Source of the DNA: Streptomyces sp. NBC_00376
GTDB lineage: Bacteria > Actinomycetota > Actinomycetes > Streptomycetales > Streptomycetaceae
Reading direction: 5' to 3'
Assembly (NCBI RefSeq): GCF_036077095.1
Contig: NZ_CP107960.1
Span: 1,550,001 to 1,614,000 of the forward strand
DNA length: 64,000 nucleotides
Part shown: positions 1 to 64,000 of the stretch, piece by piece
Layout: every line of letters begins with the position of its first letter
How positions within the stretch are numbered: position 1 is the stretch's first letter
The notes under the pieces: generated by a model
What the model was told of the DNA's origin: nothing
Databases searched by the model: none
What the model saw: only the letters and a program-made list of their open reading frames with translations
Made by a program: the position numbers and the translations under genes

Positions 1-770
1 GTCCGCCCGGCGATGTACTCGGTCAGGGCCTCGGGGACGAGCCCGGAGTGCGCGCCGTACCGGGAGACGAGGTCCGCGACGTGGTTGCCGACCATGCCGC
101 CGAACCAGCGGCACTGCTCGCGGGCGTGGTCGAGGTCGTCGCTCACGTAGGCGGGGGCGGCGACGCAGATGGTCACGGAGTCCGGGTCACGGCCGGCCTC
201 GGCCGCCGCGTCCCGCACCGCCTTGATCATCCACTCGGTGAGGAACGGGTCGGCGAGCTGGAGGATGAAGCCGTCGGCCTTCTGTCCGGCCAGGGCGAGG
301 GCCTTCGGACCGTACGCGCCCATCCAGACGGGCAGTCTGCCGTCCTTCACCCAGGGGATCTGGACCGGCTGCCCGTCGACGGTCGCCTCGCGTCCCTCGG
401 CGAGGTCGCGGATGACGTCGATGGCCTCGCCCAGGCGGGCCAGCGTGTTGGGTTTGCGGCCGGCGACGCGCATCGCCGAGTCGCCACGTCCGATGCCGCA
501 GACGGTGCGGTTGCCGAACATGTCGTTGAGGGTGGCGAAGGTGGAGGCGGTCACCTCCCAGGTGCGGGTGCCGGGGTTGGTGACCATGGGGCCGACCACG
601 AGGTGTTCGGTGTGTTCGAGGATCTGGCTGTAGATGACGAACGGTTCCTGCCAGAGCACCGTCGAGTCGAAGGTCCAGCCGTAGCGGAAGCCGTTGCGTT
701 CGGCGCGGCGCATCAGGCCGACGACGGCCGAGGCGGGCGGATCGGTCTGGAGGACGAGTCCGAAGTCCAT
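1..770 (-). CDS. LLM-class (TIGR03842-like, F420-type) oxidoreductase, 3' end cut by window
   Basis: Reading leftward from the ATG at 770, an open frame of 256 codons runs off the window, so the C-terminus is missing. The start MDFGLVLQTDPPAS, then GPMVTNPGTRTWEVTAS, GIGRGDSAMRVAG and WMGAYGPKALALAG, are typical of luciferase-like monooxygenase folds, closest to the TIGR03842 group that accompanies hydantoinase genes in actinomycetes. The family is presumed to use F420 or flavin; the substrate is unknown. The gene starts 11 bp after the hydA stop on the same strand, so it should be co-transcribed with dihydropyrimidinase and may act on a ring compound of the same pathway. The cofactor and role are inference. 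Confidence 0.85.
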   Translation of the reverse strand, partial: MDFGLVLQTDPPASAVVGLMRRAERNGFRYGWTFDSTVLWQEPFVIYSQILEHTEHLVVGPMVTNPGTRTWEVTASTFATLNDMFGNRTVCGIGRGDSAMRVAGRKPNTLARLGEAIDVIRDLAEGREATVDGQPVQIPWVKDGRLPVWMGAYGPKALALAGQKADGFILQLADPFLTEWMIKAVRDAAAEAGRDPDSVTICVAAPAYVSDDLDHAREQCRWFGGMVGNHVADLVSRYGAHSGLVPEALTEYIAGR

Positions 771-781
771 GACGGGTGCTC

Positions 782-2182
782 CTAGTCCAGGTACTGACAG
801 GTGGCTCGCGGGGTGTACATGCCGTGTCCGGCCCGGCCGGTGAACTTCCTTGCGTCGATGACGACTTCACCGCGCGAGAGGACCGTTTCGACCTGGCCGG
901 TGATCCGCTTTCCCTCGTACGCCGAGTAGTCGACGTTCATGTGGTGGGTCTCGGCGGAGATGGTCTGTTCGGCCGCCGGGTCGTAGATGACGACGTCGGC
1001 GTCGGCGCCCGGGGCGATGGTGCCCTTCTTCGGGTAGAGGCCGAACATCCGGGCCGGGGAGGCGCAGGCGATCTCGATCCAGCGGCGGCGCGAGATGTGA
1101 CCGTCCAGGACCGCCTGATGGAGGAGGTCCATCCGGTTCTCCACGCCGGGCATGCCGTTGGGGATCTTCGAGAAGTCGCCCCGGCCCATCTCCTTCTGGC
1201 CCGAGAAGCAGAAGGGGCAGTGGTCGGTGGAGACGACCTGGAGTTCGTTGTTCCTGAGCCCCCGCCAGAGCGCCTCCTGGTGTTCCCTGGGCCGCAGCGG
1301 GGTGGAGCAGACGTACTTGGCGCCCTCGAAGTCCGGCTCGGCGAGGTTGTCGGTGGAGAGGAAGAGATACTGCGGGCAGGTCTCACCGAAGACCGGAAGT
1401 CCCTTGTGGCGGGCGGCGGCGACCTCGGCGACCGCCTCGTCCGCGGAGACGTGCACGACGTACAGCGGCGATCCGGCGACGCGGGCGAGCTGGACGGCAC
1501 GGTGGGTGGCCTCGGCCTCCAGCGCCACCTTGCGCACATCACCGTGGTAGCGCGGATCGGTGCGGCCCTCGGCGAGGGCCTGTTCGACGAGTACGTCGAT
1601 GGCGATGCCGTTCTCCGCGTGCATCATGATCAGGCCGCCATTGTGGGAGGCCCGTTGCATGGCGCGCAGGATCTGGCCGTCGTCGCTGTAGAAGACGCCC
1701 GGGTACGCCATGAACAGCTTGAAGGAGGTGACCCCCTCCGAGACCAGCAGGTCCATCTCCTTGAGCGAGGACTCGTTCACGTCGGAGAGGATCATGTGGA
1801 AGGCGTAGTCGATGGCGCAATTGCCGTCGGCCTTGGCATACCAGGCGTCGAGACCTTCGCGGACCGCGCGGCCCACGGACTGGATGGCGAAGTCGACGAT
1901 CGTGGTGGTGCCGCCCCAGGCGGCCGCCCGGGTGCCGGTCTCGAAGGTGTCGGCGGCGTAGGTGCCGCCGAACGGCATCTGCATGTGGGTGTGCGCGTCG
2001 ACACCGCCCGGGATGACGTATTTGCCGGTGGCGTCGATCCTGCGGTCGGCGCTCCAGCTCTCGGCCGCGTCGCTGTCGTGTGCCGCGAGGGCCACGATGC
2101 GGCCGCCCTCGATGAGTACGTCGGCATGCATTTCGTCGGACGCGGTGATGACGAGACCACCGTGGATGACGGTGCGGCTCAT
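782..2182 (-). CDS. hydA: Dihydropyrimidinase / D-hydantoinase
   Basis: 466 residues, the usual length of the cyclic amidohydrolase family. It opens the ring of 5,6-dihydropyrimidines or 5-substituted hydantoins to N-carbamoyl amino acids. The binuclear metal site is complete: H64 and H66 in DAHTHMQMPFGG, the carboxylated lysine K155 in SFKLFMAYPG, H188 in HAENG, H244 in VVHVSA and D320 in STDHCPF. The start is ATG 2182. Upstream lies a perfect 7+2+7 palindrome (2211-2226) that is repeated before the nitrilase gene at 15.8 kb, suggesting co-regulation with the next pathway step. The LLM oxidoreductase follows in the same transcript. Confidence 0.95.
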   Translation of the reverse strand: MSRTVIHGGLVITASDEMHADVLIEGGRIVALAAHDSDAAESWSADRRIDATGKYVIPGGVDAHTHMQMPFGGTYAADTFETGTRAAAWGGTTTIVDFAIQSVGRAVREGLDAWYAKADGNCAIDYAFHMILSDVNESSLKEMDLLVSEGVTSFKLFMAYPGVFYSDDGQILRAMQRASHNGGLIMMHAENGIAIDVLVEQALAEGRTDPRYHGDVRKVALEAEATHRAVQLARVAGSPLYVVHVSADEAVAEVAAARHKGLPVFGETCPQYLFLSTDNLAEPDFEGAKYVCSTPLRPREHQEALWRGLRNNELQVVSTDHCPFCFSGQKEMGRGDFSKIPNGMPGVENRMDLLHQAVLDGHISRRRWIEIACASPARMFGLYPKKGTIAPGADADVVIYDPAAEQTISAETHHMNVDYSAYEGKRITGQVETVLSRGEVVIDARKFTGRAGHGMYTPRATCQYLD

Positions 2183-2210
2183 GTACCCCTCCTCACTCGT
2201 GGCGGAATGG

Positions 2211-2226
2211 GTCTACGCACGTAGAC
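2211..2226. promoter_or_regulatory. Operator A, copy 1 (GTCTACG-CA-CGTAGAC)
   Basis: A perfect 7-bp inverted repeat with a 2-bp spacer, 29 bp upstream of the hydA ATG. The same core, and a further matching stretch on its right side (TGCGT...GAACGTA up to about 2250), occurs at 15817-15850 before the nitrilase operon. The conservation over about 40 bp suggests a regulator site plus promoter. The cognate regulator is not identified; the shape suits a dimeric GntR/TetR/IclR-type protein. Confidence 0.75.
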
Positions 2227-2432
2227 AAGGTGCGTGATGAAGAACGTAGAAGTGGGTTACCCACTGTGGCAATACCGCTGCCGCTAACCGCTGAAGACGT
2301 TTCTGTTTCATCCGCCCGGCACTCCACCGGCCCACAGCCGCGGCGATGACCACGACCACCGCTTGATAACGAAATGATTACGGGTCTGGGCCAAATGTTG
2401 AGTACGGTTCATGCGCCCGTCCCGTACGTGGC

Positions 2433-3491
2433 GTGATCCGATCACCACCGACGGCGAGCCTCGGTACCGACATCGCGCCCACCGTGCTGCGCCACGAGGG
2501 CGTCGCCACCGACCCCGCCTGGAACCTCGACGGCACCTCGCTCGCCGAGCTGGAGCCGGACGCCTTCGACGCGCTGCGCCCCTCCCTGCGCGCTCCCGTC
2601 GACGAGACCAAGCTCCCGGCCGACGCCAAGGGGTGGACCAACACCGCACCCGAGGGCTGGTCGATCGACAACTCGAAGATGCCAGCCGGCGGCGTCACCG
2701 AGTGGCGCGGCTGGTCCTTCGCCACGGACGAGTTCTGGACCAACGCCGAGCGCGGCCAGGGCCGCGAGACGAACGTCCGCGCCCGCGACGTGTTCGCGGT
2801 CGCCGACTCCGACGAGTGGGACGACAAGGCACACGGTGCCGGGCAGTTCGACTCCACCCTGGTCAGCCCCGCGTACAAGCTCAACGGCGCGGCGACGGCG
2901 ACCGTCTCGTACGCGACGAACTACCGGGTCGACGGCCCCCAGACCGGCGACGTCTACGTCTCGTACGACGGCGGAACCCCGCAGCTCGTCAAGTCCTACC
3001 GGGCCGACAGCAACACCGTCGAGCGGCTTGAGCTGGCCGTTCCGGGCGGTGCGAAGTCGGCACGGCTGAGCTTCCGCTACACCGGGACCAACAGCGCCTT
3101 CTGGACCGTCGACCGGGTCGCCTTCGGTCAGCCCCACCCGCCGTCGGATCTCGCCGTCGCCTCCCTGGAGGCCGACACCGTGCTGCTCGGCAGGCCCGGC
3201 TCCGAATCGGCCTGGAAGGTCACAGCGAACGGTGTGGTGAGGACCGCGCAGGGCAAGCCGGTGAAGGGTGCGGAGGTCACGGCCGAGCTGACGGCCGGCG
3301 GCAAGGTGCACAGGCTGACCGGCACCACGAAGAAGGACGGATCGGTCCGCTTCAAGGCCATGGTGGGCCGGGGCATCGCCAAGGCCACGCTGACCGTCAC
3401 CGATGTGCGCCACCAGCACCTCGCTTACTACGGCGAGCTCGACGCGGTCCGCGACCTGGACCTCACCCGCCCCACCGGCCACCGGGGCTGA
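2433..3491 (+). pseudogene. 5'-truncated phosphatase/phosphodiesterase-type protein remnant
   Basis: The frame opens almost at once with SLGTDIAPTVL...DPAWNLDG, which resembles the end of the catalytic domain of alkaline-phosphatase/sulfatase-superfamily proteins. It continues with a jellyroll-like module (WSFATDEFW, FDSTLVSPAY, YVSYDGG) and a carboxypeptidase-regulatory-like beta domain (GKPVKGAEVTAELTAGGK). No signal peptide or metal-binding core precedes it, and there is no ribosome-binding site at the GTG 2433. I read it as the surviving C-terminal half of a secreted phosphatase-family protein whose 5' part was deleted. It could instead be an independent secreted protein with a lost start. 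A strong hairpin follows at 3497-3533. Confidence 0.65.
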
Positions 3492-3496
3492 CCGAC

Positions 3497-3533
3497 CGGC
3501 CGGGCCCCGGAACCACCGGCCGGGGCCCGGCCG
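3497..3533. terminator. GC-rich hairpin terminator
   Basis: A 14-bp perfect stem (CGGCCGGGCCCCGG and its complement) with a 9-nt loop directly after the stop of the truncated phosphatase remnant. There is no clear T-run, as is common for Streptomyces terminators. Confidence 0.7.
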
Positions 3534-3655
3534 TCACATGCGCGCCGGACACGGCCCCGGCCGCCGCGCGCACCCGCCGGGTTACCGTGGCTGTTCCCGC
3601 CGGTGCGGCCCCACCACAGGCCGCCGGGCACACAGCACAGCGGCCCTCCCCTCCG

Positions 3656-3672
3656 CTGTGCGCTGCGCACAG
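3656..3672. promoter_or_regulatory. Operator B, copy 1 (CTGTGCGC-T-GCGCACAG)
   Basis: A perfect 8+1+8 palindrome, 87 bp before the GTG start of the MFS gene that heads the MFS/HyuA-like/DUF917/PucR operon. A copy with one mismatch (13053-13069) lies upstream of hyuA on the other strand. The PucR-family product of this operon is the obvious candidate ligand, by proximity only. Confidence 0.7.
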
Positions 3673-3759
3673 GTTCCCGCTCCCGGGCCTGTCTACTGTG
3701 CCGCCATCCCCAATCGCCGAGGGGCGATTCGGCCGGTACGAAAGCCAGGAGGACAGCCG

Positions 3760-5124
3760 GTGAGCGCGACAACCGCACGTTCCGGTGCAACCGGAGAACC
3801 CCTGGAGACGGGGCCGGGCCAGGCCGCCGGGCCGCGGCCCATCGGTTCCTACTTCGAGGCCATGCCGCTCGGACGCGCCCATGTACTGGCGGCGCTGGCC
3901 CTGTTCATGGCCTTCGTCATCGAGTCGTGGGAGCAGCTCGCCCTCGTCTATGTCTCCGGCGATCTCGGTGACGCGTTCTCCATCGACACCGGCCGGATCG
4001 GCTGGGTGCTCTCCGCCGTCGCGCTCGGCATGATCCCCGGTGCGCTGGTCTGGGGCCCGGTCTCGGACCGGATCGGCCGGCGCGCGGTGTGTCTGTGGAG
4101 CCTGTCCGCCTACGGAGTCGTCGCGCTGGCCTCCGCGTTCTCCCCGAACTTCACGGTCCTGCTGATCACCCGGGTGCTGTCGGGGCTGGCGCTGGCCGGG
4201 ATCTACACGGTCACCTTCCCGTACTTCCTGGAGCTGCTGCCGACCCGGACGCGTGGCCGGGCCGCGGTCTATCTGTCGATCGGCTGGCCGATCGGGGTAC
4301 TGGCCGCGGTCGGCGTGACGCAGCTGCTGGGCGGCCTGGGCTGGCACGTGGTTGCCGTCGCCTCCGCCCTGGCCGGTCTCTGGGTCTTCGCGATCCGCGC
4401 CTGGGTTCCGGAATCCCCGTACTGGCTGGCCGCGCAGGACCGGCACGACGACGCCGCGGCCGTGCTGCGCAGGCTGGGCGTCGACGTCCCCGACGGCACC
4501 CGCTTCGCGGTCGTCGCCCCCGAGCGCTCCGGACGGCCGGTGGAGCTGCTGCGTGGCGGGCTGCTGCGGATCACGGTCCTGATGCTCGTCGTGAACTTCA
4601 CCTTCAACTGGGGCTACTGGGGCCTGCAGACCTGGCTGCCGACGCTGCTCCAGGACAAGGGCCTCAGCATGTCGGCAAGTCTCGGCTTCGTCGCGCTGAG
4701 CGCGCTGTTCATGATCCCCGGCTATGTGTCGGCGTCGCTGCTGACCGGACGTTTCGGCCGCAAGAAGGTCTTCCTGCCGTACGTGGCGCTCGCCGCGATC
4801 AGCGGGATCTTCTTCGCCTACTCCAGCTCCATGACCGAGCTGTACATCGCGAACTTCGCCCTCGCCTTCTTCAGCCTCGGCGCCTGGGGGGTCTGGAACA
4901 CCTGGAACGGTGAGTTCTTCCCGACCGCGCTGCGCGGTACGGGGTACTCCTGGGCCACCGCCGCCCAGCTGGTCGCCACCTCCCTCGCCCCGTCGGTGGT
5001 CGGCTTTCTGCTGGCGCAGGCGACCGGGTTCTCCACGACGATTCTGTTCATCACGGCCTTCCTGGTGGTGGCGCTGCTCTTCGCCGCCCCGCTGCCGGAG
5101 ACCGAGGGCCGGGACCTGGAATAG
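3760..5124 (+). CDS. MFS transporter, probable uptake of a pathway substrate
   Basis: 454 residues from GTG 3760, chosen because AGGAGG ends 7 bp upstream. About 12 membrane segments are visible. The loop motif GPVSDRIGRRAV after the second segment and a second one, LTGRFGRKKVFL, place it in the sugar/aromatic-acid symporter side of the MFS. An N-terminal cytoplasmic tail of about 35 residues precedes FEAMPLGRAHVL. It heads a plus-strand gene series with the HyuA-like, DUF917 and PucR genes, behind operator B. Import of a hydantoin, dihydropyrimidine or allantoin-like compound is inferred from context; drug efflux is less likely. Confidence 0.85.
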   Translation: MSATTARSGATGEPLETGPGQAAGPRPIGSYFEAMPLGRAHVLAALALFMAFVIESWEQLALVYVSGDLGDAFSIDTGRIGWVLSAVALGMIPGALVWGPVSDRIGRRAVCLWSLSAYGVVALASAFSPNFTVLLITRVLSGLALAGIYTVTFPYFLELLPTRTRGRAAVYLSIGWPIGVLAAVGVTQLLGGLGWHVVAVASALAGLWVFAIRAWVPESPYWLAAQDRHDDAAAVLRRLGVDVPDGTRFAVVAPERSGRPVELLRGGLLRITVLMLVVNFTFNWGYWGLQTWLPTLLQDKGLSMSASLGFVALSALFMIPGYVSASLLTGRFGRKKVFLPYVALAAISGIFFAYSSSMTELYIANFALAFFSLGAWGVWNTWNGEFFPTALRGTGYSWATAAQLVATSLAPSVVGFLLAQATGFSTTILFITAFLVVALLFAAPLPETEGRDLE

Positions 5125-5205
5125 CGGCCCGGAAGCGGGGAACCTGTACCGGCTCCGGCCCGGCAGGTCCTCTCCACGGCGCGGTCCCCGGGACGTGATG
5201 GCAGG

Positions 5206-6522
5206 ATGACGCAGGTGAGACTGGGTGTGGACGTGGGGCGTACGACGACGGTCGCCGTGCTCGTACGCCCCGGCGGTGCTCCGCCGGTTCATGCCGTGGT
5301 CGCTTCGTCGGCCTCCCTCGACCGTTCGCTGCGCGATGTCCTCGACGCGCTGGACGGCCTCGGGAACGCCCCGTACGACCGGGCCGACGTCGTCTGTCTC
5401 ACGACCGATCTCGACCGCACGCCGGGCACGCCGTCGCCCGTCGCCGTGCTCCGCATCTCGCCCGCCGCCCATCCCGCGCTCGGCCCGTCGCCGCGTCCGG
5501 GCGGGCTGACCCGGGTGGTGTCGGGCGGTTCGTCGCTCACCGGCCGGCCGCTGGCACCGCTGGACCGGGCCGGTGTCGAGGCGTTCGCCCGGGAGGCCGG
5601 GGCGGCGTCGATCACCGCGTTCGCCGTCTGCGCGGCCGGGTCACCCGCCCGCCCGGAGCCCGAACTGACCGCGGCCTCCGTCATCGCCCGCCTGCTGCCC
5701 GGTGCGCACATCACCCTCTCGTACGAGATCGGCTCACCCGGCCTGCGCGAGCGCGAGAACGCCGCGGCCGCCAACGCCGCACTCGGCTCCTGGGCCGAGC
5801 GCCTCACCGGCACCGCCGAGCGGACGCTGCGCGCGCGAGGCATCACGGCCCCGCTCTTCCTCGCCCGGGACGACGCCGGTCTGGTCTCCGCCGAGTACGT
5901 CCGCCGCTACCCCGTGATCGCCACCGCCTCCGCCACGGCCTGCGCGCTGCGCGGAGCCGCGCTGCTGGCGGGCGCCGAGCGGGCCGTCGTGGTGGACGCG
6001 GCCGGCTCCGCGGTCCGCTGCTCGGCCGTCGCGGACGGCGAGCTGGAAGCCGGGGACGCGGGCCCGGGGCCCGGCGGACTCTGGATGGACGTGGGCAGGC
6101 CCCGCCTGGACACCCTGCCGTTCGGCGGCGAGGAACCGCCCGCCGACGCCCGGCAGCGGGTGGACGCGCTGGTGACCGGTGTGCTGGAGCGCTCGCCGGG
6201 CAGCACGGTGCTGTACGCGGGCGGCGCGGCGCCGCTCTTCGGGGGCTCGCCGGACGGGATCTGGGCAGCCGCGTACGGCGCGGCGCGCGCGGACACCCGG
6301 GTGGAACTGGAGCAGGTGGTGGTCGCGCCGGGCCGCGCGGAACTGGACCGGGTCATCGCTCTGGCCCGTGACCAGGCGCTGGCGCGGGTCGTGTCGGCGG
6401 GCGCGGCACCCGGCGGCGCCCGGGTCGCCCGGACCGTCCACACACCCGTCTCGTACCTCCCGGGCGGGGTGCACCGGATCCGGGTCCGGGCCGTGGGAGC
6501 ACCGGCGGGAGCGACCTCGTGA
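5206..6522 (+). CDS. Hydantoinase/oxoprolinase (HyuA-like) family protein, short form
   Basis: 438 residues. The N-terminus LGVDVGRTTTVAVLV is the phosphate-loop-like element of the ASKHA fold, as in HyuA (DIGGTFTDVV). Later blocks (SYEIGSPGLRERENAAAANAA, YPVIATASATACALRGAALL, VVVDAAGSAVRC) follow the Hydant_A pattern. It is shorter than full HyuA (about 680 residues) because the C-terminal domain is absent. The GTGA overlap with the DUF917 gene indicates translational coupling. HyuA-like/DUF917 pairs are seen beside PucR regulators in several bacteria. The reaction is unknown; an ATP-dependent cyclic amide hydrolysis is plausible. Confidence 0.8.
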   Translation: MTQVRLGVDVGRTTTVAVLVRPGGAPPVHAVVASSASLDRSLRDVLDALDGLGNAPYDRADVVCLTTDLDRTPGTPSPVAVLRISPAAHPALGPSPRPGGLTRVVSGGSSLTGRPLAPLDRAGVEAFAREAGAASITAFAVCAAGSPARPEPELTAASVIARLLPGAHITLSYEIGSPGLRERENAAAANAALGSWAERLTGTAERTLRARGITAPLFLARDDAGLVSAEYVRRYPVIATASATACALRGAALLAGAERAVVVDAAGSAVRCSAVADGELEAGDAGPGPGGLWMDVGRPRLDTLPFGGEEPPADARQRVDALVTGVLERSPGSTVLYAGGAAPLFGGSPDGIWAAAYGAARADTRVELEQVVVAPGRAELDRVIALARDQALARVVSAGAAPGGARVARTVHTPVSYLPGGVHRIRVRAVGAPAGATS

Positions 6523-7649
6523 CCGGCGCACCGGTCCAGGTGGACGCCGCCGTGCTGGAGCGGCTGGCGGCCGGGTCGCTGGTACTGGCGGCGGGGGCGG
6601 CCGAATCGGCGTTCCGGGTGGCGCTGGACTGGGCACGGGCATCGGTCGCCGCACACGGGCCGGTACGGCTGCTGGCCCCGGACGAGCTGAGCGGGTTGCG
6701 GCTCTGCGTGACCGTGACCCTGGTCGGCTCGTCGGCGGCGCTCGCCGAGCAGCTGCCGACGGGTGCGGAGACGGTACGGGCGGTGCGCGCCCTGGAACGG
6801 CTGCTGGGTGCCCGCGCCGATGCGGTCGTCGCGCTGAACACGGCCGGTGAGAACGCCCTGCTGTCGGTGGCCGCGGCGGCCGACTGCGGGCTGCCGCTGG
6901 TCGACGGTGACGGCTGCGGGCGGGTGCTGCCGCTGCTGGAGCAGTCGACGTTCACGCTGGCCGGCGTGGCCGCGGCGCCCCTCGCGCTGGCGACCCCGTC
7001 GGGCGATGTGGTCGTGGTGGAGTCGGCGGGCGGGCAGGTGGAGGACCTGGTGCGGCCGCTCGTGCCCGCGGCCGGCGGCTGGGCGGTGGCCGTCTGCTAC
7101 GCGATGCCGGGCGACGTTCTGGCCGGCTCCGTGGTGCCCGGCACGGTCGGCCGGGCGATCCGCGCGGGCTCGGCCCGGCCCGGCAACCTGTTCGCACCGT
7201 GGTCGCCGCGGCGGCTGTGCCGGGGCCGGATCACGGCGGTGGAGCACCCGGTGGCCACCGAGGACGATCCGTACGGCTACGGGCCGCCGGAGCCGGACGG
7301 CCCCACCGGGCCCGGTTCCGCCCCGTCGTGGCCGGCGCTTCCGTCGCGGCCGACGAGTGTGCTGATCGCCGAGACGGAGGGGATCGGCCGCCACTTCCGG
7401 CTGGAGGCGCACAACGAGGTTCTGCTGGCGCTGGCGGACGGGGCACCGGTGGCCGCCGCCCCGGACCAGATCCTCATCCTCTCGGCCTCCGCCGACCGGC
7501 GGGTGCTGGATGTGGAGCGGGCGGTGCCGGGGGTGGAGGTCGAGGTGGTGGTCATTCCCGCCGCGCCCGCCTGGCAGACGCCCGAGGGCCGTCGGCTGGC
7601 CCGTACCGGCGCGGTGGACACACCCGGCGCACAGGAGGAGCCATGGTGA
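6519..7649 (+). CDS. DUF917 (S-methyl-thiohydantoin desulfurase-like) protein
   Basis: 376 residues starting at the GTG that overlaps the previous stop (GTGA). Features that fit DUF917 are the alanine-rich N-terminus (LAAGSLVLAAG), GENALLSVAAAADCGLPLVDGDGCGRVLPLLEQSTF and the C-terminal LIAETEGIGRHFRLEAHNEVLLA block. DUF917 proteins commonly pair with HyuA-like proteins, and one named member acts on S-methyl-thiohydantoin. A linker rich in Gly, Pro and Asp around residues 245-275 is unusual. The last codons overlap the PucR start by 7 bp. A role in hydantoin-type ring modification is inferred. Confidence 0.75.
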   Translation: MTGAPVQVDAAVLERLAAGSLVLAAGAAESAFRVALDWARASVAAHGPVRLLAPDELSGLRLCVTVTLVGSSAALAEQLPTGAETVRAVRALERLLGARADAVVALNTAGENALLSVAAAADCGLPLVDGDGCGRVLPLLEQSTFTLAGVAAAPLALATPSGDVVVVESAGGQVEDLVRPLVPAAGGWAVAVCYAMPGDVLAGSVVPGTVGRAIRAGSARPGNLFAPWSPRRLCRGRITAVEHPVATEDDPYGYGPPEPDGPTGPGSAPSWPALPSRPTSVLIAETEGIGRHFRLEAHNEVLLALADGAPVAAAPDQILILSASADRRVLDVERAVPGVEVEVVVIPAAPAWQTPEGRRLARTGAVDTPGAQEEPW

Positions 7650-9163
7650 ACCGCCCGGTCCGCGAGGGCCCGCTCACCGTCGCGGAGCTCGTCCAGCAGG
7701 GACGGCTCGCCGGGGTCCGGATGGCCGGGGCGAGCGGACGGGAGGCGGAGGTCCGTTCGGTGCGCATCGTGGACCGGACATCGGTGCTCGACACGCTCGA
7801 ACCCCATACCGCGGTCGTACTGACCGGGCGGGTCGCGGCGGCGGGCTGGACCGTGGAGATGGCACTGCGCAAGGCCTGGGAGCACGCCGCGGCCTGCGTC
7901 GTGGTCACCGGGGCAGCGGGCCGGCCCGGTTCCGTGGGCGCGCTCGCCGACCGGCTCGGGGTGCCGCTGCTGGTCATCGACGAGGACGCGCTGGACGCCG
8001 CGGTCCGGATCGCCTCCGCGGTCGCCCGCCCCGACGCCGGGCGCACCGCACTGGTGGCCCAGGCGGCCCGCGCGCTCGCGGACACGGGGCCGCACGCCGG
8101 GCGGGTGCTGTCCGCGCTGCACGCGGTGCTGCCGTCCACGGCGGTCGCGCTGACCGGGCCCACCGGCGAACTGCTGGCCGGCCGGCGGGCCGCGCTCTCG
8201 GAACAGGGCGGTGCGCTCGGCGTCCGGCTGGAGGTCCCGGACGGTGCCGGTGGCTCGCTGGGCACCCTGGTCGCCCGCTCGGGCTCGCGGGTCGCGGGAT
8301 GGGGCGAGACGGTGCGCGACGTGCTCCGCCTCGCGGTCGCTCCGCTGACCGCATGGTGCGCGGTGCGTCGCCTGGACGACGAACGGACCGGCCACCGCGC
8401 GGCGTTGCTCCTGCGCCGGCTGCTGGAGGCGGCCGCCGGTGACGGCGAGCCCGGCGAGAACGAGCGTGCCGAGGCGGCCGCGCTGGGCTGGCCGGCCCGA
8501 GGCCCGCTCGTCGGCTACGCGCTGCGTCCCGTCGCGGGCTGGGACGGCCCCGATCCCGGCCCCGCGCTGCGCGCGGTCTGGAGTTCGGCGGGACCGGGCG
8601 GACCGCTGGTCGCGTACGGGCCCTGCTGGGTGGCCTGGGAGTCGGTCGCCCCCGCGGACGGGGTGGACCCGCTGGAGGCGGCGACCCGGCGGCTGGCCGA
8701 CGCGCTCGCCGCGATGGCCCCCTATGTGCCGGCCGCCGGCGGGGTGGCGGGCACGGCGGCCTCGTCGGCGGCGCTCGGCCCGGTCCTGAACGACGCCTGC
8801 GCGGCGGCCGGGGTGGCTGCCGCCGGGGAGCCGGGGAGAGTGGTGCGCGGGGACCGGATGGGCGCGGCGCAGCTCCTGTCCGCCGTACCGGCCGAGATGC
8901 TGCGCGGTCCGGCGGAGGTGGTGCTCGCCCCGCTGCTCGCGGCGGACCGGGACGGCACCCTGCTGCGTACGCTGGCGGTCGTCCTCGACGCGGGCGCGGC
9001 CCCGACGGCGGCGGCCGAGGTGCTCGGCGTGCACCGCAACACGGTGGCCGCCCGGCTGGAGCGCATCCGCGCGCTGGGCTTCGACCCCGACGACGCGTCG
9101 CAGCGGCTTGCACTGCATCTGGCGTGCCGGGTACTGCTGCGCGACGAGGGCGCGGCGCCCTGA
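7643..9163 (+). CDS. PucR-family transcriptional regulator
   Basis: 506 residues from ATG 7643, preceded by AGGAGGAG at 5-12 bp. The N-terminal PucR domain begins LTVAELVQQGRLAGVRMAG. The middle is a GGDEF-like/CdaR sensor region. The C-terminal helix-turn-helix reads APTAAAEVLGVHRNTVAARLERIRALG, the HTH_30 signature. Members activate purine, allantoin or hydantoin catabolism in response to a metabolite. Co-transcription with the HyuA-like and DUF917 genes makes it the probable cluster regulator. Operator B (3656 and 13053) is the most likely target, which is inference. Confidence 0.9.
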   Translation: MVNRPVREGPLTVAELVQQGRLAGVRMAGASGREAEVRSVRIVDRTSVLDTLEPHTAVVLTGRVAAAGWTVEMALRKAWEHAAACVVVTGAAGRPGSVGALADRLGVPLLVIDEDALDAAVRIASAVARPDAGRTALVAQAARALADTGPHAGRVLSALHAVLPSTAVALTGPTGELLAGRRAALSEQGGALGVRLEVPDGAGGSLGTLVARSGSRVAGWGETVRDVLRLAVAPLTAWCAVRRLDDERTGHRAALLLRRLLEAAAGDGEPGENERAEAAALGWPARGPLVGYALRPVAGWDGPDPGPALRAVWSSAGPGGPLVAYGPCWVAWESVAPADGVDPLEAATRRLADALAAMAPYVPAAGGVAGTAASSAALGPVLNDACAAAGVAAAGEPGRVVRGDRMGAAQLLSAVPAEMLRGPAEVVLAPLLAADRDGTLLRTLAVVLDAGAAPTAAAEVLGVHRNTVAARLERIRALGFDPDDASQRLALHLACRVLLRDEGAAP

Positions 9164-9249
9164 GAACGGGGCCATGACGGGGCCGCGGGGAAACGGCAGT
9201 GGCGGAAGAACCCTCCGCGGGCTCCTCCGCCACTGTCCCGGCCGGTCCG

Positions 9250-10953
9250 TCAGGCGCCGTACACGGTCTCCGCGTGTCCGGCCGTCAGCAGGCCCTGCCG
9301 GACGTCCTCGGCCACCGCCTCGGCCGCCCGCTCCCCCGCCGGTCCGTAGCCGCCGCCCCCACCGCTCTCGCAGCGCAGCACATCGCCCTCGCGCACCTGC
9401 AGCGCATTGACCTTCAGCAGTGAACGCCGGCCGTCACGGCCCGGGTTGAGGGTGACCTGCGGCGCCGCCCCCGCGGTGCCCCCGAAGATGCCCCAGGCGG
9501 GGGTGACCGACCGCTCCCACCACAGGGAGAGCTGCTGGTCGGCGGCGAACCGGTACTGGCGGACCACCCCGTTGCCGCCGCGGGTACGGCCGGCGCCCGC
9601 GGAGTCGGGGCGGATCGCGTACTCCTCGACGCGTACCGGGAAGAGGGTCTCCAGTACCTCCACGGGCATGTCGCGCAGTGAGCCGTTGACGTTGTTGATC
9701 AGGCAGGACTCGCCGTCGGATGCCTCCCAGGCTCCCCAGCCGCCGACCGTCGCCTCCTGGGAGACGAAGAGCTTTCCGCTGCGCGGGTCGGTTCCGGTGA
9801 ACTGGACGATCATCGAGTCGCCGTAGCCGGCCGCGGCGGCGCGGTCCGGTACGGCCGGGGCGAGCGCCTTGACGACCAGGTCGATGACGAGGCCGAGATG
9901 GGAGTAGTAGTACTGGCAGGCGGCCGGTTCGACGGCGGCGAGCATGCTGCCGGGCCGGGTCAGTACGTCGAGCGGCTTGAACGACCCGCCGTTGAGCGGG
10001 GCTTCGCCGCTGACGAGCAGTTTGTAACCGACCCGGCAGGCCGCGACGGTCTGCGCCGCACCGCAGTTGACGGGCCCGGTCGCCTGGTCGGCGCAGTCGG
10101 TGACGTCCATCGTCATGCGGTCGCCGTCGATGGTGACCCTGACGGTGACGTGCAGGGGGGTGTCCAGGTCGATGCCGTCGTTGTCGAGATGTCCCGTGGC
10201 CTCGTACACGCCGTCGGGGATCGCGGCGATCTCCCGGCGCTCCAGCCGCTCGGTCTGGGCGAAGATGGCGTCGCGGGCGGCGAGCACGGTGTCCAGGCCC
10301 CATCGTCCGACGATCTCCGCGAGCCTGCGGGCCCCGGTCCGGGCGCAGGCGACCTGGGCGCGCATGTCGCCGAGGGTGGGATGCGGGAACCGGGCCTGAC
10401 GGGAGATCAGGTCATGGATGAGTACACAGGGCTCGCCGTTCTCGTAGATCTTCAACGGGCCCATGCGCAGGCCCTCCTGATGGATCGTCGTGGAGTCCAT
10501 GGAGCCGCCGGGGTCCTTGGATCCCATGTCGATCCAGTGCGCCCGGGAGGCCGCGAAGCCGACCAGTTCGTCCTTCACGAAGATCGGGCCGTAGACGGTG
10601 ACGTCGTTGAGGTGCGTGCCTCCGATGTACGAGTCGTTCAGCACCCACACGTCGCCGGGCCGCCAGATCCCGGCGCCGTACATCCGCTCCGTGGCACGGG
10701 TGCACTCCTCCAGGTTGCCGAGGAAGATCGGCAGGCCGGAGGACTGGCCGAGAACGTTGTGGTCGCGGTCCAGGAGTGCGACGGCACAGTCCTTGGCCTC
10801 GTAGATGGTCGGGGTGTAGGAGGACCGGATCAGGGTGGTGTTCATGTCCTCGGCGGCCTGGAGCAGCGCGCAGCGGATGATCTCCGTGGTGATCGGGTCG
10901 ACGGCGGCCGGGGCCGGGCCGTCCGCGGTGCTGGTACTGGTGCCGGTGGTCAT
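9250..10953 (-). CDS. hyuB: N-methylhydantoinase B / acetone-carboxylase alpha-type subunit
   Basis: 567 residues from the ATG whose ATGA overlaps the hyuA stop; the frame stays open further upstream, but the overlap and homology fix this start. Typical HyuB blocks are DPITTEIIRCALLQAAEDMNT, YTPTIYEAKDCAVALLD, WVLNDSYIGGTHLNDVTV, the glycine-rich GRTRGGNGVVRQYRF and the terminal CESGGGGGYGPAGER. With HyuA it should form an ATP-dependent hydrolase for N-methylhydantoin, 5-oxoproline or a related ring. The gene ends 87 bp from the PucR stop, so the two transcripts converge. Confidence 0.93.
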   Translation of the reverse strand: MTTGTSTSTADGPAPAAVDPITTEIIRCALLQAAEDMNTTLIRSSYTPTIYEAKDCAVALLDRDHNVLGQSSGLPIFLGNLEECTRATERMYGAGIWRPGDVWVLNDSYIGGTHLNDVTVYGPIFVKDELVGFAASRAHWIDMGSKDPGGSMDSTTIHQEGLRMGPLKIYENGEPCVLIHDLISRQARFPHPTLGDMRAQVACARTGARRLAEIVGRWGLDTVLAARDAIFAQTERLERREIAAIPDGVYEATGHLDNDGIDLDTPLHVTVRVTIDGDRMTMDVTDCADQATGPVNCGAAQTVAACRVGYKLLVSGEAPLNGGSFKPLDVLTRPGSMLAAVEPAACQYYYSHLGLVIDLVVKALAPAVPDRAAAAGYGDSMIVQFTGTDPRSGKLFVSQEATVGGWGAWEASDGESCLINNVNGSLRDMPVEVLETLFPVRVEEYAIRPDSAGAGRTRGGNGVVRQYRFAADQQLSLWWERSVTPAWGIFGGTAGAAPQVTLNPGRDGRRSLLKVNALQVREGDVLRCESGGGGGYGPAGERAAEAVAEDVRQGLLTAGHAETVYGA

Positions 10954-12992
10954 GCGACGCCTCCGAGTTTGATGACGAGGAATCCGTTGTCGTCCACGGT
11001 GACGGTGGCGTCCGGCGGGACGACGGTGGTGGAGGTGGCCTCGACGATGACGGCGGGGCCGGGGATGTACTGCCCGGGGGCGAGGTGCTCGCGGCGCAGT
11101 ACGGCGGTGTCGTGCGCGGCGCCACCGAAGACGACCGGTTTGACGGGGGCTTCGGGGGCTTCGCCGGGCGCGGCGGCGTACGGGACGGCGGCGAGTTCGG
11201 GGAGCCCGCCGAGCGCGGTGGTGCGCAGGGTGACGAACTCGACGGGGGCCTCGGGGGTCGCGTGGCCGTAGCGGCGTTCGTGGCGCCCGGCGAAGCGTGC
11301 GGCGACCGAGGCGAGGAAGTCTTCGGCGGCCGGCTCGGCGGGGCCGGTGAGCGGCACGGTCAGGGTGTAGTCCTGGCCCTCGTACCGCATGTCGACGGCG
11401 TGCTCGATACGGTGCTGCGCGGCCGGTACGCCCTGCTCCGCCAGGGCCTGGACGCCCTCGGCCGCCAGTCCGGCGAGGGCCTCGGCCATAGCGGTGCCGT
11501 CGAGGCCGGCACCGGGGGTGAAGAACTGGAGCGTGAGGTCGCGGCGGACCTCGGTGCCGAGCATGCCCCAGGCGGAGAACGCGCCGGGGAAGCGCGGTAC
11601 GACGACCTCCTCGATGCCGAGCTCGCGGGCGATCTCCACGGCGTGCATGGGCCCTGCCCCGCCGAAGGCGAGGAGGACGAACTCGCGTGGTTCCAAGCCG
11701 TGTTCGACGGTGAGGGTACGGATCGCCTGGGCCATCTTGGCGTTGGCGACGTCGCAGATGCCGCCGGCCAGCTCGACGGGGTCCAGGCCGAGGGTGGAGG
11801 CCAGTTCCGCGACGGCCCGGTGGGCCGCCCCGGTGTCCAGGGTCATGTGGCCGCCGGCGAACCAGTCGGGGTCGACCCGGCCGAGGACGGCGTTGGCGTC
11901 GGTGACGGTGGCCCGGGTGCCGCCGCGTCCGTAGCAGGCGGGCCCTGGCACGGCTCCGGCCGATTCGGGGCCGACGCGCAGTCCGCCCCCCTCGGCATGG
12001 GCGAGGGAGCCGCCCCCCGCTCCGATGGTGTGCAGGTCCACGAGCGGCATCAGGACGGGGAAGCCGTCGGCGGCGCCCTCGTTGGAGATGTTGGGGCGGC
12101 CGTCGAGCACGAGGGACACGTCGAAGGAGGTGCCGCCCATGTCGACGCAGATCGCGTTGGGCCGGCCCAGCAGCGCGGCGGCCGAGACCCCGCCCATGGT
12201 GCCGCCGACCGGCCCGGACAGCAGGGTCTGGAGGGGGTGGCGGCGGGCGAAGGAGGCGTTGACGACGCCGCCGGAGGACTGCATGACCTGTACGGGTACG
12301 GTCAGCCCGTGCGCGGCGAAGCGGTCCTCGATCCGGCCGAGGTAGCGGCGTACGACCGGGCCGGTGTACGCCTCCAGGACGGCGGACGAGGTGCGTTCGT
12401 ACTCGCGCCATTCACGGGCCACCTGGTGGGAGAGCACGATCATCACGTCGTCGCCGAGCTCCTCGGCGAGGATCTCGCCGGCCCGCAGTTCATGGGCGGG
12501 GTTCACGTAGGAGAAGAGCAGCGCGACGGCGACGGCGTCGAAGCCCTCGTCGCGGGCGCGGCGGGCCGCGGCCCGTACGGCGGCCTCGTCGAGCGGGGCC
12601 AGTTCGGTGCCGCGCGAGTCGAAGCGGCCTCCCGCCTCGGCGGTGGCGTACCGGTCCACGAGCGGTACGGGCTTGCGGTAGTGCAGGTCGAACATGCGGT
12701 CCCGGTTGCCGCGGGCGATCTGGTAGACGTCGCGCAGCCCGGCCGAGGCGAGCAGCAGGACACGGGCGCCCTTGCGCTCCAGCAGGGCGTTGAGGCCCTG
12801 GGTGGTGCCGTGGACGAAGAAGGAGATGTCGGCGGGGTCGTCGACCGCCCGGCCCAGCGAGGAGAAGACGCCCTCGGCGAGGTCTCCCGGCGTGGTGGGG
12901 GTCTTCGCCGCTTCGAAGGTGCCGCGCGTCTCGTCGTACGCGACGACATCGGTGAATGTGCCACCGATGTCCATGGCCACCCGGTAAGTCAT
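10950..12992 (-). CDS. hyuA: N-methylhydantoinase A / oxoprolinase-type ATPase subunit
   Basis: 680 residues, the normal HyuA length. The N-terminal phosphate-binding element DIGGTFTDVVAYD, FVHGTTQGLNALLERKG, the central QSSGGVVNA...LLSGPVGGTMGG, ICVDMGGTSFDVSLV and GAGGGSLA are all intact. It couples ATP hydrolysis to cleavage of a cyclic amide, with HyuB as partner (ATGA overlap). Operator B copy 2 lies 61-77 bp upstream. A second, shorter HyuA-like protein in the cluster (5206-6522) means two such systems coexist. Confidence 0.93.
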   Translation of the reverse strand: MTYRVAMDIGGTFTDVVAYDETRGTFEAAKTPTTPGDLAEGVFSSLGRAVDDPADISFFVHGTTQGLNALLERKGARVLLLASAGLRDVYQIARGNRDRMFDLHYRKPVPLVDRYATAEAGGRFDSRGTELAPLDEAAVRAAARRARDEGFDAVAVALLFSYVNPAHELRAGEILAEELGDDVMIVLSHQVAREWREYERTSSAVLEAYTGPVVRRYLGRIEDRFAAHGLTVPVQVMQSSGGVVNASFARRHPLQTLLSGPVGGTMGGVSAAALLGRPNAICVDMGGTSFDVSLVLDGRPNISNEGAADGFPVLMPLVDLHTIGAGGGSLAHAEGGGLRVGPESAGAVPGPACYGRGGTRATVTDANAVLGRVDPDWFAGGHMTLDTGAAHRAVAELASTLGLDPVELAGGICDVANAKMAQAIRTLTVEHGLEPREFVLLAFGGAGPMHAVEIARELGIEEVVVPRFPGAFSAWGMLGTEVRRDLTLQFFTPGAGLDGTAMAEALAGLAAEGVQALAEQGVPAAQHRIEHAVDMRYEGQDYTLTVPLTGPAEPAAEDFLASVAARFAGRHERRYGHATPEAPVEFVTLRTTALGGLPELAAVPYAAAPGEAPEAPVKPVVFGGAAHDTAVLRREHLAPGQYIPGPAVIVEATSTTVVPPDATVTVDDNGFLVIKLGGVA

Positions 12993-13052
12993 GCCGCCTC
13001 CCGGCTTTCTCAGGGGAATGGCGTGACGCTATCGGTGGGGCGTGGCGGGCGA

Positions 13053-13069
13053 CTGTGCGCTGCGCACGG
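13053..13069. promoter_or_regulatory. Operator B, copy 2 (CTGTGCGC-T-GCGCACGG)
   Basis: It matches the palindrome at 3656-3672 in 16 of 17 positions and sits 61 bp upstream of hyuA. Its right half (CTGCGCACGG, 13060-13069) also forms a 10-bp inverted repeat with CCGTGCGCAG at 13084-13093, so this promoter may carry two half-overlapping sites. Confidence 0.65.
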
Positions 13070-13102
13070 TGCGCGGGGCGCGGCCGTGCGCAGCGCCCGG
13101 GG

Positions 13103-13567
13103 TCAGCCGGTGGGGCCCGGCTGCCGCACGTCCTCGTGGAGGTGGACGATCCGCCAGGACGCCCCGGCCCGGTGCAGGATCACGGTGTTGCGGATGAGCT
13201 CGGGACGGTTCGGAGCGCCGTCCGGGGCGGGGGCGAAGTCGACCCGGAGCCAGAAGCGCAGGACAGCGATGTCGCCGAAGACGTCCACGGTGCGGTCGTA
13301 CGCGGTGAGACCGGTCTCCCGCGGCCCCTCGCCGGGCGCCGGGCGGGCGTCGCGGATCCGGTCGAGGTCGGCCTTGCCGAGCAGGAGCGGGTCGGCGGCG
13401 GAGTCCCAGACGGTCGCCCCGGGGTCGAGTGCCCGGTCGATCCCGGCGCGGTCGCCCGCGTCGTACGCCTCGTACATCGCGGTGAGGACGGCCCATACCG
13501 CGTCGGCGTCGGCCGCCGACGCACCCGGCCGGGCGGTGGACGGGACAGGGTGGGTGTTCTCGGACAT
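13103..13567 (-). CDS. SnoaL-like / NTF2-fold protein
   Basis: 154 residues from ATG 13567, chosen for the AGGAGC 6 bp upstream. The pattern is a helical N-terminus (VWAVLTAMYEAYDAGD), DPGATVWD, then the beta sheet with DRTVDVFGDIAVLRFWLRV and the final WRIVHLHEDV, typical of DUF4440/SnoaL-like alpha+beta barrels. Such proteins can be small isomerases, dehydratases or ketosteroid-isomerase-like enzymes; nothing here identifies the substrate. It lies 85 bp after the aminotransferase on the same strand and may belong to the nitrilase operon. Confidence 0.8.
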   Translation of the reverse strand: MSENTHPVPSTARPGASAADADAVWAVLTAMYEAYDAGDRAGIDRALDPGATVWDSAADPLLLGKADLDRIRDARPAPGEGPRETGLTAYDRTVDVFGDIAVLRFWLRVDFAPAPDGAPNRPELIRNTVILHRAGASWRIVHLHEDVRQPGPTG

Positions 13568-13652
13568 GGTGGTGCTCCTGGGCTGATCCGGGGGTGCGAC
13601 GGCGGCCAAGCTACACAGCCTCCGGCCGGGCCGCCGCCCGCACCCCCGTCGC

Positions 13653-14936
13653 TCAGTCCACCGAGCGAAGGGCCTCGGCCAGGATCTTCGCGCCCTCCTC
13701 CGCCTCCGGGATGGTCAGCGAGAGCGGTGGCGCGATCCGCAGCACACTGGTGTTGTGGCCGCCGCCCTTGCCGATGAGCAGTCCGCCCTCGCGGGCCGCT
13801 TCGAGCACGGCCGAGGCGGCCTCCGGGTTCGCCTCGTCGGTGCCCGGTTTCACCAGCTCGATGCCGATCATCAGGCCCCGGCCGCGCACCTCCCGTACAC
13901 AACTCGAACCCGCGCCGACCGCCCGCAGCCGCTCGATCAGCAGACCGCCGACGCGCCGGGCGTTGCCCTGCAGGTCGTGTTCGAGGAGGTAGGAGAGGTT
14001 GGCGAGACCGGCCGCCATGGTGACCGGGGAACCGCCGAACGTCGAAATGGAGTTGGCGTCCAGGCAGTTCATGACCTCGGCACGGGCCACGACACCGCCG
14101 ATCGACATGCCGTTGCCGATGCCCTTGGCGAAGGTGAGGATGTCCGGCGGGCCGTTCTCGCCGTGCGCCTGCCAGCCCCAGAAGTGCTCGCCGGTACGGC
14201 CCCAGCCGGTCTGCACCTCGTCGGAGATCCACAGGACGCCGTGCCGGTCCAGGACCCGGCGGAACGCCGCGTACAGCCCGTCGGGCGGTGAGGTGAACCC
14301 CCCGACGCCCTGGATGGGTTCGGCGATCAGGGCGGCCGGTGGGCGGGTGTGCCCGAGCAGGTCCTCCAGGTCGGCGACGCATGCCTTGATGAACTCCGCG
14401 TCGCTCAGGTGCTCGTACGGTCCCCGGGTGCGGACGCCGCCGTGCACATACAGCGTCTGCAACGGTGACAGACTGGTCGGCGACCAGGCGTTGTTGCCGG
14501 TGATCCCGACGGCGGAGAACGACCGGCCGTGGTAGCTGTTGCGCATCGCGAGGACCTGGTTCGACCTGCGGTACGTGGTGGCGAGCAGCAGCGCCGTGTC
14601 GTTGGCCTCGGTGCCGGAGGTGGTGAAGAAGACCCGGGCGTCCGGGATGCCGGAGAGCGTGGCGACCCGTTCGGCCAGCTCGACCATCGGCCGGTTGAGG
14701 TAGAGCGTGGACGAGTGGATGATCCGGCCGGCCTGCTCGCTCACCGCCTTGGTCACCTCGGGCAGGGCGTGGGCGGTCATGGTGGTGAGGATGCCGCCGA
14801 AGAAGTCCAGGTAGCGCCTGCCGTCGGCGTCCCAGACGTGGCGGCCCTCGCCGTGGGTGATCTCCAGGGGTTGCTTGTAATAGAGCGCCAGCCAGTCGGG
14901 GCTGACGGCGAGATGCCGCTGGTGCAGGCTGCTCAC
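13653..14936 (-). CDS. Class III PLP-dependent aminotransferase (omega/beta-alanine type)
   Basis: 427 residues from the GTG that overlaps the nitrilase stop (GTGA); a longer frame exists but would intrude into the nitrilase. Motifs are the cofactor-binding FTTSGTEANDTA, SDEVQTGWGRTG (the Asp that holds the pyridine nitrogen) and the Schiff-base lysine in FAKGIGNGMSIGG. It resembles the AGXT2/beta-alanine-pyruvate group. After hydA and the nitrilase make beta-alanine or 3-aminoisobutyrate, this enzyme would convert it to a semialdehyde. The family is clear; the exact amino donor is inferred. Confidence 0.9.
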   Translation of the reverse strand: MSSLHQRHLAVSPDWLALYYKQPLEITHGEGRHVWDADGRRYLDFFGGILTTMTAHALPEVTKAVSEQAGRIIHSSTLYLNRPMVELAERVATLSGIPDARVFFTTSGTEANDTALLLATTYRRSNQVLAMRNSYHGRSFSAVGITGNNAWSPTSLSPLQTLYVHGGVRTRGPYEHLSDAEFIKACVADLEDLLGHTRPPAALIAEPIQGVGGFTSPPDGLYAAFRRVLDRHGVLWISDEVQTGWGRTGEHFWGWQAHGENGPPDILTFAKGIGNGMSIGGVVARAEVMNCLDANSISTFGGSPVTMAAGLANLSYLLEHDLQGNARRVGGLLIERLRAVGAGSSCVREVRGRGLMIGIELVKPGTDEANPEAASAVLEAAREGGLLIGKGGGHNTSVLRIAPPLSLTIPEAEEGAKILAEALRSVD

Positions 14937-15775
14937 GGCTCCACCAGTCCTTCGTACGCGTCGGGGCGGCGGTCCCGGTAGAACGCCCACTGCTGCCTGA
15001 CCTCGTCGATGAGGCCGAAATCGAGGTCCCGGACGAGGAGTTCCTCCTCCTTGTCACTGGCGACCTCACCGACGAACTGCCCGCGCGGGTCGACGAAGTA
15101 ACTGGTTCCGTAGAAGTCGTTGTCGCCGTACTCCTCCTGGCCGACGCGGTTGATCGCGGCGACGAAGTACTCGTTCGCGACGGCCGAAGCGGGCTGTTCC
15201 AGCTGCCAGAGGTAGCCGGAGAGGCCGCGCGAGGTGGCGGACGGGTTGTAGACCAACTGGGCGCCGTTGAGCCCGAGTTGGCGCCATCCCTCGGGGAAGT
15301 GCCGGTCGTAGCAGATATAGACGCCGACCCTGCCGACGGCGGTTTCGAAGACCGGCCAGCCCACGTTTCCGGGCTTGAAGTAGTACTTCTCCCAGAACCC
15401 CTTGACCTGAGGGATGTGATGCTTGCGGTACTTGCCGAGATAGGAGCCGTCGGCGTCGATCACGGCGGCGGTGTTGTAGTAGAAGCCGGACTGCTCGACC
15501 TCGAAGACCGGCACGACGATCACCATGCCGGTCTCGCGGGCGAGTTCCTGCATCCGGCGGACGGTCGGCCCGTCCGGGACCGGCTCGGCCCAGCGGTAGT
15601 GCTCGGGTTCCTGCACCTGGCAGAAGTAGGGGGCGTTGAACACCTCCTGGAAGCCGATGATCTTCGCGCCCTGCCGGGCGGCCTCGCGCGCATGCTCCTC
15701 ATGCTTGGCGATCATGGATTCGGTGTCGCCGGTCCAGGTCGCCTGGACAAGTGCGGCGCGTACGACTTGGGACAA
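14933..15775 (-). CDS. Nitrilase-superfamily N-carbamoyl-beta-alanine amidohydrolase (beta-ureidopropionase)
   Basis: 280 residues from TTG 15775, preferred because AAGGAG lies 6 bp upstream; a longer reading from 15811 lacks such a site and would begin next to the operator. The Glu-Lys-Cys triad is complete: E44 in GFQEVFNAPYF, K118 in GKYRKHHIP and C155 in YICYDRHFPEGWR. It removes the carbamoyl group from N-carbamoyl-beta-amino acids made by dihydropyrimidinase, releasing ammonia and CO2. It is coupled to the aminotransferase by a GTGA overlap. No dihydropyrimidine dehydrogenase is visible here. Confidence 0.92.
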   Translation of the reverse strand: MSQVVRAALVQATWTGDTESMIAKHEEHAREAARQGAKIIGFQEVFNAPYFCQVQEPEHYRWAEPVPDGPTVRRMQELARETGMVIVVPVFEVEQSGFYYNTAAVIDADGSYLGKYRKHHIPQVKGFWEKYYFKPGNVGWPVFETAVGRVGVYICYDRHFPEGWRQLGLNGAQLVYNPSATSRGLSGYLWQLEQPASAVANEYFVAAINRVGQEEYGDNDFYGTSYFVDPRGQFVGEVASDKEEELLVRDLDFGLIDEVRQQWAFYRDRRPDAYEGLVEP

Positions 15776-15816
15776 GAGCTGCTCCTTCGACGCGGCGTCA
15801 GAGAGCCTCAACGCGT

Positions 15817-15832
15817 TTCTACGCCCGTAGAC
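15817..15832. promoter_or_regulatory. Operator A, copy 2 (TTCTACG-CC-CGTAGAC)
   Basis: It has a 6+2+6 palindrome core (TCTACGCCCGTAGA, 15818-15831) matching copy 1 at 2211-2226, followed as there by TGCGT and GAACGTA. It lies 42 bp upstream of the nitrilase TTG. An additional half site, CGTAGA, is at 15838-15843. Confidence 0.75.
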
Positions 15833-16057
15833 ACGTGCGTAGAGGAGAACGTAAGCCCCGTCACAGAGCGGGGCAAGACCATCGCCGTGAACCGGCTGAG
15901 TCGATCACGTTTCACACCCGTGCGGTCCACACGTTCAGCCGGCCGGGCGGCGCGGCGGCCGGCGGCGGGCGAGGAGTCCGGCGCATCGGCGCTCCGTGCC
16001 GGTTTGTATTCTCGGCAGGCGCCCCCAGTCAGAGCGGCACCTGCGAGAGGAAACACC

Positions 16058-17326
16058 ATGACCACCGAGCTGAGCCCCGACGCCCTGTCCGGGCTCCTCG
16101 ACCGGGCCCGTCAGGACTACCAGGACCTGGCGGGACTCGGACTCTCGCTCGACCTCACCCGGGGCAAGCCGGCTCCCGAGCAGCTCGACCTCTCCGAGGA
16201 CCTGCTGAGCCTGCCGGGCGGGCGGCACACCTCCGCCGACGGCGTGGACGTACGAAACTACGGCGGGCTCCAGGGGCTGCCCGAGCTCCGGGAGATCTTC
16301 GCCGGGGTGCTCCAGGTGCCGGCCGGCCAGCTCCTCGCGGCCGGGAACTCCAGCCTTGAGCTGATGCACGACTGCCTGGTGCACGCCCTGCTGAGCGTGG
16401 TGCCGGGCGCCGGGTCGCGCTGGGTGGACCAGGAGCGGATCGCGTTCCTGTGTCCGGTGCCCGGCTACGACCGGCACTTCGCTCTCTGCGAGCGGTTCGG
16501 GATCGACATGATCCCGGTCCCGATGACCGCCGACGGCCCGGACATGGACACCGTGGAGCGGCTCGTCGCCGAGGACCCGGCGATCAAGGGCATCTGGTGC
16601 GTGCCGAAGTACAGCAACCCGGACGGCGTCTGCTACAGCGACGCGACCGTGGCCCGGCTCGCCGCCATGGACACCGCCGCTCCCGACTTCCGGATCTTCT
16701 GGGACAACGCCTACGCCGCCCACCACCTCACCGACGAGCCCGTCGAGATCGCCGATCTGCTCGGCGCCTGCGCCGAGGCCGGGAACCCGGACCGGGCGTT
16801 CGTGTTCGGCTCCACGTCGAAGATCACCGCGGCGGGCGCGGGCGTCGCGTTCTTCGGCTCCTCGCCCGCGAACCTCCAGTGGCTGCTCGGCAACAACGCC
16901 AAGCGTTCGATCGGCCCGGACAAGGTGAACCAGCTGCGGCACGTCATGTTCCTGCGGGACGCCGACGGGGTGCGGGGCCACATGGAGCGCCAGCGCGCCC
17001 TGCTCCAGCCCAAGTTCGAGGTGGTGGCCCGGATCCTGGACGCCGAGCTCGGCGGGACCGGGCTCGCGGCCTGGACCTCGCCCAAGGGCGGGTACTTCGT
17101 CACCCTGGAGGTGCCGGACGGCTGCGCCAAGGAGGTCGTGCGCCGCGCCGCCGAGGCGGGCATCGTGCTGACCCCGGCCGGCGCCACCCACCCGTACGGC
17201 GACGACCCGCGCGACGCAGTCATCCGGATCGCGCCCAGCTACCCGGGGCTCGCGGAGCTGGAGCAGGCGATCGCGGGGCTCGCCGTCTGCGTCAGGCTCG
17301 TGGGTTACGAGCAGCGGGCCCGTTAG
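16058..17326 (+). CDS. Class I aminotransferase (Asp_aminotransf/PF12897-like)
   Basis: 422 residues from ATG 16058, with GAGAGGAAA a few bases upstream. Recognisable blocks are LTRGKPAPEQLDLSEDLL near the N-terminus, NYGGLQGLPELREIFA, CPVPGYDRHFALCE, the cofactor-holding YSNPDGVCYSD and WDNAYAAHHL, and the Schiff-base lysine in FGSTSKITAAGAGVAFFG. This is the fold type I aspartate-aminotransferase-like group common in actinomycetes. The start of the divergent nitrilase operon lies 283 bp upstream. It could act on aspartate or aromatic amino acids; context does not decide. Confidence 0.9.
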   Translation: MTTELSPDALSGLLDRARQDYQDLAGLGLSLDLTRGKPAPEQLDLSEDLLSLPGGRHTSADGVDVRNYGGLQGLPELREIFAGVLQVPAGQLLAAGNSSLELMHDCLVHALLSVVPGAGSRWVDQERIAFLCPVPGYDRHFALCERFGIDMIPVPMTADGPDMDTVERLVAEDPAIKGIWCVPKYSNPDGVCYSDATVARLAAMDTAAPDFRIFWDNAYAAHHLTDEPVEIADLLGACAEAGNPDRAFVFGSTSKITAAGAGVAFFGSSPANLQWLLGNNAKRSIGPDKVNQLRHVMFLRDADGVRGHMERQRALLQPKFEVVARILDAELGGTGLAAWTSPKGGYFVTLEVPDGCAKEVVRRAAEAGIVLTPAGATHPYGDDPRDAVIRIAPSYPGLAELEQAIAGLAVCVRLVGYEQRAR

Positions 17327-17452
17327 GGTCTTTGGCCCCACCTTGCGTCAACTCTCACCGAATCCCTTCCCGTTCGGGTGATGTGAGGCATTTGCTGAGG
17401 ATCTTGGAACGGCCTGGGCAGTCTCCAGGGACCGATTCCGGGAGGGTAAGCA

Positions 17453-18490
17453 GTGGGACTGTCACGCGAGTACGGGCGCGCCATCAGCGAAGGACCGACA
17501 CCGGCCGACGCCGCGGGCGCGCCCGCCCTGCCCTGTCCGAGCGGCTGGTCCGCGCTGGCGTTCTCCGAGGAGCTGCGGCCGGGCACGGTCCTCACCCGGC
17601 CCCTGGCGGGTCAGGACGTGGTGCTGTACCGGCTCGGTACGGGGGCGGTCCGCGCCATCCGTCCGTACTGCCCGCACCTGGGCGCCCATCTGGGACTGGC
17701 CAGGGTCGACGGGGACGATCTCGTCTGCCCCTTCCACTTCTTCGCGTTCGGTCCGGACGGCACATGCGTGCGCACCGGCTACGACACGAAGCCGCCGAAG
17801 TCGCCGTTGTCGCAGCTGCCGGTCCTGGAGGTCAACGGCGCGGTGTTCGTCTGGCGGCATCACGACGGCCGGGCTCCGGACTGGACCATTCCCGCCTGGC
17901 ACGAGATCGGTCACCGGCCCGCCCGCAGCGCCGCCTGGGAGCTGGCCGGCAATGTCCAGGAAGTCATCGAGAACTCGGTGGACCTCGGGCATTTCGCCAC
18001 CCTGCACGGCTGGGCCAGGGCCGAGATCGGCGGGCCCGTGGTCTACGACGACGCCTCGTTCCACGTGTCCATGCGGGCCCACGAGTCGGCGCCGCTCCTG
18101 GGCGACTTCGTCGTCGACGTGGAAGTGGACGGGTACGGACTCGGCTGTCTGCACGCCGATGTCCACACCCCCCGGCTGGGCCTGCGGATGTGCACGATGG
18201 TGCTGCCGACGGCCATCGCGCCCAACCGGATGCAGTTCCGGCAGCGCAACCGCATCGCGTTCGCCGAGCCGTCCCGGCTCCCGGCCCCCCTCGCCCGTGC
18301 GGTGAGCCGGACCGCGGCCAGGGTCCTGGACCGCGCCGTCTTCCGGTCCAGTTGCGAGTTCACCGCCGCGGACTTCCCGATCTGGAACCACAAGCAGTAC
18401 CAGCAGCCACCCCGGCTCGCCCCCGGCGACGGCCCGATCGGCCCGTTCCGTCGCTGGGCCCGGCGGTTCTACCCGCCGGCATCCGAGTAG
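17453..18490 (+). CDS. Rieske non-heme iron oxygenase, alpha-subunit type
   Basis: 345 residues from GTG 17453, with GGGAGGG upstream. The [2Fe-2S] ligands are C73-x-H75 (CPHLGAHLG) and C92-x2-H95 (CPFHFFAFG). The mononuclear iron site follows the E-x3-D-x2-H-x4-H pattern with E173, D177, H180 and H185 (ENSVDLGHFATLH). The architecture resembles KshA or cholesterol 7-desaturase-like monooxygenases. The electron-donor reductase is not nearby. Substrate unknown; an isoprenoid or sterol-like molecule is a family-level guess. Confidence 0.88.
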   Translation: MGLSREYGRAISEGPTPADAAGAPALPCPSGWSALAFSEELRPGTVLTRPLAGQDVVLYRLGTGAVRAIRPYCPHLGAHLGLARVDGDDLVCPFHFFAFGPDGTCVRTGYDTKPPKSPLSQLPVLEVNGAVFVWRHHDGRAPDWTIPAWHEIGHRPARSAAWELAGNVQEVIENSVDLGHFATLHGWARAEIGGPVVYDDASFHVSMRAHESAPLLGDFVVDVEVDGYGLGCLHADVHTPRLGLRMCTMVLPTAIAPNRMQFRQRNRIAFAEPSRLPAPLARAVSRTAARVLDRAVFRSSCEFTAADFPIWNHKQYQQPPRLAPGDGPIGPFRRWARRFYPPASE

Positions 18491-18529
18491 CCGGGCCCGC
18501 GCGCCCGCCTGGCATCACGGGGCACCCGC

Positions 18530-19888
18530 TCAGGGCGCCCCCGCGACGCCCGCCACCCGCAGGGCGTGGACGACATCCCGCTCCCTGGCGGGCGAGACCG
18601 CCCGGGCCACGGCCAGCAGTCGCGGTACGAGTCGGTGCGGATCGCCCGCCGCGACCCGCACCACATCCTGCGGAGTCCGTACGCGGACGAAGGCGTCCAG
18701 CAACGCTTCCGCCTGCGCCCCCCGGCCCGCTCGCTCCAGGGCCACCGCCGCGTCGGCGATCTCCCCGGGCGGTCTCGCCACACCCTGGCGCAGCAGCCGG
18801 CCGCAGTCGCCGGGGCGCCCCGCGGCGTGCAACGCCGCAGCGAACGAGGCCAGTTGGGCGGGCGGCAGCGAGGAGGCCTCCCACAGCAGGGTCGCCCAGT
18901 CCGCGTCGAGGCCGGTGCGGTGCAGTTCGTCGGCGAGTACCGGCAGCCGCTCGGCGGGCCAGCGGGTCGCCTCGCAGAGCACGGCGTGCGCCTCACCGCT
19001 GCGGCCCGCGGCCCGTAGCCGGACCAGTCGCTCGACGGCCCGTGCGGCGGCCCGGCGGGTCTCCGGGTCCGGGGGTGCGGCACGGGTAGTGGCCCCGGAG
19101 GACGTGTCGCCCCGGGCCGTGGCGGCGGCGAAGCGCGCTCCGCGCGGCGCGGCGGCGGTGGTGGGCTGGAGGGGCGGGGCGGGGGCCGGCAGGACGGGCG
19201 CGTCGTCGGCGTCATCCATGTCGAGCCCCGCGAACCGGGCACCACGCGGCTTCCGGCGCCCGGGGGCGGGCTGCCGATGGCCGGAAGGCGGCGCATCCGG
19301 GCCGCGCGGCGGCGGCCCGCCCTCCCCTGCCCGATCCACCGCTTCGGGCGCCACCGGCACCTCCGGCACACCTGGCGCCGCTGACACCTCCGGCACCGCC
19401 GTCGCCACCGCGGCCAGCCGTAGGCGCAGCTCCGAGCAGCGGGCCGTGGCACGTTCGTGGTCGTCCCTGGCCCGAGCAACCGCCTCCGCGTCCGCGTCCG
19501 GGATCACCGCACCGCGCGCACCGGCGTCGCGGAGGCGCCGGGCCGCGTTCGCCTGCTCCCGCCGCATCAGCTCCAGCCGCTCGACGAGCACCTGCCGCCC
19601 GCCCGGCCGACGGTCATGGGCGGCCACCGAGGAGGAGTACAGGGCGGCGGCCCGTACCGACTCGCGCTGGGCGGACGCCGCGCCGCGCAGGACCGCCAGA
19701 TCCTGGAGGAGCGACTCCATCACGTCCCAGGGCGGAATCTCCGCACCGTCGAGACAGGCGTGCATCCCGGCAGGATCGCTTCGGCAGAAGATTCCGTACC
19801 AGCCGCTCCCGGGGTCGAGCAGTGTCACGAGATCCCGTAGGTAGCGAGTGAACTCCCGTACTTCCCAACCATCTTGACGCACTGTCAT
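18530..19888 (-). CDS. Hypothetical actinomycete protein with helical-repeat C-terminus
   Basis: 452 residues; I do not recognise a named family. The N-terminus (residues 1-60) is a compact domain with WEVREFTRYLRDLVTLLDP. Residues about 70-165 are helical and charged with coiled-coil character (VERLELMRREQANAARRLRDA). A long Pro/Ala-rich linker runs to about residue 280, containing two copies of PRGARFA. The C-terminal 170 residues look like short alpha-helical repeats (AGRSGEAHAVL, AGRPGDCGRLL, AGRGAQAEALL), as in TPR/SEL1-like scaffolds. The start is ATG 19888. No signal peptide, so presumably cytoplasmic. Confidence 0.75.
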   Translation of the reverse strand: MTVRQDGWEVREFTRYLRDLVTLLDPGSGWYGIFCRSDPAGMHACLDGAEIPPWDVMESLLQDLAVLRGAASAQRESVRAAALYSSSVAAHDRRPGGRQVLVERLELMRREQANAARRLRDAGARGAVIPDADAEAVARARDDHERATARCSELRLRLAAVATAVPEVSAAPGVPEVPVAPEAVDRAGEGGPPPRGPDAPPSGHRQPAPGRRKPRGARFAGLDMDDADDAPVLPAPAPPLQPTTAAAPRGARFAAATARGDTSSGATTRAAPPDPETRRAAARAVERLVRLRAAGRSGEAHAVLCEATRWPAERLPVLADELHRTGLDADWATLLWEASSLPPAQLASFAAALHAAGRPGDCGRLLRQGVARPPGEIADAAVALERAGRGAQAEALLDAFVRVRTPQDVVRVAAGDPHRLVPRLLAVARAVSPARERDVVHALRVAGVAGAP

Positions 19889-20023
19889 CTCTGCCCTCGC
19901 CGACGCCGGCCGGTGCCTTCCGGTCCGCAGGCATTCGACATCAGCCGTGTTACGGCACGGCTACGCGCACTTTTCGACCGCGCTGCGGTCGAAGCACGGC
20001 CCCGCGCGCCGTCGGGACCGCCG

Positions 20024-20293
20024 CTACCCCGCCAGCGGCACCACGTCCGGCTCCGGAGCGCAGCGGGCGAGGATCTCGTCCATCGAGAGTCCGAGCGCCC
20101 CGGCCAGCGCGGCGACCGTGAAGAAGGCGGGGGTGGGGGCGCGGCCCGTCTCGATCTTGCGCAGCGTCTCGGCGGAGATTCCGGCGCTCGCCGCGATCTC
20201 GACCATGCTGCGCCCGCCGCGTGCCTCACGCAGCAGCACGCCGAGGCGCTCGCCGCGGCGGCGCTCTTCCGGGGTCAGGGGCGTTCGTACCAT
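20024..20293 (-). CDS. XRE-family helix-turn-helix regulator
   Basis: 89 residues, almost entirely a Cro/C1-type helix-turn-helix: LLREARGGRSMVEIAASAGIS followed by AETLRKIETGR and ALAGALGLSMDEIL. It is divergent from map with only 41 bp between the two start codons, and a palindrome sits in that gap. A -10-like TAGAAT ends 6 bp before the ATG, so the transcript is probably leaderless. It probably represses itself and map (inference). Confidence 0.88.
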   Translation of the reverse strand: MVRTPLTPEERRRGERLGVLLREARGGRSMVEIAASAGISAETLRKIETGRAPTPAFFTVAALAGALGLSMDEILARCAPEPDVVPLAG

Positions 20294-20299
20294 GCCGTC

Positions 20300-20327
20300 A
20301 TTCTAATACCGCTGCGACCGGTATAGT
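20300..20327. promoter_or_regulatory. Divergent leaderless promoters and operator between XRE gene and map
   Basis: The inverted repeat ATACCG-N7-CGGTAT (20306-20311 and 20319-20324) overlaps two -10-like boxes. TATAGT (20322-20327) faces map, whose ATG begins 7 bp later. TAGAAT (20305-20300, minus) faces the XRE gene, whose ATG begins 6 bp later. Neither gene has room for a leader with a ribosome-binding site. Confidence 0.65.
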
Positions 20328-20334
20328 AATTGGC

Positions 20335-21102
20335 ATGGTGAAGCTCAAGACAGACACATCCATCGAAGCGATGCGCGAGACCGGCCGGGTCGTGGCCCAG
20401 TTGCTGACCGCCGTACGCGAAGCGGCAGGGGTCGGCGTCTCGCTGCGCGAGCTGGACGAGGTGGCCCGCGGCGTGCTGCGTGACGCCGGCGCCGGATCGC
20501 CGTTCCTGAACTACCGGCCACATTTCGCGCCCACCCCCTTCCCCGCCGTGATCTGCGCGTCGGTCAACGACGCGATCGTGCACGGCATCCCGACCGACCA
20601 GCGACTGAACGACGGCGATCTGGTGAGCATCGACGCGGGCGCGACGCTGGGCGGCTGGGCCGGCGACTCGGCGATCAGCTTCGTCGTCGGGCGCGCCCGG
20701 CCCGCCGACACCCGGCTCGTCGAGACGGCCTTCGAGGCGCTGGAGGCAGGCATCGCCGCGGCGGTCGTCGGCAATCGGATCGGCGACATCGCGCATGCGA
20801 TCGGCACGGTCTGCCGCAGTGCGGGATACGGCATTCCGGAGGGGTTCGGGGGCCATGGCATCGGCCGGTCGATGCACGAGGACCCGGCCGTCCCCAACGA
20901 GGGACGACCGGGTCGCGGCATGCCGTTGCGGCACGGGATGGTGCTGGCGATCGAGCCGATGCTGATCGGCGGCGGCAACGACGTCTTCCACCCGGACCGG
21001 GACGGCTGGACGCTGCGCACGTCCGACGGCAGCCGTGCAGCGCATGCCGAGCACACGGTGGCGATCACCGACGACGGCCCGCGCATCCTGACCGCGCTGT
21101 GA
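20335..21102 (+). CDS. map: Methionine aminopeptidase, type I
   Basis: 255 residues. It removes N-terminal methionine from nascent proteins. The metal ligands and catalytic His are present: HGIPTDQRLNDGDLVSIDAGATLGGWAGDSA (H, D, D), GFGGHGIG (H), IEPM (E) and EHTVAIT (E). The ATG 20335 lies 7 bp after the -10-like TATAGT, implying a leaderless mRNA; GTG 20338 is an alternative. It is probably a second, regulated copy, since an essential map is normally in the ribosomal gene region; that is inference from context. Confidence 0.92.
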   Translation: MVKLKTDTSIEAMRETGRVVAQLLTAVREAAGVGVSLRELDEVARGVLRDAGAGSPFLNYRPHFAPTPFPAVICASVNDAIVHGIPTDQRLNDGDLVSIDAGATLGGWAGDSAISFVVGRARPADTRLVETAFEALEAGIAAAVVGNRIGDIAHAIGTVCRSAGYGIPEGFGGHGIGRSMHEDPAVPNEGRPGRGMPLRHGMVLAIEPMLIGGGNDVFHPDRDGWTLRTSDGSRAAHAEHTVAITDDGPRILTAL

Positions 21103-21127
21103 CCGCCCCCGACCCGCCGGAAAGGCC

Positions 21128-21829
21128 CTAGTTGTTCTGGATGAACTGCTTGGCGAGGGCGTCGCCCGCGGTGACGGCGGCACTGTGGCTCTCGATCGGA
21201 GACACCTTGGAGTTCTTGAACAGGATGTACGTGACGCCGGACTCCGCACCGCCGGTCTCCGGATCCGGATCGATGCCGAGGGCCTTGGCGGTGGCGTACG
21301 ACGCCTCACCGATGATCTTGTTGGGGCCGGTGTCACCGACGACCGCGTACTCGACCTTGTTGTTGTAGATGACGGCGACGACGCCACCGCCCTTGATTCC
21401 CGCATCGCCGTAGTTCCAGATGCTGCTGACGCTCGGGACGACGACGTACGGCAGCTTCTCGGCGTTCAGGGGTTTTCCGGCGGAGGTCTCGAACGCCGTC
21501 CCGTTCTGGAACCAGGGGTCGGTGTCCTCGTTGCAGGCGGCGGTGATCTCGCCGTCGCAGTCGATGTCCATGTCGGCCTTCCAGAACACGGCTCCGTTCT
21601 TGCCGCAGACCGGAATGGTCGCCGAAGTCTCCTCGTCCGTACGGTACTTGCCGTTGGATATCTGCGAACACGAGGTGACCTTGGCCAGCAGGTCGGCCGC
21701 GCTGACCGAGCCCTCCTGGAGGCCCGCTCCGGACGGGGCCGAACCGGCGTGGGCGGCCGGGGTCAGGGTGACGGTCGCGAGCAGTGCGGCGCCGGAGGCG
21801 GCGGCGAGGGCGAGCGTTCGAGTACGCAC
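21128..21829 (-). CDS. Secreted chitosanase, glycoside hydrolase family 75
   Basis: 233 residues from GTG 21829. A signal peptide of about 28 residues ends AHA|GS. The mature part carries the GH75 hallmark DMDIDCDGEIT (D86-E94), with Asp and Glu residues that serve catalysis in this family, four cysteines (two in CGK and CNED contexts) and YVVVPSVSSIWNYGDAGIKGGGVVAV. It hydrolyses chitosan outside the cell. A near-palindrome AGGAAA-C-TTTCCT is 22 bp upstream. It is transcribed alone; the ggt terminator lies behind its promoter. Confidence 0.92.
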   Translation of the reverse strand: MRTRTLALAAASGAALLATVTLTPAAHAGSAPSGAGLQEGSVSAADLLAKVTSCSQISNGKYRTDEETSATIPVCGKNGAVFWKADMDIDCDGEITAACNEDTDPWFQNGTAFETSAGKPLNAEKLPYVVVPSVSSIWNYGDAGIKGGGVVAVIYNNKVEYAVVGDTGPNKIIGEASYATAKALGIDPDPETGGAESGVTYILFKNSKVSPIESHSAAVTAGDALAKQFIQNN

Positions 21830-21848
21830 AGTGGGGGGTGCCCTTCCA

Positions 21849-21865
21849 TTAGGAAACTTTCCTTA
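21849..21865. promoter_or_regulatory. Palindromic operator upstream of chitosanase (AGGAAA-C-TTTCCT)
   Basis: Positions 21851-21863 form a 6+1+6 palindrome, flanked by TT and TA. AGGAAA/TTTCCT palindromes of this kind occur in front of secreted polysaccharide hydrolases in Streptomyces, so control by a chito-oligosaccharide-responsive repressor is a reasonable inference. Confidence 0.6.
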
Positions 21866-21912
21866 CCGACGCGCACAACATGGCCCCGGGCAGGCACCTC
21901 CGTCAAGACCGC

Positions 21913-21952
21913 GGGGCTGGTTCCCAGTGAATGCTCACCAGGAACCAGCCCC
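21913..21952. terminator. Hairpin terminator downstream of ggt
   Basis: A 12-bp perfect stem (GGGGCTGGTTCC and its complement, 21913-21924/21941-21952) with an inner GTGA/TCAC stem. It lies 54 bp after the ggt stop in the direction of transcription and isolates ggt from the chitosanase promoter. Confidence 0.75.
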
Positions 21953-22005
21953 ACACAGACCACTATTGACGCTCCGTCACCTTTGCGCCCGAAGGACATC
22001 CACCG

Positions 22006-23814
22006 TCACGGGCGTCCGCTCGGCCGCACGACCATCGCCGAGCCACCGCCCCGGCGCACCTTCTCCGCGGCCGCCAGCCACCGGCCGTCAGGCAGCCGCT
22101 GCACACCTGTCGCCGCCCCGATCTCCGGGTTGAGCTTGAAGGCGTGCCCCAGCGACTCCAGTTCCGCCCGGACCGGGCTGTTCCACAGCCCCGGTTCGAG
22201 CTCCGTCGTCGCCGAGTTGCGCTGGCTGGCGCGCGGCGCAGCGATGGCGTCGACCAGCGGGAGCCCACGGTCGACCGTGCCGATGAGCGACTGGAGCACG
22301 GTCGTGATGATCGTGGCACCACCGGGCGACCCCAGCGCCAGCACCGGCTCGCCGTGCTTCAGCACGATCGTCGGCGAGATGGACGAGCGCGGGCGCTTGC
22401 CCGGACCTGGCAGGTTCGGGTCGTGGACGGCGGGGTTGGCGGGCGCGAACGAGAAGTCCGTCAGCTCGTTGTTGAGCAGGAAGCCACGCCCCGGCACGGT
22501 GATCCCGCTGCCGCCGGTCTGCTCGATCGTCAGGGTGTACGCGACGACGTTGCCCCACTTGTCGGCCGCGGTCAGGTGGGTGGTGTTCTCCCCCTCGTAC
22601 GTCGTCGGCGCGGCCGTTCCCCCGGCCTCGCAGTCGGCCGGGTGCATCGGGTCGCCCGGCGCGAGCGGGCTGGTCAGCACCGCGTCGTCCTTGATCAGGC
22701 ACTCCCGCGCGTCGGCGAACCGCTGGTCGAGCAGCTGCCGCGTCGGGACGTCCTCGAACGCCGGGTCGCCCACCCAGCGCCCGCGGTCCGCGAAGGCTAT
22801 CCGGCTCGCCTCAATGTAGCGGTGCAGATACCGTGCCTCGCTCGCCTTCGAAAGGTCGGTGGACTCAAGGATGTTGAGCGCCTCGCCGACGCTGGTGCCG
22901 CCGGACGAGGAGGGTGCCATGCCGTACACGTCGAGGCCGCGGTAGCCGGTCTTCGTCGGCGCCTGCCGCAGCGCCCGGTAGGACCGCAGGTCCTTCGCGG
23001 TGAGGTCGCCGGGCCGCACCACCCGGGTGGCCGCCGGGTCGACGGGCGGGTTTCGGACCGTCCGTACGATGTCGTCGGCCAGCTCGCCCCGGTACAGCTC
23101 GTCGACGCCCTTGCGCCCCACCTCTTCGTAGGTGCGCGCAAGGTCGGAATTCTTGAACACGGAGCCGACCACCGGCAGTTGACCGCCGGGAAGGAAGAGC
23201 TCCCGGGTCGCCGGGAAGTCGGCGAACCTGGCCTGGTTGCCTTCGGTCTGCGAGCGGAAGGTGCTGTCGACGACGAAGCCGTCCCTGGCGAGCCGCTCGG
23301 CCGGCTTCAGCACCTGCCGCAGCGACTTGCTGCCCCAGGCGTCGAGCGCGGTGTCCCAGGTGGCCGGGGTGCCCGGGGTACCGACGGCCAGTCCGCTGGT
23401 GACGGCCTGATCGAAGGCGAGCGGTTTGCCGTTCTCCAGGAACAGCGAGGAGTCCGCGCTGCGCGGCGCGGTCTCCCGACCGTCGATCGTCTCCACGGTG
23501 CCTCTCCTGGCGTCGTAGTAGACGAAGTAGCCACCCCCGCCGAGCCCCGCCGAGTAGGGCTCGGTCACACCGAGCGCCGCCGCGGTCGCCACCGCGGCGT
23601 CCACCGCGTTGCCACCCTTGCGGAGCACCTCGATACCGGCGGCCGACGCGTCCGCGTCGACACTGGCGACCGCCCCTCCGTAGCCCACCGCGACAGGCGA
23701 CTTGGGCGGTGGGGCCGACGGTGGCGCGGACGACGACGGGGCCGCCGCCCCTATGGTGACGACAGCGGCGAGAACAGCCGACAACGACACATTCCGCGCA
23801 ACGGAACGTCGCAT
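22006..23814 (-). CDS. ggt: Gamma-glutamyltransferase (secreted)
   Basis: 602 residues from ATG 23814, with GGAGG 5 bp upstream; a longer open frame exists upstream without a signal. The N-terminus is a Sec-type signal (RNVSLSAVLAAVVTIGAA) before a proline-rich stretch. Family blocks are GGNAVDAAVATAAALGV, GLGGGGYFVYYD, the autoprocessing Thr in ENTTHLTAADKWGN, RPRSSISPTIV and the GSPGGATIITTV oxyanion region. It cleaves glutathione and transfers gamma-glutamyl groups outside the membrane. It is monocistronic, with a terminator at 21913-21952. Confidence 0.93.
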   Translation of the reverse strand: MRRSVARNVSLSAVLAAVVTIGAAAPSSSAPPSAPPPKSPVAVGYGGAVASVDADASAAGIEVLRKGGNAVDAAVATAAALGVTEPYSAGLGGGGYFVYYDARRGTVETIDGRETAPRSADSSLFLENGKPLAFDQAVTSGLAVGTPGTPATWDTALDAWGSKSLRQVLKPAERLARDGFVVDSTFRSQTEGNQARFADFPATRELFLPGGQLPVVGSVFKNSDLARTYEEVGRKGVDELYRGELADDIVRTVRNPPVDPAATRVVRPGDLTAKDLRSYRALRQAPTKTGYRGLDVYGMAPSSSGGTSVGEALNILESTDLSKASEARYLHRYIEASRIAFADRGRWVGDPAFEDVPTRQLLDQRFADARECLIKDDAVLTSPLAPGDPMHPADCEAGGTAAPTTYEGENTTHLTAADKWGNVVAYTLTIEQTGGSGITVPGRGFLLNNELTDFSFAPANPAVHDPNLPGPGKRPRSSISPTIVLKHGEPVLALGSPGGATIITTVLQSLIGTVDRGLPLVDAIAAPRASQRNSATTELEPGLWNSPVRAELESLGHAFKLNPEIGAATGVQRLPDGRWLAAAEKVRRGGGSAMVVRPSGRP

Positions 23815-23918
23815 GCGCACCTCCAGTGCTGGATCGTCCGCGCAGGGTAACGCCGCGCCGCCCGCCCCGTCAGGTCCCCCGTGAAGCCGGGGCCGAATGC
23901 CCGCTAACATGCCCGCCC

Positions 23919-24662
23919 ATGACTGACGACGTACGCAATGTCCTGCTGGGCGTGATAGCCGCCGGCATCAGTGCCTCCCTGGGCTGGATCGCCCGCACCT
24001 ATCTCTGGCGCCGCAAACTCCGCCGCAAGCAGGCCTTCTTCGGCCTGCCGGGCAACTCCGAGTGCCTGCTCGTCGTCAACCGCGACGCGAGCGGCGACGG
24101 CTCGGTCCACCGCCACGACGTCTTCGCCCTGCTCGAACTCTCCGCACTGATCAAGGACTGCTCGGCACACGCGCAGATCCTTTCCCACGACATCGCACAG
24201 CAGGGCATCGGCGAGCGCACCGAGTTCTGTGTCGGCGGCCCGGTATCCAACCGCCGGATGGCCGCCCACCTTCACTCCCTGCTGCCCGGAGTGAAGGTGA
24301 ACACCGACCCCGAACCCGGCCCCGACCGCAACGCCTTCCAGATCGGCTCGGAGCGCTACCGGGTCGAGAAGGGGGTCGCCGAGTACGTGATTCTCGCCCG
24401 TCTGACGGCCGGTCAGGAGGCCCGGCCGGTCTTCCTGTTCTGCGGGCAACAGGCGATCACCAACCAGGCCGCCTCCCGCTACCTGGCCCGCAACTACGAG
24501 AAACTGGCCCGCAAACACGGCAACAACACCTTCTGCCTGCTCCTGAAGGTGGTCAACTCGCAGGCGTACGGCCCCGATGTGGTGGAACTCGTCTCCGACG
24601 TGACCCGCGCCGCACAGACCCCCGTACCAGCCCCCCGCAACTCGCACCGGGCAACCGGCTGA
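23919..24662 (+). CDS. Membrane-anchored hypothetical protein
   Basis: 247 residues from ATG 23919. One N-terminal membrane segment (VLLGVIAAGISASLGWIA) is followed by a basic stop-transfer stretch (WRRKLRRKQ), so the body is cytoplasmic. The soluble part has LVVNRDASGDGSVHRHDVFALLELSALI, GGPVSNRRMAAHL and FLFCGQQAITNQAASRYLARNYEKLA, suggesting a nucleotide- or ligand-binding alpha/beta fold. I do not recognise the family. TAACAT, 8 bp before the ATG, may be a -10 of a leaderless transcript. It is divergent from ggt and convergent with murJ. Confidence 0.75.
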   Translation: MTDDVRNVLLGVIAAGISASLGWIARTYLWRRKLRRKQAFFGLPGNSECLLVVNRDASGDGSVHRHDVFALLELSALIKDCSAHAQILSHDIAQQGIGERTEFCVGGPVSNRRMAAHLHSLLPGVKVNTDPEPGPDRNAFQIGSERYRVEKGVAEYVILARLTAGQEARPVFLFCGQQAITNQAASRYLARNYEKLARKHGNNTFCLLLKVVNSQAYGPDVVELVSDVTRAAQTPVPAPRNSHRATG

Positions 24663-24679
24663 GCCCCCCGCCGCCCCGC

Positions 24680-26398
24680 TCAGGCCCGCCGCAGCCGCCA
24701 CTGCCCTGCCGCCAGCACGGCGCTCACCTCCCGTAGCCGGAGCGGCCGCGCCAGCAGCGCCACCGTGAGCAGCAGCACGAGGGTGCCCACGCCCACCGCC
24801 ACGAAGTCCCCGTACCCCGTGCAGGCCCGCGCGGCGAAGAACCCGAGCAGACCTGCGGGCACGGCCGCCACCACCAGCCGGAACTGTGCCCACAGCGCGG
24901 GCGAGCGCAGCGGTGCGGCCGCGCCGCCACCGACCCTGCGGTGCAGCACGTACGCGGTGGCTGCGAAGCCGGCGAACAGCGCGACGGAGTAGGCGCCGGC
25001 CATCCCCGTGACGGCCCAGCGGACCGGCAGCAGCAGATACGCGGCGGCCGAGAGCCCGGCGTTGAGCGCCGCGATCACCAGGTTGAGGAAGAACGGTGTG
25101 CGGGTGTCGCCCATCGCGTAGAACGCCCGGGAGAGCACGTACTGCCCCGAGTAGGCGATGAGTCCGGGCGCGAACGCCATCAGCATGCCGGCCATCGCGT
25201 CGATGTCCGCGTCGTCCGTGCGCCCGTACCCGTACACCGCTCCCATCACCCACGGCGCCAGCGCGAACAGCAGGGCCACCGCGGGCACCACGACCGCCGC
25301 CGAGGTGCGCAGGGCGTACGAGACGTCGCGCCGCAGGCCGGACAGGTCGCCGTCGGCCGCCGCCCGGCTCATCCGGGGCATCAGCGCGGTGACGAGCGAG
25401 ACGGTCACGATGCCGTGCGGGACCACCCACAGCTGAAAGGCGTAGCTGTACGCGGTGTAGCCGACGCCGCCCGCCAGCTCCATGTCGTCGGCGCGCTGGC
25501 CGACGGTGGTGGAGAGGCGGGTCACCACCCAGTAGGCGATCTGGTTGGTCAGCACGAGCGTGACCAGCCAGCCGGCCGCGCGCAGCGGCCGGGTGAGGCC
25601 GCTGCCCCGCCAGTCGAACCGGGGCCGCCAGCGGAATTCCGCGGCGCGCAGCGCGGGCACCAGGGCGAGCGTCTGGATGACGATCCCGGCCGTCGTGCCC
25701 CAGCCGAGCAGCCGGGCCTGGTCCGCGGTCAGCGAGCCGTCGGAGCCGGCCGCGATGCTCAGATGGAGTCCGAACACACCGATGATCACCAGGTTGTTGA
25801 GGACCGGGGTCCACATCATCGCGCCGAACCGGCCCCGGGCGTTCAGCACTTGCCCGAGGAGGGTGAACAGTCCGTAGAAGAGGATCTGCGGCAGGCAGTA
25901 GCGGGCCAGGGCGACGGTCACTTCCGCCTGTCGGCCGTGGTAGCCGGGGGCATAGACCGAGACGATCCACGGGGCGGCGAGGACCGTGAGGCCGGTGAGG
26001 GCGATCAGGCCGATGGTGCAGACGGTGAGCAGCCGGTCGGTGTACGCGGCTCCGCCGTCGGCGTGGTTCTTCGCCGCGCGCACCAGTTCGGGGACGAAGA
26101 CGGCGTTGAGCGCGCCGCCGATGAGCAGGGTGTAGAGGATGTTGGGCACGGTGTTGGCGACGTTGTAGCCGTCGGCCTGGAGCCCGGTGCCGAGTGCGGC
26201 GACGACGACCGCCGAGCGTATGAAGCCGGTCGCCCGGGAGACGACGGATCCGGCTGCCATCACGGCGCCGTTGTGCAGCACCGAGCGGGGTTTGTGTTCC
26301 GCGGCCGTCGTGGTGGTCGCTTCGGCGGCGGTCACCGGCGGGCCAGGTGCGCCCGGTACGACGTGTTGTCCGTTGTTCTGCCCACCGATGTCTCCCAC
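24680..26398 (-). CDS. murJ: Lipid II flippase MurJ/MviN-type
   Basis: 572 residues from GTG 26398. After a 40-residue polar N-terminus come about 14 membrane segments. Family motifs include SVVSRATGFIRSAVVVAALG, ADGYNVANTVPNILYTLLIGGALNAVFVPEL, NNLVIIGVFGLHLS and the long central loop before GVGYTAYSYAFQLWVVPHGIVTVSLVTALMPRMS. It belongs to the MOP superfamily and moves peptidoglycan or related lipid-linked precursors across the membrane. Other MviN copies usually exist in Streptomyces, so this may be a paralogue. Confidence 0.88.
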   Translation of the reverse strand: MGDIGGQNNGQHVVPGAPGPPVTAAEATTTTAAEHKPRSVLHNGAVMAAGSVVSRATGFIRSAVVVAALGTGLQADGYNVANTVPNILYTLLIGGALNAVFVPELVRAAKNHADGGAAYTDRLLTVCTIGLIALTGLTVLAAPWIVSVYAPGYHGRQAEVTVALARYCLPQILFYGLFTLLGQVLNARGRFGAMMWTPVLNNLVIIGVFGLHLSIAAGSDGSLTADQARLLGWGTTAGIVIQTLALVPALRAAEFRWRPRFDWRGSGLTRPLRAAGWLVTLVLTNQIAYWVVTRLSTTVGQRADDMELAGGVGYTAYSYAFQLWVVPHGIVTVSLVTALMPRMSRAAADGDLSGLRRDVSYALRTSAAVVVPAVALLFALAPWVMGAVYGYGRTDDADIDAMAGMLMAFAPGLIAYSGQYVLSRAFYAMGDTRTPFFLNLVIAALNAGLSAAAYLLLPVRWAVTGMAGAYSVALFAGFAATAYVLHRRVGGGAAAPLRSPALWAQFRLVVAAVPAGLLGFFAARACTGYGDFVAVGVGTLVLLLTVALLARPLRLREVSAVLAAGQWRLRRA

Positions 26399-26625
26399 TC
26401 GCGGTCGTCGGGGTCAAGGGGTGGAGGGTACCCCGCGCCGGGGATCGCACCGGACGTCACGGCAATCCGCGGTGGAGCCGGCGACGACGCATGCGAACGG
26501 ACGGCGACCGTTGCACTGAGGCGCATGTCACACAGGGCATTTCCGGTTTTCGGGTGATTTGCGGAACCTGACGTCGGATGTGCCCCTCTCCCTCGGCGAG
26601 AAGCAATGCCTTGGAGGTTTTTCCG

Positions 26626-27837
26626 TTGATCGCTGCACGTCGGCCCGTACGCCGCACCGCTCCGCCCGGCCGCCCGGTCCGGCTCGCCCTGGTCGCCGGT
26701 ACCGCGGCGCTCGGCGCCATGCTCACCGCCTGCTCCGGTGCCGCCGCCTCGGACCCGGAGTCGGACAAGGGCGGCGCGGCAGCGTCCTCGGAGGCCAGGA
26801 TCTCGGTGAACCTGCGGGGCGCCCAGGCCGCCCCGGGCACGCCGGTGAAGGTGACGCTCGGCACCGGGGAGCTCAAGACGGTCACGGTGCGCGCGGACGG
26901 GGGCGAGGCGCTCACCGGCCGGATATCCGCCGACGGCAGGACGTGGACGTCGGACCGGGCGGCCGCCCCAGGCACCACGTACGACGTCGTGGCGAAGAAC
27001 ACCGAGGGTGGCAGTGGCAGGGCCGGCTTCACGACCGCCGCCGCCGACAAGGTCAACAAGCTGACGCTGGCACCCGGCAAGAACACCACCGTCGGCGTCG
27101 CCCAGCCGCTGTCGGTGGTCTTCGACAACCCGGTGAAGGACAGGGCGGCGGTGGAGAAGGCCCTGAAGGTCTCCACCTCGAACAACACCGAGGGCTCCTG
27201 GGGCTGGCTGCAGGACTACTCCGGCAAGGACCGCGTCGACTGGCGGCCCAAGGAGTACTGGAAGTCCGGTACGAAGGTCACGCTCGACGCCGATCTCAAC
27301 GGCATCGACTCGGGCCCGTCCGGCGGCTGGTTCGTACGCGACTACCGGACAGCCTTCACGATCGGCGCCGACCAGGTGGTCAAGGTCGACCTGGACAGCC
27401 ACCGGCTGGCGCTGAAGCGGGACGGGAAGACCGTCATGGACGTACCCATGTCGGCCGGCACCCCCGGCGGCGAGAAGGCGTCCTGGCGCGGGACCGCCGT
27501 GCTGATGTCGAAGGAGGGCACGATCAACATGCGCTCCGAGACGGTCGGTCTCGGCGACGCCTACGACAAGATGGTCGACTCGTCGATGCGGCTGACCTGG
27601 TCGGGGATGTACGCCCACGCGGCGCCGTGGAACGCGGGCTACTTCGGGGTGGCCAACCGCAGTTCGGGCTGTGTCGGGATGAGCGACGCCGACGCCGGCG
27701 CGCTGTACGGGCAGGTGCGGGTCGGCGACCCGTTCGAGATCACCGGCGCCGACGCCAAGGGCACGGTCGCGGAGGGCAACGGGTACGGGGCCTGGAACGT
27801 GTCGTGGGCCGACTGGCAGGCGAAGAGCGCGCTGTAG
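26626..27837 (+). CDS. L,D-transpeptidase lipoprotein (Ig-like + YkuD)
   Basis: 403 residues from TTG 26626, chosen for TTGGAGG 8 bp upstream. The lipobox is LTAC with C36. Two Ig-like beta domains follow (about residues 55-150 and 150-250, starting ISVNLRGAQAAPGTPVKV and PLSVVFDNPVKD). The YkuD catalytic domain occupies about 250-375, with MYAHAAPWN and the catalytic C349 in SSGCVGM. It makes 3-3 cross-links in peptidoglycan at the outer face of the membrane. The neighbouring murJ-type gene is divergent, fitting a cell-wall role. Confidence 0.92.
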   Translation: MIAARRPVRRTAPPGRPVRLALVAGTAALGAMLTACSGAAASDPESDKGGAAASSEARISVNLRGAQAAPGTPVKVTLGTGELKTVTVRADGGEALTGRISADGRTWTSDRAAAPGTTYDVVAKNTEGGSGRAGFTTAAADKVNKLTLAPGKNTTVGVAQPLSVVFDNPVKDRAAVEKALKVSTSNNTEGSWGWLQDYSGKDRVDWRPKEYWKSGTKVTLDADLNGIDSGPSGGWFVRDYRTAFTIGADQVVKVDLDSHRLALKRDGKTVMDVPMSAGTPGGEKASWRGTAVLMSKEGTINMRSETVGLGDAYDKMVDSSMRLTWSGMYAHAAPWNAGYFGVANRSSGCVGMSDADAGALYGQVRVGDPFEITGADAKGTVAEGNGYGAWNVSWADWQAKSAL

Positions 27838-28258
27838 CGCTCCCCCGCCGAACGCCCCGAGCCCAGCGGCCCCGAGCGCCTGGAGTTCCGGCCGGGCGAC
27901 CACGCCACGGCGGCGGCCACCGAGCTGCTCGGCCTGCCCGACGGCACCTGGACCGACGCGCAACAAGGAGAGCGGCACCTTCGTCGCACATCTACACGAC
28001 GAAGGGCCGCTCGGACTCGGCAAGCTGGTCAGCAACGCCCCCTATACCTTCCACGGACGGACGCCGGGCCGGCCGTACCCCGTGGACCTGGAGCTGTTCT
28101 CCACCGCCCACGACGTTCCGGCCGGTCACCGTCTCACCCTGGTGGTCGACACCGTCGACCCCCTCTGCATCGAGCACGACCCGACCGGATCGCAGCTGAC
28201 CTTCTCCTCGTACCCGGCGGACCCGTCGTACGTGTCCGTGCCGTTGCGCGTGAAGTGA
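27838..28258 (+). pseudogene. Remnant of X-Pro dipeptidyl-peptidase/CocE-type hydrolase C-terminal domain
   Basis: Two frames without starts carry fragments of one protein. The first, PERLEFRPGDHATAAATELLG, is in the frame of the L,D-transpeptidase stop. After a frame change near 27960 follows KESGTFVAHLHDEGPL...YTFHGRTPGRPYPVDLEL, then HRLTLVVDTVDPLCIEH, ending PSYVSVPLRVK and stop at 28256-28258. These match the jellyroll domain of PepX/CocE acyl-peptidases in pattern. The catalytic alpha/beta-hydrolase part is gone. Confidence 0.65.
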
Positions 28259-28316
28259 TCACCGACTGCTGCCGGGTGGGCACCGCTCTGCTGGAACCGC
28301 TTGGCGGCGGCCCCGG

Positions 28317-29189
28317 CTACTGCACTCCCGGCAGCAGCGTTCCTGGTTCGGCCGGTGCGATCTTCACGGCCTTCATCTTCGGATTGCGCCGTTCCCGCTT
28401 GGCCACCCAGGTCGCGAACCAGGAGAGCAGCATGCACATCCCGATGTAGATCGGCGAGATCACCATCACCACCGGGATGAAGGGAAGATCGTAGTCGAGG
28501 TTGGACGCGATGAGCTTGCCCGCGTGGAGGAACTCCTCGTAGGTGATCAGATAGCCGAGCGAGGTGTCCTTCAGTGCCACGACCAGCTGGCTGATGATGG
28601 TGGGCAGCATGGCGCGCACCGCCTGCGGGGCCAGTACGAACGTGGTGACCTGTGTCTTGCGCAGACCCAGGGCGTACGCCGCCTCGGACTGGCCGCGCTC
28701 CACCGAGACGATCCCGGTACGGAACACCTCGGCGAGCACCGAGCCGTTGTACAGGGTCAGACCGGTGACCAGGGCGGGCAGCGGCTGCACCTTCAGCGCC
28801 ACGAAGATGAAGAAGATCATCACCAGTACGGGCATGGCCCGGAAGAACTCCACCAGCAGCGTCGCGATCCAGCGCACCGGCCGGTGGTCGGAGAGCCGGC
28901 CCACCGCGAGGACCGCACCGAGCAGGAGCGAGAGCACCGCGGCGTACGCGAACGCCTTGAGGGTGTTGCCCAGTCCGCGCAGCAGCAGTTCCTGAATTCC
29001 CTTGTACGTGAAGGGCGTCCACTTGGCACTGGTGAACTGCTCGGTGTCGAAGAGCAGATAGACGACCCAGCCCAGCAGGGCGAGGATCAGGGCCGTCGAG
29101 ACGATCCCGTACAGGAGATGGCGCTTGCGGGTCGCCGGGCCCGGGATGTCGTAGAGCGCGGTGGCGGACGGCGCGGTGCGGGTGGTCAT
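28317..29189 (-). CDS. gluD: Glutamate ABC transporter permease GluD
   Basis: 290 residues with an N-terminal cytoplasmic tail and about five to six membrane segments. The His/Glu/Gln/Arg-type permease EAA loop is SEAAYALGLRKTQVTTFVLAPQAVRAMLP. Its ATG overlaps the gluC stop (ATGA), so the two permeases are translated together and form the heterodimeric channel for polar amino acid import. Confidence 0.92.
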   Translation of the reverse strand: MTTRTAPSATALYDIPGPATRKRHLLYGIVSTALILALLGWVVYLLFDTEQFTSAKWTPFTYKGIQELLLRGLGNTLKAFAYAAVLSLLLGAVLAVGRLSDHRPVRWIATLLVEFFRAMPVLVMIFFIFVALKVQPLPALVTGLTLYNGSVLAEVFRTGIVSVERGQSEAAYALGLRKTQVTTFVLAPQAVRAMLPTIISQLVVALKDTSLGYLITYEEFLHAGKLIASNLDYDLPFIPVVMVISPIYIGMCMLLSWFATWVAKRERRNPKMKAVKIAPAEPGTLLPGVQ

Positions 29190-29830
29190 CGGGCGACTCC
29201 CCAGCGCTTCTCCATCACGTTGAAGAGCGCACTGATGGACAGGGTGATGATCAGGTAGCCGACGGCGATCCAGACGAAGGTCCAGATGATGCTGTAGCCC
29301 AGCTCGTTGAGGGTCTTGTAGGTGCCGAGCAGTTCGGTGACGCTGAACGCCCCGGCGATCGCCGAGTTCTTGGCGAGGGCGATGAGCGTGGAGCCGACCG
29401 GCGGGATCACCGACCGGAACGCCTGCGGCAGCACCACGGTGTTCAGCGTCTGGCCGAACGTCATGCCGAGGCTGCGGGCCGCCTCCCCCTGCCCCGTCGG
29501 CACGGTGTTGATGCCCGAGCGCAGCACCTCGCAGATGAACGCGGAGGTGTAGCAGCCGAGCGCGAGGACCGCGAAGACCTCGAAGGGGAGGACCAGGCCG
29601 AAGCGCGGCAGTCCGAGCAGCACCGCGAAGAAGAGCAGGGTCAGCGGGGTGTTGCGCAGCACCATCACCCAGACCGTGCCGAGCACCCGCAGCGAGCCGA
29701 CGGGGGCCACCCGGAAGGAGGCCATGATGAAGCCGAGGACCAGGGCCAGGATCGAGGAGTAGACGGTCAGTTCGACCGTGCCCAGGAAACCCTTGCCGTA
29801 GAGCGAGAAATTCTCGGTGAGTACGTCCAT
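29186..29830 (-). CDS. gluC: Glutamate ABC transporter permease GluC
   Basis: 214 residues, about five membrane segments. The coupling loop reads [32 protein letters not shown], the EAA motif that contacts the ATPase. It is preceded by the binding-protein gene with 17 bp between and overlaps gluD by 4 bp. It is shorter than GluD at the N-terminus, as usual for this pair. Confidence 0.92.
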
Positions 29831-29847
29831 GGTCGATGCCCGCCCTC

Positions 29848-30762
29848 TCAGGTGGCCGGGTAGCGGTCGATGGGCGGCGGCGTCGGCGCGGGCACCCCGG
29901 ACAGACCGAGCGTGGCCTCGAACGCCTTCTTCCAGTTGCCGTTCTTCTCGTTCGCCTCCAGGGCGTCGTTCAGGGCGAACCGCAACGCGTTGTCGCTGCG
30001 CGGGACGCCGATGCCGTACGGCTCCTGGGAGAACGGCTTGCCCACGACCTTCATCTCCTTGGGCGCCTTGGCCGCGAAGCCCAGCAGGATGGCGTCGTCG
30101 GTGGTGACGGCGTCGACCTGGTAGGTCAGCAGGTTGTCGACGCAGATCGAGTACGTGTCGTAGGCGACCAGGATCGCCTTCGGGTAGTCGGCGGCGATGC
30201 GCTGGTACGGGGTCGACCCGGCCGCCGAGCAGACCGTCTTGCCGGCCAGGTCCTGCGGGCCGTTGATGTCGTGCTCGTCGGTGCGGACGAGGAGGCCCTG
30301 TCCGGCCATGTAGTAGGGACCGGCGAAGCCGACGAGTTTCTTGCGCATGTCGTTGATGGTGTAGGTGCCGACGTAGTAGTCGATCTGCCCGTTCTGCAGC
30401 GCCGTCTCGCGGTTGGCGGAGGCGATGGTCTTGAACTGGATCGTCTTCGGGTCGAAGCCGAGCGAGGCCGCCATCATCTTGGCGATCTCGATGTCGAAGC
30501 CGGAGTAGACGCCGGTGGCCGGGTCCTTCTCGCCCAGGTAGGGCTGGTCCTCCTTGGCCCCGACCCGGAGGTAGCCGCGCTTCTTCGCCTTCGTCCAGGT
30601 CGGCGAGGCGGGCAGCCGGAAGGCGGTGTCGACCTTGTAGACCGGCAGTTGCTCGGGCTTGGGGCCCTTCACCGGCGGGCTGCCCTCCTTGCCGCAGGCG
30701 GCGGCGAGCACGGCCAGCAGGAGGCCGGCGCAGGCGGCCAGAACTCTTCTCGTACGCAACAC
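29848..30762 (-). CDS. gluB: Glutamate-binding lipoprotein GluB
   Basis: 304 residues from GTG 30762 with GGGGAG 4 bp upstream. A lipoprotein signal ends LAAAC|GKEG. The solute-binding fold of family 3 is seen in [56 protein letters not shown] and [16 protein letters not shown]. It captures glutamate (possibly also aspartate or glutamine) outside the membrane and delivers it to GluCD. It starts 11 bp after gluA. Confidence 0.92.
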
Positions 30763-30773
30763 GGAGCTCCCCG

Positions 30774-31517
<744 letters not shown>

Positions 31518-31641
31518 ACGCTGCCCTACCCACTTTTCGCTGTGTCGAGGTCAGCGCAAACTATCCAGCCTGAAAAGGGACTTCGCCGCCGACACGCACA
31601 AATGGGGCATAAGGCTTCTTATCCAATTGTCATGTGATCTC

Positions 31642-32082
31642 TTACCTCTCGGCCGACTCCGAATAGACCTGGGAGAGCTCGGGGCTGCCCGCCATCGCCC
31701 AGTCCAGCCCGGCCTCGACCACGTCGATCTCCCGCCCGGAGGCGAGCCGCACCACGGGCTGCCCGCTCGGCCGGATGCTCCAGACCGCGCCGGGGACGTT
31801 CCGCACCAGGACCGTCCCGAGGTACAGCCCCGCGTCGTTGCCCAGCCAGGGCAGCTCCTCGGGGTCGTCCCGCCAGCGCGGCGGCAACTGGTCCAGGGCC
31901 ACCAACGAGGCCGGACTGTCGTCGAGTTCGAGCCCGCGCTGCCCCGCTCGGACACGCAGCAGCTCGCATTCGGCGAGGAGCTCGGCCACACCGTCGGGAT
32001 CGGCCGCGACGGCGGCGGCGAGCCCCGCCCCCCGCGCACCGTCGTGACGCTTACGCCAGTTGTCCAAGAAAGGGATGTTCAT
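31642..32082 (-). CDS. DUF6278 family protein
   Basis: 146 residues from ATG 32082, preferred for the purine-rich AAGGGG upstream; the frame is open to 32106. The sequence MNIPFLDNWRKRH, ELDDSPASLVALDQLPPRWRDDPEELPWLGNDAGLYLGTVLVRNVPGAVW and VVRLASGREIDV matches the actinomycete DUF6278 group as I recall it. It is cytoplasmic with no known function. Its upstream side is where ordinary chromosomal gene order ends and the decayed island begins. Confidence 0.75.
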   Translation of the reverse strand: MNIPFLDNWRKRHDGARGAGLAAAVAADPDGVAELLAECELLRVRAGQRGLELDDSPASLVALDQLPPRWRDDPEELPWLGNDAGLYLGTVLVRNVPGAVWSIRPSGQPVVRLASGREIDVVEAGLDWAMAGSPELSQVYSESAER

Positions 32083-32279
32083 GATCACATCCCCTTGAGT
32101 GCGCAACCGCCGAACACAGGCCCCACCTGGGCGGCAGCCAGCCCGAGCGGCAGCGAATTGTTAGCCCCGGTTAGCGTCAGTTGGCTCACGTTCACCATGA
32201 TCATCTCCCACTCGACTCCCACCGTCCCCCACCAGGTCAACGTGGCACAGTGCGACCATCAGCCCACCATGACACAAAA

Positions 32280-32331
32280 CCGGCCCCGGGTCGCTGCACC
32301 TTGGGGGGTGTGGACTGCGACCCGAGACCGG
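32280..32331 (-). terminator. Intrinsic terminator of the minus-strand zinc-ribbon gene
   Basis: A 15-position stem (CCGGCCCCGGGTCGC against GCGACCCGAGACCGG) with two mismatches and a 22-nt loop, followed on the minus strand by TTTTGTGT. The T-run makes this a good rho-independent terminator for transcription from 32903 leftward. The 380 bp from 32107 to 32486 otherwise hold no convincing gene. Confidence 0.65.
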
Positions 32332-32388
32332 CAATGTGACCAACGATGGAGGGGGCTCCACGATGATCACCCGTTCGCGTGAACATAT

Positions 32389-32404
32389 GTTCGAACACCG
32401 ACGG
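32389..32404. promoter_or_regulatory. SOS-box-like palindrome (GTGAAC-ATAT-GTTCGA)
   Basis: The 12-bp perfect palindrome GAACATATGTTC (32391-32402) extends to a 14/16 match with the actinobacterial LexA consensus TCGAAC-N4-GTTCGA. No intact repair gene follows on either strand, so it may be a relic of the element. Confidence 0.45.
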
Positions 32405-32486
32405 TACATCCAGCCTGCGGCATATGCCATGAAGCCGCAGGGCTGCCAGTCGCCTCTGGCGCACTCTGCGTCGAATGGCGGTCGCT

Positions 32487-32903
32487 CTACTGACAGCAGG
32501 GCCCGGCCCACACCTCGGTGTCCGGGACATGCGCGCCCTGCTGATCGCGGACGATGCCGGCGCTGATCGCGCCGGCGCTCAAGGGCCGGTTGCACCAGAT
32601 GCAGGCGCGGCCCTGAGCCTGCGCCCACGTCAGCCTTCCAGGATCGGGCAGCGGCCAGGATGCCCGCCGATCGGCCATGGCCGTCATAGCGGCTGCCCCC
32701 TGTTCGCGGCCGGCGCAGGCCGCGGCGTCCGAACAGGCCCGCGAGAACCAACTGTAGGCGGCGCCGTTAGCAGGCCGGGCCCGCTTCTCGCCGAGGTCTC
32801 TGTCCTCGCCTACGGTGAGAGCAGTCCTGCACCAGACGCAGGACCACCCACGCTGCTGCTGCTCCGTCAGTTCACCGACTGGCGGTAAGTCCCTCACGGT
32901 CAT
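32487..32903 (-). CDS. Small protein with two zinc-ribbon-like CxxC modules
   Basis: 138 residues from ATG 32903. Two similar modules are seen: WSCVWCRTAL followed by later cysteines (ACSDAAACAG) and ACIWCNRPL followed by GPCC. This is consistent with one or two metal-binding ribbons. It is divergent from the frameshifted XRE regulator, an arrangement frequent in Streptomyces mobile islands. Codon 6 is TTA (32886-32888), so translation may depend on the bldA tRNA. Function unknown; nucleic-acid binding is a guess. Confidence 0.7.
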   Translation of the reverse strand: MTVRDLPPVGELTEQQQRGWSCVWCRTALTVGEDRDLGEKRARPANGAAYSWFSRACSDAAACAGREQGAAAMTAMADRRASWPLPDPGRLTWAQAQGRACIWCNRPLSAGAISAGIVRDQQGAHVPDTEVWAGPCCQ

Positions 32904-32964
32904 GGCGTCCCCAGCTCTCGTCGATCTGCTGTGACTGCAAGGTAGGTCGGGGTACAACGGGGGT

Positions 32965-32985
32965 GGGCACGCAAAGTGCGTGCCC
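32965..32985. promoter_or_regulatory. Palindrome at the XRE promoter (GGGCACGCA-AAG-TGCGTGCCC)
   Basis: A perfect 9+3+9 inverted repeat, 17 bp before the XRE ATG and 7 bp after a -10-like TACAAC (32953-32958). Position at the likely transcription start suggests autorepression by the regulator. Confidence 0.55.
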
Positions 32986-33002
32986 TGTTCGGGGAGTGCT
33001 CC

Positions 33003-34218
33003 ATGGAGACTGGGCGCATCGGCCGCCGCATCGCCTACTGGCGAGAGCGCCGCGCCTTCACGCAAGCGGACTTCGGCCGAATGATGGGGCAGACACGCAG
33101 GTGGGTGCAGGATCTGGAAGGCGGACAGCGCCAACAGGACCCCCCGCTTATCCGTGCTTGTACGCGCGGCCGAGGTCCTGCGTATCCCCTTGGAGCAGCT
33201 ACTGATGAACGGGCCTCCTGAGCCGCCCTCGGCGACCGCGCCGCCTGTCGAGGTGCTCGCCGTCATCGATGTCCTGTACCGCAACGATGACGAGGACGGG
33301 GATCCCCCGCCGCTTGCGGAGCTGCGACGTCGACTCACCTACTGCTGCGAGGCGTTCCATGCCTGCCACTACGGGGCACTCGGCCGGGCCCTGCCCGCGC
33401 TGATCGTCAAGGCCAGGCAATCCGCCGCGCGGGCCGGCGCCGAAGCCAGCGAGGCCCACGCCCTGCTGTCGCGGGTCCTGCAACTGACCGCGTCCTTCCT
33501 TCATGAGTACGGTCCAGCAACAGCCGTGCAGGCCACGGTGGTTGCAGACCGAGCCCTGGCCGCGGCGGAGCGCTCCGGCGACGCGGTCGCGATCGGTGCG
33601 GCGTCGCGGCGGGTAGCAAAGTCGCTCACCTACCAGCAGCAGCCGCGCGCGGCCGCGGATTTCGCCATAGGGGCGGCGCGGCGCCTGTCCACGGAGCTGG
33701 AGGCGCGCGGGCCGTTGGGGCTGTCGACCCTCGGCATGCCGTACCTGAACGCGGCGATCGCAGCCGCATCCCTGGACCGGTCAACGGCCGCAGTTCGGCA
33801 AGCCAGTGAACACGTTGACGAGGCTGCCGAGGTGGCTGACCAGCAGGGTGCCGACCTCGACGAGGACTACACGATGTTCGGGCCGACGAACGTAAGTCTC
33901 CACCGGGTGGATGTGCTGACCAGGTTCGAGGACGGGTGGTCGGCGATCGAAGCCGCGGATGGGCTGGAGAGCGAAGCCCTGTATGGGCTGTCGAAAGAGC
34001 GGCAGGCCCAGCACCTCATCACGATGGCACGCGCTCAGCTCTTGACACGACAGAAGGAGACCGCTGCCGAATCGCTGGTCGAAGCGGCGCGGCTGGCCCC
34101 GGAAGAGGTCATCGGCCGGCAGTCCACGGTCGACCTCGTAGCCGACGTGGTTGGAGCGACCCCAGTTCCCGGCGGGGACTTGCGCCGCCTGGCCGAGCAA
34201 TGTGGACTCCCCGCATGA
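33003..34218 (+). pseudogene. XRE-family regulator with frameshift (helix-turn-helix + helical C-terminus)
   Basis: ATG 33003 has GGGGAG 7 bp upstream and begins METGRIGRRIAYWRERRAFTQADFGRMMGQ, a Cro/C1 helix-turn-helix. At a run of six C (33140-33145) the frame is lost and stops at 33221. Removing one C restores DPRLSVLVRAAEVLRIPLEQLLM and the whole C-terminal domain of about 350 residues (TPR-like helices, VADRALAAAERSGDAVAIGAASRRVAKSL), ending at 34218. It is either a real inactivation, a phase-variable tract or a sequencing error. The restored frame has a TTA codon at 33148-33150. A flavoprotein remnant overlaps the stop by ATGA. Confidence 0.75.
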
Positions 34219-34420
34219 CGAAGCGAGCCCTCTACCTCATTGCCTGCGCGGCCGGGCCGACCCAGCGCATCGACGAGGGCGTCCGGCAGGCACAGGCCCG
34301 CGCTTCCCCGACGGGCCTGACGGGTACCAGTCGCACCCTCCGAAGCAGGGCAACCCGCAGGCCTTCCCCTGGCATCTCGCCCTGGACGCCGTCGACACGA
34401 TTGTCAGTCCCGCCCCGTAG
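34215..34420 (+). pseudogene. Internally deleted flavoprotein
   Basis: It begins at the ATG overlapping the XRE stop with TKRALYLIACAAGPTQRIDEG, the FMN-binding start of the flavoprotein (PPC decarboxylase-like) family that often follows XRE regulators in Streptomyces. At about 34300 the frame changes and only a C-terminal piece remains, GYQSHPPKQGNPQAFPWHLALDAV, to the stop at 34418-34420. About two thirds of a normal 180-residue protein is missing. Confidence 0.55.
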
Positions 34421-34429
34421 CCTGTTCTC

Positions 34430-34603
34430 ATGTCGATCACCTCTTCGCCTGCCACCCCTGTGCGCTCCCCCGCCGCCGTGAACGCGGACATCCGCGCGCT
34501 GTGGGCGGCCGGCCCGCTGTCGCCGGAGGGTGAGGCGGAGTATCAGCGGCTGCTGGTGGAATGGGAAGCCGCAGTCCGGGCGGATGTCGTCACAGCGGCC
34601 TGA
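34430..34603 (+). CDS. Small hypothetical protein
   Basis: 57 residues from ATG 34430. A Ser/Pro/Ala-rich start (MSITSSPATPVRSPAAVNAD) is followed by an amphipathic acidic helix, IRALWAAGPLSPEGEAEYQRLLVEWEAAVRAD. Short ORFs of this type follow XRE/flavoprotein pairs in Streptomyces islands. No known domain. Confidence 0.5.
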   Translation: MSITSSPATPVRSPAAVNADIRALWAAGPLSPEGEAEYQRLLVEWEAAVRADVVTAA

Positions 34604-34651
34604 CCTGCGCGGCTCCGTTCGATTGTCAGTGCTGCCGTTTACGATCCGGCC

Positions 34652-34887
34652 GTGGCAATCGATATCCCTGAAGCTCTGATCGTGCTGGACGTTCCGCCAT
34701 GGAGGAGCAGCGCAAGGCCCTCGCCGAGCCGTGCGCGAAGGAGGGGTGGGCGGCCTGGCATGAGGCGGCGGCGACGTTCCAGGCTGCGGTGACCGAGCAC
34801 GCCGAGGCGGCCGGGGTGCCCCGGGTCGAGCTGGAGACGGCCGTGAAGAAGGCTGCGCTGCATCCAGATCCGAAAGACGACAGCTGA
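34652..34887 (+). pseudogene. Small helical protein with probable frameshift
   Basis: The frame from GTG 34652 reads MAIDIPEALIVLD, then degenerates. Shifting frame at about 34690-34700 continues as MEEQRKALAEPCAKEGWAAWHEAAATFQAAVTEHAEAAG...ETAVKKAALHP to the stop at 34885-34887. Together they resemble the roughly 80-residue all-helical proteins of conjugative elements. The second part could also be translated alone from ATG 34699 (62 residues). Confidence 0.45.
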
Positions 34888-35003
34888 CGCACGTCCGCCC
34901 CTCCCCCGGGCGCTGTTCCGGGTGAGGGGCAGTCTCGTAGCTGCGCCCAGCCATAGGCGCGAATGTGATGAGTTCACGGTACTGGGCCGGTATGACAACC
35001 GGG

Positions 35004-35039
35004 GCGGCCCGCCGCGACGGGGGTGACACGGCGGGCCGC
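35004..35039. terminator. Hairpin in intergenic region
   Basis: An 11-bp perfect stem (GCGGCCCGCCG and complement) with a 14-nt loop, 117 bp after the preceding small gene. The interval 34888-35044 holds no other feature. Confidence 0.55.
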
Positions 35040-35044
35040 GGCCA

Positions 35045-35464
35045 GTGTGGCAGGGGCGGGCGAAGTTCGCGGAGGTCCAGGAAGGATCTAGAATCGAACA
35101 TACGCTCGATAGTCCGTCGCGCCTGGTCATGCTGCGCTTCCTCAGGAGAGTGCAGGAGCAGCAGCTCGCCCAGACCGACCGGTGGATCGCCGATGAGGAA
35201 CGGCGTGAAGCTGAGCGGCAGCAGGGTGAGGAGCGGCGGCCACCCACCCCGGACTGGGTGATGGAGCTCAGCATCGGCGTCGGCGCCCGTTCCGTGTCCC
35301 TTTCCCGCGCTGCTCGACGGTCTGAACCGTCTGGCCCGCCCTCGGACCGCCGACCGCCTTGTGTCTCCACTTCTCTGCCCATACTCCATGCGGGTGGTGT
35401 GGGCTCTGGGGCGTCACCGTCGAAGAGGGACGGCGTCAGGGGGGACGTCATGGCTCGGGCCTGA
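35045..35464 (+). CDS. DUF6233-like protein with altered C-terminus
   Basis: 139 residues from GTG 35045 (ATG 35129 is an alternative). The middle, FLRRVQEQQLAQTDRWIADEERREAERQQGEERRPPTPDWVMELSIG, has the charged helix and PPxPDW motif of the DUF6233 family. In that family a His/Cys module with a CxxC-like end follows. Here it is replaced by a Ser/Arg/Pro-rich tail starting ARSVSLSRAARRSEPSG, so a deletion or frameshift has probably removed the conserved C-terminus. Confidence 0.5.
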   Translation: MWQGRAKFAEVQEGSRIEHTLDSPSRLVMLRFLRRVQEQQLAQTDRWIADEERREAERQQGEERRPPTPDWVMELSIGVGARSVSLSRAARRSEPSGPPSDRRPPCVSTSLPILHAGGVGSGASPSKRDGVRGDVMARA

Positions 35465-35488
35465 CCGCCGACCGCTGAGCCTGCGGAA

Positions 35489-35508
35489 TTGAGCAGACTT
35501 CTGCTCAA
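35489..35508. promoter_or_regulatory. Perfect 20-bp palindrome (TTGAGCAGA-CT-TCTGCTCAA)
   Basis: 9-bp arms with a 2-bp spacer in the 259-bp gap between the DUF6233-like gene and the Gly/Tyr-rich protein gene. It resembles a dimeric repressor site; no assigned protein. The rest of the gap holds no convincing gene. Confidence 0.45.
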
Positions 35509-35723
35509 GATGCTGGAGAGGGCATGTGCTATTAACGTGATGCCTGTGAGAGTCGCAACCGGGGCACGCCTCGGGCGGCAAGATTCCGGAAGGACCGGAA
35601 CCAATGAGCGGCGAGACGTGCTCCCGCTTGGAGCTGTGACCTCTGCGAACCGCACCGTATGCCTTGCATGCGCTGTGGCCACCCGCCTTCGATCTTCGGT
35701 GGCGGAAGGAAAGGTAGAGACTC

Positions 35724-36041
35724 ATGCGAGCACCTCATATCAAGCGTTCCCTCGCTGTAGCCGCCGCCGGTGTGATGCTGGCTGGTGGCGCCGCCGTTGG
35801 TGCCGGAGGGGCAGCTGCTGCCGCCCCTGCCCACGCGACCTCCGCGGCTAGCCACTCCTACGACCAGTGCGGCTGGTGGGATGACTGCGACGGGTACGGC
35901 TACGGATACGGCAACGGGTACGGCTACGGGTACGGCAACGGGTACGGATACGGCAACGGGTACGGGTACGGGTACGACAACGGCTACGGCCGCGTAGCCA
36001 TTGTCGTGGTGGGCGTACCCGGTGGCTACGGCGGATACTGA
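35724..36041 (+). CDS. Secreted Gly/Tyr-rich repeat protein
   Basis: 105 residues with GGAAGGAAAGG upstream. A signal peptide (SLAVAAAGVMLAGGAAVG...ATSA) is followed by a short CGWWDDCDGY segment with two cysteines, then a low-complexity tract of GYGYGYGNGYGYG-type repeats (about residues 58-88) and a hydrophobic end VAIVVVGVPGGYGGY. The DNA of the repeats is itself repetitive (GGNTACGG units). Proteins of this composition can self-assemble, but no function is known for this one. Confidence 0.65.
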   Translation: MRAPHIKRSLAVAAAGVMLAGGAAVGAGGAAAAAPAHATSAASHSYDQCGWWDDCDGYGYGYGNGYGYGYGNGYGYGNGYGYGYDNGYGRVAIVVVGVPGGYGGY

Positions 36042-36145
36042 GCCAACTCGGGGAGAGGATCGACCCCGAGGTCGGGGTCTCGTGGCACTGCCCAGACAGC
36101 CTCTGCAATCAGGCCGACGGATTCTGGATCGAGAGCCGCTGACGC

Positions 36146-36178
36146 GCATGCCCCCACCGCCGAACGGTGGGGGCATGC
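36146..36178. terminator. Strong bidirectional hairpin terminator
   Basis: A 14-bp perfect stem (GCATGCCCCCACCG and complement) with a CCGAA loop, between the Gly/Tyr-rich gene and the convergent recombinase remnant. A smaller hairpin (GACCCCGA/TCGGGGTC, 36062-36079) precedes it. Confidence 0.75.
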
Positions 36179-36233
36179 AACACGGAGCTACTCGGTCGCC
36201 TCGGCAGGTTGCAGCCCTTCGGACTTCCTGGCG

Positions 36234-36794
36234 TCATGGGCGCTCAAACGCCTGGCAGATGGCGCCGACACCGGGGTTCTTGCCCTTGTTCTTCCCGTCG
36301 GCGATCCGCAGGTGCGACTGGATCTGCCTAATGGTGAAGCCCTTGTCGCGGAGGGCGGCGGCCTGGATCGTGAGGGTCTCCGTCATTACCCGCTTGCGGC
36401 CGAGCTGCTTGCCGGACATTCTGGCAGCGTCGAGGCCGTTCTTCGTCTTGCGGCTGATGTCCTTGCGGCGCTCCCCTGCGAGCAGCATGGCCAGCTTGAG
36501 CATCATGTCTGCCTGCGGGTCGTGTTTCGCGTGCTCCTCGGGGTAGTGGTCGTCGGCGCCGATGCCCTTGAGGACGCGCAGCGGGATGCCCTGTTGGCCA
36601 AGGTGCCCCATGAGGAGCAGGCCGTCGAGGAGGTTGCGGCCGAGGCGGTCGACTTCTTGCACGCAGAGCATGTCGCCCTCGCGCATCCGGTCCAGGGCCT
36701 TGGAGAGTTCGGGGCGCTTGTCGTGGCTGATCCTGCCGCTGATCTTCTCCTCGAAGATGCGGATACATCCGGCATCTTCGAGGTCGAGCCGCTG
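36234..36794 (-). pseudogene. Serine recombinase (resolvase) lacking its catalytic N-terminus
   Basis: The frame from about 36794 reads LEDAGCIRIFEEKISG, RPELSKALDRMREGDMLCV, VDRLGRNLLDGLLLM, the helix-E region with ERRKDISRKTKNGLDAA and a C-terminal helix-turn-helix RDKGFTIRQIQSHLRIADG. The first 25-30 residues of small resolvases, with the YARVST-like motif containing the nucleophilic Ser, are absent: upstream sequence in any frame does not supply them. It is therefore a dead invertase/resolvase. Confidence 0.75.
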
Positions 36795-37423
36795 TCGCCG
36801 TGATTGATGGGCGGCACGCCACCGCCAGCGATCAGTAACGCACCCAGCACACATCGGAAGTGGACCGGGCTCCGATGTGTGCGACGGCTATCCGACCCTG
36901 AGGGCCCATGCCTGCTGGAAGCCGTGTGTTCCGCCGAATCGTGTGGCAAGTTGGCGCAGTGCGGCGAGGCGTCGTTGCGACCCCCCGCTGGCCCCGGACC
37001 TGACAGGAAGTGCTCGCAGGGGTCGACGATCCACTGGATGCACAGGGTCGGCCCGTCATGGTCCGCCCGCTCCTCCCACCCGGTGAACTGCTCGCGGACG
37101 AACATCAGAAGGTTCGACCAGTCGTCACGAGCTGGCTCCCCCGCCTCGCGCGCATGGGCCATGGCGTAGCCGGTGAGCTTGAGCTGCCGGGTCAGAGTGC
37201 GGACGCCAGCCACGACGGCGCGGTCGCCGGCAGTCACGGTTGCGAGATCGAGGTCTTGCAGAGCTTGGTCGACAACCCGGACGACGCCAGAGAAGGGTCC
37301 GTCGTCAAGGTAGATCCGCTGGATCTGCTGGAAGCGTCCGGCGGCCTTGAGTGCCTGCTCGAAGTCGTCACGGATGAACTGGTCGCCGAAGAGGTCGGCT
37401 GTTCGGTCAGGGACATTGAGCAT
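36503..37423 (-). CDS. Hypothetical protein; 3' half overlaps the resolvase remnant
   Basis: From ATG 37423 the first about 130 residues look genuinely coding (LFGDQFIRDDFEQALKAAGRFQQIQRIYLDDG, VVDQALQDLDLATVTAGDRAVVAGVRTLTRQL, WSNLLMFVREQFTGWEERADHDGPTLC). The frame then runs through the inverted repeat at 36847-36882 and out of frame over the resolvase, with a composition unlike protein. The original gene was probably truncated there. No family recognised. Confidence 0.45.
   Translation of the reverse strand: MLNVPDRTADLFGDQFIRDDFEQALKAAGRFQQIQRIYLDDGPFSGVVRVVDQALQDLDLATVTAGDRAVVAGVRTLTRQLKLTGYAMAHAREAGEPARDDWSNLLMFVREQFTGWEERADHDGPTLCIQWIVDPCEHFLSGPGPAGGRNDASPHCANLPHDSAEHTASSRHGPSGSDSRRTHRSPVHFRCVLGALLIAGGGVPPINHGDSGSTSKMPDVSASSRRRSAAGSATTSAPNSPRPWTGCARATCSACKKSTASAATSSTACSSWGTLANRASRCASSRASAPTTTTPRSTRNTTRRQT
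36847..36882. terminator. 12-bp perfect inverted repeat (GCACACATCGGA)
   Basis: Arms 36847-36858 and 36871-36882 with a 12-nt spacer, placed just upstream of the truncated resolvase. It is either a terminator of the minus-strand gene starting at 37423 or one terminal repeat of an excised element. Confidence 0.5.
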
Positions 37424-37622
37424 GAGCGTTTCCGTCCTTTTGACCCCGCGCCGTCCAACAGGCCACGCGGGTCGGACGGTTAGCGGCCCACCCTGCCCCC
37501 AACCGATGACACCTTCCCCTCACTGTCCGATCACAAATACGTCACACCAGGAGTAAGTGCCTCACCCGGCAGCGAGGCCCGGTTACGGTCATTCCTTCAT
37601 GAACCACCCTTGGGGGGACAAC

Positions 37623-38267
37623 TTGAACACCCGCACAGTTACTGCCGTGCTCGCTTGCCTGACCATCGCGACCCTGGTGGGCTGCGACCCGGCCACCACT
37701 GCCCAGCAGCCCGCCACTCCGCCACCTTCCCCTTCCGCCCCCGCCTCGGGCACGGCACAGCCAGAGAAGGACGACAGCAAGCCTGTCGAGCGCGCAACGG
37801 TCGCGAACTTCGTCGGCATGGGTTTGCAGTCCGCACAGGACAAGGCGCAGGCCGACGGCTTCCATCTCCTGACATCCCACGACAGTGCTGGCCGCGACCG
37901 CATGCAGGCCTTCGACAGGAACTGGAAGGTCTGCTCCCAGAACCAGACGCCAGGGAAGAACATCCCGGTCGACACCAAACTCGACTTCGGAGCGGTGAAA
38001 CTCGAGGAATCCTGCCCGTCCAAGGACGAGAAGGAGCCTGCTCTGGCCGGAAACACCATGCCCAACTTTGCCGGCAAGTCCGTCAAGGCGGCGCGAGGAG
38101 CCCTCGATTCGGGTGCATCGATCACGGTCGCTGACGCCAGCGAAGACCGCATGGTCCTGATGGAGAGCAACTGGAAGATCTGCACCCAGGACCCGAAGGC
38201 CGGCGCCCCACTCAACGGGCAACCAGTCGAATTCACTGCGGTCAAGTTCGACGAGTCCTGCCCGTAG
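37623..38267 (+). CDS. Lipoprotein with two PASTA-like domains
   Basis: 214 residues from TTG 37623, with GGGGGG 5 bp upstream (ATG 37599 is an alternative). The lipobox is LVGC|DP. A Pro/Ser/Ala linker is followed by two similar modules, each with a V/M-P/A-NF-x-G start, a helix and an NWKVC or NWKIC core ending ESCP or DESCP (about residues 55-130 and 140-214). These fit PASTA-like folds with a conserved pair of cysteines per module. Likely an envelope-bound protein; ligand unknown. Confidence 0.7.
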   Translation: MNTRTVTAVLACLTIATLVGCDPATTAQQPATPPPSPSAPASGTAQPEKDDSKPVERATVANFVGMGLQSAQDKAQADGFHLLTSHDSAGRDRMQAFDRNWKVCSQNQTPGKNIPVDTKLDFGAVKLEESCPSKDEKEPALAGNTMPNFAGKSVKAARGALDSGASITVADASEDRMVLMESNWKICTQDPKAGAPLNGQPVEFTAVKFDESCP

Positions 38268-38275
38268 GCGACAGG

Positions 38276-38307
38276 AACGCCCCTCCCGCCGGAGCGAGAG
38301 GGGCGTT
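38276..38307. terminator. Hairpin terminator after PASTA lipoprotein gene
   Basis: A 10-bp perfect stem (AACGCCCCTC/GAGGGGCGTT, 38276-38285 and 38298-38307) that begins 9 bp after the stop. It can serve both directions. Confidence 0.7.
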
Positions 38308-38308
38308 G

Positions 38309-38440
38309 TCACTCGGACGCGTCGTCGAGCGGCGGGATGTCGGGTTCGAGGAACAGCCCGGCGTACTGCGGCACCGGCTGCCTCTCGGAAAGTCCGAGGC
38401 CGACTTCGACCTCGCAGCCCTGATTGACGCCATTGCCGCG
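38309..38440 (-). pseudogene. Degenerate copy of the small acidic ORF (copy A)
   Basis: The stretch 38309-38406 is about 80 percent identical by eye to 38778-38875 and encodes the same tail, QPVPQYAGLFLEPDIPPLDD, but upstream the similarity ends and no start with a ribosome-binding site is found. On the plus strand the next bases read FDLAALIDAIAAAHQSTPLG to a stop at 38467, hinting at a rearrangement junction with another gene end. Confidence 0.5.
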
Positions 38441-38593
38441 GCGCACCAGTCCACGCCGCTCGGCTGACCCAGGACACACGAAACCGCCCTCTGCCTGGCC
38501 GAAGCCGGAACTGGGGGCGGTGTGAGGTGCATGTCTTTTGGGTTGACACGGCCATAGAGATACCGGGCTGGTTGTCCACGGAGGGGGAGCTTG

Positions 38594-38692
38594 GTGAGCA
38601 CGGAGCAGTGGTCCAGACTCGTTTATATCGCTCTTGCGGTGGCGTCGACTGCAGCGTGGATGTGGTTGGCAATTGCCTTGTCTAGAGGTTAG
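38594..38692 (+). CDS. Very small predicted membrane protein
   Basis: 32 residues from GTG 38594, with GGGGGAG 4-10 bp upstream. A short polar start (MSTEQWSRL) is followed by one hydrophobic segment, VYIALAVASTAAWMWLAIAL, and SRG. Lower GC than its surroundings. No family; could be chance. Confidence 0.35.
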   Translation: MSTEQWSRLVYIALAVASTAAWMWLAIALSRG

Positions 38693-38741
38693 CTGGCCCC
38701 TTTTCTGGGGCGCGTAACCTGATCCCGGACACACGAAACTG

Positions 38742-38770
38742 CCCCTGCCCGGCCGTAGCCGGAACAGGGG
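38742..38770. terminator. Hairpin terminator of the small acidic gene
   Basis: An outer stem CCCCTG/CAGGGG and an inner CCGGC/GCCGG stem around a CGTA loop, directly after the stop of the minus-strand gene 38778-38942. A sequence-related hairpin follows copy A's other side (about 38484-38520), so the gene-terminator unit was duplicated. Confidence 0.6.
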
Positions 38771-38777
38771 GCATCCA

Positions 38778-38942
38778 TCACTCGGGTTCGTCGTCGAGGG
38801 GTGGGATGTCAGGCTCGACGAACAGCCCGGCATACTGCGGCACCGGCTGCTCCTCGACAAGTCCGAGGTCGACGAGCGTCTCCATATCTGCGGCGCTGCC
38901 GTCCACGCGCCGCTGTACCTGCTGCGGCGGAAATTCAGTCAT
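38778..38942 (-). CDS. Small acidic protein (copy B), RiPP-precursor-like size
   Basis: 54 residues from ATG 38942, with AGGAG 5 bp upstream. The N-terminal half is helical and acidic (ADMETLVDLGLVEEQ). The C-terminal half has a conserved VPQYAGLFVEPDIPPLDD segment that is also the part preserved in copy A. No cysteine. The length and leader/core-like layout recall ribosomal peptide precursors, but no modifying enzyme is adjacent. Function unknown. Confidence 0.6.
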   Translation of the reverse strand: MTEFPPQQVQRRVDGSAADMETLVDLGLVEEQPVPQYAGLFVEPDIPPLDDEPE

Positions 38943-39236
38943 CAAGTCTCCTGTACATCGAGGTTGCCGCCAGAGCGCCGAGGCCGAGGAGGCTGCGGGA
39001 CTGGTCCGGCGTCGGAGTGGCGGCGCCAGTACGGCGGCACACCAGGGCATCCGGATCATCCGGCGGGGCTTGGAGAGAGTAACCGTCCGGGCAGGCATGC
39101 CCGGACCTGCCGTCCTTGCCGCGGGAGTTCTAGACCCCCGCCGCGATGGGATGCACCATTCACACAAGCTGGAGCCCTCGCCTCACGGCGGGGGCTCCAC
39201 CGCGTCCTGGCCACCCCGCACCGCGTTGTTCTGGGC

Positions 39237-39416
39237 ATGGACTCCTATCCCCCGGTCACCGGCACGTACCCATCCGACCCGCGGCTTCCGCTACTGACCG
39301 CGGACGAGGCGCGCGAGGTGGTCAGCCTGCTGCGTCACTTCGCCGACGACAGCGCCGAGGGACAGGCGGCCGGGGACCTGACGGCGGATCTCGCCCGCAG
39401 GCTGCCTACGGAGTGA
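39237..39416 (+). CDS. Small hypothetical protein
   Basis: 59 residues from ATG 39237. After YPPVTGTYPSDPRLPLLTAD comes an amphipathic acidic helix, EAREVVSLLRHFADDSAEGQAAGDLTADLARRL. Codon use is typical. Upstream, a 9-bp hairpin (39085-39106) separates it from the divergent small acidic gene. No family recognised. Confidence 0.5.
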   Translation: MDSYPPVTGTYPSDPRLPLLTADEAREVVSLLRHFADDSAEGQAAGDLTADLARRLPTE

Positions 39417-39537
39417 CACGGCTCGTCCGGCGGATCAGTCGCTCGTGACGGCCAGCCGTCGTGGGCGGCTATTGCGGTCGGTTTCATTGGCTTACGCTGC
39501 CCACCACTCTGATGCAATGGGGGGCCGGCCAGTGCAT

Positions 39538-39795
39538 ATGACCACTACTGATTCACCAATGACGGGGCGTGAGGCAGCGCTGAGTCGGATGGTCTGGGGG
39601 CTGAGGCCCGGACTCTTGCTCAGGCTTATTCCGACCTTGCGGCGACAGCCACGAGTCAAGGGGCTGACGCGGTCATTGCGGTGCGTTTCGTCGCGAACGT
39701 CAGATACGCACACGAGCGTGGGTCTCTTGTCTGGCGAGTCGATCGAAACCCAGACGGTCTACCAGGGGTACGGCACCGCTGTCCGGTACTCCTGA
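39538..39795 (+). CDS. Possible small basic protein
   Basis: 85 residues from ATG 39538 (GTG 39532 possible). An arginine/leucine-rich N-terminal half (VWGLRPGLLLRLIPTLRRQPRVKG) and a Ser/Thr/Tyr-rich end (QTVYQGYGTAVRYS). No ribosome-binding site is obvious and third-position GC is moderate. The stretch 39417-39894 has no better candidate. Confidence 0.3.
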   Translation: MTTTDSPMTGREAALSRMVWGLRPGLLLRLIPTLRRQPRVKGLTRSLRCVSSRTSDTHTSVGLLSGESIETQTVYQGYGTAVRYS

Positions 39796-39852
39796 CGCGC
39801 CTTGCAGCTTCCACTCGTCGCCGAGGCATCCGACGGACCTAGCGCACATGAC

Positions 39853-39888
39853 AGCGCCCCCGCACCGCCGAACCGGTACGGGGGCGCT
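39853..39888. terminator. Strong hairpin terminator at the end of the RNA ligase operon
   Basis: A 10-bp perfect stem AGCGCCCCCG/CGGGGGCGCT (39853-39862/39879-39888) with a 16-nt loop, 6 bp beyond the ligase stop on the minus strand. Confidence 0.75.
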
Positions 39889-39894
39889 TCGTTG

Positions 39895-40461
39895 TCATGC
39901 TTTCGGGAAGTCCCTGGATTTGATCTTCGCCATCCGTCCGTCGGGGTTGTGCCAGACGATGCCTTCGCATCCGTCGACCGCTGCCAGGGCCAGCACAGTG
40001 CTACGGATCCCCTCGAATGTCAGCTCTGGCACTGAGACGTGCTGCGCCGCAGCGTGCTCGACGAGCCGGTGAACGTCGCCGCCCTCGGGATTTCCGTTCA
40101 CCTTCGGGCCGATCAGCTCGAAGGTCCCGGCGGTCCACTTGCTCGACCCGGCCGCCTGTAGGGCCTCTGCGTGGAACTTCGCGAACGATGACTGGCCGAT
40201 TGGTTCCCAGCCGATGGTCCTGCCCGTCTCGGTGTCGACGGAGAGGGCCATGTAGTTCGGCGGTTCCGGCTTGCGGGGCTTCACTTCGCGACGCGCCCAC
40301 CACTTGCCTGCCTCGTCGAGCATCACGCAGGTGCCGTCGTACTTGCGGGTGGCCTGCCCTTCGCCTGTGAGCACCCATTCGCAGCCGGGGGTCACCCTGG
40401 GCAGGACGTGCGCGGGATTGTTGTCGAAGTCGCGGACGAACACGGTGGGAATCTTCTGCAT
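39895..40461 (-). CDS. RNA ligase-type nucleotidyltransferase (DUF5565-like)
   Basis: 188 residues from ATG 40461, with AGGA 8 bp upstream. The covalent nucleotidyltransferase motifs are visible: motif I TRKYDGTCVML (K is the adenylation lysine), a middle motif GTFELIGPKVNG, motif IV CEGIVWHNPDG and motif V MAKIKSRDF. A small ligase of this size lacks extra domains, as in phage-borne RNA ligases. It would seal RNA breaks in the cytoplasm using ATP. It ends a run of six small minus-strand genes (42991 to 39895), none of which is a known repair partner. Confidence 0.75.
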   Translation of the reverse strand: MQKIPTVFVRDFDNNPAHVLPRVTPGCEWVLTGEGQATRKYDGTCVMLDEAGKWWARREVKPRKPEPPNYMALSVDTETGRTIGWEPIGQSSFAKFHAEALQAAGSSKWTAGTFELIGPKVNGNPEGGDVHRLVEHAAAQHVSVPELTFEGIRSTVLALAAVDGCEGIVWHNPDGRMAKIKSRDFPKA

Positions 40462-40507
40462 TCCGGGATCCTGTCGGTTGACTGGCTTGCGTGCATCGGA
40501 ATTTCGT

Positions 40508-40897
40508 TCACGCCGCGATCCGGTGGTCGTCGAGCGGCAGGTCCATCAACTCGCTGTGCCCGTACTGCTCGCCGCATCGGGGGTATCGGCAGCCGGGGGT
40601 GTCCAGAGTGATGCGGAGGACGGCGCCGCAGGGGCAGGCGACGGGCACGGTGCGCGGCCGGCGCTCCCCCGACACCTGGGCCTCACATTGGCGGCGGATC
40701 AGCGACACCTCGCGGGCGAACTCATCGATCGCGGGGTGATTGGCAGCGGCCCATTCGAGGTTGAACCTGAGCGTCCGGACGGCGTGGTCGAGGCGCTGCT
40801 GCAGCGTCCCGGCTTCGCACACCTCGGCCCGTCCGTGTTCGCGCCAGTCCCACACCCACGTTTCGAGCGGGCCGAGAACGGGCCCACCGGCGGTCAT
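40508..40897 (-). CDS. Phage-like protein with C-terminal zinc ribbon
   Basis: 129 residues from ATG 40897. The N-terminal two thirds are helical (LQQRLDHAVRTLRFNLEWAAANHPAIDEFAREVSLIRRQCEAQ). The C-terminal part, CPCGAVLRITLDTPGCRYPRC, supplies four cysteines for a ribbon. Similar proteins occur in actinophage genomes. It lies 46 bp upstream of the RNA ligase start on the same strand. Confidence 0.65.
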   Translation of the reverse strand: MTAGGPVLGPLETWVWDWREHGRAEVCEAGTLQQRLDHAVRTLRFNLEWAAANHPAIDEFAREVSLIRRQCEAQVSGERRPRTVPVACPCGAVLRITLDTPGCRYPRCGEQYGHSELMDLPLDDHRIAA

Positions 40898-40940
40898 GAG
40901 GTTGAGGATCTCCAGACGGACCGGTACGGGGGCTGTGCGG

Positions 40941-41138
40941 CTACCGGAGACCGCCGGGCCACCCGTTCCCTGCCCTTAGGGCCAGCTGGGCGCTCAGGCG
41001 GGCGTACAGGCCGTTCGACCCGGCCAGAGCCCGCAGGTGTTCGTCGATGCGGTCGGTGCATGGGTTGCAGGCGTACCGGCCGAGCTCGTCGGCGTACAGG
41101 CCACGGTTGCAGATGAGGCATTCGGCGGACTCGTTCAC
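40941..41138 (-). CDS. Small zinc-finger protein
   Basis: 65 residues from GTG 41138, with AAGGAG 6 bp upstream. CLICNRGLYADELGRYACNPC holds a C-x2-C...C-x2-C metal site; the rest is a helix (RIDEHLRALAGSNGLYARLSAQLAL). Typical of small phage or plasmid proteins. Function unknown. Confidence 0.65.
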   Translation of the reverse strand: MNESAECLICNRGLYADELGRYACNPCTDRIDEHLRALAGSNGLYARLSAQLALRAGNGWPGGLR

Positions 41139-41226
41139 GGCTGCTCCTTGCGGGCGTGCGGTGGGACGGGGCGGGGCGGCCGACCGGGTGGGGTCCGGCC
41201 GACCGGTCATGCGGTCGTGCGGCGGG

Positions 41227-41469
41227 TCATGCGGTGGGCTGCTGCTCGTCGAGGGCGGCGAGGGTGTCACGGGCCTGCTGGACGGCCTGGACGCGGACCG
41301 AGGCGGCGATGGTGAGGCCGCACGGACGCCGCACGCGTTCGATGGCGGCCTCGGCGCCTCGGTATCGGTCGGCGAGGTGGTCGACGGCCCGCTCGGCCTT
41401 CTCTGCCCGCGCGTGCGGCTGGTCGAGGGCGTCGCCGGTGAGGTTGTCGAGCGCGATGCGGCCGGTCAT
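41227..41469 (-). CDS. Small coiled-coil protein
   Basis: 80 residues from ATG 41469, with AGGAG upstream (spacing about 9-10). Nearly all helical and charged: HARAEKAERAVDHLADRYRGAEAAIERVRR and VQAVQQARDTLAALDEQ. Part of the same minus-strand run. No domain recognised. Confidence 0.6.
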   Translation of the reverse strand: MTGRIALDNLTGDALDQPHARAEKAERAVDHLADRYRGAEAAIERVRRPCGLTIAASVRVQAVQQARDTLAALDEQQPTA

Positions 41470-41498
41470 CGGGTCGGACTCCTGTGTAGCTTTCGGGC

Positions 41499-41702
41499 AT
41501 GGGGTGTATCTCGTGGCTGGTGATGCCGGTTTGCGTGGCGGCAGGGATTGGGCTGTTGGCGGCGGTGGTGCCGATGGCCTGGTGGGGTTCGGACTGGCGA
41601 GACGCGGCAACTCGCGGATGTGCTGCCGCCTCCATGGCGTTCGGTGGTGCGTTTGGCCAGGCATGGCGTGATCGGCGGTTGGCGCTGAAACGGGGTAAGT
41701 AG
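41499..41702 (+). CDS. Small membrane protein
   Basis: 67 residues from ATG 41499. One clear hydrophobic segment (CVAAGIGLLAAVVPMAWWG) and a basic end (WRDRRLALKRGK). It is divergent from the minus-strand run with 29 bp between starts. No ribosome-binding site is convincing. Confidence 0.4.
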   Translation: MGCISWLVMPVCVAAGIGLLAAVVPMAWWGSDWRDAATRGCAAASMAFGGAFGQAWRDRRLALKRGK

Positions 41703-42020
41703 GCCAACAGGTCATCGGGGCGGCTGCGCGCCGGTCCGCTGCTCAATGGCTCTGTCGAAGGCGCCGATACCGGAGCAGAGGCTTATCGCGGCGGAATGGG
41801 TCGGTGGGTGCATCAGAGGCTCCAGAGGGTTGGCTGCATGGGCCGTAACTCGATTTCGGCCTGTCCGGGCATCGGCCCGTCGTCGGCGGTTGGCCCCGTC
41901 CGGGCCCCTGCGCGCCCGCGTGACGGCCTCGGAGGGGTGTCCGCGCCGCCCCGGAGACGTTGGTGGGGCTCACGCGGCCGGAGACGGGCGCAGAGGCGGA
42001 ACCGGGGGGCACCGGGCGCG
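41703..42020. other. Intergenic stretch without recognisable gene
   Basis: 318 bp between the small membrane protein and the nuclease-like gene. Open frames cross it on both strands, but none has a start with a ribosome-binding site or protein-like composition. No tRNA-like cloverleaf seen. Confidence 0.5.
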
Positions 42021-42767
42021 TCATACCGCCTCGCCGTCGTCGCCACCCACTGGCATCGGGCCCTTGATCCGGCGGAACTCCAGCTCGGACGCGCCGGCCT
42101 GGTAGCCCTGGCAGTCGGCGAGGGAACCGCGGCAGGACCGGCATTGCGCGGACTCGAACCAGGTGCCCCGGTTGCAGTCGGCGCAGCGGGTGAGCCAGAG
42201 GGTGCGGGGGCGCGTGGACGACCAGTTGGGGTGTCCGCCGTGGCGTCGGCTGACCCTGGCCATCGCCCGGTGGTTGATGTCGTCGGCGTCGCCGAACTGC
42301 GGGTCAGTCCACGGGTCGTAGGGCCTGGGCGGATGCCCGATGACGACAAGTTCGCCGCCGGGCCAGTCGCAGGTCCAGGCGCAGATCTCGCAGTCGCAGG
42401 CCAGGGACTCCCCGAACTCGATAGCCTTCTCGACCCTCGGTACCCCGGTGCCCTTGACCTCCAGCCAGGCTCCGATGTCGGGGAGGCGGAAGGCGGGGAT
42501 GTACGTGGCGCCGGACGGAAGGGCGACCCTTTCGGGTTCGTACTCCCACCGGATGTTCAGGGTGTCGAGAGTGGCGGCCCAGGACGCTTCGAGGGCGGAC
42601 CGGAACGTGGTGTCCGCGTACCAGGCGGGAAGCGCTTCAACAGTCATATCGCCGCCGTGGGCGCCGGGCTGGCCGGGAACATGGCCCGCGCGCACGACCT
42701 GCTGATGGAGGGTGCGTTCTACTGCTTCGCCTGCGAGGGCGGTGTGCCAGTCGTTCTGGATGTTCAC
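42021..42767 (-). CDS. PD-(D/E)xK nuclease-like protein with C-terminal zinc ribbon
   Basis: 248 residues from GTG 42767, which overlaps the previous stop (GTGA) and has AGGAG 7 bp upstream; ATG 42647 is an alternative. The core YIPAFRLPDIGAWLEVKGTG matches the D-x(n)-ExK nuclease pattern, preceded by WEYEPERVAL, the order seen in phage and Tn7-TnsA-like restriction folds. The C-terminus has RCADCNRGTWFESAQCRSC, a zinc ribbon. Probably a DNA- or RNA-cutting protein of the element, by motif only. Confidence 0.6.
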   Translation of the reverse strand: MNIQNDWHTALAGEAVERTLHQQVVRAGHVPGQPGAHGGDMTVEALPAWYADTTFRSALEASWAATLDTLNIRWEYEPERVALPSGATYIPAFRLPDIGAWLEVKGTGVPRVEKAIEFGESLACDCEICAWTCDWPGGELVVIGHPPRPYDPWTDPQFGDADDINHRAMARVSRRHGGHPNWSSTRPRTLWLTRCADCNRGTWFESAQCRSCRGSLADCQGYQAGASELEFRRIKGPMPVGGDDGEAV

Positions 42768-42991
42768 CAGATCGCTCCTGTCGCTGAGTAGCCGGTGTAC
42801 TGGTCGGCGTCGATGGGCTTGTACGCGGTCCACGGCCACTTTTCGCCCTGCTTGATGGACTGGGGCCAGTCACGCTCGTCCCGCATGCCGCGCCGGGCAA
42901 CGACGCGCCTGCCGTGGGCTCCCTCGGTGTTCTCCGCGGACTTCTCGTCCTCGACGGGGCGGAGTCCGAAGCCGAACTCGGGCCGGCGCAT
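42764..42991 (-). CDS. Small hypothetical protein, first gene of the minus-strand run
   Basis: 75 residues from ATG 42991. Basic N-terminal half (HGRRVVARRGMRDERD) and an aromatic C-terminal half (WPQSIKQGEKWPWTAYKPIDADQYTGYSATGAIW). The GTGA overlap with the nuclease-like gene supports both. Upstream sequence turns into the truncated integrase on the other strand, so its original promoter may be lost. Confidence 0.5.
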   Translation of the reverse strand: MRRPEFGFGLRPVEDEKSAENTEGAHGRRVVARRGMRDERDWPQSIKQGEKWPWTAYKPIDADQYTGYSATGAIW

Positions 42992-43105
42992 CCACAAGGA
43001 GGAGCCGAGGGGGCGAAGATTGCGGTGCTGCCCAAATCCGTTGTGGCGCGGGGCGTGGGCTTCCATGAGGACGGCGCAGCGGGCGGTGGATCGGGCGCCC
43101 GGAAC

Positions 43106-43945
43106 GCACACGCGGTGTTCGGGCCGGCCGGGTACGTCATCATGTGGACGATGGCGGCGACGGGCATGCGGCCGGCCGAGCTGTACGGCCTCACCCGGGA
43201 GTACTGCTACCCGACGTGGCCCGGGTCGGACCTGCGGGTCGATCCTGACGAGGCCGAACGCTACGCCGAGGACGTGGGGCGGTACGGCAAGGGCGAAGGG
43301 CTGATGCCTGCGATACGGGTGGAGCGCCGAGTCCAGTACGAAGGCGGCGGGTTGCAGTTCTTCCCACCGAAGTACGAGTCGCTCAGGACTCTTGTGGTGC
43401 CCCCGTTCCTCGCCGAGATGCTGGAGCGACTCCTCAAGGAGCATGACTCCCGATGGGTGTTCCCGTCGATCAGCGGGGGCAACTCGCGGTCGGCGAACTT
43501 CGACCACAAGTACTGGCGCCCGATCGCTGACGGGGCGAAGGCGGAGGAGGGGCCGCGCTGGCCCGGTGAGCGTCTGGCCCTGCCGGGAGTTCCTGCGTTC
43601 ACGGGGAAGCGTCTGTACCTGATCCGGCATGGGGCGAAATCCTGGCTCGACGAGGACGGGCACAGCCGGTTCGCGGTCGAGTCCCGAATGGGTCACGAAG
43701 TTCCGGGCGTTGAGGGCGTGTACTCAAGCGTGACGGTTCCGATGGAGCGTGCCATCATGAAAACGCTGCAGGAGCGGTGGGAGTCGGTGCCCGGCCGCAT
43801 GGGAGACGCAGACACGCGGCCTGTCGTTCGAGTGCTGAATCCGAAGCGGGCGCCCGCTCGCGCGCCTCCGCGCGCGCCGCTTACCACCGCCCCGGCACGG
43901 TTCCGGCGGAAAAAGGGGTGGAGGCGAGGCGATCCGGGCTGGTAG
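43106..43945 (+). pseudogene. Tyrosine recombinase (integrase), C-terminal catalytic domain only
   Basis: The recognisable protein begins at VFGPAGYVIMWTMAATGMRPAELYGL (first catalytic Arg in GMRPAE). It continues with LIRHGAKSWLDEDGHSRFAVESRMGHEVPGVEGVYSSVT, which carries the second Arg/His boxes and the nucleophilic Tyr, and ends in a basic Pro/Arg-rich tail. Everything before it (the arm-binding and core-binding domains, normally about 200 residues) is missing; in its place lies the minus-strand gene 42764-42991. The enzyme cannot bind its sites normally, so the island is probably fixed. Confidence 0.75.
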
Positions 43946-43983
43946 CTTCGCGATCATGTCCAGCCCCGAGTCCGACAGAGGCT

Positions 43984-44005
43984 AGCCACCGGTCCGCCGG
44001 TGGCT
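43984..44005. terminator. Hairpin after integrase remnant
   Basis: A 9-bp perfect stem AGCCACCGG/CCGGTGGCT with a TCCG loop, 39 bp after the integrase stop. Confidence 0.65.
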
Positions 44006-44173
44006 GATCCGCCGTCGAATCGCTCCCGTGACGCCGAGTACCGGCCCGGGGCGATTCCCACCGGCCGCCGCCGCAGGACCCCCGCTGTGTGGGCTGCGCT
44101 CCTCCCTCCGCGCTCGTGAACCGCTCCCGGTGCACCGCGCGCGGATCCTCCGGCTCCGGCGCCTGCCGCGTAG

Positions 44174-44255
44174 CCGGTCACGTCCCTGAGCACCTCGGAC
44201 GTTCTTCCGCGCCGCCGGTCACGTCCCTGAGTACCCCGGACGTTCTTCCGCGTCG
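44174..44255. repeat. Tandem 41-bp repeat (2 copies) upstream of MFS exporter gene
   Basis: Units 44174-44214 and 44215-44255 begin CCGGTCACGTCCCTGAG and differ at few positions. Each holds an inverted repeat ACGTCC-N11-GGACGT. Placed 77-158 bp before the MFS start, they look like duplicated regulator sites. The remaining 43946-44331 interval has no gene I can support. Confidence 0.65.
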
Positions 44256-44331
44256 CCGCCTGTCATGACGGGCGGGTGCGGGCCCACACCCCTTGCCTGG
44301 TCCATCCGTCAGTCGTCCATGGGGTTCCTTC

Positions 44332-45486
44332 ATGCCATTCGCCGTCTACGCGCTCGGGCTCGCCGTCTTCGCCCAGGGCACATCCGAATTCATGCTGTCC
44401 GGGCTGGTCTCGGACATCGCCGCCGACCTGCACGTCTCCATTCCCGCCGCAGGGCTGCTGACCTCGGCCTTCGCAATCGGGATGATCGTCGGGGCGCCGC
44501 TGATGGCGCTCTTCAGCCGGAACTGGCCCCGCCGCCGCGCCCTGGTGTTCTTCCTCTGCGTCTTCAGCGCCGTCCATGTCGTCGGCGCGCTCACGCCCGG
44601 TTACGGGCTGCTCCTCGCGACGCGGGTCGTCGGGGCGCTGGCCAATGCGGGCTTCTGGGCGGTGGCCCTGGTGACCGCGGTCTCCATGGTCGGGCCCGAG
44701 GCCCGCGCCCGCGCCACCTCGGTGGTGGTCGGGGGCGTCACCATCGCCTGTGTCGCCGGGGTGCCCGCCGGTGCGGCGCTGGGCGGGCACTGGGGGTGGC
44801 GATCGGCGTTCTGGGCCGTGGCCCTGGTCTCCGTACCGGCCGTCCTCGTGATCGCCAGGACCGTTCCGGCGGGGCGTCCCGAGTCCGCCCCCGCCCCTGC
44901 GAGCGTCGAGCTGCGGACCCTGACCGGTCCGCGGCTGCTGCTGACCCTGCTGACCAGCGCCCTGGTGCAGGGGGCGACGTTCTGCGCGTTCTCCTACGTC
45001 GAGCCGCTCGCCACCCGTGTCACCGGGCTCACCGCGGCCTGGGTGCCCGGTCTGCTGGCGCTGTTCGGGCTGGGCTCTTTCATCGGCGTCACGGCCGCCG
45101 GCCGGCTCGTCGATCTGCGGCCGGTCGCCTTCACCGCGGCCGGTCTGGTGGCACTGGCGGTCGGCTGGACCGGGTTCGCGCTGATGGCGGGCAGCCCGTT
45201 CGCGACGGTGGCGCTCGTCCTCGTCCAGGGGATGCTGGCGTTCGGTACCGGTACCGCGCTGATCTCGTGGGTGTTCCGGCTGGCGGCCGACGCACCGACG
45301 CTGTCCGGCTCGTTCGCCACGGCCGCGTTCAATGTGGGTGGCGCGCTCGGCCCCTGGCTGGGCGGGCTGGCGATCGGCGCGGGGTTCGGCTTCCGGTCTC
45401 CGTTGTGGGTGAGCGCCCTGCTGATGGTCCTGGCGCTGGGCACCGCCGGGGCGTCACTGGGCATGCGCCGCACCGCCGCCGCCTGA
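44332..45486 (+). CDS. MFS exporter, DHA1/Cmx-CmrA (chloramphenicol-type) family
   Basis: 384 residues from ATG 44332; the frame is open upstream, but homology supports this start. About 12 membrane segments. The opening MPFAVYALGLAVFAQGTSEFMLSGL, AAGLLTSAFAIGMIVGAPLMALFSRNWPRR (motif A position) and RVVGALANAGFWAVAL are characteristic of the Cmx/CmlR-type drug exporters of actinomycetes. It probably extrudes a phenicol or related compound with proton exchange; specificity is not shown. A terminator follows at 45505. Confidence 0.85.
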   Translation: MPFAVYALGLAVFAQGTSEFMLSGLVSDIAADLHVSIPAAGLLTSAFAIGMIVGAPLMALFSRNWPRRRALVFFLCVFSAVHVVGALTPGYGLLLATRVVGALANAGFWAVALVTAVSMVGPEARARATSVVVGGVTIACVAGVPAGAALGGHWGWRSAFWAVALVSVPAVLVIARTVPAGRPESAPAPASVELRTLTGPRLLLTLLTSALVQGATFCAFSYVEPLATRVTGLTAAWVPGLLALFGLGSFIGVTAAGRLVDLRPVAFTAAGLVALAVGWTGFALMAGSPFATVALVLVQGMLAFGTGTALISWVFRLAADAPTLSGSFATAAFNVGGALGPWLGGLAIGAGFGFRSPLWVSALLMVLALGTAGASLGMRRTAAA

Positions 45487-45504
45487 CCGGCGGCGATGGA
45501 TGGA

Positions 45505-45532
45505 GCCCCGCCCGGCGCTGAACGGGCGGGGC
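45505..45532. terminator. Hairpin terminator between MFS gene and xthA
   Basis: A 10-bp perfect stem GCCCCGCCCG/CGGGCGGGGC with an 8-nt loop, 19 bp after the MFS stop and before the convergent xthA gene. Confidence 0.75.
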
Positions 45533-45610
45533 CGTCCTGTTCACAGCAAGCAGCCAGCAAGCGGAATAAGGACAGGAACCACGCTAACGGCCACCACTGA
45601 CAACGGATCC

Positions 45611-46390
45611 TCAGATACTGAGGTCCACGACCACCGGGGCGTGGTCGGACGCACCCTTGCCCTTGCGCTCCTCGCGGTCCACATAGCTGTCCTCGACCGC
45701 CGCGACGAAGGGCGCGTTGCCGTAGACCAGGTCGATCCGCATGCCCTTGTTCTTCGGGAAGCGCAGCTCCCGGTAGTCCCAGAAGGTGTACGGGCGGTCG
45801 TACTTGAGCGGGCGCGGCATGACGTCCGACAGCCCCTCCTCACGCAGCGCGGCGAGGGCGGCGCGCTCGGCGGGGGTGACATGCGTGGCGCCCTCGAACA
45901 GGGCCGGGTCCCAGACGTCCTCGTCGGTCGGGGCCACGTTGAAGTCGCCCAGCACCGCGAACGGCTGCGAGCCCGCGGCGTCCGCGGCGACTGCCTTCTG
46001 CAGGGCCTCGAACCAGCGCAGCTTGTACGCGTAGTGCGCGTGCTCGACCTCGCGGCCGTTGGGCACGTAGACCGACCAGACCCGGACCGGGCCGCAGGTC
46101 GCGGAGATCGCCCGCGGCTCCTGCGCCCCCTCGTATTCCGGGCCGTCCGGCAGTCCCGTGACGACGTCGGACAGCCCGACGCGGGAGACCAGCGCCACGC
46201 CGTTCCACCTCCCGGTGGCGTTGACCGCGGACTCGTAGCCGAGCTCGCGGAGCGCGTCCGCCGGGAACTGCTCGGCGGCGCACTTGGTCTCCTGGATGCA
46301 CAGCACATCCGTGCCGGTGCTCTCCAGCCAGGCCAGCAGCCTCGGGAGCCGGGCGGTGATCGAATTGACGTTCCAGGTGGCGATGCGCAT
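45611..46390 (-). CDS. xthA: Exodeoxyribonuclease III
   Basis: 259 residues from ATG 46390. The EEP-family motifs are complete: RIATWNVNSITARLPRLLAWL, CIQETKCAAEQFP (metal-binding Glu), WSVYVPNGREV, VLGDFNVAPTDEDVWDP, RIDLVYGN and SDHAPVVVDL. It removes 3' blocks and cuts at abasic sites in base-excision repair. It is the last gene of a minus-strand series after pcaDC and the MBL-fold gene (48 bp gap). Confidence 0.95.
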   Translation of the reverse strand: MRIATWNVNSITARLPRLLAWLESTGTDVLCIQETKCAAEQFPADALRELGYESAVNATGRWNGVALVSRVGLSDVVTGLPDGPEYEGAQEPRAISATCGPVRVWSVYVPNGREVEHAHYAYKLRWFEALQKAVAADAAGSQPFAVLGDFNVAPTDEDVWDPALFEGATHVTPAERAALAALREEGLSDVMPRPLKYDRPYTFWDYRELRFPKNKGMRIDLVYGNAPFVAAVEDSYVDREERKGKGASDHAPVVVDLSI

Positions 46391-46438
46391 GTACGTAAAC
46401 CTAGCTGCTGGCACTGACAGCCGCCGGACCGGCGCCGG

Positions 46439-47095
46439 TCACAGTCCGGTCGATTCCCCCGGGGCCAGCCGGCCGTGGTCCGCGCCGCCGAGGCTGCCGA
46501 TCTGGTTGTCGTAGACCGGGCGGGCGAGATCGGCGAGCAGCGCGTCGTGGATGTCGATGGCGCGGCGCGGCTTGACCTCGCGTACGTAGTCGATGACCTC
46601 GGAGATCTTGTTCCAGGGTGCCATCACCGGGAGCATCAGGGTGTCGACCGGCCGGTCGGGGACGGTGAGCGCGTCGCCCGGGTGGAAGAGTGAACCGTCC
46701 ACCAGGAAGCCGATGTTGGTGATTCTCGGGATGTCCGGGTGGATCACCGCGTGCAGTTCGCCGTGCACCTGTACGTCGAAGCCCGCCGCGGTGAAGGTGT
46801 CGCCGTGGCCGACGGTGTGGACGCGGCCGGGGAAGGCGGCCGTCAGCCGGTCGGCGACGCTGCGCAGGGTCCAGATCTCGGCGGCCGGGTTGGCCTCCAT
46901 ACCGGCGCGCAGCCGTCCCTCGTCGAAGTGGTCGAAGTGCTCGTGCGTCACCAGCATCGCGTCGGCGCCCACGGCCGCGTCCTCCTCCGAGAGGCCGCCC
47001 GGGTCGATGACGAGCGTCCGCCCGTCCTTCTCCAGCCGGATGCAGGAGTGCGTCTTCTTGGTCAGTGTCAGGTGCATGGGATTCACGGCGTTCAT
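46439..47095 (-). CDS. MBL-fold metallo-hydrolase
   Basis: 218 residues from ATG 47095, chosen for AGGA 8 bp upstream (ATG 47104 and 47077 possible). LTLTKKTHSCIRLEKDGRTLVIDPGG, the metal motif VTHEHFDHFDEG, a later conserved HPD and FHPGDALTVPDRPVDTLMLPV place it in the UlaG/RomA-like branch. Hydrolase with two metals; substrate unknown. It starts 14 bp after the pcaDC stop. Confidence 0.88.
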   Translation of the reverse strand: MNAVNPMHLTLTKKTHSCIRLEKDGRTLVIDPGGLSEEDAAVGADAMLVTHEHFDHFDEGRLRAGMEANPAAEIWTLRSVADRLTAAFPGRVHTVGHGDTFTAAGFDVQVHGELHAVIHPDIPRITNIGFLVDGSLFHPGDALTVPDRPVDTLMLPVMAPWNKISEVIDYVREVKPRRAIDIHDALLADLARPVYDNQIGSLGGADHGRLAPGESTGL

Positions 47096-47108
47096 GTGCC
47101 CCATCCTG

Positions 47109-48386
47109 CTACGGGCGGAGCCGCGTTTCTTCCTGAATCACGGTCTGCGCGACTGTGAAAGCGGCGCCCGCGGCGGGCACCCCGCAGTACACGGCGGTCT
47201 GCATCAGCACCTCCTTGATCTCGGCCGGGGTGAGGCCGTTGCGCAGGGCGGCCCGGACGTGCGCGGCCAGGCTCTCCAGACGGCCGGAGGCGACCAGCGC
47301 GGTGAGCGTGACACAGCTGCGGGTCCGGCGGTCCAGCCCCTCCCGGGTCCACACCTCACCCCACGCGTAGCGGGTGACCAGCTCCTGGAAGTCCTCGGTG
47401 AAGTCGTCGGAGGCGGCCATGGCCTGGTCCACGTGGGCGTCGCCCAGCACTTCGCGGCGCATCTTCATGCCGCGCTCGTGCGGGTCGGCGCGTCCTGTGG
47501 TCCCGGGGTCGGGCTGCGGCGTGGCGGCGGTGATCTCCGCGACGGGCAGCACGGGCGCGGAGAGCTGCGGGATGACGGACGGGGCGGGGATGGCGGCGAG
47601 GGTGTCCTGCCAGGCCGAGGAGAAGTGGGTGAGCAGCAGATCGGTGACGGCTCCGGGCTGCTCGACCGGGGCGAGATGGGAGGCGCCGGGTACGAGGGCG
47701 AGCCGGGCGTCCGGTATGCCGGCGACCAGGATGCGGGCGTCGCCCGGTCCGGTGACCCGGTCCTCGGCGCCGACGAGGACGAGGGTCGGGACGCCGATGC
47801 GGCCGAGTTCGCCGCGCACGTCGAAGGCGGCGAGGGCCTCGCAGGCGGCGATGTAGCAGCCGGGGTCGGTGGTGCGGACCATCTGGACGGCCCAGTCGAC
47901 GATGGCCGACTGGGCGGCGACGAACCCGGGGGTGAACCAGCGCTCGGGCGCGGTGCGGGCCATCGGCTCCAGACCGTTGGTGCGCACGACCACCCCGCGC
48001 TGGCGGAATTCGTCGGCGCTGCCGAACCGGGGCGAGGCAGCGACCAGGGCCAGCGAGGCGACCCGCTGCGGGTGGCGCAGCGCGAGGTCGGCGCCGATCG
48101 CACCGCCGATGGAGCAGCCCGCGTACCCGAAGCGCTGGACACCGAGGCCGTCGAGGGTGGCGAGCAGCCGGTCGGAGAGGTCGGCGATGGCGGTGGCGGG
48201 GTGGGCGGGCGCGCCGCCGTGGCCCGGGAGGTCGTAGCGGAAGACCCGCCAGTGCTGGGTGAGCTCCGGTATCTGCCGGTCCCACATGTGCCACGAGGTG
48301 CCGAGGGAGGGGCCCAGGACCAGGATCGGCGCGTCGTCCGGCCCGTCAAAGCGGTATTGCAGGGTTTCAGTCGTTGTCTCACTCAC
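47109..48386 (-). CDS. pcaDC: Bifunctional 3-oxoadipate enol-lactonase / 4-carboxymuconolactone decarboxylase
   Basis: 425 residues from GTG 48386. The N-terminal alpha/beta-hydrolase (about 1-260) shows VLGPSLGTSWHMW, RYDLPGHGG, the nucleophile elbow GCSIGG and GASHLAPVEQP (catalytic His). The C-terminal CMD domain (about 300-425) reads MKMRREVLGDAHVDQA, YAWGEVWTREGLDRRTRSCVTLTALVA and LTPAEIKEVLMQTAVYCGVPAAG. This fusion performs two consecutive steps of the protocatechuate branch of the beta-ketoadipate pathway. Other pca genes are not in the neighbourhood, so it is separated from the usual operon. Confidence 0.93.
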   Translation of the reverse strand: MSETTTETLQYRFDGPDDAPILVLGPSLGTSWHMWDRQIPELTQHWRVFRYDLPGHGGAPAHPATAIADLSDRLLATLDGLGVQRFGYAGCSIGGAIGADLALRHPQRVASLALVAASPRFGSADEFRQRGVVVRTNGLEPMARTAPERWFTPGFVAAQSAIVDWAVQMVRTTDPGCYIAACEALAAFDVRGELGRIGVPTLVLVGAEDRVTGPGDARILVAGIPDARLALVPGASHLAPVEQPGAVTDLLLTHFSSAWQDTLAAIPAPSVIPQLSAPVLPVAEITAATPQPDPGTTGRADPHERGMKMRREVLGDAHVDQAMAASDDFTEDFQELVTRYAWGEVWTREGLDRRTRSCVTLTALVASGRLESLAAHVRAALRNGLTPAEIKEVLMQTAVYCGVPAAGAAFTVAQTVIQEETRLRP

Positions 48387-49081
48387 CCACTCACGCTCCC
48401 ATAGCGCACGAGATCTCACGTCGCCGGGGGAACCTTGCGGTCTTTGTCCCTGCAACTCGGCGACCGGCCCGGACGCCGCCTGGCGGGTGGAGCCGAGCGG
48501 GGCCGGTCCGGCGCCGGCTGAGCAGGATCGGGGAGCTTCGGCGGAAACGAGACCGAGGACGATGTGGCCGTCCTCCGCCGGACAGGCCACGGCCTCACAG
48601 ACGCTTGCGCTGCCGGCCGGACCGGATTCATCGAGCGCTGCCTCGAAATGATCTGGCGAATCCCGTTGCACGAACAAACCACCCGATTACCGAAAGCGCG
48701 GTGAAGTCCCGCACGCAAGCGAGACGCCCCGAGGGAACGGGAAGCGTTGCGGACGTCTCGCAGGCGCTGGGGATTCTCCGGACGAAGGGCCGCACACCGG
48801 CCGCTTCGGCGCGGACGCTCTCCGAGATCGGCCGGATCTCGGAGAGCGTCCACATCACAGCAAAAATGAAACATGAGTGCGAATTTAGCTCACAGTTTCG
48901 ATTCTTTGCCCGCGACAAGATCAGTGGACCCCGCATGGAGATTCAGCGGCGGGCGAGTTCACCATTCCTCCATGATCTTGCCCGAAGCCCTTCTAAGATC
49001 CGTGTAAAGGCGGTTCTCCGCATCTCTATGTATTCCCTCACTGGCAGGGCCTCAGGTCCTTCTGAACACTGAGAGCAGGAG
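48387..49081. other. Gene-free interval with a 39-bp perfect hairpin
   Basis: I see no supported gene in these 695 bp. At 48813-48829/48835-48851 a 17-bp perfect inverted repeat (GGACGCTCTCCGAGATC) with a 5-nt loop forms a very stable hairpin. AT-richer sequence follows (48855-49075), including CAAAAATGAAAC, and probably contains the promoter of the surface-protein gene. The hairpin may be an insulator terminator or a leader element. Confidence 0.6.
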
Positions 49082-51865
49082 ATGAAATCAACGAATGAAG
49101 AAGTGAAGGGAGCCGCGCCCGGGACGCGTCGGCGGAGGCCGGGCATGCCCGGTCGCCGTACCGTCGGCTCCCTGGCCGCGGTCGCCCTCGGAATCGGCAG
49201 TGGCTCGTTAGCCGCGGCGCCCGTGGCGCACTCGCAGGCTGGGGACGGGGCGGTGACGGTCCGGGTGATCCGGGCCGTGGACAACACCGGAGTGTGGACC
49301 CCCGCGCTGGAACCGGGCATCGCGGGCGTCAGGGTGACCCTCACCGACGACGCCGGGGCCGGCATCGAGGGGGTCACGGCGGCCGACGGCACCGTGACGC
49401 TCACCCCGGCTGCGGACGGGCCCGGCGGCGGCAGGTACCGGGTGCAGGTGGTGAATCCGAAGCCGGGAGTGCTGTTCCCCGCCTTCGCCTCGCGCCAGGG
49501 ACTGGACGGTGCGCCCAACCGGTTGAGCAGCAACGAGGAGTTCGTCGACCTCTCCGACGGAAAGAACGTGGCGTACACCACCGGGCTGTGGAATCCGGGT
49601 GACTACTGCCAGAAGAACGCACCGCTGGTGACGACCTGTCAGCCCGCCACGCGCGAGGGCGGGACCCAGCGCACGCTGGTCTCCTTCCCGTACGACGCGC
49701 GCGGCCAGGACGGCGTCGACGTCAACGTCACCGACATCGCCACCGACGCCGAGACCGGCACGCTGTTCGGCATCGCGTGGAACAAGGCCGACAAGCGGGT
49801 GTTCTCCTCGGCGCTCGCCAAGCGCACCACGGACTACGGTCCGGGCGGCGCCGGTGGCATCTACGTGACCGACCGCGCGCAGAAGGCGACCACCCTGTTC
49901 ACCGTCGTCCCGGACGCGGGGACGACAGCGCACGGCCAGGGCACCGACGACGCCTTCCTCACCGCACCCGGCAAGGAGAGCCTGGGCGGCATCAAGATCA
50001 CCGATGACGGCAAGGACCTGTTCGTCGTCAACCTCAACAACCGCAAGCTCTACCGCTACGACGCCACGGTGGCGACCGCGGCGGCGCCCGAGGCCGTCGC
50101 CGCCATCCCGGACCCGGGCTGTCCGGCGGCGGAGGACTGGCGCCCGTTCGGCCTCGGCCTGCATGACGGCGTCGGCTACGTCGGCGGGGTGTGCTCCGGC
50201 GAGTCCACCGGGAAGCTGTCGGACCTGCGCGCCGTGGTCATGCCCTTCGACCTCGGCACCGGGGCGTTCCGCAAGCCGGTGCTGGACCAGCCGCTGGACT
50301 ACCCGCGCCAGTCCACGGTCGGCAGCGGCCCGTGCGACGGCGCGGGCTGGTACCCGTGGACGAGTACCTACCCGGACTCCCAGAACGGCCGTCCGTGTGG
50401 CAGCTCCACCATCGCCAACCCCGAACCGGAGTTGGGCGAGATCGACTTCGAGTCCGACGGCTCGATGCTGCTGGCCTTCCGCGACCGCTTCGGCGACCGC
50501 GCGCCGGCCGGTCCCACGCCGGGTTCCGTCGCAGTCGTCATGTCGGGCGGTGACCTGAACAAGGCCTGCCAGGCGGACGGCACGTATGTGATGGACACCA
50601 ACAACGGCTGCGGGCTCTCCCCCCGGGGCACCCGTTTCTTCGACACCAGCTGGGGTGGTCACCGCAACACGGCGTTCGCCGGCATGGCGCTCTCCAAGGT
50701 CGAGAACACCATCGCGGTCTCCGCCTTCGACCCCAACCACACCGCTCTCGGGTACGGCACGTCGTTCCTCCAGCGCGACGGCACGCAGGACCCGAAGTTC
50801 GGCCTGCGCCTCAACCCGCCGGGTGCTGTGGCCCCGTTCGGCAAGGGCGCCTCGATGGGCGACCTGGAGGTGCTCTGCGACCAGGCCCCGCTCCAGATCG
50901 GCAACCGGGTCTGGTACGACCCCGAGCGCAAGGGCATCCAGAACCCGGGCCAGCGCCCGGTCGTGGGCGCGACCGTCAACCTGTACGACGAGTCGGGCAA
51001 GCTCGTGGGGACGACCGTGACGACGGCGCGTGGCGAGTACTACTTCGACGACTCCAATGTCACCGGTGGTCTCCAGCCGAGGACCAAGTACACCATCCGC
51101 CTCGACAAACCGGCCGACTACGCCGAGGGCGGTCCGCTCCACCAGTGGGTGCCCACGGAAGCGGATGTCGGCGACAACCACTTCGTCGACTCCAAGGGCA
51201 TCGTCCCGCGTGACGCGCGCTTCCCGGAGCGCGCGCTGACCACCGGCGGGCCCGGCGAGAACGACCACACCTACGACTTCGGCTTCCGGCAACAGGAGGG
51301 CGAGCTGCGCCTGGTCAAGCACGACGAGCACGGCAGAGCGCTGGCCCACGCGAAGTTCCAGCTGTGGAAGGAGACGAACGGTTCCGACGAACTGCAGACC
51401 ACCGGGGAGGACCCGGACACGAAGGTCGGCAAGCCCTGCATCACCCGGACCAACGGCATCTGCCGCGGCAACGGCGTGCCGGGAACGTACTACTGGCAGG
51501 AGGTCAGCCCGCCCGCGGGTTACGCCGCACCGGACGAGCCCGTGTTCGGGCCGCTGGTGCTGACCTCCGACAACCTCGACGACGGGGTCTCGGTGACAGC
51601 GGTCAACCGACGGCTTCACACCCCCGAGCCGACACCGAAGCCGACGAAGCCGGGGTCGTGGCCGGGTAAACCTGACAAGCCGGATTGGCCGGAGGCTCCG
51701 GGCGCGGGCGCACCGGGCAAACCCGGCCACACCTCCCACTGGGGCCTGGCGTCCACGGGTATGAGCCAGGCGGTTCAGCTGGCTCTGGCCGGCTGCGCCG
51801 CGCTCACCGGCCTCGGTGCGGCACTGGTCGTACTGATGCGCAGGCGAAGGGCACAGCACCACTAG
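49082..51865 (+). CDS. Large secreted surface protein with SdrD-B/SpaA-type domains and LAXTG sorting signal
   Basis: 927 residues from ATG 49082, with a GGAG immediately before it (unusually close). A twin-arginine-rich/Sec signal ends near AAAPVAHSQA. A carboxypeptidase-like beta module follows (residues 58-125), then a large propeller-like region (about 160-600; GIAWNKADKRVFSSALAKRTTDYGP, GGIKITDDGKDLFVVNLNNRKLYRYD). An SdrD-B module is next (QIGNRVWYDPERKGIQNPGQRPVVGATVNLYD), then a SpaA-like collagen-binding module (GELRLVKHDEHGRALAHAKFQLWK). A Pro/Lys/Gly linker leads to LASTG, a hydrophobic helix and RRRR. A class E sortase should link it to the wall. Codon 43 is TTA (49208-49210), suggesting bldA control. 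Confidence 0.88.
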   Translation: MKSTNEEVKGAAPGTRRRRPGMPGRRTVGSLAAVALGIGSGSLAAAPVAHSQAGDGAVTVRVIRAVDNTGVWTPALEPGIAGVRVTLTDDAGAGIEGVTAADGTVTLTPAADGPGGGRYRVQVVNPKPGVLFPAFASRQGLDGAPNRLSSNEEFVDLSDGKNVAYTTGLWNPGDYCQKNAPLVTTCQPATREGGTQRTLVSFPYDARGQDGVDVNVTDIATDAETGTLFGIAWNKADKRVFSSALAKRTTDYGPGGAGGIYVTDRAQKATTLFTVVPDAGTTAHGQGTDDAFLTAPGKESLGGIKITDDGKDLFVVNLNNRKLYRYDATVATAAAPEAVAAIPDPGCPAAEDWRPFGLGLHDGVGYVGGVCSGESTGKLSDLRAVVMPFDLGTGAFRKPVLDQPLDYPRQSTVGSGPCDGAGWYPWTSTYPDSQNGRPCGSSTIANPEPELGEIDFESDGSMLLAFRDRFGDRAPAGPTPGSVAVVMSGGDLNKACQADGTYVMDTNNGCGLSPRGTRFFDTSWGGHRNTAFAGMALSKVENTIAVSAFDPNHTALGYGTSFLQRDGTQDPKFGLRLNPPGAVAPFGKGASMGDLEVLCDQAPLQIGNRVWYDPERKGIQNPGQRPVVGATVNLYDESGKLVGTTVTTARGEYYFDDSNVTGGLQPRTKYTIRLDKPADYAEGGPLHQWVPTEADVGDNHFVDSKGIVPRDARFPERALTTGGPGENDHTYDFGFRQQEGELRLVKHDEHGRALAHAKFQLWKETNGSDELQTTGEDPDTKVGKPCITRTNGICRGNGVPGTYYWQEVSPPAGYAAPDEPVFGPLVLTSDNLDDGVSVTAVNRRLHTPEPTPKPTKPGSWPGKPDKPDWPEAPGAGAPGKPGHTSHWGLASTGMSQAVQLALAGCAALTGLGAALVVLMRRRRAQHH

Positions 51866-51998
51866 CCCTGGATCGGGGCGACCGGCACCGGTAGCCGTCC
51901 GGGCCGGCTCGGGCGGGTTCGCGGACCAGAGGTTCGCGGACCCGCCCTCCCGCATGACCGACCTCCGTTGTGACCGACCGATGAGAGAAGGCGACCGC

Positions 51999-52841
51999 AT
52001 GGTTCGGAAGAGGAAGACCGACGGCCGTACGCCGCGTCGGGCACTCTGGTTGAGAACACTGATCGCGATTACGGCGTGCGGCGCCGCAGTGGGTGGCGTG
52101 GCCGCCTACCGGAGCTACTCCGAAGACGCCACCACCGAGCGGCCGGTGACGACGGAAGAGGCGTCCAGGCTGGCGCTGTCGCGGCTGAATCTGTACCAGG
52201 CCAGTCCCGTGGCGGTGACCCTGACCGCCACCGAGGGCGGCGGAGTGGTGGTGCGGGTCAAGGGGGTCGTGGACTACCGGACCCATCGGGCCGTGGGGAG
52301 CTATCAAGTCACCGGGGCCACCGGTACTTCCGGGTCCTCCGCCACCTCCGGGCCGCCCGCCGCCGGGCAGCTCGACCGCGGGCTGATCGTCTGGGACACC
52401 GGCGGCCTCGGCCTGGCCCCCGCGCCCGAGGGCGACGACAAGCAGCCCTGGCAGCAGGCCGAGCACATCCCGCGCTCGGGCTGGTCCTCGCGCTCGTACA
52501 CGACCGATCCCCTGGACGCCGGGCTCCAGTTGCTGATCGGGCTCGGTGCGGACCGTCCCGACAACCCGATGCTGCTCGCCCAGTCCGGGGCCCGATGGCT
52601 GGCGCATGACCGCATCGACGGCCATGACTACGACCGCTTCGCCGGGCCGCGTGCCCAGGGCGCCACGCCCGGGGCGGGGTCCGACGGCGGACGGTCGCCG
52701 CTGACGTACTGGGTCGACGGTGACGGCGGCCTGCGGCGGGTGACGATGCGGATGGCGGGTCTGGGGACACCGACCACCGTGGAGTTCACCGGGCGCGACG
52801 GCCGGGCGAAGCTCCCTGAGGCGCCGTGGGGCACCGGCTGA
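51999..52841 (+). CDS. Membrane-anchored exported protein (LppX/LprG-like C-terminus)
   Basis: 280 residues from ATG 51999 (ATG 51981 possible). After a basic start (RKRKTDGRTPRR) one membrane segment, TLIAITACGAAVGGVAAY, anchors it. The extracellular part has a beta-rich domain (SPVAVTLTATEGGGVVVRVKGVVDYRTHRAVGSYQV) and near the end LTYWVDGDGGLRRVTMRM...PTTVEFTG, reminiscent of LppX/LprAFG-type half-barrel lipoproteins, though without a lipobox Cys. It follows the LAXTG protein by 133 bp, same strand. Confidence 0.75.
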   Translation: MVRKRKTDGRTPRRALWLRTLIAITACGAAVGGVAAYRSYSEDATTERPVTTEEASRLALSRLNLYQASPVAVTLTATEGGGVVVRVKGVVDYRTHRAVGSYQVTGATGTSGSSATSGPPAAGQLDRGLIVWDTGGLGLAPAPEGDDKQPWQQAEHIPRSGWSSRSYTTDPLDAGLQLLIGLGADRPDNPMLLAQSGARWLAHDRIDGHDYDRFAGPRAQGATPGAGSDGGRSPLTYWVDGDGGLRRVTMRMAGLGTPTTVEFTGRDGRAKLPEAPWGTG

Positions 52842-52885
52842 GATCTCAATGCCGGTGCGCCCCGGCTTCCACCGCAGCGCCGTGC

Positions 52886-54253
52886 TCAGCGCGGGCGCGG
52901 CACGGCGTCCACGTCCTTCGGGAGCGGGTACGCGGCCGGGTCGACGGCCCCGGGCAGGCCGGTCGCCGGGCTGCCCGGGGCCGTCGGATCCGGCATGGAC
53001 GGCTGGGCGGGTGGGGCCGGCACCTGGCTGAACGGGACGCCGGGCGGCGGCTGCACCGACGCGGTCCGGCCGGTGGGCAGCGTGCCCCTGCCACGGGTGC
53101 CGCAGCCCGCGCGTCCCTCCAGGCCGTCCGGGCTCTGGGTGTCGGGCCGGTTGCCCGCGAAACAGTTGCCGGGGTCGACCGAGGCCAGCACGAGGTCGAT
53201 GCCGTTGCCGGTGGCACGGTTGCCTTCGACACGGTTGCCGCTCGCCGGGTGCCCCGGCGGGTCGGTGACGACCACTCCGGCCGCCCGGTTGCCCCGGACC
53301 AGGTTGCGCTGGACGCGGTTCGCGGTGCCGCCGCCGATGCCGATACCGATACCGAAGCCCCCGTCCGCCTGCTCGGGTGTGTCGGCGGCGTTGTTGTCGG
53401 CCACCACGTTGCCCGCGATCACCGCGCCGTGCTGCGGGGCGAGGGCCTCCAGGTCGTTGGAGTTGACCGTGACGCCGACCCGGTTGCGGGCGACGCGATT
53501 GCCCAGCACCGACAGGCCGTCCGAGGCATTGGTCAGTTCGATGCCGACCGCGTTGCGCTCCACGGTGTTGCCGCGGACGACGGTGGAGCAGGGCTTGCAC
53601 TGGCCGACGTAGATGCCGGAGTCGGCGTGCCCGGAGGCGTAGGAGTCCTCGATCACGCCGTCGCGCGCGTCAAAGGCGTAGATGCCGTACAGGCCGTTGT
53701 TGTACGCCGTGACCCGGGTCGCGCGGAAGCCGCGGACGGGAGGGAAACGGGTGGTGTCCAGCGGGTCGTAGGCGGAGCCGCCGGCCCCGCGCTGCTGCAA
53801 CCGCTCGTCGGTGACGCCGGTGAACAGCACGCCGTTGGCGAGGTAGCCGTGCACGGTGAGGTTCTCCACCACCGAGCCCGCGCCGGTCACGGTGATGCCG
53901 TTGGCCAGACGCACACCGCCGTCGAAGACCACCTTGTTGCGGTCCGTTCCGCGCAGTACCACGCGGGGCTTGGTGATACGCACGCTCTCCCGGTACACGC
54001 CGGGGCCGATCAGCACCGTCTCGCCCTCACGAGCGGTGTCCACCGCCTGCTGCACCGAGCGGAAATCCTGTGGAACGCGCAGCACACTCCCCGCCGGATG
54101 CCGCGCGTCGGCGGGGGTCGGCTCCGTGCCGGAACATCCGGTGGCCGCCAGCGCGAGCGGGACGACCACTATCGACAGACGCAACACCGCCCGGAACACT
54201 GCCGTCGGGACGGCCGAGCGGTTCAACGGGCGTAAAGCAGACAGGGTTTGCAT
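52886..54253 (-). CDS. Lipoprotein with right-handed parallel beta-helix (NosD-like)
   Basis: 455 residues from ATG 54253. The lipobox is AATGC|SG. RVPQDFRSVQQAVDTAREGETVLIGPGVYRESVRITKPRVVLRG opens a pectate-lyase-like beta-helix. Repeats of the NRVxxN type follow (RGNTVERNAVGIELTNASDGLSVLGNRVARNRVGV, RNLVRGNRAAGVVV). The last 75 residues are Pro-rich. Members bind or process polysaccharide or help metal-centre assembly; specificity unknown. It shares a 30-bp divergent promoter region with the DyP gene. Confidence 0.85.
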   Translation of the reverse strand: MQTLSALRPLNRSAVPTAVFRAVLRLSIVVVPLALAATGCSGTEPTPADARHPAGSVLRVPQDFRSVQQAVDTAREGETVLIGPGVYRESVRITKPRVVLRGTDRNKVVFDGGVRLANGITVTGAGSVVENLTVHGYLANGVLFTGVTDERLQQRGAGGSAYDPLDTTRFPPVRGFRATRVTAYNNGLYGIYAFDARDGVIEDSYASGHADSGIYVGQCKPCSTVVRGNTVERNAVGIELTNASDGLSVLGNRVARNRVGVTVNSNDLEALAPQHGAVIAGNVVADNNAADTPEQADGGFGIGIGIGGGTANRVQRNLVRGNRAAGVVVTDPPGHPASGNRVEGNRATGNGIDLVLASVDPGNCFAGNRPDTQSPDGLEGRAGCGTRGRGTLPTGRTASVQPPPGVPFSQVPAPPAQPSMPDPTAPGSPATGLPGAVDPAAYPLPKDVDAVPRPR

Positions 54254-54283
54254 GGAGGATGTTTTATCGTCTCCAATAAGCCC

Positions 54284-55495
54284 ATGCCCACCCAACACGG
54301 AAATGCGCAGGATCCGTCCCGACCCGCGGCAACCGGTATCGGGCGGCGCCGGGCAATGCTCGCCGCCGGAGCGGTGCTCGCCGCCGGGGCAGGAGCGGCG
54401 GCCGACGAACTGGCGAGGGGCGACCGGCCGGCCGGCCGGGCCACCGCCGGCTCCCCGCCGGCCGAGTCCGCGATTCCCTTCCACGGCGCCCGGCAGGCAG
54501 GTGTCACGGCGCCCCAGCAGCCGGCGACGCACCTGCTCTCCTTCGACCTCCCCCGGACCTCGGCCGCCGCCGACCGGAAGGTTCTTCGCAGCGTCCTCTC
54601 CGCGCTGAGCAGCACACTCGCCACCGCGGCCGCCGACTCCCCGCCGGACCCGCGGCTCCAGGGCGGTGGCACGACCCGGCTCGCCTCCCTGGTCGGCGTC
54701 GGCCCCGCCCTCGCCGCCCGGCTCGACCTCGATGTCCCCGCCTCGCTGGCGGAGTTACCGCCGTTCCCCGGCGACCGCCTCGACCCGCACCGCAGCAACG
54801 GCGACGTCCTGGTCCAGCTGAGCGCGGCCGACCGCTGGACGCTCACCGTCGTCGCCGAACTCGTCGGCAGTGCCGCACAGGCCGCCGGTGCGGTGCCGCG
54901 CTGGACCCAGTCCGGCTTCCTGCCCCACACTCCCCCGGGCACCACCCCGCGCAACCTGTTCGGCTCCAAGGACGGCACCGCCAACCCCGATCGCGCGGCG
55001 GCCGAGCAGTGGGTCTGGGGCCCACCGGGAGCCCACGGGAACGGCACCGTTCTGGTCTACCGCCGGATCCACATGGACGTCGCCGGCTTCGCGGCCCTCT
55101 CCGAGGAGCGGCGCGACCGCGTGATCGGCCGCCGTGCCCGTGACGGAGTCGCCCTCACCGGCACCGCCGAGCGCGACGAGCCGGACATCTACGCCAAGAA
55201 CCCCGACGGTTCCTACGTCATCCCCGCCACCGCCCACGTGCGCCTCGCCAGCCCCCGCTTCGACGGCGGTGCCCGTATGCTCCGTCGCAGTTACAGCTAC
55301 GACGACGGACCGAGCGACCGCGGCCTCCTCTTCTGTGCCTTCATGCGCGACGCCGCCCAGTTCACCCGCGTCCAGAACCGGCTGGCCGCCCGTGACGCGC
55401 TCAACCCGTTCCTCCAGCACCGGGCCTCGGCCGTGGCCTACGTCCTGCCCGGTGCCGGATCCGCCGGGACTCTCGGTGAACGGCTCTGGGCATGA
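54284..55495 (+). CDS. Dye-decolorizing (DyP-type) heme peroxidase, Tat-exported
   Basis: 403 residues from ATG 54284. The Tat signal is TGIGRRRAMLAAGAVLAAGAGAAA. The DyP landmark GxxDG is in NLFGSKDGTANP; the likely proximal heme His is in VYRRIHMDVAGF; a conserved Arg/Phe segment is GLLFCAFMRDAAQFTRVQNRL. Similar to EfeB/DyP-A enzymes that oxidise dyes or release iron from heme outside the membrane. No EfeU/EfeO neighbours. Codon 158 is TTA (54755-54757). The short gap to the divergent beta-helix lipoprotein gene implies shared control. Confidence 0.9.
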   Translation: MPTQHGNAQDPSRPAATGIGRRRAMLAAGAVLAAGAGAAADELARGDRPAGRATAGSPPAESAIPFHGARQAGVTAPQQPATHLLSFDLPRTSAAADRKVLRSVLSALSSTLATAAADSPPDPRLQGGGTTRLASLVGVGPALAARLDLDVPASLAELPPFPGDRLDPHRSNGDVLVQLSAADRWTLTVVAELVGSAAQAAGAVPRWTQSGFLPHTPPGTTPRNLFGSKDGTANPDRAAAEQWVWGPPGAHGNGTVLVYRRIHMDVAGFAALSEERRDRVIGRRARDGVALTGTAERDEPDIYAKNPDGSYVIPATAHVRLASPRFDGGARMLRRSYSYDDGPSDRGLLFCAFMRDAAQFTRVQNRLAARDALNPFLQHRASAVAYVLPGAGSAGTLGERLWA

Positions 55496-55532
55496 GGTCC
55501 GCCCGGCTCACGCGTTCACCGCCCCGACCGTT

Positions 55533-56945
55533 TCAGCCCGCGATCCGGGCCATCCACTCCTCGACCTCGTCCGCCGACCTGGGCAGTCCGGCCGACAGGT
55601 TCTCGTTGCCGTCCTCGGTGACGACCAGGTCGTCCTCGATCCGGACGCCGATGCCGCGCCACTCCTCGGGCACGGTGAGGTCGTCCGGCTGGAAGTACAG
55701 GCCGGGCTCGACGGTGAGCACCATGCCCGGCTCCAGCACGCCCTCGACGTACTCCTCGTTGCGGGCATGCGCGCAGTCGTGGACGTCCAGGCCGAGCATG
55801 TGGCCGGTGCCGGCCATCGTGAAGCGGCGCTGGAGGCCGAGCTCGTACGCGCGGTCGGCGGGGCCCTCGATGAAGCCCCACTCGACCAGTCGTACCGCCA
55901 GGTGGCGCTGGGAGGCCTCGTGGAAGTCCCGGTACGCGGCGCCCGGCTTGACAGCCGCCATGCCGGCCTCCTGGGCCTCGTACACCGCGTCGTAGACCTT
56001 GCGCTGCAGAGGAGTGAAGGTGCCGCTGATCGGCAGGGTGCGGGTGACGTCGGCGGTGTAGAGGGTGCGCGTCTCCACGCCCGCGTCGAACAGGAGCAGC
56101 TCTCCCGGGCGCACCGGACCGTCGTTGTCCGTCCAGTGCATGATCGTGGCGTGCTCGCCCGCGGCGCAGATCGAGCCGTAGCCGACCGCGTTGCCCTCGA
56201 GGCGGGCGCGGCGGAAGAAGGTGCCCTCGATCCACCGCTCGGACGTCTCTATCGCGCCGGAGAGCTCACCGATCGCGTCGGTGAATCCCCGTACCGTGGA
56301 GTCGACGGCCTTGCGGAGCTCGCCGATCTCCCAGTCGTCCTTGACGAGGCGGAGGTCGCTGAGCGCCTCTTCGAGTTCGGCGTCGCGCTCCTCGTCGGTC
56401 GTGACGGCGCCCTCCAGGGACGGGTCGATGCCCCGGACGATGCGGGTCGGCGCACCGGAGGCGGCGGCGAGGTCGGCGGCCGCCGTGCGGACGTCCCGGC
56501 AGGGCAGGCCGAGCACCAGCTCCGACTCGGCCAGGGAGCGGCGCCTGCCCATCCACAGCTCGGCCGTGGAGCCCGTCCAGAACTCGTCGTTGTTCCTGCT
56601 GTCCCGCGGCAGCTGGTAGCAGTAGGCGTCATGGCCTCCGTCCGCGCGGGGTTCGAGGACGAGAGCACCGTCCCGGGCCTGGTCCCCGGTCATGTGCACG
56701 TAACCCGTGTACGGGCGGAACGGGTAGGTGTCGTCGTTCGAACGGGTCTTGAGGTTCCCGGAGGGGATCACGAGGCGCTCGCCCGGGAAGCGCGCGGAGA
56801 GCGCGGTGCGGCGGCGGGCCGCGTACGGGGCCTGCTCGTCGAGCTGCAGGTCGTGCCGCTCGGTGTCCGCCCAGCCCGTCCGCATCAGAGCGGACAGTTC
56901 CTCGGAGATCCCTGAGTAGAGACCGTTCTTTCGCCCCTTGGCCAC
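55533..56945 (-). CDS. pepP: Xaa-Pro aminopeptidase (aminopeptidase P)
   Basis: 470 residues from GTG 56945, with GGAAGG 8 bp upstream. An N-terminal creatinase-like domain (to about 210) precedes the pita-bread fold with metal ligands in LLFDAGVETRTLYTADVTRTLP (two Asp), GTGHMLGLDVHD (His), TVEPGLYF (Glu) and VRIEDDLVVT (Glu). It removes the first residue when proline is second. It is convergent with the DyP gene (37 bp) and divergent from the regulator at 57164. Confidence 0.93.
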   Translation of the reverse strand: MAKGRKNGLYSGISEELSALMRTGWADTERHDLQLDEQAPYAARRRTALSARFPGERLVIPSGNLKTRSNDDTYPFRPYTGYVHMTGDQARDGALVLEPRADGGHDAYCYQLPRDSRNNDEFWTGSTAELWMGRRRSLAESELVLGLPCRDVRTAAADLAAASGAPTRIVRGIDPSLEGAVTTDEERDAELEEALSDLRLVKDDWEIGELRKAVDSTVRGFTDAIGELSGAIETSERWIEGTFFRRARLEGNAVGYGSICAAGEHATIMHWTDNDGPVRPGELLLFDAGVETRTLYTADVTRTLPISGTFTPLQRKVYDAVYEAQEAGMAAVKPGAAYRDFHEASQRHLAVRLVEWGFIEGPADRAYELGLQRRFTMAGTGHMLGLDVHDCAHARNEEYVEGVLEPGMVLTVEPGLYFQPDDLTVPEEWRGIGVRIEDDLVVTEDGNENLSAGLPRSADEVEEWMARIAG

Positions 56946-57163
56946 GGCGTACGCCTTCCTTTCGATGGGTTCCTCGTGCGGGTTCCTCGCCTGCGAGGGG
57001 TGGAGCGCGGCCGTACGGACGGCCCTGCTCGCGGTGGCGCCCGGCGCCCTCGCCGCCGCCGGTCGTCGGCGGCTCCAGGACGGTAACCCGCGCCGCGCAC
57101 GTATGGTGCCGAGGAGTGCCACTGGCACGGATCGGCCACATCCGCCGGCCGGAGGCGTCGATA

Positions 57164-58156
57164 ATGGGGCACATGACGAACGCGAGACTCGGCGAGGCGC
57201 TTCGGCTGCTGGGCATCGGTCACGAGGCGAGCCGGGTCTATCCGGCACTGCTCGAACTGGCCCCCGCCCCGCTGAGTGCGATCGCAGAAGCGGCCGGTCT
57301 GGACGGTGCGGACCTGGCCGCCGCGTACGGGGCACTGGTCGATGCCGGTCTGGCCAGTGCCGCCGAGGAGGGCGGGGACGTGGTGGCCCCGGTTCCGCCG
57401 GCCGCCGGGCTGGAGATCCTCGCCCGGCACCGTGCGGCCGAGGTCGAGGAGTCGCGCATCACCGTCGGGGGCGCGTTCGAGTCGTTCCGGCGGCAGCGGC
57501 TCGCCGCGTACAACGACGATCTCGTGGAGGTCGTCACCGGCGAGGCCATCGGCCCCCGGATGCGTCAGGCCTGGGCGAGCGCCCGCGAGCAGATCCGGCA
57601 GTTGGAGTCACCGCCGTACTTCCCCCTGCCCGGAGCCACGGACGACGCGCTGGCCACCCTCGCCAGGGGCGTGACGCAGCGGGTCGTGTACTCGCGGGAG
57701 TCGCTGGAGCATCCGGGCCGCCTGAAGGATGCCATCGAGCCGTGCATCAGGGCCGGCGAGCAGGCCCGGGTGCTGCCGTCGGTGCCGGTCAAGCTCATGA
57801 TCATCGACGAGGCGTACGCACTGGTGTCCCTGTCGATCCAGGAGGCGGACGTACACAACACCATGCTGATCGTGCAGCCGTGCGGGCTGCTCTCCGCACT
57901 CATGGCGCTGTTCGAGCAGTCCTGGCACAACGCGCTGCCGTTCCACGGCCGCACCACTCGCCCGGGCGGCCTGCAACCCGCCGACCGCCGTCTGCTGTGG
58001 CTCCTCGCCGGAGGCGCCGGCGACGACGTGATCGCCCGGGAACTGGGCATCAGCCGCCGCACGCTCTTCCGCCGCCTCCAGGTCCTGATGGCCCGGCTGG
58101 GCGCCGCGAACCGCTTCCAGATGGCCTTGCAGGCGCAGCGCAACGGATGGCTGTGA
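57164..58156 (+). CDS. TrmB/LuxR-type transcriptional regulator
   Basis: 330 residues from ATG 57164, with GGAGG 8 bp upstream (ATG 57173 possible). The N-terminus is a TrmB-like winged helix (LLGIGHEASRVYPALLELAPAPLSAIAEAAGL). The middle resembles a phospholipase-D-like/ligand domain (QRVVYSRESLEHPGRLKDAIEPCIRAGEQARVLPSVPVKLMIID). The C-terminal helix-turn-helix is DVIARELGISRRTLFRRLQVLMARLGA, as in LuxR-family output domains. Common in Streptomyces; target unknown, possibly pepP divergently. Confidence 0.85.
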   Translation: MGHMTNARLGEALRLLGIGHEASRVYPALLELAPAPLSAIAEAAGLDGADLAAAYGALVDAGLASAAEEGGDVVAPVPPAAGLEILARHRAAEVEESRITVGGAFESFRRQRLAAYNDDLVEVVTGEAIGPRMRQAWASAREQIRQLESPPYFPLPGATDDALATLARGVTQRVVYSRESLEHPGRLKDAIEPCIRAGEQARVLPSVPVKLMIIDEAYALVSLSIQEADVHNTMLIVQPCGLLSALMALFEQSWHNALPFHGRTTRPGGLQPADRRLLWLLAGGAGDDVIARELGISRRTLFRRLQVLMARLGAANRFQMALQAQRNGWL

Positions 58157-58297
58157 ATTCGTCGACACCTTGGCGATGTGTTTCCAACAGGCCTCCGGGG
58201 AACGCCACTTGCAGCCATCGGCCGACATTCCTCAGCGTGTCCGCCCCGCCCAGCTGCCCCGAGCCGGCGGCGTGACCCCGGACCGCTGAAGGACACC

Positions 58298-58480
58298 ATG
58301 AAGAGAATCCTCCCCGGGGCCATACCGGCCGCGGGGCTGCCGGCCTCGGCACAGGCGGCACCGGCCGTCGGCTCCCCCGCGCGGGACACCGGCACCGCGG
58401 CCGCGACGACCGGCACCTCCCTCGTCACCGACGAGTACGCGGCGGGCATCGCCTTCACCGGCGCGTGGACCAAGGGGTAG
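58298..58480 (+). CDS. Small secreted peptide or gene remnant
   Basis: 60 residues from ATG 58298, with GAAGGA 6 bp upstream. A short signal-like start (RILPGAIPAAGLPASAQA) is followed by Ala/Thr-rich residues and a stop after FTGAWTKG. Reading on past the stop gives a few more protein-like residues (TPDALLCRELQDSTG), so it could be the start of a larger exported protein interrupted by a stop. Confidence 0.4.
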   Translation: MKRILPGAIPAAGLPASAQAAPAVGSPARDTGTAAATTGTSLVTDEYAAGIAFTGAWTKG

Positions 58481-58552
58481 ACGCCCGACGCCCTGCTCTG
58501 CCGCGAGTTGCAGGACTCCACCGGCCCGCGCCCGCACACCCCTGACGTCTGT

Positions 58553-58571
58553 TTAGGTTAGGCTAAGCTAA
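58553..58571. promoter_or_regulatory. Iron box (DmdR/IdeR type)
   Basis: TTAGGTTAGGCTAAGCTAA matches the actinobacterial iron-box consensus TTAGGTTAGGCTAACCTAA in 18 of 19 positions. It lies 47 bp before the ArgB-like kinase gene, which should therefore be derepressed when iron is scarce. Confidence 0.88.
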
Positions 58572-58618
58572 ATAGGCGTCAGGGGTGACTCGGACGAACG
58601 ACCAGGGTGGGGGCAGAC

Positions 58619-59527
58619 ATGGGACCGGTCGTCACGGAGGGCGCGGATGCGCATCCGTCCGCCAGGCCGCTTCGCCGGCCGGAGGAACCGCGCGGCGGAA
58701 CGGTCGTCGTCAAGTTCGGCGGCAACGCCATGGTGGACCCGGAACTGCAACGGACGTTCGCCCGCGACATCGTGGAGCTGTGGCGCACGGGACTGCGCCC
58801 GGTCGTCGTGCACGGGGGCGGGCCGCAGATCAGCTCGATGCTCGACCGCCTCGGCCTGGAGACCCGTTTCGAGGCGGGGCTGCGAGTGACCACCCCGGAG
58901 ACCATGGAGGTGGTGCGCATGGTGCTGAGCGGCCGGGTCCAGCGGGAGCTGGTCGGCCACATCAACGCCCATGGGCCCTTCGCCGTCGGCATGACGGGCG
59001 AGGACGCGCACACCATGACGGCGGTACGGCGGCCGGCCCGGGTGGACGGCCGGGTGGTGGACATCGGTCTCGTCGGTGACATCGTGGACGTGAACCCGGG
59101 CATGGTGGGCGCGCTCCTGGAGCAGGGGCACATCCCGGTGGTCTCCCCCGTGGCACGCGGCGAGGACGGACAGGTCTACAACGTCAACGCCGACCTCGCG
59201 GCGTCCGCCCTCGCCGTGGCGCTCGATGCCGAGCGGCTGGTGATGCTCACCGATGTGGCGGGGCTGTACGCGGACTGGCCGCACAGCACCGAGGTGATCG
59301 GCCGGTTGACCGCCGACGCGCTGGACGGGCTGCTGCCGGGGCTGGCCGGCGGGATGCTGCCGAAGATGGAGGGCTGCCTGCGGGCCGTCCGCGGCGGCGT
59401 GGGCCGGGCGCAGGTGCTCGACGGCCGCGTGCCGCACGCCGTGCTCCACGGTGTCCTCGGCGGGCCCGGCCCCGGCACCACCGTGGTTCCCGGCGACGGC
59501 CCGGAGCACGGCAGCGGCACCGTCTGA
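58619..59527 (+). CDS. N-acetylglutamate kinase paralogue in siderophore cluster
   Basis: 302 residues from ATG 58619, with GGGGG 6 bp upstream. All ArgB blocks are present: [103 protein letters not shown] and MLPKMEGC. It phosphorylates N-acetylglutamate, the second step to ornithine and arginine. The iron box upstream and the NRPS context indicate a dedicated copy that boosts precursor supply. A polar 30-residue N-terminal extension differs from housekeeping ArgB. Confidence 0.9.
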
Positions 59528-59550
59528 CCGCGTCGGACACCCTCGGAACG

Positions 59551-59592
59551 GCCGATGGCCGCCCCGGACGCCGGTCCGGGGCGGCCATCGGC
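59551..59592. terminator. Very strong hairpin terminator of the kinase gene
   Basis: A 19-bp perfect stem (GCCGATGGCCGCCCCGGAC and complement) with a 4-nt loop, 23 bp after the stop. Confidence 0.85.
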
Positions 59593-59602
59593 GCACATGC
59601 AG

Positions 59603-59683
59603 GAGGGGCCGCCATCGGTGCACCTGCGCGAGGGGCCGCCATCGCTGCGCATGCGCGAGGGGCCGCCATCGCTGCGCATGCGC
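59603..59683. repeat. Three tandem 27-bp repeats
   Basis: Units begin at 59603, 59630 and 59657, each GAGGGGCCGCCATCG plus a variable TGCGCATGCGC-like end; units 2 and 3 are identical. They lie between the kinase terminator and the stop of the convergent acetyltransferase gene. The CCGCCATCG part repeats the arm of the neighbouring terminator. Confidence 0.75.
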
Positions 59684-59692
59684 GAGAGGTGG

Positions 59693-60217
59693 TCAGAGGA
59701 TCTTCGCGAGGATCCGTGCGTCGCGCCGTGGGTCCAGGGACTCCACCCAGGACGAGGGCGCCGGACGCGCGGTCGTGGTCGCGAAGCCGTGGCGGAGGAA
59801 CAGGTCACCACCGCCGGTCGTCGCCGTGAACAGGGCGTCCAGCGACCGGGCGCGCGCCGTGGCCAGCAGAGCGCGCAGGAGCCCGGCTCCCACGCCGCAC
59901 CCCTGCCGGTGCGCGGCGACGCAGAAGTTGTACACGACGCCCACGGACCCGCGGCCCTCCCCCGGACCCGGCGGGTACACCCGCAGGCCGACGCAGCCTT
60001 CGAGCGGGGATCCGGGAGCCTGCGCCACGAGGAAGTCGGCCGCGCGGGCGGCGTAGAGCGAGGCGGGCCGCTCCCGCAGCGACCCCGAGCGCACGAAGGG
60101 CCGGGACAGTCCGGCGAGTGCGGCGGCGTCCTGGGGGTGGGCGGGGCGCACGGAGTGTGTCGGCGCAAAGGGCGCGGGCGGCAGCGGAGGAGCCGGGCGC
60201 GGCGTGGCAGTGATCAA
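59693..60217 (-). CDS. GNAT N-acetyltransferase, ArgA-like (N-acetylglutamate synthase type)
   Basis: 174 residues. The fold is visible in VRPAHPQDAAALAGLSRPFVRSG, DFLVAQAPGSPLEGCVGLRV, the acetyl-CoA loop FCVAAHRQGCGVGAGLL and LDALFTATTGGGDLFLRHGF. The last block and the closing DPRRDARILAKIL resemble the short actinobacterial N-acetylglutamate synthases. The start ATG 60217 is 11 bp after the mbtH stop, so it shares the iron-regulated transcript. With the ArgB-like kinase it would supply the first two arginine-pathway steps. A plain acyltransferase for siderophore tailoring is the alternative. Confidence 0.75.
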   Translation of the reverse strand: MITATPRPAPPLPPAPFAPTHSVRPAHPQDAAALAGLSRPFVRSGSLRERPASLYAARAADFLVAQAPGSPLEGCVGLRVYPPGPGEGRGSVGVVYNFCVAAHRQGCGVGAGLLRALLATARARSLDALFTATTGGGDLFLRHGFATTTARPAPSSWVESLDPRRDARILAKIL

Positions 60218-60227
60218 GACTTCGGGG

Positions 60228-60437
60228 TCAGTCGGTGGCCGCCGCGAGGGACCGGGGGCGCAGGTCGGTCCAGTGGGTCTCGATGTAGTCCAGGCAGGCC
60301 TCGCGGCCGTTCTCGTCGAGGGCGATCGTCCATCCGCCGGGTACCTCCGCGAAGGACGGCCAGAGCGAGTGCTGTCCCTCGTCGTTCACCAGGACCAGGA
60401 AGCGGCCTTCGGGGTCGTCGAAGGGGTTGGTGCTCAT
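60228..60437 (-). CDS. mbtH: MbtH-family NRPS chaperone
   Basis: 69 residues, the family's usual length. [37 protein letters not shown] and the ending [14 protein letters not shown] carry the invariant Trp, Ser-Leu-Trp and Thr-Asp-Leu-Arg-Pro positions. It binds adenylation domains and keeps them soluble and active. It is transcribed leftward from the iron-box region at 60541-60578. Confidence 0.95.
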
Positions 60438-60540
60438 GTGTCGGTGCCTCCTCGGGGCCGACGGGCCGGTGACGGCGGCGTCGTGAGTGTGCGTCAGGGC
60501 GCGGGTGCGGGTGGGATCGGAGCTGAAGCGAGCAGAGTTA

Positions 60541-60578
60541 TTAGGTTAGGCTCACCTAATACAAGGTGAGCCTAACCT
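60541..60578. promoter_or_regulatory. Double iron box in inverted orientation
   Basis: The first box, TTAGGTTAGGCTCACCTAA (60541-60559), is an 17/19 match to the consensus. A weaker mirror copy follows. Together AGGTTAGGCTCACCT (60543-60557) and AGGTGAGCCTAACCT (60564-60578) form a perfect 15-bp inverted repeat with a 6-nt centre. It lies between divergent mbtH and esterase genes and probably controls both. Confidence 0.88.
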
Positions 60579-60625
60579 CTTCCCCTTCCCTCTCACAAGG
60601 AGATGCCGATGCGAAGGAGATGCCG

Positions 60626-61741
60626 ATGCGCCCGGTGACCGAGCGGGTCCGCGACGAGGACGGGGGCAACGCCTTCGCCGGGTTCGGACTGCACGGCAGG
60701 CCCGGCACCGACGAGTTCTGGGCGGCGGTACGGACACCGGTGCCCGTACCTGCCGGTGACGGCGGCTGGCGGACCCTGTTCCTGTGGCGCGGGTCCGAGG
60801 CGCTGATCGACTTCGAGAGCTGGTCGCAGCCGATCCCCCTGCGCCGGTGGGCCGATACCGACTGCTGGTACGCCGAAGTGCGCATGCCCGCGCGGCTGCG
60901 GGTGACCTACCGGTTCATCGCGGGCGGCGCGGCCTGTGCAGATCCGTTCAACCCGGTCGGTGCGAGCGCCGACCGGTCCATCGCCGCGACGCCGGACGCC
61001 CCGGACCAGCCGCACTGGCCCGTTGTCGGCGCCGACGACGTGCTGCCGCTCCCCCGCACCCGGATCCGCTGGGCGAGCGAGCGGCTCGGCGGGCGGCGCA
61101 CCGTGCGCGTCCACCCGGTGGGCGGCGGCGGGCCGGTGGTCCTGCTGCTCGACGGGGACGACTGGCTGCATCTGCACCCGGCGATGACCGCGTTCGACTC
61201 GGCCGCCGCCTGCGGCGAGATCCCGCCCGTCACCCTGGTCTTCCTTCCGGCCAAGGACCGGCAGGCCGAGTTCGGGTGCAGGCCCGAGCTGTGGGAGGCG
61301 GTCCGGGACGAACTCCTGCCGCTGGTCGCGGAGTCCGGCGTGCCCGCCGACCCCGGCCGGCTGGTGGTCGCGGGGCAGAGCCTGGGCGGGCTGAGCGCGC
61401 TGTACGCGGCGCTGGAGTTCCCGGACCTGGTCTCGCGGGTCGCCTGCCAGTCACCGTCCTTCTGGTGGTCGCCGGGGGCCGAGGACCTGCCGGACCCGTT
61501 GGGCGGTCCGGTCGGCGGCGCCGTCGCCGCGCGGCTGCGGCGCCGCCCCGACCTGTCCGGTCTGCGCTGCGCGTTCGATGTCGGGGAGCACGAGACGCGG
61601 ATGCTGCCGCACTGCGAGCTGACCGAGGCGCTGACCGAACAGGCCGGCGCGACGGTACGGGTGTCGCGGTCGGCCTCGGATCACGACCGGGCGGGCTGGC
61701 GCCACGCCCTGCTCAGGGACGTCGCCTGGGCCCTGCTCTGA
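60626..61741 (+). CDS. fes: Ferric-siderophore (enterochelin-type) esterase
   Basis: 371 residues from ATG 60626, with AAGGAG 6 bp upstream; a duplicated AAGGAG-ATG unit lies 17 bp further up. The N-terminal Ig-like domain (about 25-125) shows FLWRGSEALIDFESWSQPIPLRRW and RLRVTYRFIAGGAACADPFNP. The C-terminal alpha/beta-hydrolase has the nucleophile in VAGQSLGGLSALYAALEFPD and a late catalytic His in SASDHDRAGWR. It hydrolyses the ester backbone of an imported tri-catecholate-type siderophore to free iron in the cytoplasm, pointing to a lactone siderophore. Confidence 0.92.
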   Translation: MRPVTERVRDEDGGNAFAGFGLHGRPGTDEFWAAVRTPVPVPAGDGGWRTLFLWRGSEALIDFESWSQPIPLRRWADTDCWYAEVRMPARLRVTYRFIAGGAACADPFNPVGASADRSIAATPDAPDQPHWPVVGADDVLPLPRTRIRWASERLGGRRTVRVHPVGGGGPVVLLLDGDDWLHLHPAMTAFDSAAACGEIPPVTLVFLPAKDRQAEFGCRPELWEAVRDELLPLVAESGVPADPGRLVVAGQSLGGLSALYAALEFPDLVSRVACQSPSFWWSPGAEDLPDPLGGPVGGAVAARLRRRPDLSGLRCAFDVGEHETRMLPHCELTEALTEQAGATVRVSRSASDHDRAGWRHALLRDVAWALL

Positions 61742-61761
61742 AAGGCCCCCGGCCCGGCTTC

Positions 61762-63462
61762 TCAACGGGCCACGGCCAGGCAGTAGTTCTCGTCGCCGGC
61801 CAGGAGGTTGCGGTGGGTGTCCTGGGCGGTGATGACGCCGTCGTCCAGGACGAGCACCCGGTCGGCGGCGTCCAGGAGGGCCGGACTGCTGGTGATCACG
61901 ACCGTGGTGCGGCCCCGGCGCAGCTTCGCGACGTTGCGGGCGATGAGCTGCTCGGTGACCGCGTCCACCGCCGTCGTCGGGTTGTGCAGGACCAGCACTT
62001 CGGAGTCGGCGGCCAGGGCGCGGGCCAGGGACAGCCGCTGCCGCTGGCCCCCGGAGAGGTTCGCCCCGCGGTCGCGGACCGCGTAGTCGAGCCCGTCGCG
62101 GTGGAGGGCGACGACATCGGTCAGCATGGACGCCTCGACGGCCTCGGCGATCGTCCGGCTCGTTCCCGACGGGTCGATGTTCGTGCGGAGCGTGCCCGCG
62201 AAGATCTCCCCGTCGTACGGGTTCACCAGCATGTGCTCGCGGACCGCCTCGACCGACAGGTCCGCCAGCGCCTGTCCGCCGACCCGCACCACTCCCCCGT
62301 ACGCCTCGGGCGCGACCCTCACCGCGAGGAGCGAGGCGAGGTCGGCCGCCGCGCGCGGCCGGTACGCGGCGATCGCCACGAACTCCCCGGCGGCCACCTC
62401 GAACTCCAGCCCGCGCAGCGCCCCGTACCGGACGCCGTCCACCGCCAGGCCGCCGCCCGCCACTGGGCGTCGCGTCCCGGGAGCCGTCACCGGCTGCGCG
62501 GTCAGGACCAGTGCCATCCGCTCGGCCGAGGCACGCGCCATCATCACGTACTTGGGCATCTCCGAGAACATCTTGAGCGGTTCGATGATGAACTGCGCGA
62601 GGCCCACCGCCATGACGAGTTCCCCGATGGTGATCCGGCCGTCGAACGCCAGCCAGCCCGCCGTCAGTGACACTGCGGCGGCGAGCACCGCGTTGAGGGC
62701 CAGTGCGGTGCCCGCGTACGCGCCGTTCACCCTGGCGACGGTGATCGCCTGGTGCCGCGCGTCCCTGCTGACCTTCCGGTAGGAGCCGAACGCCGCGTGG
62801 TTGCCGCCGAAGCCGTGCAGCGGGCGCAGGCCGGTGATCAGGTCGGCGACCTTCGCGCCCGCCCGCGCCACCCGGGCCTGCTGTTCACGGGTGCTGGCGC
62901 CGATCCGCTTGGACATCACGGCGAGGATGGAGAGGATCGCGACGGTCCCCACGATCACCAGCAGGCCGAGCCGGATGTCGGCCAGACCCAGCGCGAGCGC
63001 CGCGACCACCACCGCGACCAGGGAGCTGATCAGCAGCGGCACCACCTCGATGATGTCGGCGGTCTGGTCGGCGTCCTCGGTGGCGATGGTCAGCACCTCG
63101 CCGGACTTCAGGTCGATGTCCCTGGCCACCGGCTGGAGCCCGCAGGCGGCCACCTGCACCCGCCAGCGGTGCGCCTCGGTCGTGTTGGCCTTCTGCAGGA
63201 CGCGCATCCCGAACCGCCACGACAGCGAGACCGTCGTGATGATCACGGCCAGCGCGCCGATCGACAGGCCGAGCGCGGCCGGGCTCCGGTCCTGCATGGT
63301 GTGCTCGACGATCAGGCCGAGCGCGATGGGGAAGGCCGTCTCCCCCGCCTGGTACAGGCCCATGAGGACGGTGCCCCGGACCATGGCGCCGACGTTGCGG
63401 CCGAGCGCGGTCCGCAGGATCCGGGCCCCCGGCCGGGGGCGCTGCGTGTCAGGAGTTGTCAT
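61762..63462 (-). CDS. ABC transporter half (exporter type) with degenerate ATPase motifs
   Basis: 566 residues from ATG 63462, overlapping the NRPS stop by 14 bp. The membrane domain (about 30-310) has six segments. In the ATPase domain the Walker A position reads FVAIAAYRPRAAADLASLL instead of GxxGxGKS/T, and Walker B reads VLVLHNPTTAVD with His-Asn in place of Asp-Glu. The signature LSGGQRQRLSLARAL is intact. This is the pattern of the degenerate half of a heterodimeric exporter, so a partner half should lie beyond the window. Siderophore export is inferred from context. Confidence 0.88.
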   Translation of the reverse strand: MTTPDTQRPRPGARILRTALGRNVGAMVRGTVLMGLYQAGETAFPIALGLIVEHTMQDRSPAALGLSIGALAVIITTVSLSWRFGMRVLQKANTTEAHRWRVQVAACGLQPVARDIDLKSGEVLTIATEDADQTADIIEVVPLLISSLVAVVVAALALGLADIRLGLLVIVGTVAILSILAVMSKRIGASTREQQARVARAGAKVADLITGLRPLHGFGGNHAAFGSYRKVSRDARHQAITVARVNGAYAGTALALNAVLAAAVSLTAGWLAFDGRITIGELVMAVGLAQFIIEPLKMFSEMPKYVMMARASAERMALVLTAQPVTAPGTRRPVAGGGLAVDGVRYGALRGLEFEVAAGEFVAIAAYRPRAAADLASLLAVRVAPEAYGGVVRVGGQALADLSVEAVREHMLVNPYDGEIFAGTLRTNIDPSGTSRTIAEAVEASMLTDVVALHRDGLDYAVRDRGANLSGGQRQRLSLARALAADSEVLVLHNPTTAVDAVTEQLIARNVAKLRRGRTTVVITSSPALLDAADRVLVLDDGVITAQDTHRNLLAGDENYCLAVAR

Positions 63463-64000
63463 CGAGGTGGCGCGCAATCGCTTCGGGGGTTCGCAGGGTG
63501 AACAGATCACGGATCGTGATCACAGGGCCGTACTCGCGGCGGAGCAGCCCGGTCAGCCGCACCGCCAGCATGGAGTGACCGCCGAGGGACACGAAGTCGC
63601 TCACCGCGCTCACCTCGTCGTCGTCCAGGTCGAGTGCCTCGGCGAAGTACTCGCACACCACGGTCTCGGTCCCGGTCGCCGGGCCGCGTTCGCCCGCCGT
63701 GGTCAGCGCGCCGAGCGGCCTGGCCTCCGGCAGCGCCTTGGTGTCGGCCTTCCCGTTCACGGTCAGCGGGATGCCGTCGACCCGGGCGTAGTGCGTCGGG
63801 CGCAGGAAGTCCGGCAGGCCGGCGCCCACCTCGCCGGCGACCTGCGCCAGGTCGGCGCCGTCCAGTACGAGATAGGCGGCCAGCCGGTACGCGCCGTCGA
63901 CCTGCGGGTCGGGCTGGGCCACCGCGGCGGCGAACCGCACCGCCGGGTGCGCCTGGAACACGGCCTCGACCTCGCCCAGTTCGACCCGGTGTCCGCGGAT
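63449..64000 (-). CDS. NRPS, C-terminal end (adenylation tail + carrier domain), 5' part outside window
   Basis: 183 residues are visible. IRGHRVELGEVEAVFQAHPAVRFAAAV is the A8 core of an adenylation domain, IPLTVNGKADTKAL the A10 core with the catalytic Lys, and FVSLGGHSMLAVRL the carrier-protein motif with the phosphopantetheine Ser. The protein ends LDDNS soon after, with no thioesterase or reductase domain, so release needs another protein. Substrate-defining residues lie outside the window. Confidence 0.93.
   Translation of the reverse strand: MRGHRVELGEVEAVFQAHPAVRFAAAVAQPDPQVDGAYRLAAYLVLDGADLAQVAGEVGAGLPDFLRPTHYARVDGIPLTVNGKADTKALPEARPLGALTTAGERGPATGTETVVCEYFAEALDLDDDEVSAVSDFVSLGGHSMLAVRLTGLLRREYGPVITIRDLFTLRTPEAIARHLDDNS

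Follow-up and report, generated by a model that had tools for sequence, protein, structure and literature searches.

In the window, the 64,000-nucleotide stretch of Streptomyces sp. NBC_00376 analysed here, the genes for an MFS transporter, a divergent HyuA-like protein, a DUF917 protein and a PucR-type regulator lie on the forward strand, and hyuA and hyuB lie opposite on the reverse strand (Table 1). The two promoters face each other around the PucR gene, as the initial annotation had described, and the facing sets comprise genes for a transporter and ring-opening enzymes. Together the genes carry the HyuA and HyuB domains of the N-methylhydantoinase/5-oxoprolinase family (PF05378, PF01968, PF02538), and hyuA and hyuB match the structure 7hk5. 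By synteny a SnoaL-like gene belongs with hyuAB, a grouping missed by the initial annotation; among the 12 clusters examined that contain hyuA, it adjoins that gene in 8. Among the eight SnoaL-bearing loci scanned, an operator of its own was seen only in L014.

The PucR protein ends in a clear helix-turn-helix domain (PF13556; 62.3 bits vs a cut-off of 27), in which the stretch LGVHRNT was invariant across eight aligned PucR proteins. Its N-terminal domain matched PF07905 below the cut-off (25.1 bits, E 2.3e-5; cut-off 33.5), and PF17853 gave no match at 1e-3. Among solved structures the best match was MabR (Rv2242) of Mycobacterium tuberculosis (E 3.4e-4, residues 267-495), a weak match to its C-terminal part, where its GGDEF-like and helix-turn-helix domains lie.

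Table 1. Genes and sequence elements of the cluster in window coordinates.
Feature	Position	Strand	Description
Operator A copy before hydA	2212..2225		perfect TCTACGNNCGTAGA site, one of two in genome; separate pyrimidine-type unit
Distal, weak MFS operator	3624..3640	+	CCGGGCACACAGCACAG, centre 3632; motif score 7.0; 32 bp from strong site
Proximal, strong MFS operator	3656..3672	+	perfect palindrome CTGTGCGCTGCGCACAG, centre 3664
Predicted -10 box, MFS promoter	3694..3699	+	TACTGT; starts 30 bp past proximal centre
MFS transporter	3760..5124	+	GTG start; PF07690 E 9.4e-42
Divergent HyuA-like protein	5206..6522	+	PF05378 E 8.2e-7; PF01968 below cut-off
DUF917 (S-Me-THD-like) protein	6519..7649	+	PF06032 E 4.5e-35
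PucR-type regulator	7643..9163	+	last in MFS operon; proposed operator binder; PF13556 HTH_30 E 3.8e-17
hyuB, hydantoinase B subunit	9250..10953	-	PF02538 E 1.2e-165; PDB N-methylhydantoinase 7hk5 E 8.5e-92
hyuA, hydantoinase A subunit	10950..12992	-	PF01968 E 3.8e-98; PDB N-methylhydantoinase 7hk5 E 2.7e-122
Predicted -10 box, hyuA promoter	13026..13031	-	TAGCGT; starts 30 bp past proximal centre
Proximal, strong hyuA operator	13053..13069	-	CCGTGCGCAGCGCACAG, centre 13061; one mismatch to MFS palindrome
Distal hyuA operator	13084..13100	-	CCGGGCGCTGCGCACGG, centre 13092; motif score 14.1; 31 bp from strong site
SnoaL-like protein	13103..13609	-	PF13474 E 1.3e-8; synteny
Operator A copy before nitrilase-aminotransferase genes	15818..15831		other perfect TCTACGNNCGTAGA site

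The initial annotation had divided the cluster into two control circuits, one of them marked by operator A. The two circuits hold, but each is conserved independently, and one lies nested within the other: the operator A operon was contiguous in the three relatives fetched, and it was split around the PucR block in the window and in one close relative.

Paired inverted repeats at both promoters

The 17-bp perfect palindrome reported before the MFS operon and its one-mismatch copy before hyuA were both located at their positions, and they are the only two sites with at most one mismatch to the pattern CTGTGCGCNGCGCACAG in the 10.04 Mb genome. With up to two mismatches the pattern occurred at 22 places genome-wide, compared with 2 for the pattern read backwards; with up to three, the window held 6 strand-matches vs a shuffled mean of 0.71, a count of 6 being reached by 2 of 100 shuffles. 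A perfect 17-bp palindrome alone is not rare here, as the window contains four maximal ones where roughly 3.6 would be expected in 64 kb of 71% GC. We therefore dropped palindromy by itself as evidence and rely on recurrence and conservation. One further perfect palindrome, at 6277613 of the source genome and two mismatches from the pattern, lies inside an ORF and was rejected as an operator.

Each promoter carries a second site, unseen in the initial annotation, at a spacing of 32 bp (MFS) or 31 bp (hyuA). The spacing was profiled as the mean motif score at each distance from the main site, taking the better of the two sides and omitting L005, which nearly duplicates the window. This profile had lone peaks at 32 bp for MFS (7.2) and 31 bp for hyuA (9.8), and the next best distance scored below -2. 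The motif was built from 12 sites, one of which (the proximal hyuA site of L014) was cut one base out of register, and for L014 and L015 the MFS starts were chosen anew after the motif scan and before the distance analysis.

The -10 box keeps a fixed spacing to the operator, which the initial annotation had not noticed. In close clusters, TANNNT was found at +30 from the proximal centre in all six MFS promoters and in four of six hyuA promoters, the remaining two having TANNNT at +31 and TTGCCT, respectively; these -10 boxes are consensus calls made in GC-rich DNA. By eye, no usable -35 box was seen in the 12 aligned promoters. Both promoters show a GabR-like feature, namely two inverted repeats upstream of the target -35 region, here 31-32 bp apart.

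Conservation in close and distant relatives

Six close clusters (the window, L005, L012, L013, L014 and L015; PucR identity at least 52.6%) were compared, and the motif preceded both the MFS gene and hyuA in all six. The initial annotation would have been refuted by loss of the palindrome from orthologous clusters, and no such loss was seen here. Both sites were recognisable in 11 of the 12 promoters. The distal MFS site is weak in the window and in L005 (4.7) and was not recognisable in L014 (1.2). The strong MFS site is the proximal one in the window, L005, L014 and L015 and the distal one in L012 and L013. The genus sample includes four other genomes with PucR, and all of them lack the exact CTGTGCGCNGCGCACAG pattern; the operator is kept among relatives in degenerate form. 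A hyuA of at least 79% identity occurred in exactly those 5 of 392 genus genomes that have a PucR at E 1e-60 or better. The contig of L012 begins about 1.9 kb before the SnoaL gene, its left neighbourhood lying outside the data. L015 also has other short stretches of 45-57 residues in common with the window and L005, scattered and not collinear.

More distant relatives, with PucR only 35-37% identical where the module was kept, gave a mixed picture. Of 11 promoters that had not contributed to the motif, 6 had the paired module, each scoring above 400 of 400 shuffles, G650 narrowly so (13.2, the best shuffle reaching 12.9). Some distant sites were already known when the composite score was drawn up, so the independence of these promoters applies to the motif and not to the spacing rule, and the start codons for the 11 promoters were partly our choice. 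One module-bearing relative belongs to another family and has a single module ahead of all its genes, which share one strand. The module was missing at the hyuA promoters of G202 and G654 (in the latter the contig ends and PucR was not seen), at the HyuA-like promoters of G154 and G031 (L095 and L096), which are so alike that they are hardly two independent cases, and in G684. No operator sites were found in the 19.5 kb G684 locus, despite a PucR with nearly the same helix-turn-helix, nor was hyuAB found within that stretch. The trio of HyuA-like, DUF917 and PucR genes also occurs together in G684 and G650. Scored as single sites, three of the four distant hyuA promoters were matched by at most about 1 in 1000 shuffles (2000 run); the score of the fourth, G202, was reached by 86% of 2000 shuffles.

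We also examined other regulators of the same domain class. The source genome has at least 27 HTH_30 matches, 24 above the cut-off, from 150 of 199 candidates scored. The 22 regions fetched, which cover 23 of the 26 other matches, contained no paired module (best score 13.9 vs 36.2 and 42.9 at the cluster promoters), and a single module common to all HTH_30 regulators is ruled out for these regions. In 10 further genomes of the genus the exact palindrome stands before an HTH_30 regulator other than this PucR, and therefore the half-site may have more than one reader; at L057, the one such locus scanned, the paired module was absent. Near the L072 regulator, a site scoring 15.0 also had no paired module and was set aside.

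PucR as the probable activator

The initial annotation had named PucR as the candidate for this site. It is the only regulator in the seven-gene block common to the close clusters, and the motif is kept in orthologous clusters, both of which support its candidacy. We propose a two-site operator in which the palindromes form the strong halves, and PucR quite probably binds it and activates both its own operon and hyuAB. PucR would sit on a pair of 17-bp inverted repeats separated by some three turns of the helix. Relative to the predicted starts, near 3706 (+) for the MFS operon and 13019 (-) for hyuAB, the repeats would be centred at about -42 and at about -73 or -74. The proximal site would cover the place of the missing -35 box, beside a good -10 box, and PucR, probably with an inducer from a hydantoin-like substrate pathway, would recruit RNA polymerase to both promoters. 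Encoded last in its operon, it would also raise its own level. A tetramer or larger oligomer would fit the presence of two dimer sites.

The sign of the effect is read from geometry. Because the proximal site lies near -42 without a visible -35 box, PucR is read as an activator of both operons, and because the paired palindromes keep a fixed distance to the promoter, it is predicted to switch the genes on. Repression through the same paired sites, with a proximal dimer blocking RNA polymerase at -35 within a cooperative complex until an inducer releases it, seems unlikely: a repressor would also work at the -35 place, but promoters lacking a usable -35 box by eye leave little to repress, the site position fits an activator, and the other PucR-type regulators named in the available excerpts of PMC7652997 are stated to be activators.

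That the sites belong to an unlinked regulator, either another HTH_30 protein of the genome or a global factor, is in our view improbable. The abundance of HTH_30 matches, the exact palindrome before another HTH_30 gene elsewhere in the genus and a two-mismatch site immediately ahead of a further HTH_30 gene (8804192 in the source genome) would favour it. However, a local binder is expected where a genome has no more than two near-perfect sites; moreover, the other HTH_30 regions fetched lack the module, which accompanies PucR and its genes even in another family. Chance GC-rich palindromes or DNA structural elements are hardly credible as an explanation. Perfect palindromes of such arm length are expected at this GC content, but the fixed spacing and the recurrence at both promoters across clusters argue against chance, and conservation speaks strongly against it.

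Activation by PucR would place the cluster beside GabR of Corynebacterium glutamicum, a PucR-type local activator of the catabolic operon gabTDP, which occupies two inverted repeats immediately upstream of -35, both required for strong binding (excerpts of PMC7652997); GabR is an octamer. The systems differ in that another motif served to find the GabR repeats, which are 21 bp long, that gabR and its target are divergently arranged whereas the PucR gene lies inside its own target, and that GabR has one target operon whereas two facing ones are proposed here. PutR and AdeR of Bacillus subtilis are likewise described there as PucR-type activators, with inverted-repeat sites measuring 17 bp and 24 bp, but they serve proline and alanine catabolism and carry a GGDEF-like domain. 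PucR of B. subtilis, the name-giving member of the family, controls purine catabolism, and its box is given in the same source as non-palindromic, in contrast to the inverted repeats in the window. MabR occurs as dimers and tetramers, as would suit a palindromic site, but has a globin-like N-terminal domain and controls mycolic acid biosynthesis, according to the excerpts of PMC11617747.

Two papers contain both PucR and DUF917; one of them, PMC11055893, suggests that DUF917 proteins are hydantoinases, and in its available text PucR appears only in the reference list. HyuAB of unknown function is described in an IclR-linked locus in the part of PMC10470539 at hand. In the literature collection searched, no paper joined PucR with oxoprolinase or 'PucR family' with hydantoinase, only the GabR and MabR papers were relevant among the further texts consulted, and for the half-sites nothing was related by title among the matches listed. 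A bolder and quite unlikely extension is that the HyuA-like, DUF917 and PucR proteins form a sensing trio, in which the enzyme-like pair would pre-process a cyclic amide or present it to PucR. The trio would move between operons as a unit and read an operator of rigid layout (31-32 bp from site to site, then 30-31 bp to the -10 box), which in class II activation would act as a molecular ruler.

Studies of PucR-type regulators are few, a handful of these proteins being named in the excerpts of PMC7652997, and the cluster adds a clear and testable new case to a known type of control. An operator with phylogenetic support and fixed geometry yields an exact prediction of binder, sites, start points and sign. 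This prediction concerns an actinobacterial HyuAB system, for whose substrate the PucR inducer would be a pointer.

The PucR-hyuAB block and operator A

The plus strand of the window carries genes for an MFS transporter, a divergent HyuA-like protein, a DUF917 protein and PucR, and these are faced on the minus strand by hyuA and hyuB; a gene for a SnoaL-like protein lies upstream of hyuA. The nearest solved structure to both the hyuA and hyuB products is N-methylhydantoinase 7hk5. PucR, the only regulator among these seven genes, has a clear HTH_30 domain and a sub-threshold match to the PucR domain. A close PucR (52.6 to 85% identity, tblastn) is encoded in Streptomyces sp. NBC_01669 (locus L005) and four further genomes of the genus; in our sample of 392 genus genomes it occurred in five, own genome counted. 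Gene order from SnoaL to MFS was identical in all five loci with a close PucR, and this block was the sole stretch of more than 200 bp common to L012 and the window, L005, L013, L014 and L015 (the six close clusters). Further short matches in L015 were scattered and not collinear. The SnoaL-like gene lies beside hyuA in eight of 12 hyuA-bearing clusters; in the window it follows the aminotransferase gene. Matches to hyuA came from nine of the 392 genomes, namely the five PucR-bearing ones (79-100% identity) and four at 61-62%, which have related blocks with a PucR only 35-37% identical. When 394 genomes of the class were scanned with a hyuA from that group as query, matches came from G654, from G650, which belongs to another family, and from the own genome.

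Operator A, the separate site before hydA and nitrilase, occurs in perfect form at these two places and nowhere else in the genome. A close nitrilase is present in 14 other relatives, and in the three that were fetched (G005, G004, G006) the genes for nitrilase, aminotransferase and hydA form one uninterrupted run with a single operator A; in G004 this pyrimidine-type operon is ~1.3 Mb from the PucR block. Among the close loci compared, the window and L005 alone have these three genes next to the block, which sits between aminotransferase and hydA, the latter with its own operator A copy. The three genes were not found in L094-L097, L104 and L105 at the thresholds used. The initial annotation had divided the cluster into two control circuits; the two units stand, and since the operon is contiguous in the three relatives fetched and encloses the block here, they are better described as independent, one nested in the other.

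Positions of sites and modules
Feature	Locus	Position	Setting
17-bp palindrome CTGTGCGCNGCGCACAG	window	3656-3672	before MFS
One-mismatch copy	window	13053-13069	before hyuA
Operator A, TCTACGNNCGTAGA	window	2212-2225	before hydA
Operator A, TCTACGNNCGTAGA	window	15818-15831	before nitrilase-aminotransferase
Nested arrangement	window	782-15831	block between aminotransferase and hydA
Perfect 15-bp palindrome AGTGGGTTACCCACT	window	2251-2265	just upstream of operator A and hydA; same sequence at matching place in L005
Two-mismatch copy	L059	4413-4429	between another HTH_30 gene of own genome and its divergent neighbour; adjoined by TGTGAC..GTCACA repeat
Third two-site module, with TAGCCT box	L014 (G175)	4868-4942	before SnoaL-like gene; sole case in eight loci scanned
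HyuA-like, DUF917 and PucR genes together	L056 (G684)	7475-11029	beside transporter-like ORFs; hyuAB and recognisable operator not found in 19.5 kb
CTGTGCGC-S-GCGCACAG	L017, L018, L019, L020, L023, L024, L026, L027, L028	1501	~33 bp from second inverted repeat, TTGGGTG..CACCCAA
CTGTGCGC-S-GCGCACAG	L022	743	same second repeat, ~33 bp away

Paired sites before the MFS and hyuA genes

Both the palindrome and its one-mismatch copy, which had been proposed as a shared operator, are real in the window sequence. Over all three contigs of the genome (10.04 Mb), 22 places matched the palindrome with at most two mismatches; no places other than this pair came within one mismatch. Perfect palindromes with 8-bp arms are common at 71% GC (~3.6 expected per window; four maximal 17-bp ones observed), so the evidential weight lies in the recurrence before two facing promoters and not in palindromy.

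In the six close clusters, 11 of the 12 promoters have a second site at a fixed distance, the exception being L014 MFS. When the scores of five clusters (all but L005) were averaged by distance from the main site, there was a single maximum, 32 bp away in MFS (7.2) and 31 bp away in hyuA (9.8), with a mean near -14. The stronger MFS site is the one nearer the -10 box in four clusters (window, L005, L014, L015) and the farther one in L012 and L013, a switch that argues for the use of both places. A TANNNT box starts 30 bp past the proximal centre in all six MFS promoters and four of six hyuA promoters; of the other two, L015 has it at 31 and L014 has TTGCCT instead. Setting the first T of the box at -12 puts the site centres close to -42 and to -73 or -74. 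No -35 hexamer was seen by eye in these aligned promoters. This predicted layout is that of a promoter that depends on an activator.

Proposed link between the site pair and PucR

A composite of both sites, 31 or 32 bp apart, and a TANNNT box 30 or 31 bp further on scored 42.9 and 36.2 for the promoter pair of the window, and at best 13.9 around other HTH_30 genes of the own genome (22 regions covering 23 of 26 other matches, the three sub-threshold ones left out). Outside the training clusters, 11 promoters from G684, G654, G650 and the four genomes with 61-62% hyuA were each compared with 400 dinucleotide shuffles. The composite exceeded all 400 in six: hyuA and the first operon of G089, the first operon of G202, and hyuA of G154, G031 (these two look closely alike) and G650, the last narrowly (13.2 vs a shuffle maximum of 12.9). 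It failed in G202 hyuA, G154 and G031 HyuA-like, G654 hyuA and G684. Gene order in G650 is telling: behind a single module, and all on one strand, come hyuA, hyuB, transporter-like ORFs (called from how they read), HyuA-like, DUF917 and PucR, the last truncated where the locus ends. The HTH stretch LGVHRNT is invariant across eight aligned PucR proteins that are elsewhere down to 36% identical. Counting against the PucR-site link, the helix is nearly the same in G684, yet the site was not found there.

Of the 392 genomes sampled from the genus, 13 contain exact CTGTGCGCNGCGCACAG, own included (backward control, 1); it was absent from the four other PucR-bearing ones, where the sites are degenerate. 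In ten of the 12 other genomes it forms a single orthologous site that precedes a different regulator, whose N-terminal sequence is the same in all (HTH_30 domain tested in one locus, L018), and whose neighbour is a branched-chain-amino-acid (liv) type ABC transporter (as tested in two loci, L026 and L020); in two it lies inside an ORF, in L025 a GntR-type gene. Upstream of that regulator, two unlike repeats form a pair. The position of CTGTGCGCNGCGCACAG before HTH_30 genes links the sequence, as a putative site, with HTH_30 proteins, and the comparison shows that the predicted PucR regulon is defined here by the site pair, not by the palindrome alone.

The paired operator is real and conserved. 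Judged from sequence, it is most likely PucR's, and the action of PucR there would most likely be activating. GabR of C. glutamicum is the closest described case to such a paired-operator system, and by analogy the window system may work like GabR, with this PucR as a candidate member of the GabR subgroup. The best solved-structure match of PucR is MabR, which is reported to form dimers and tetramers (PMC11617747). Few PucR-family regulators have been studied so far, hence the value of a new case with HyuAB genes.
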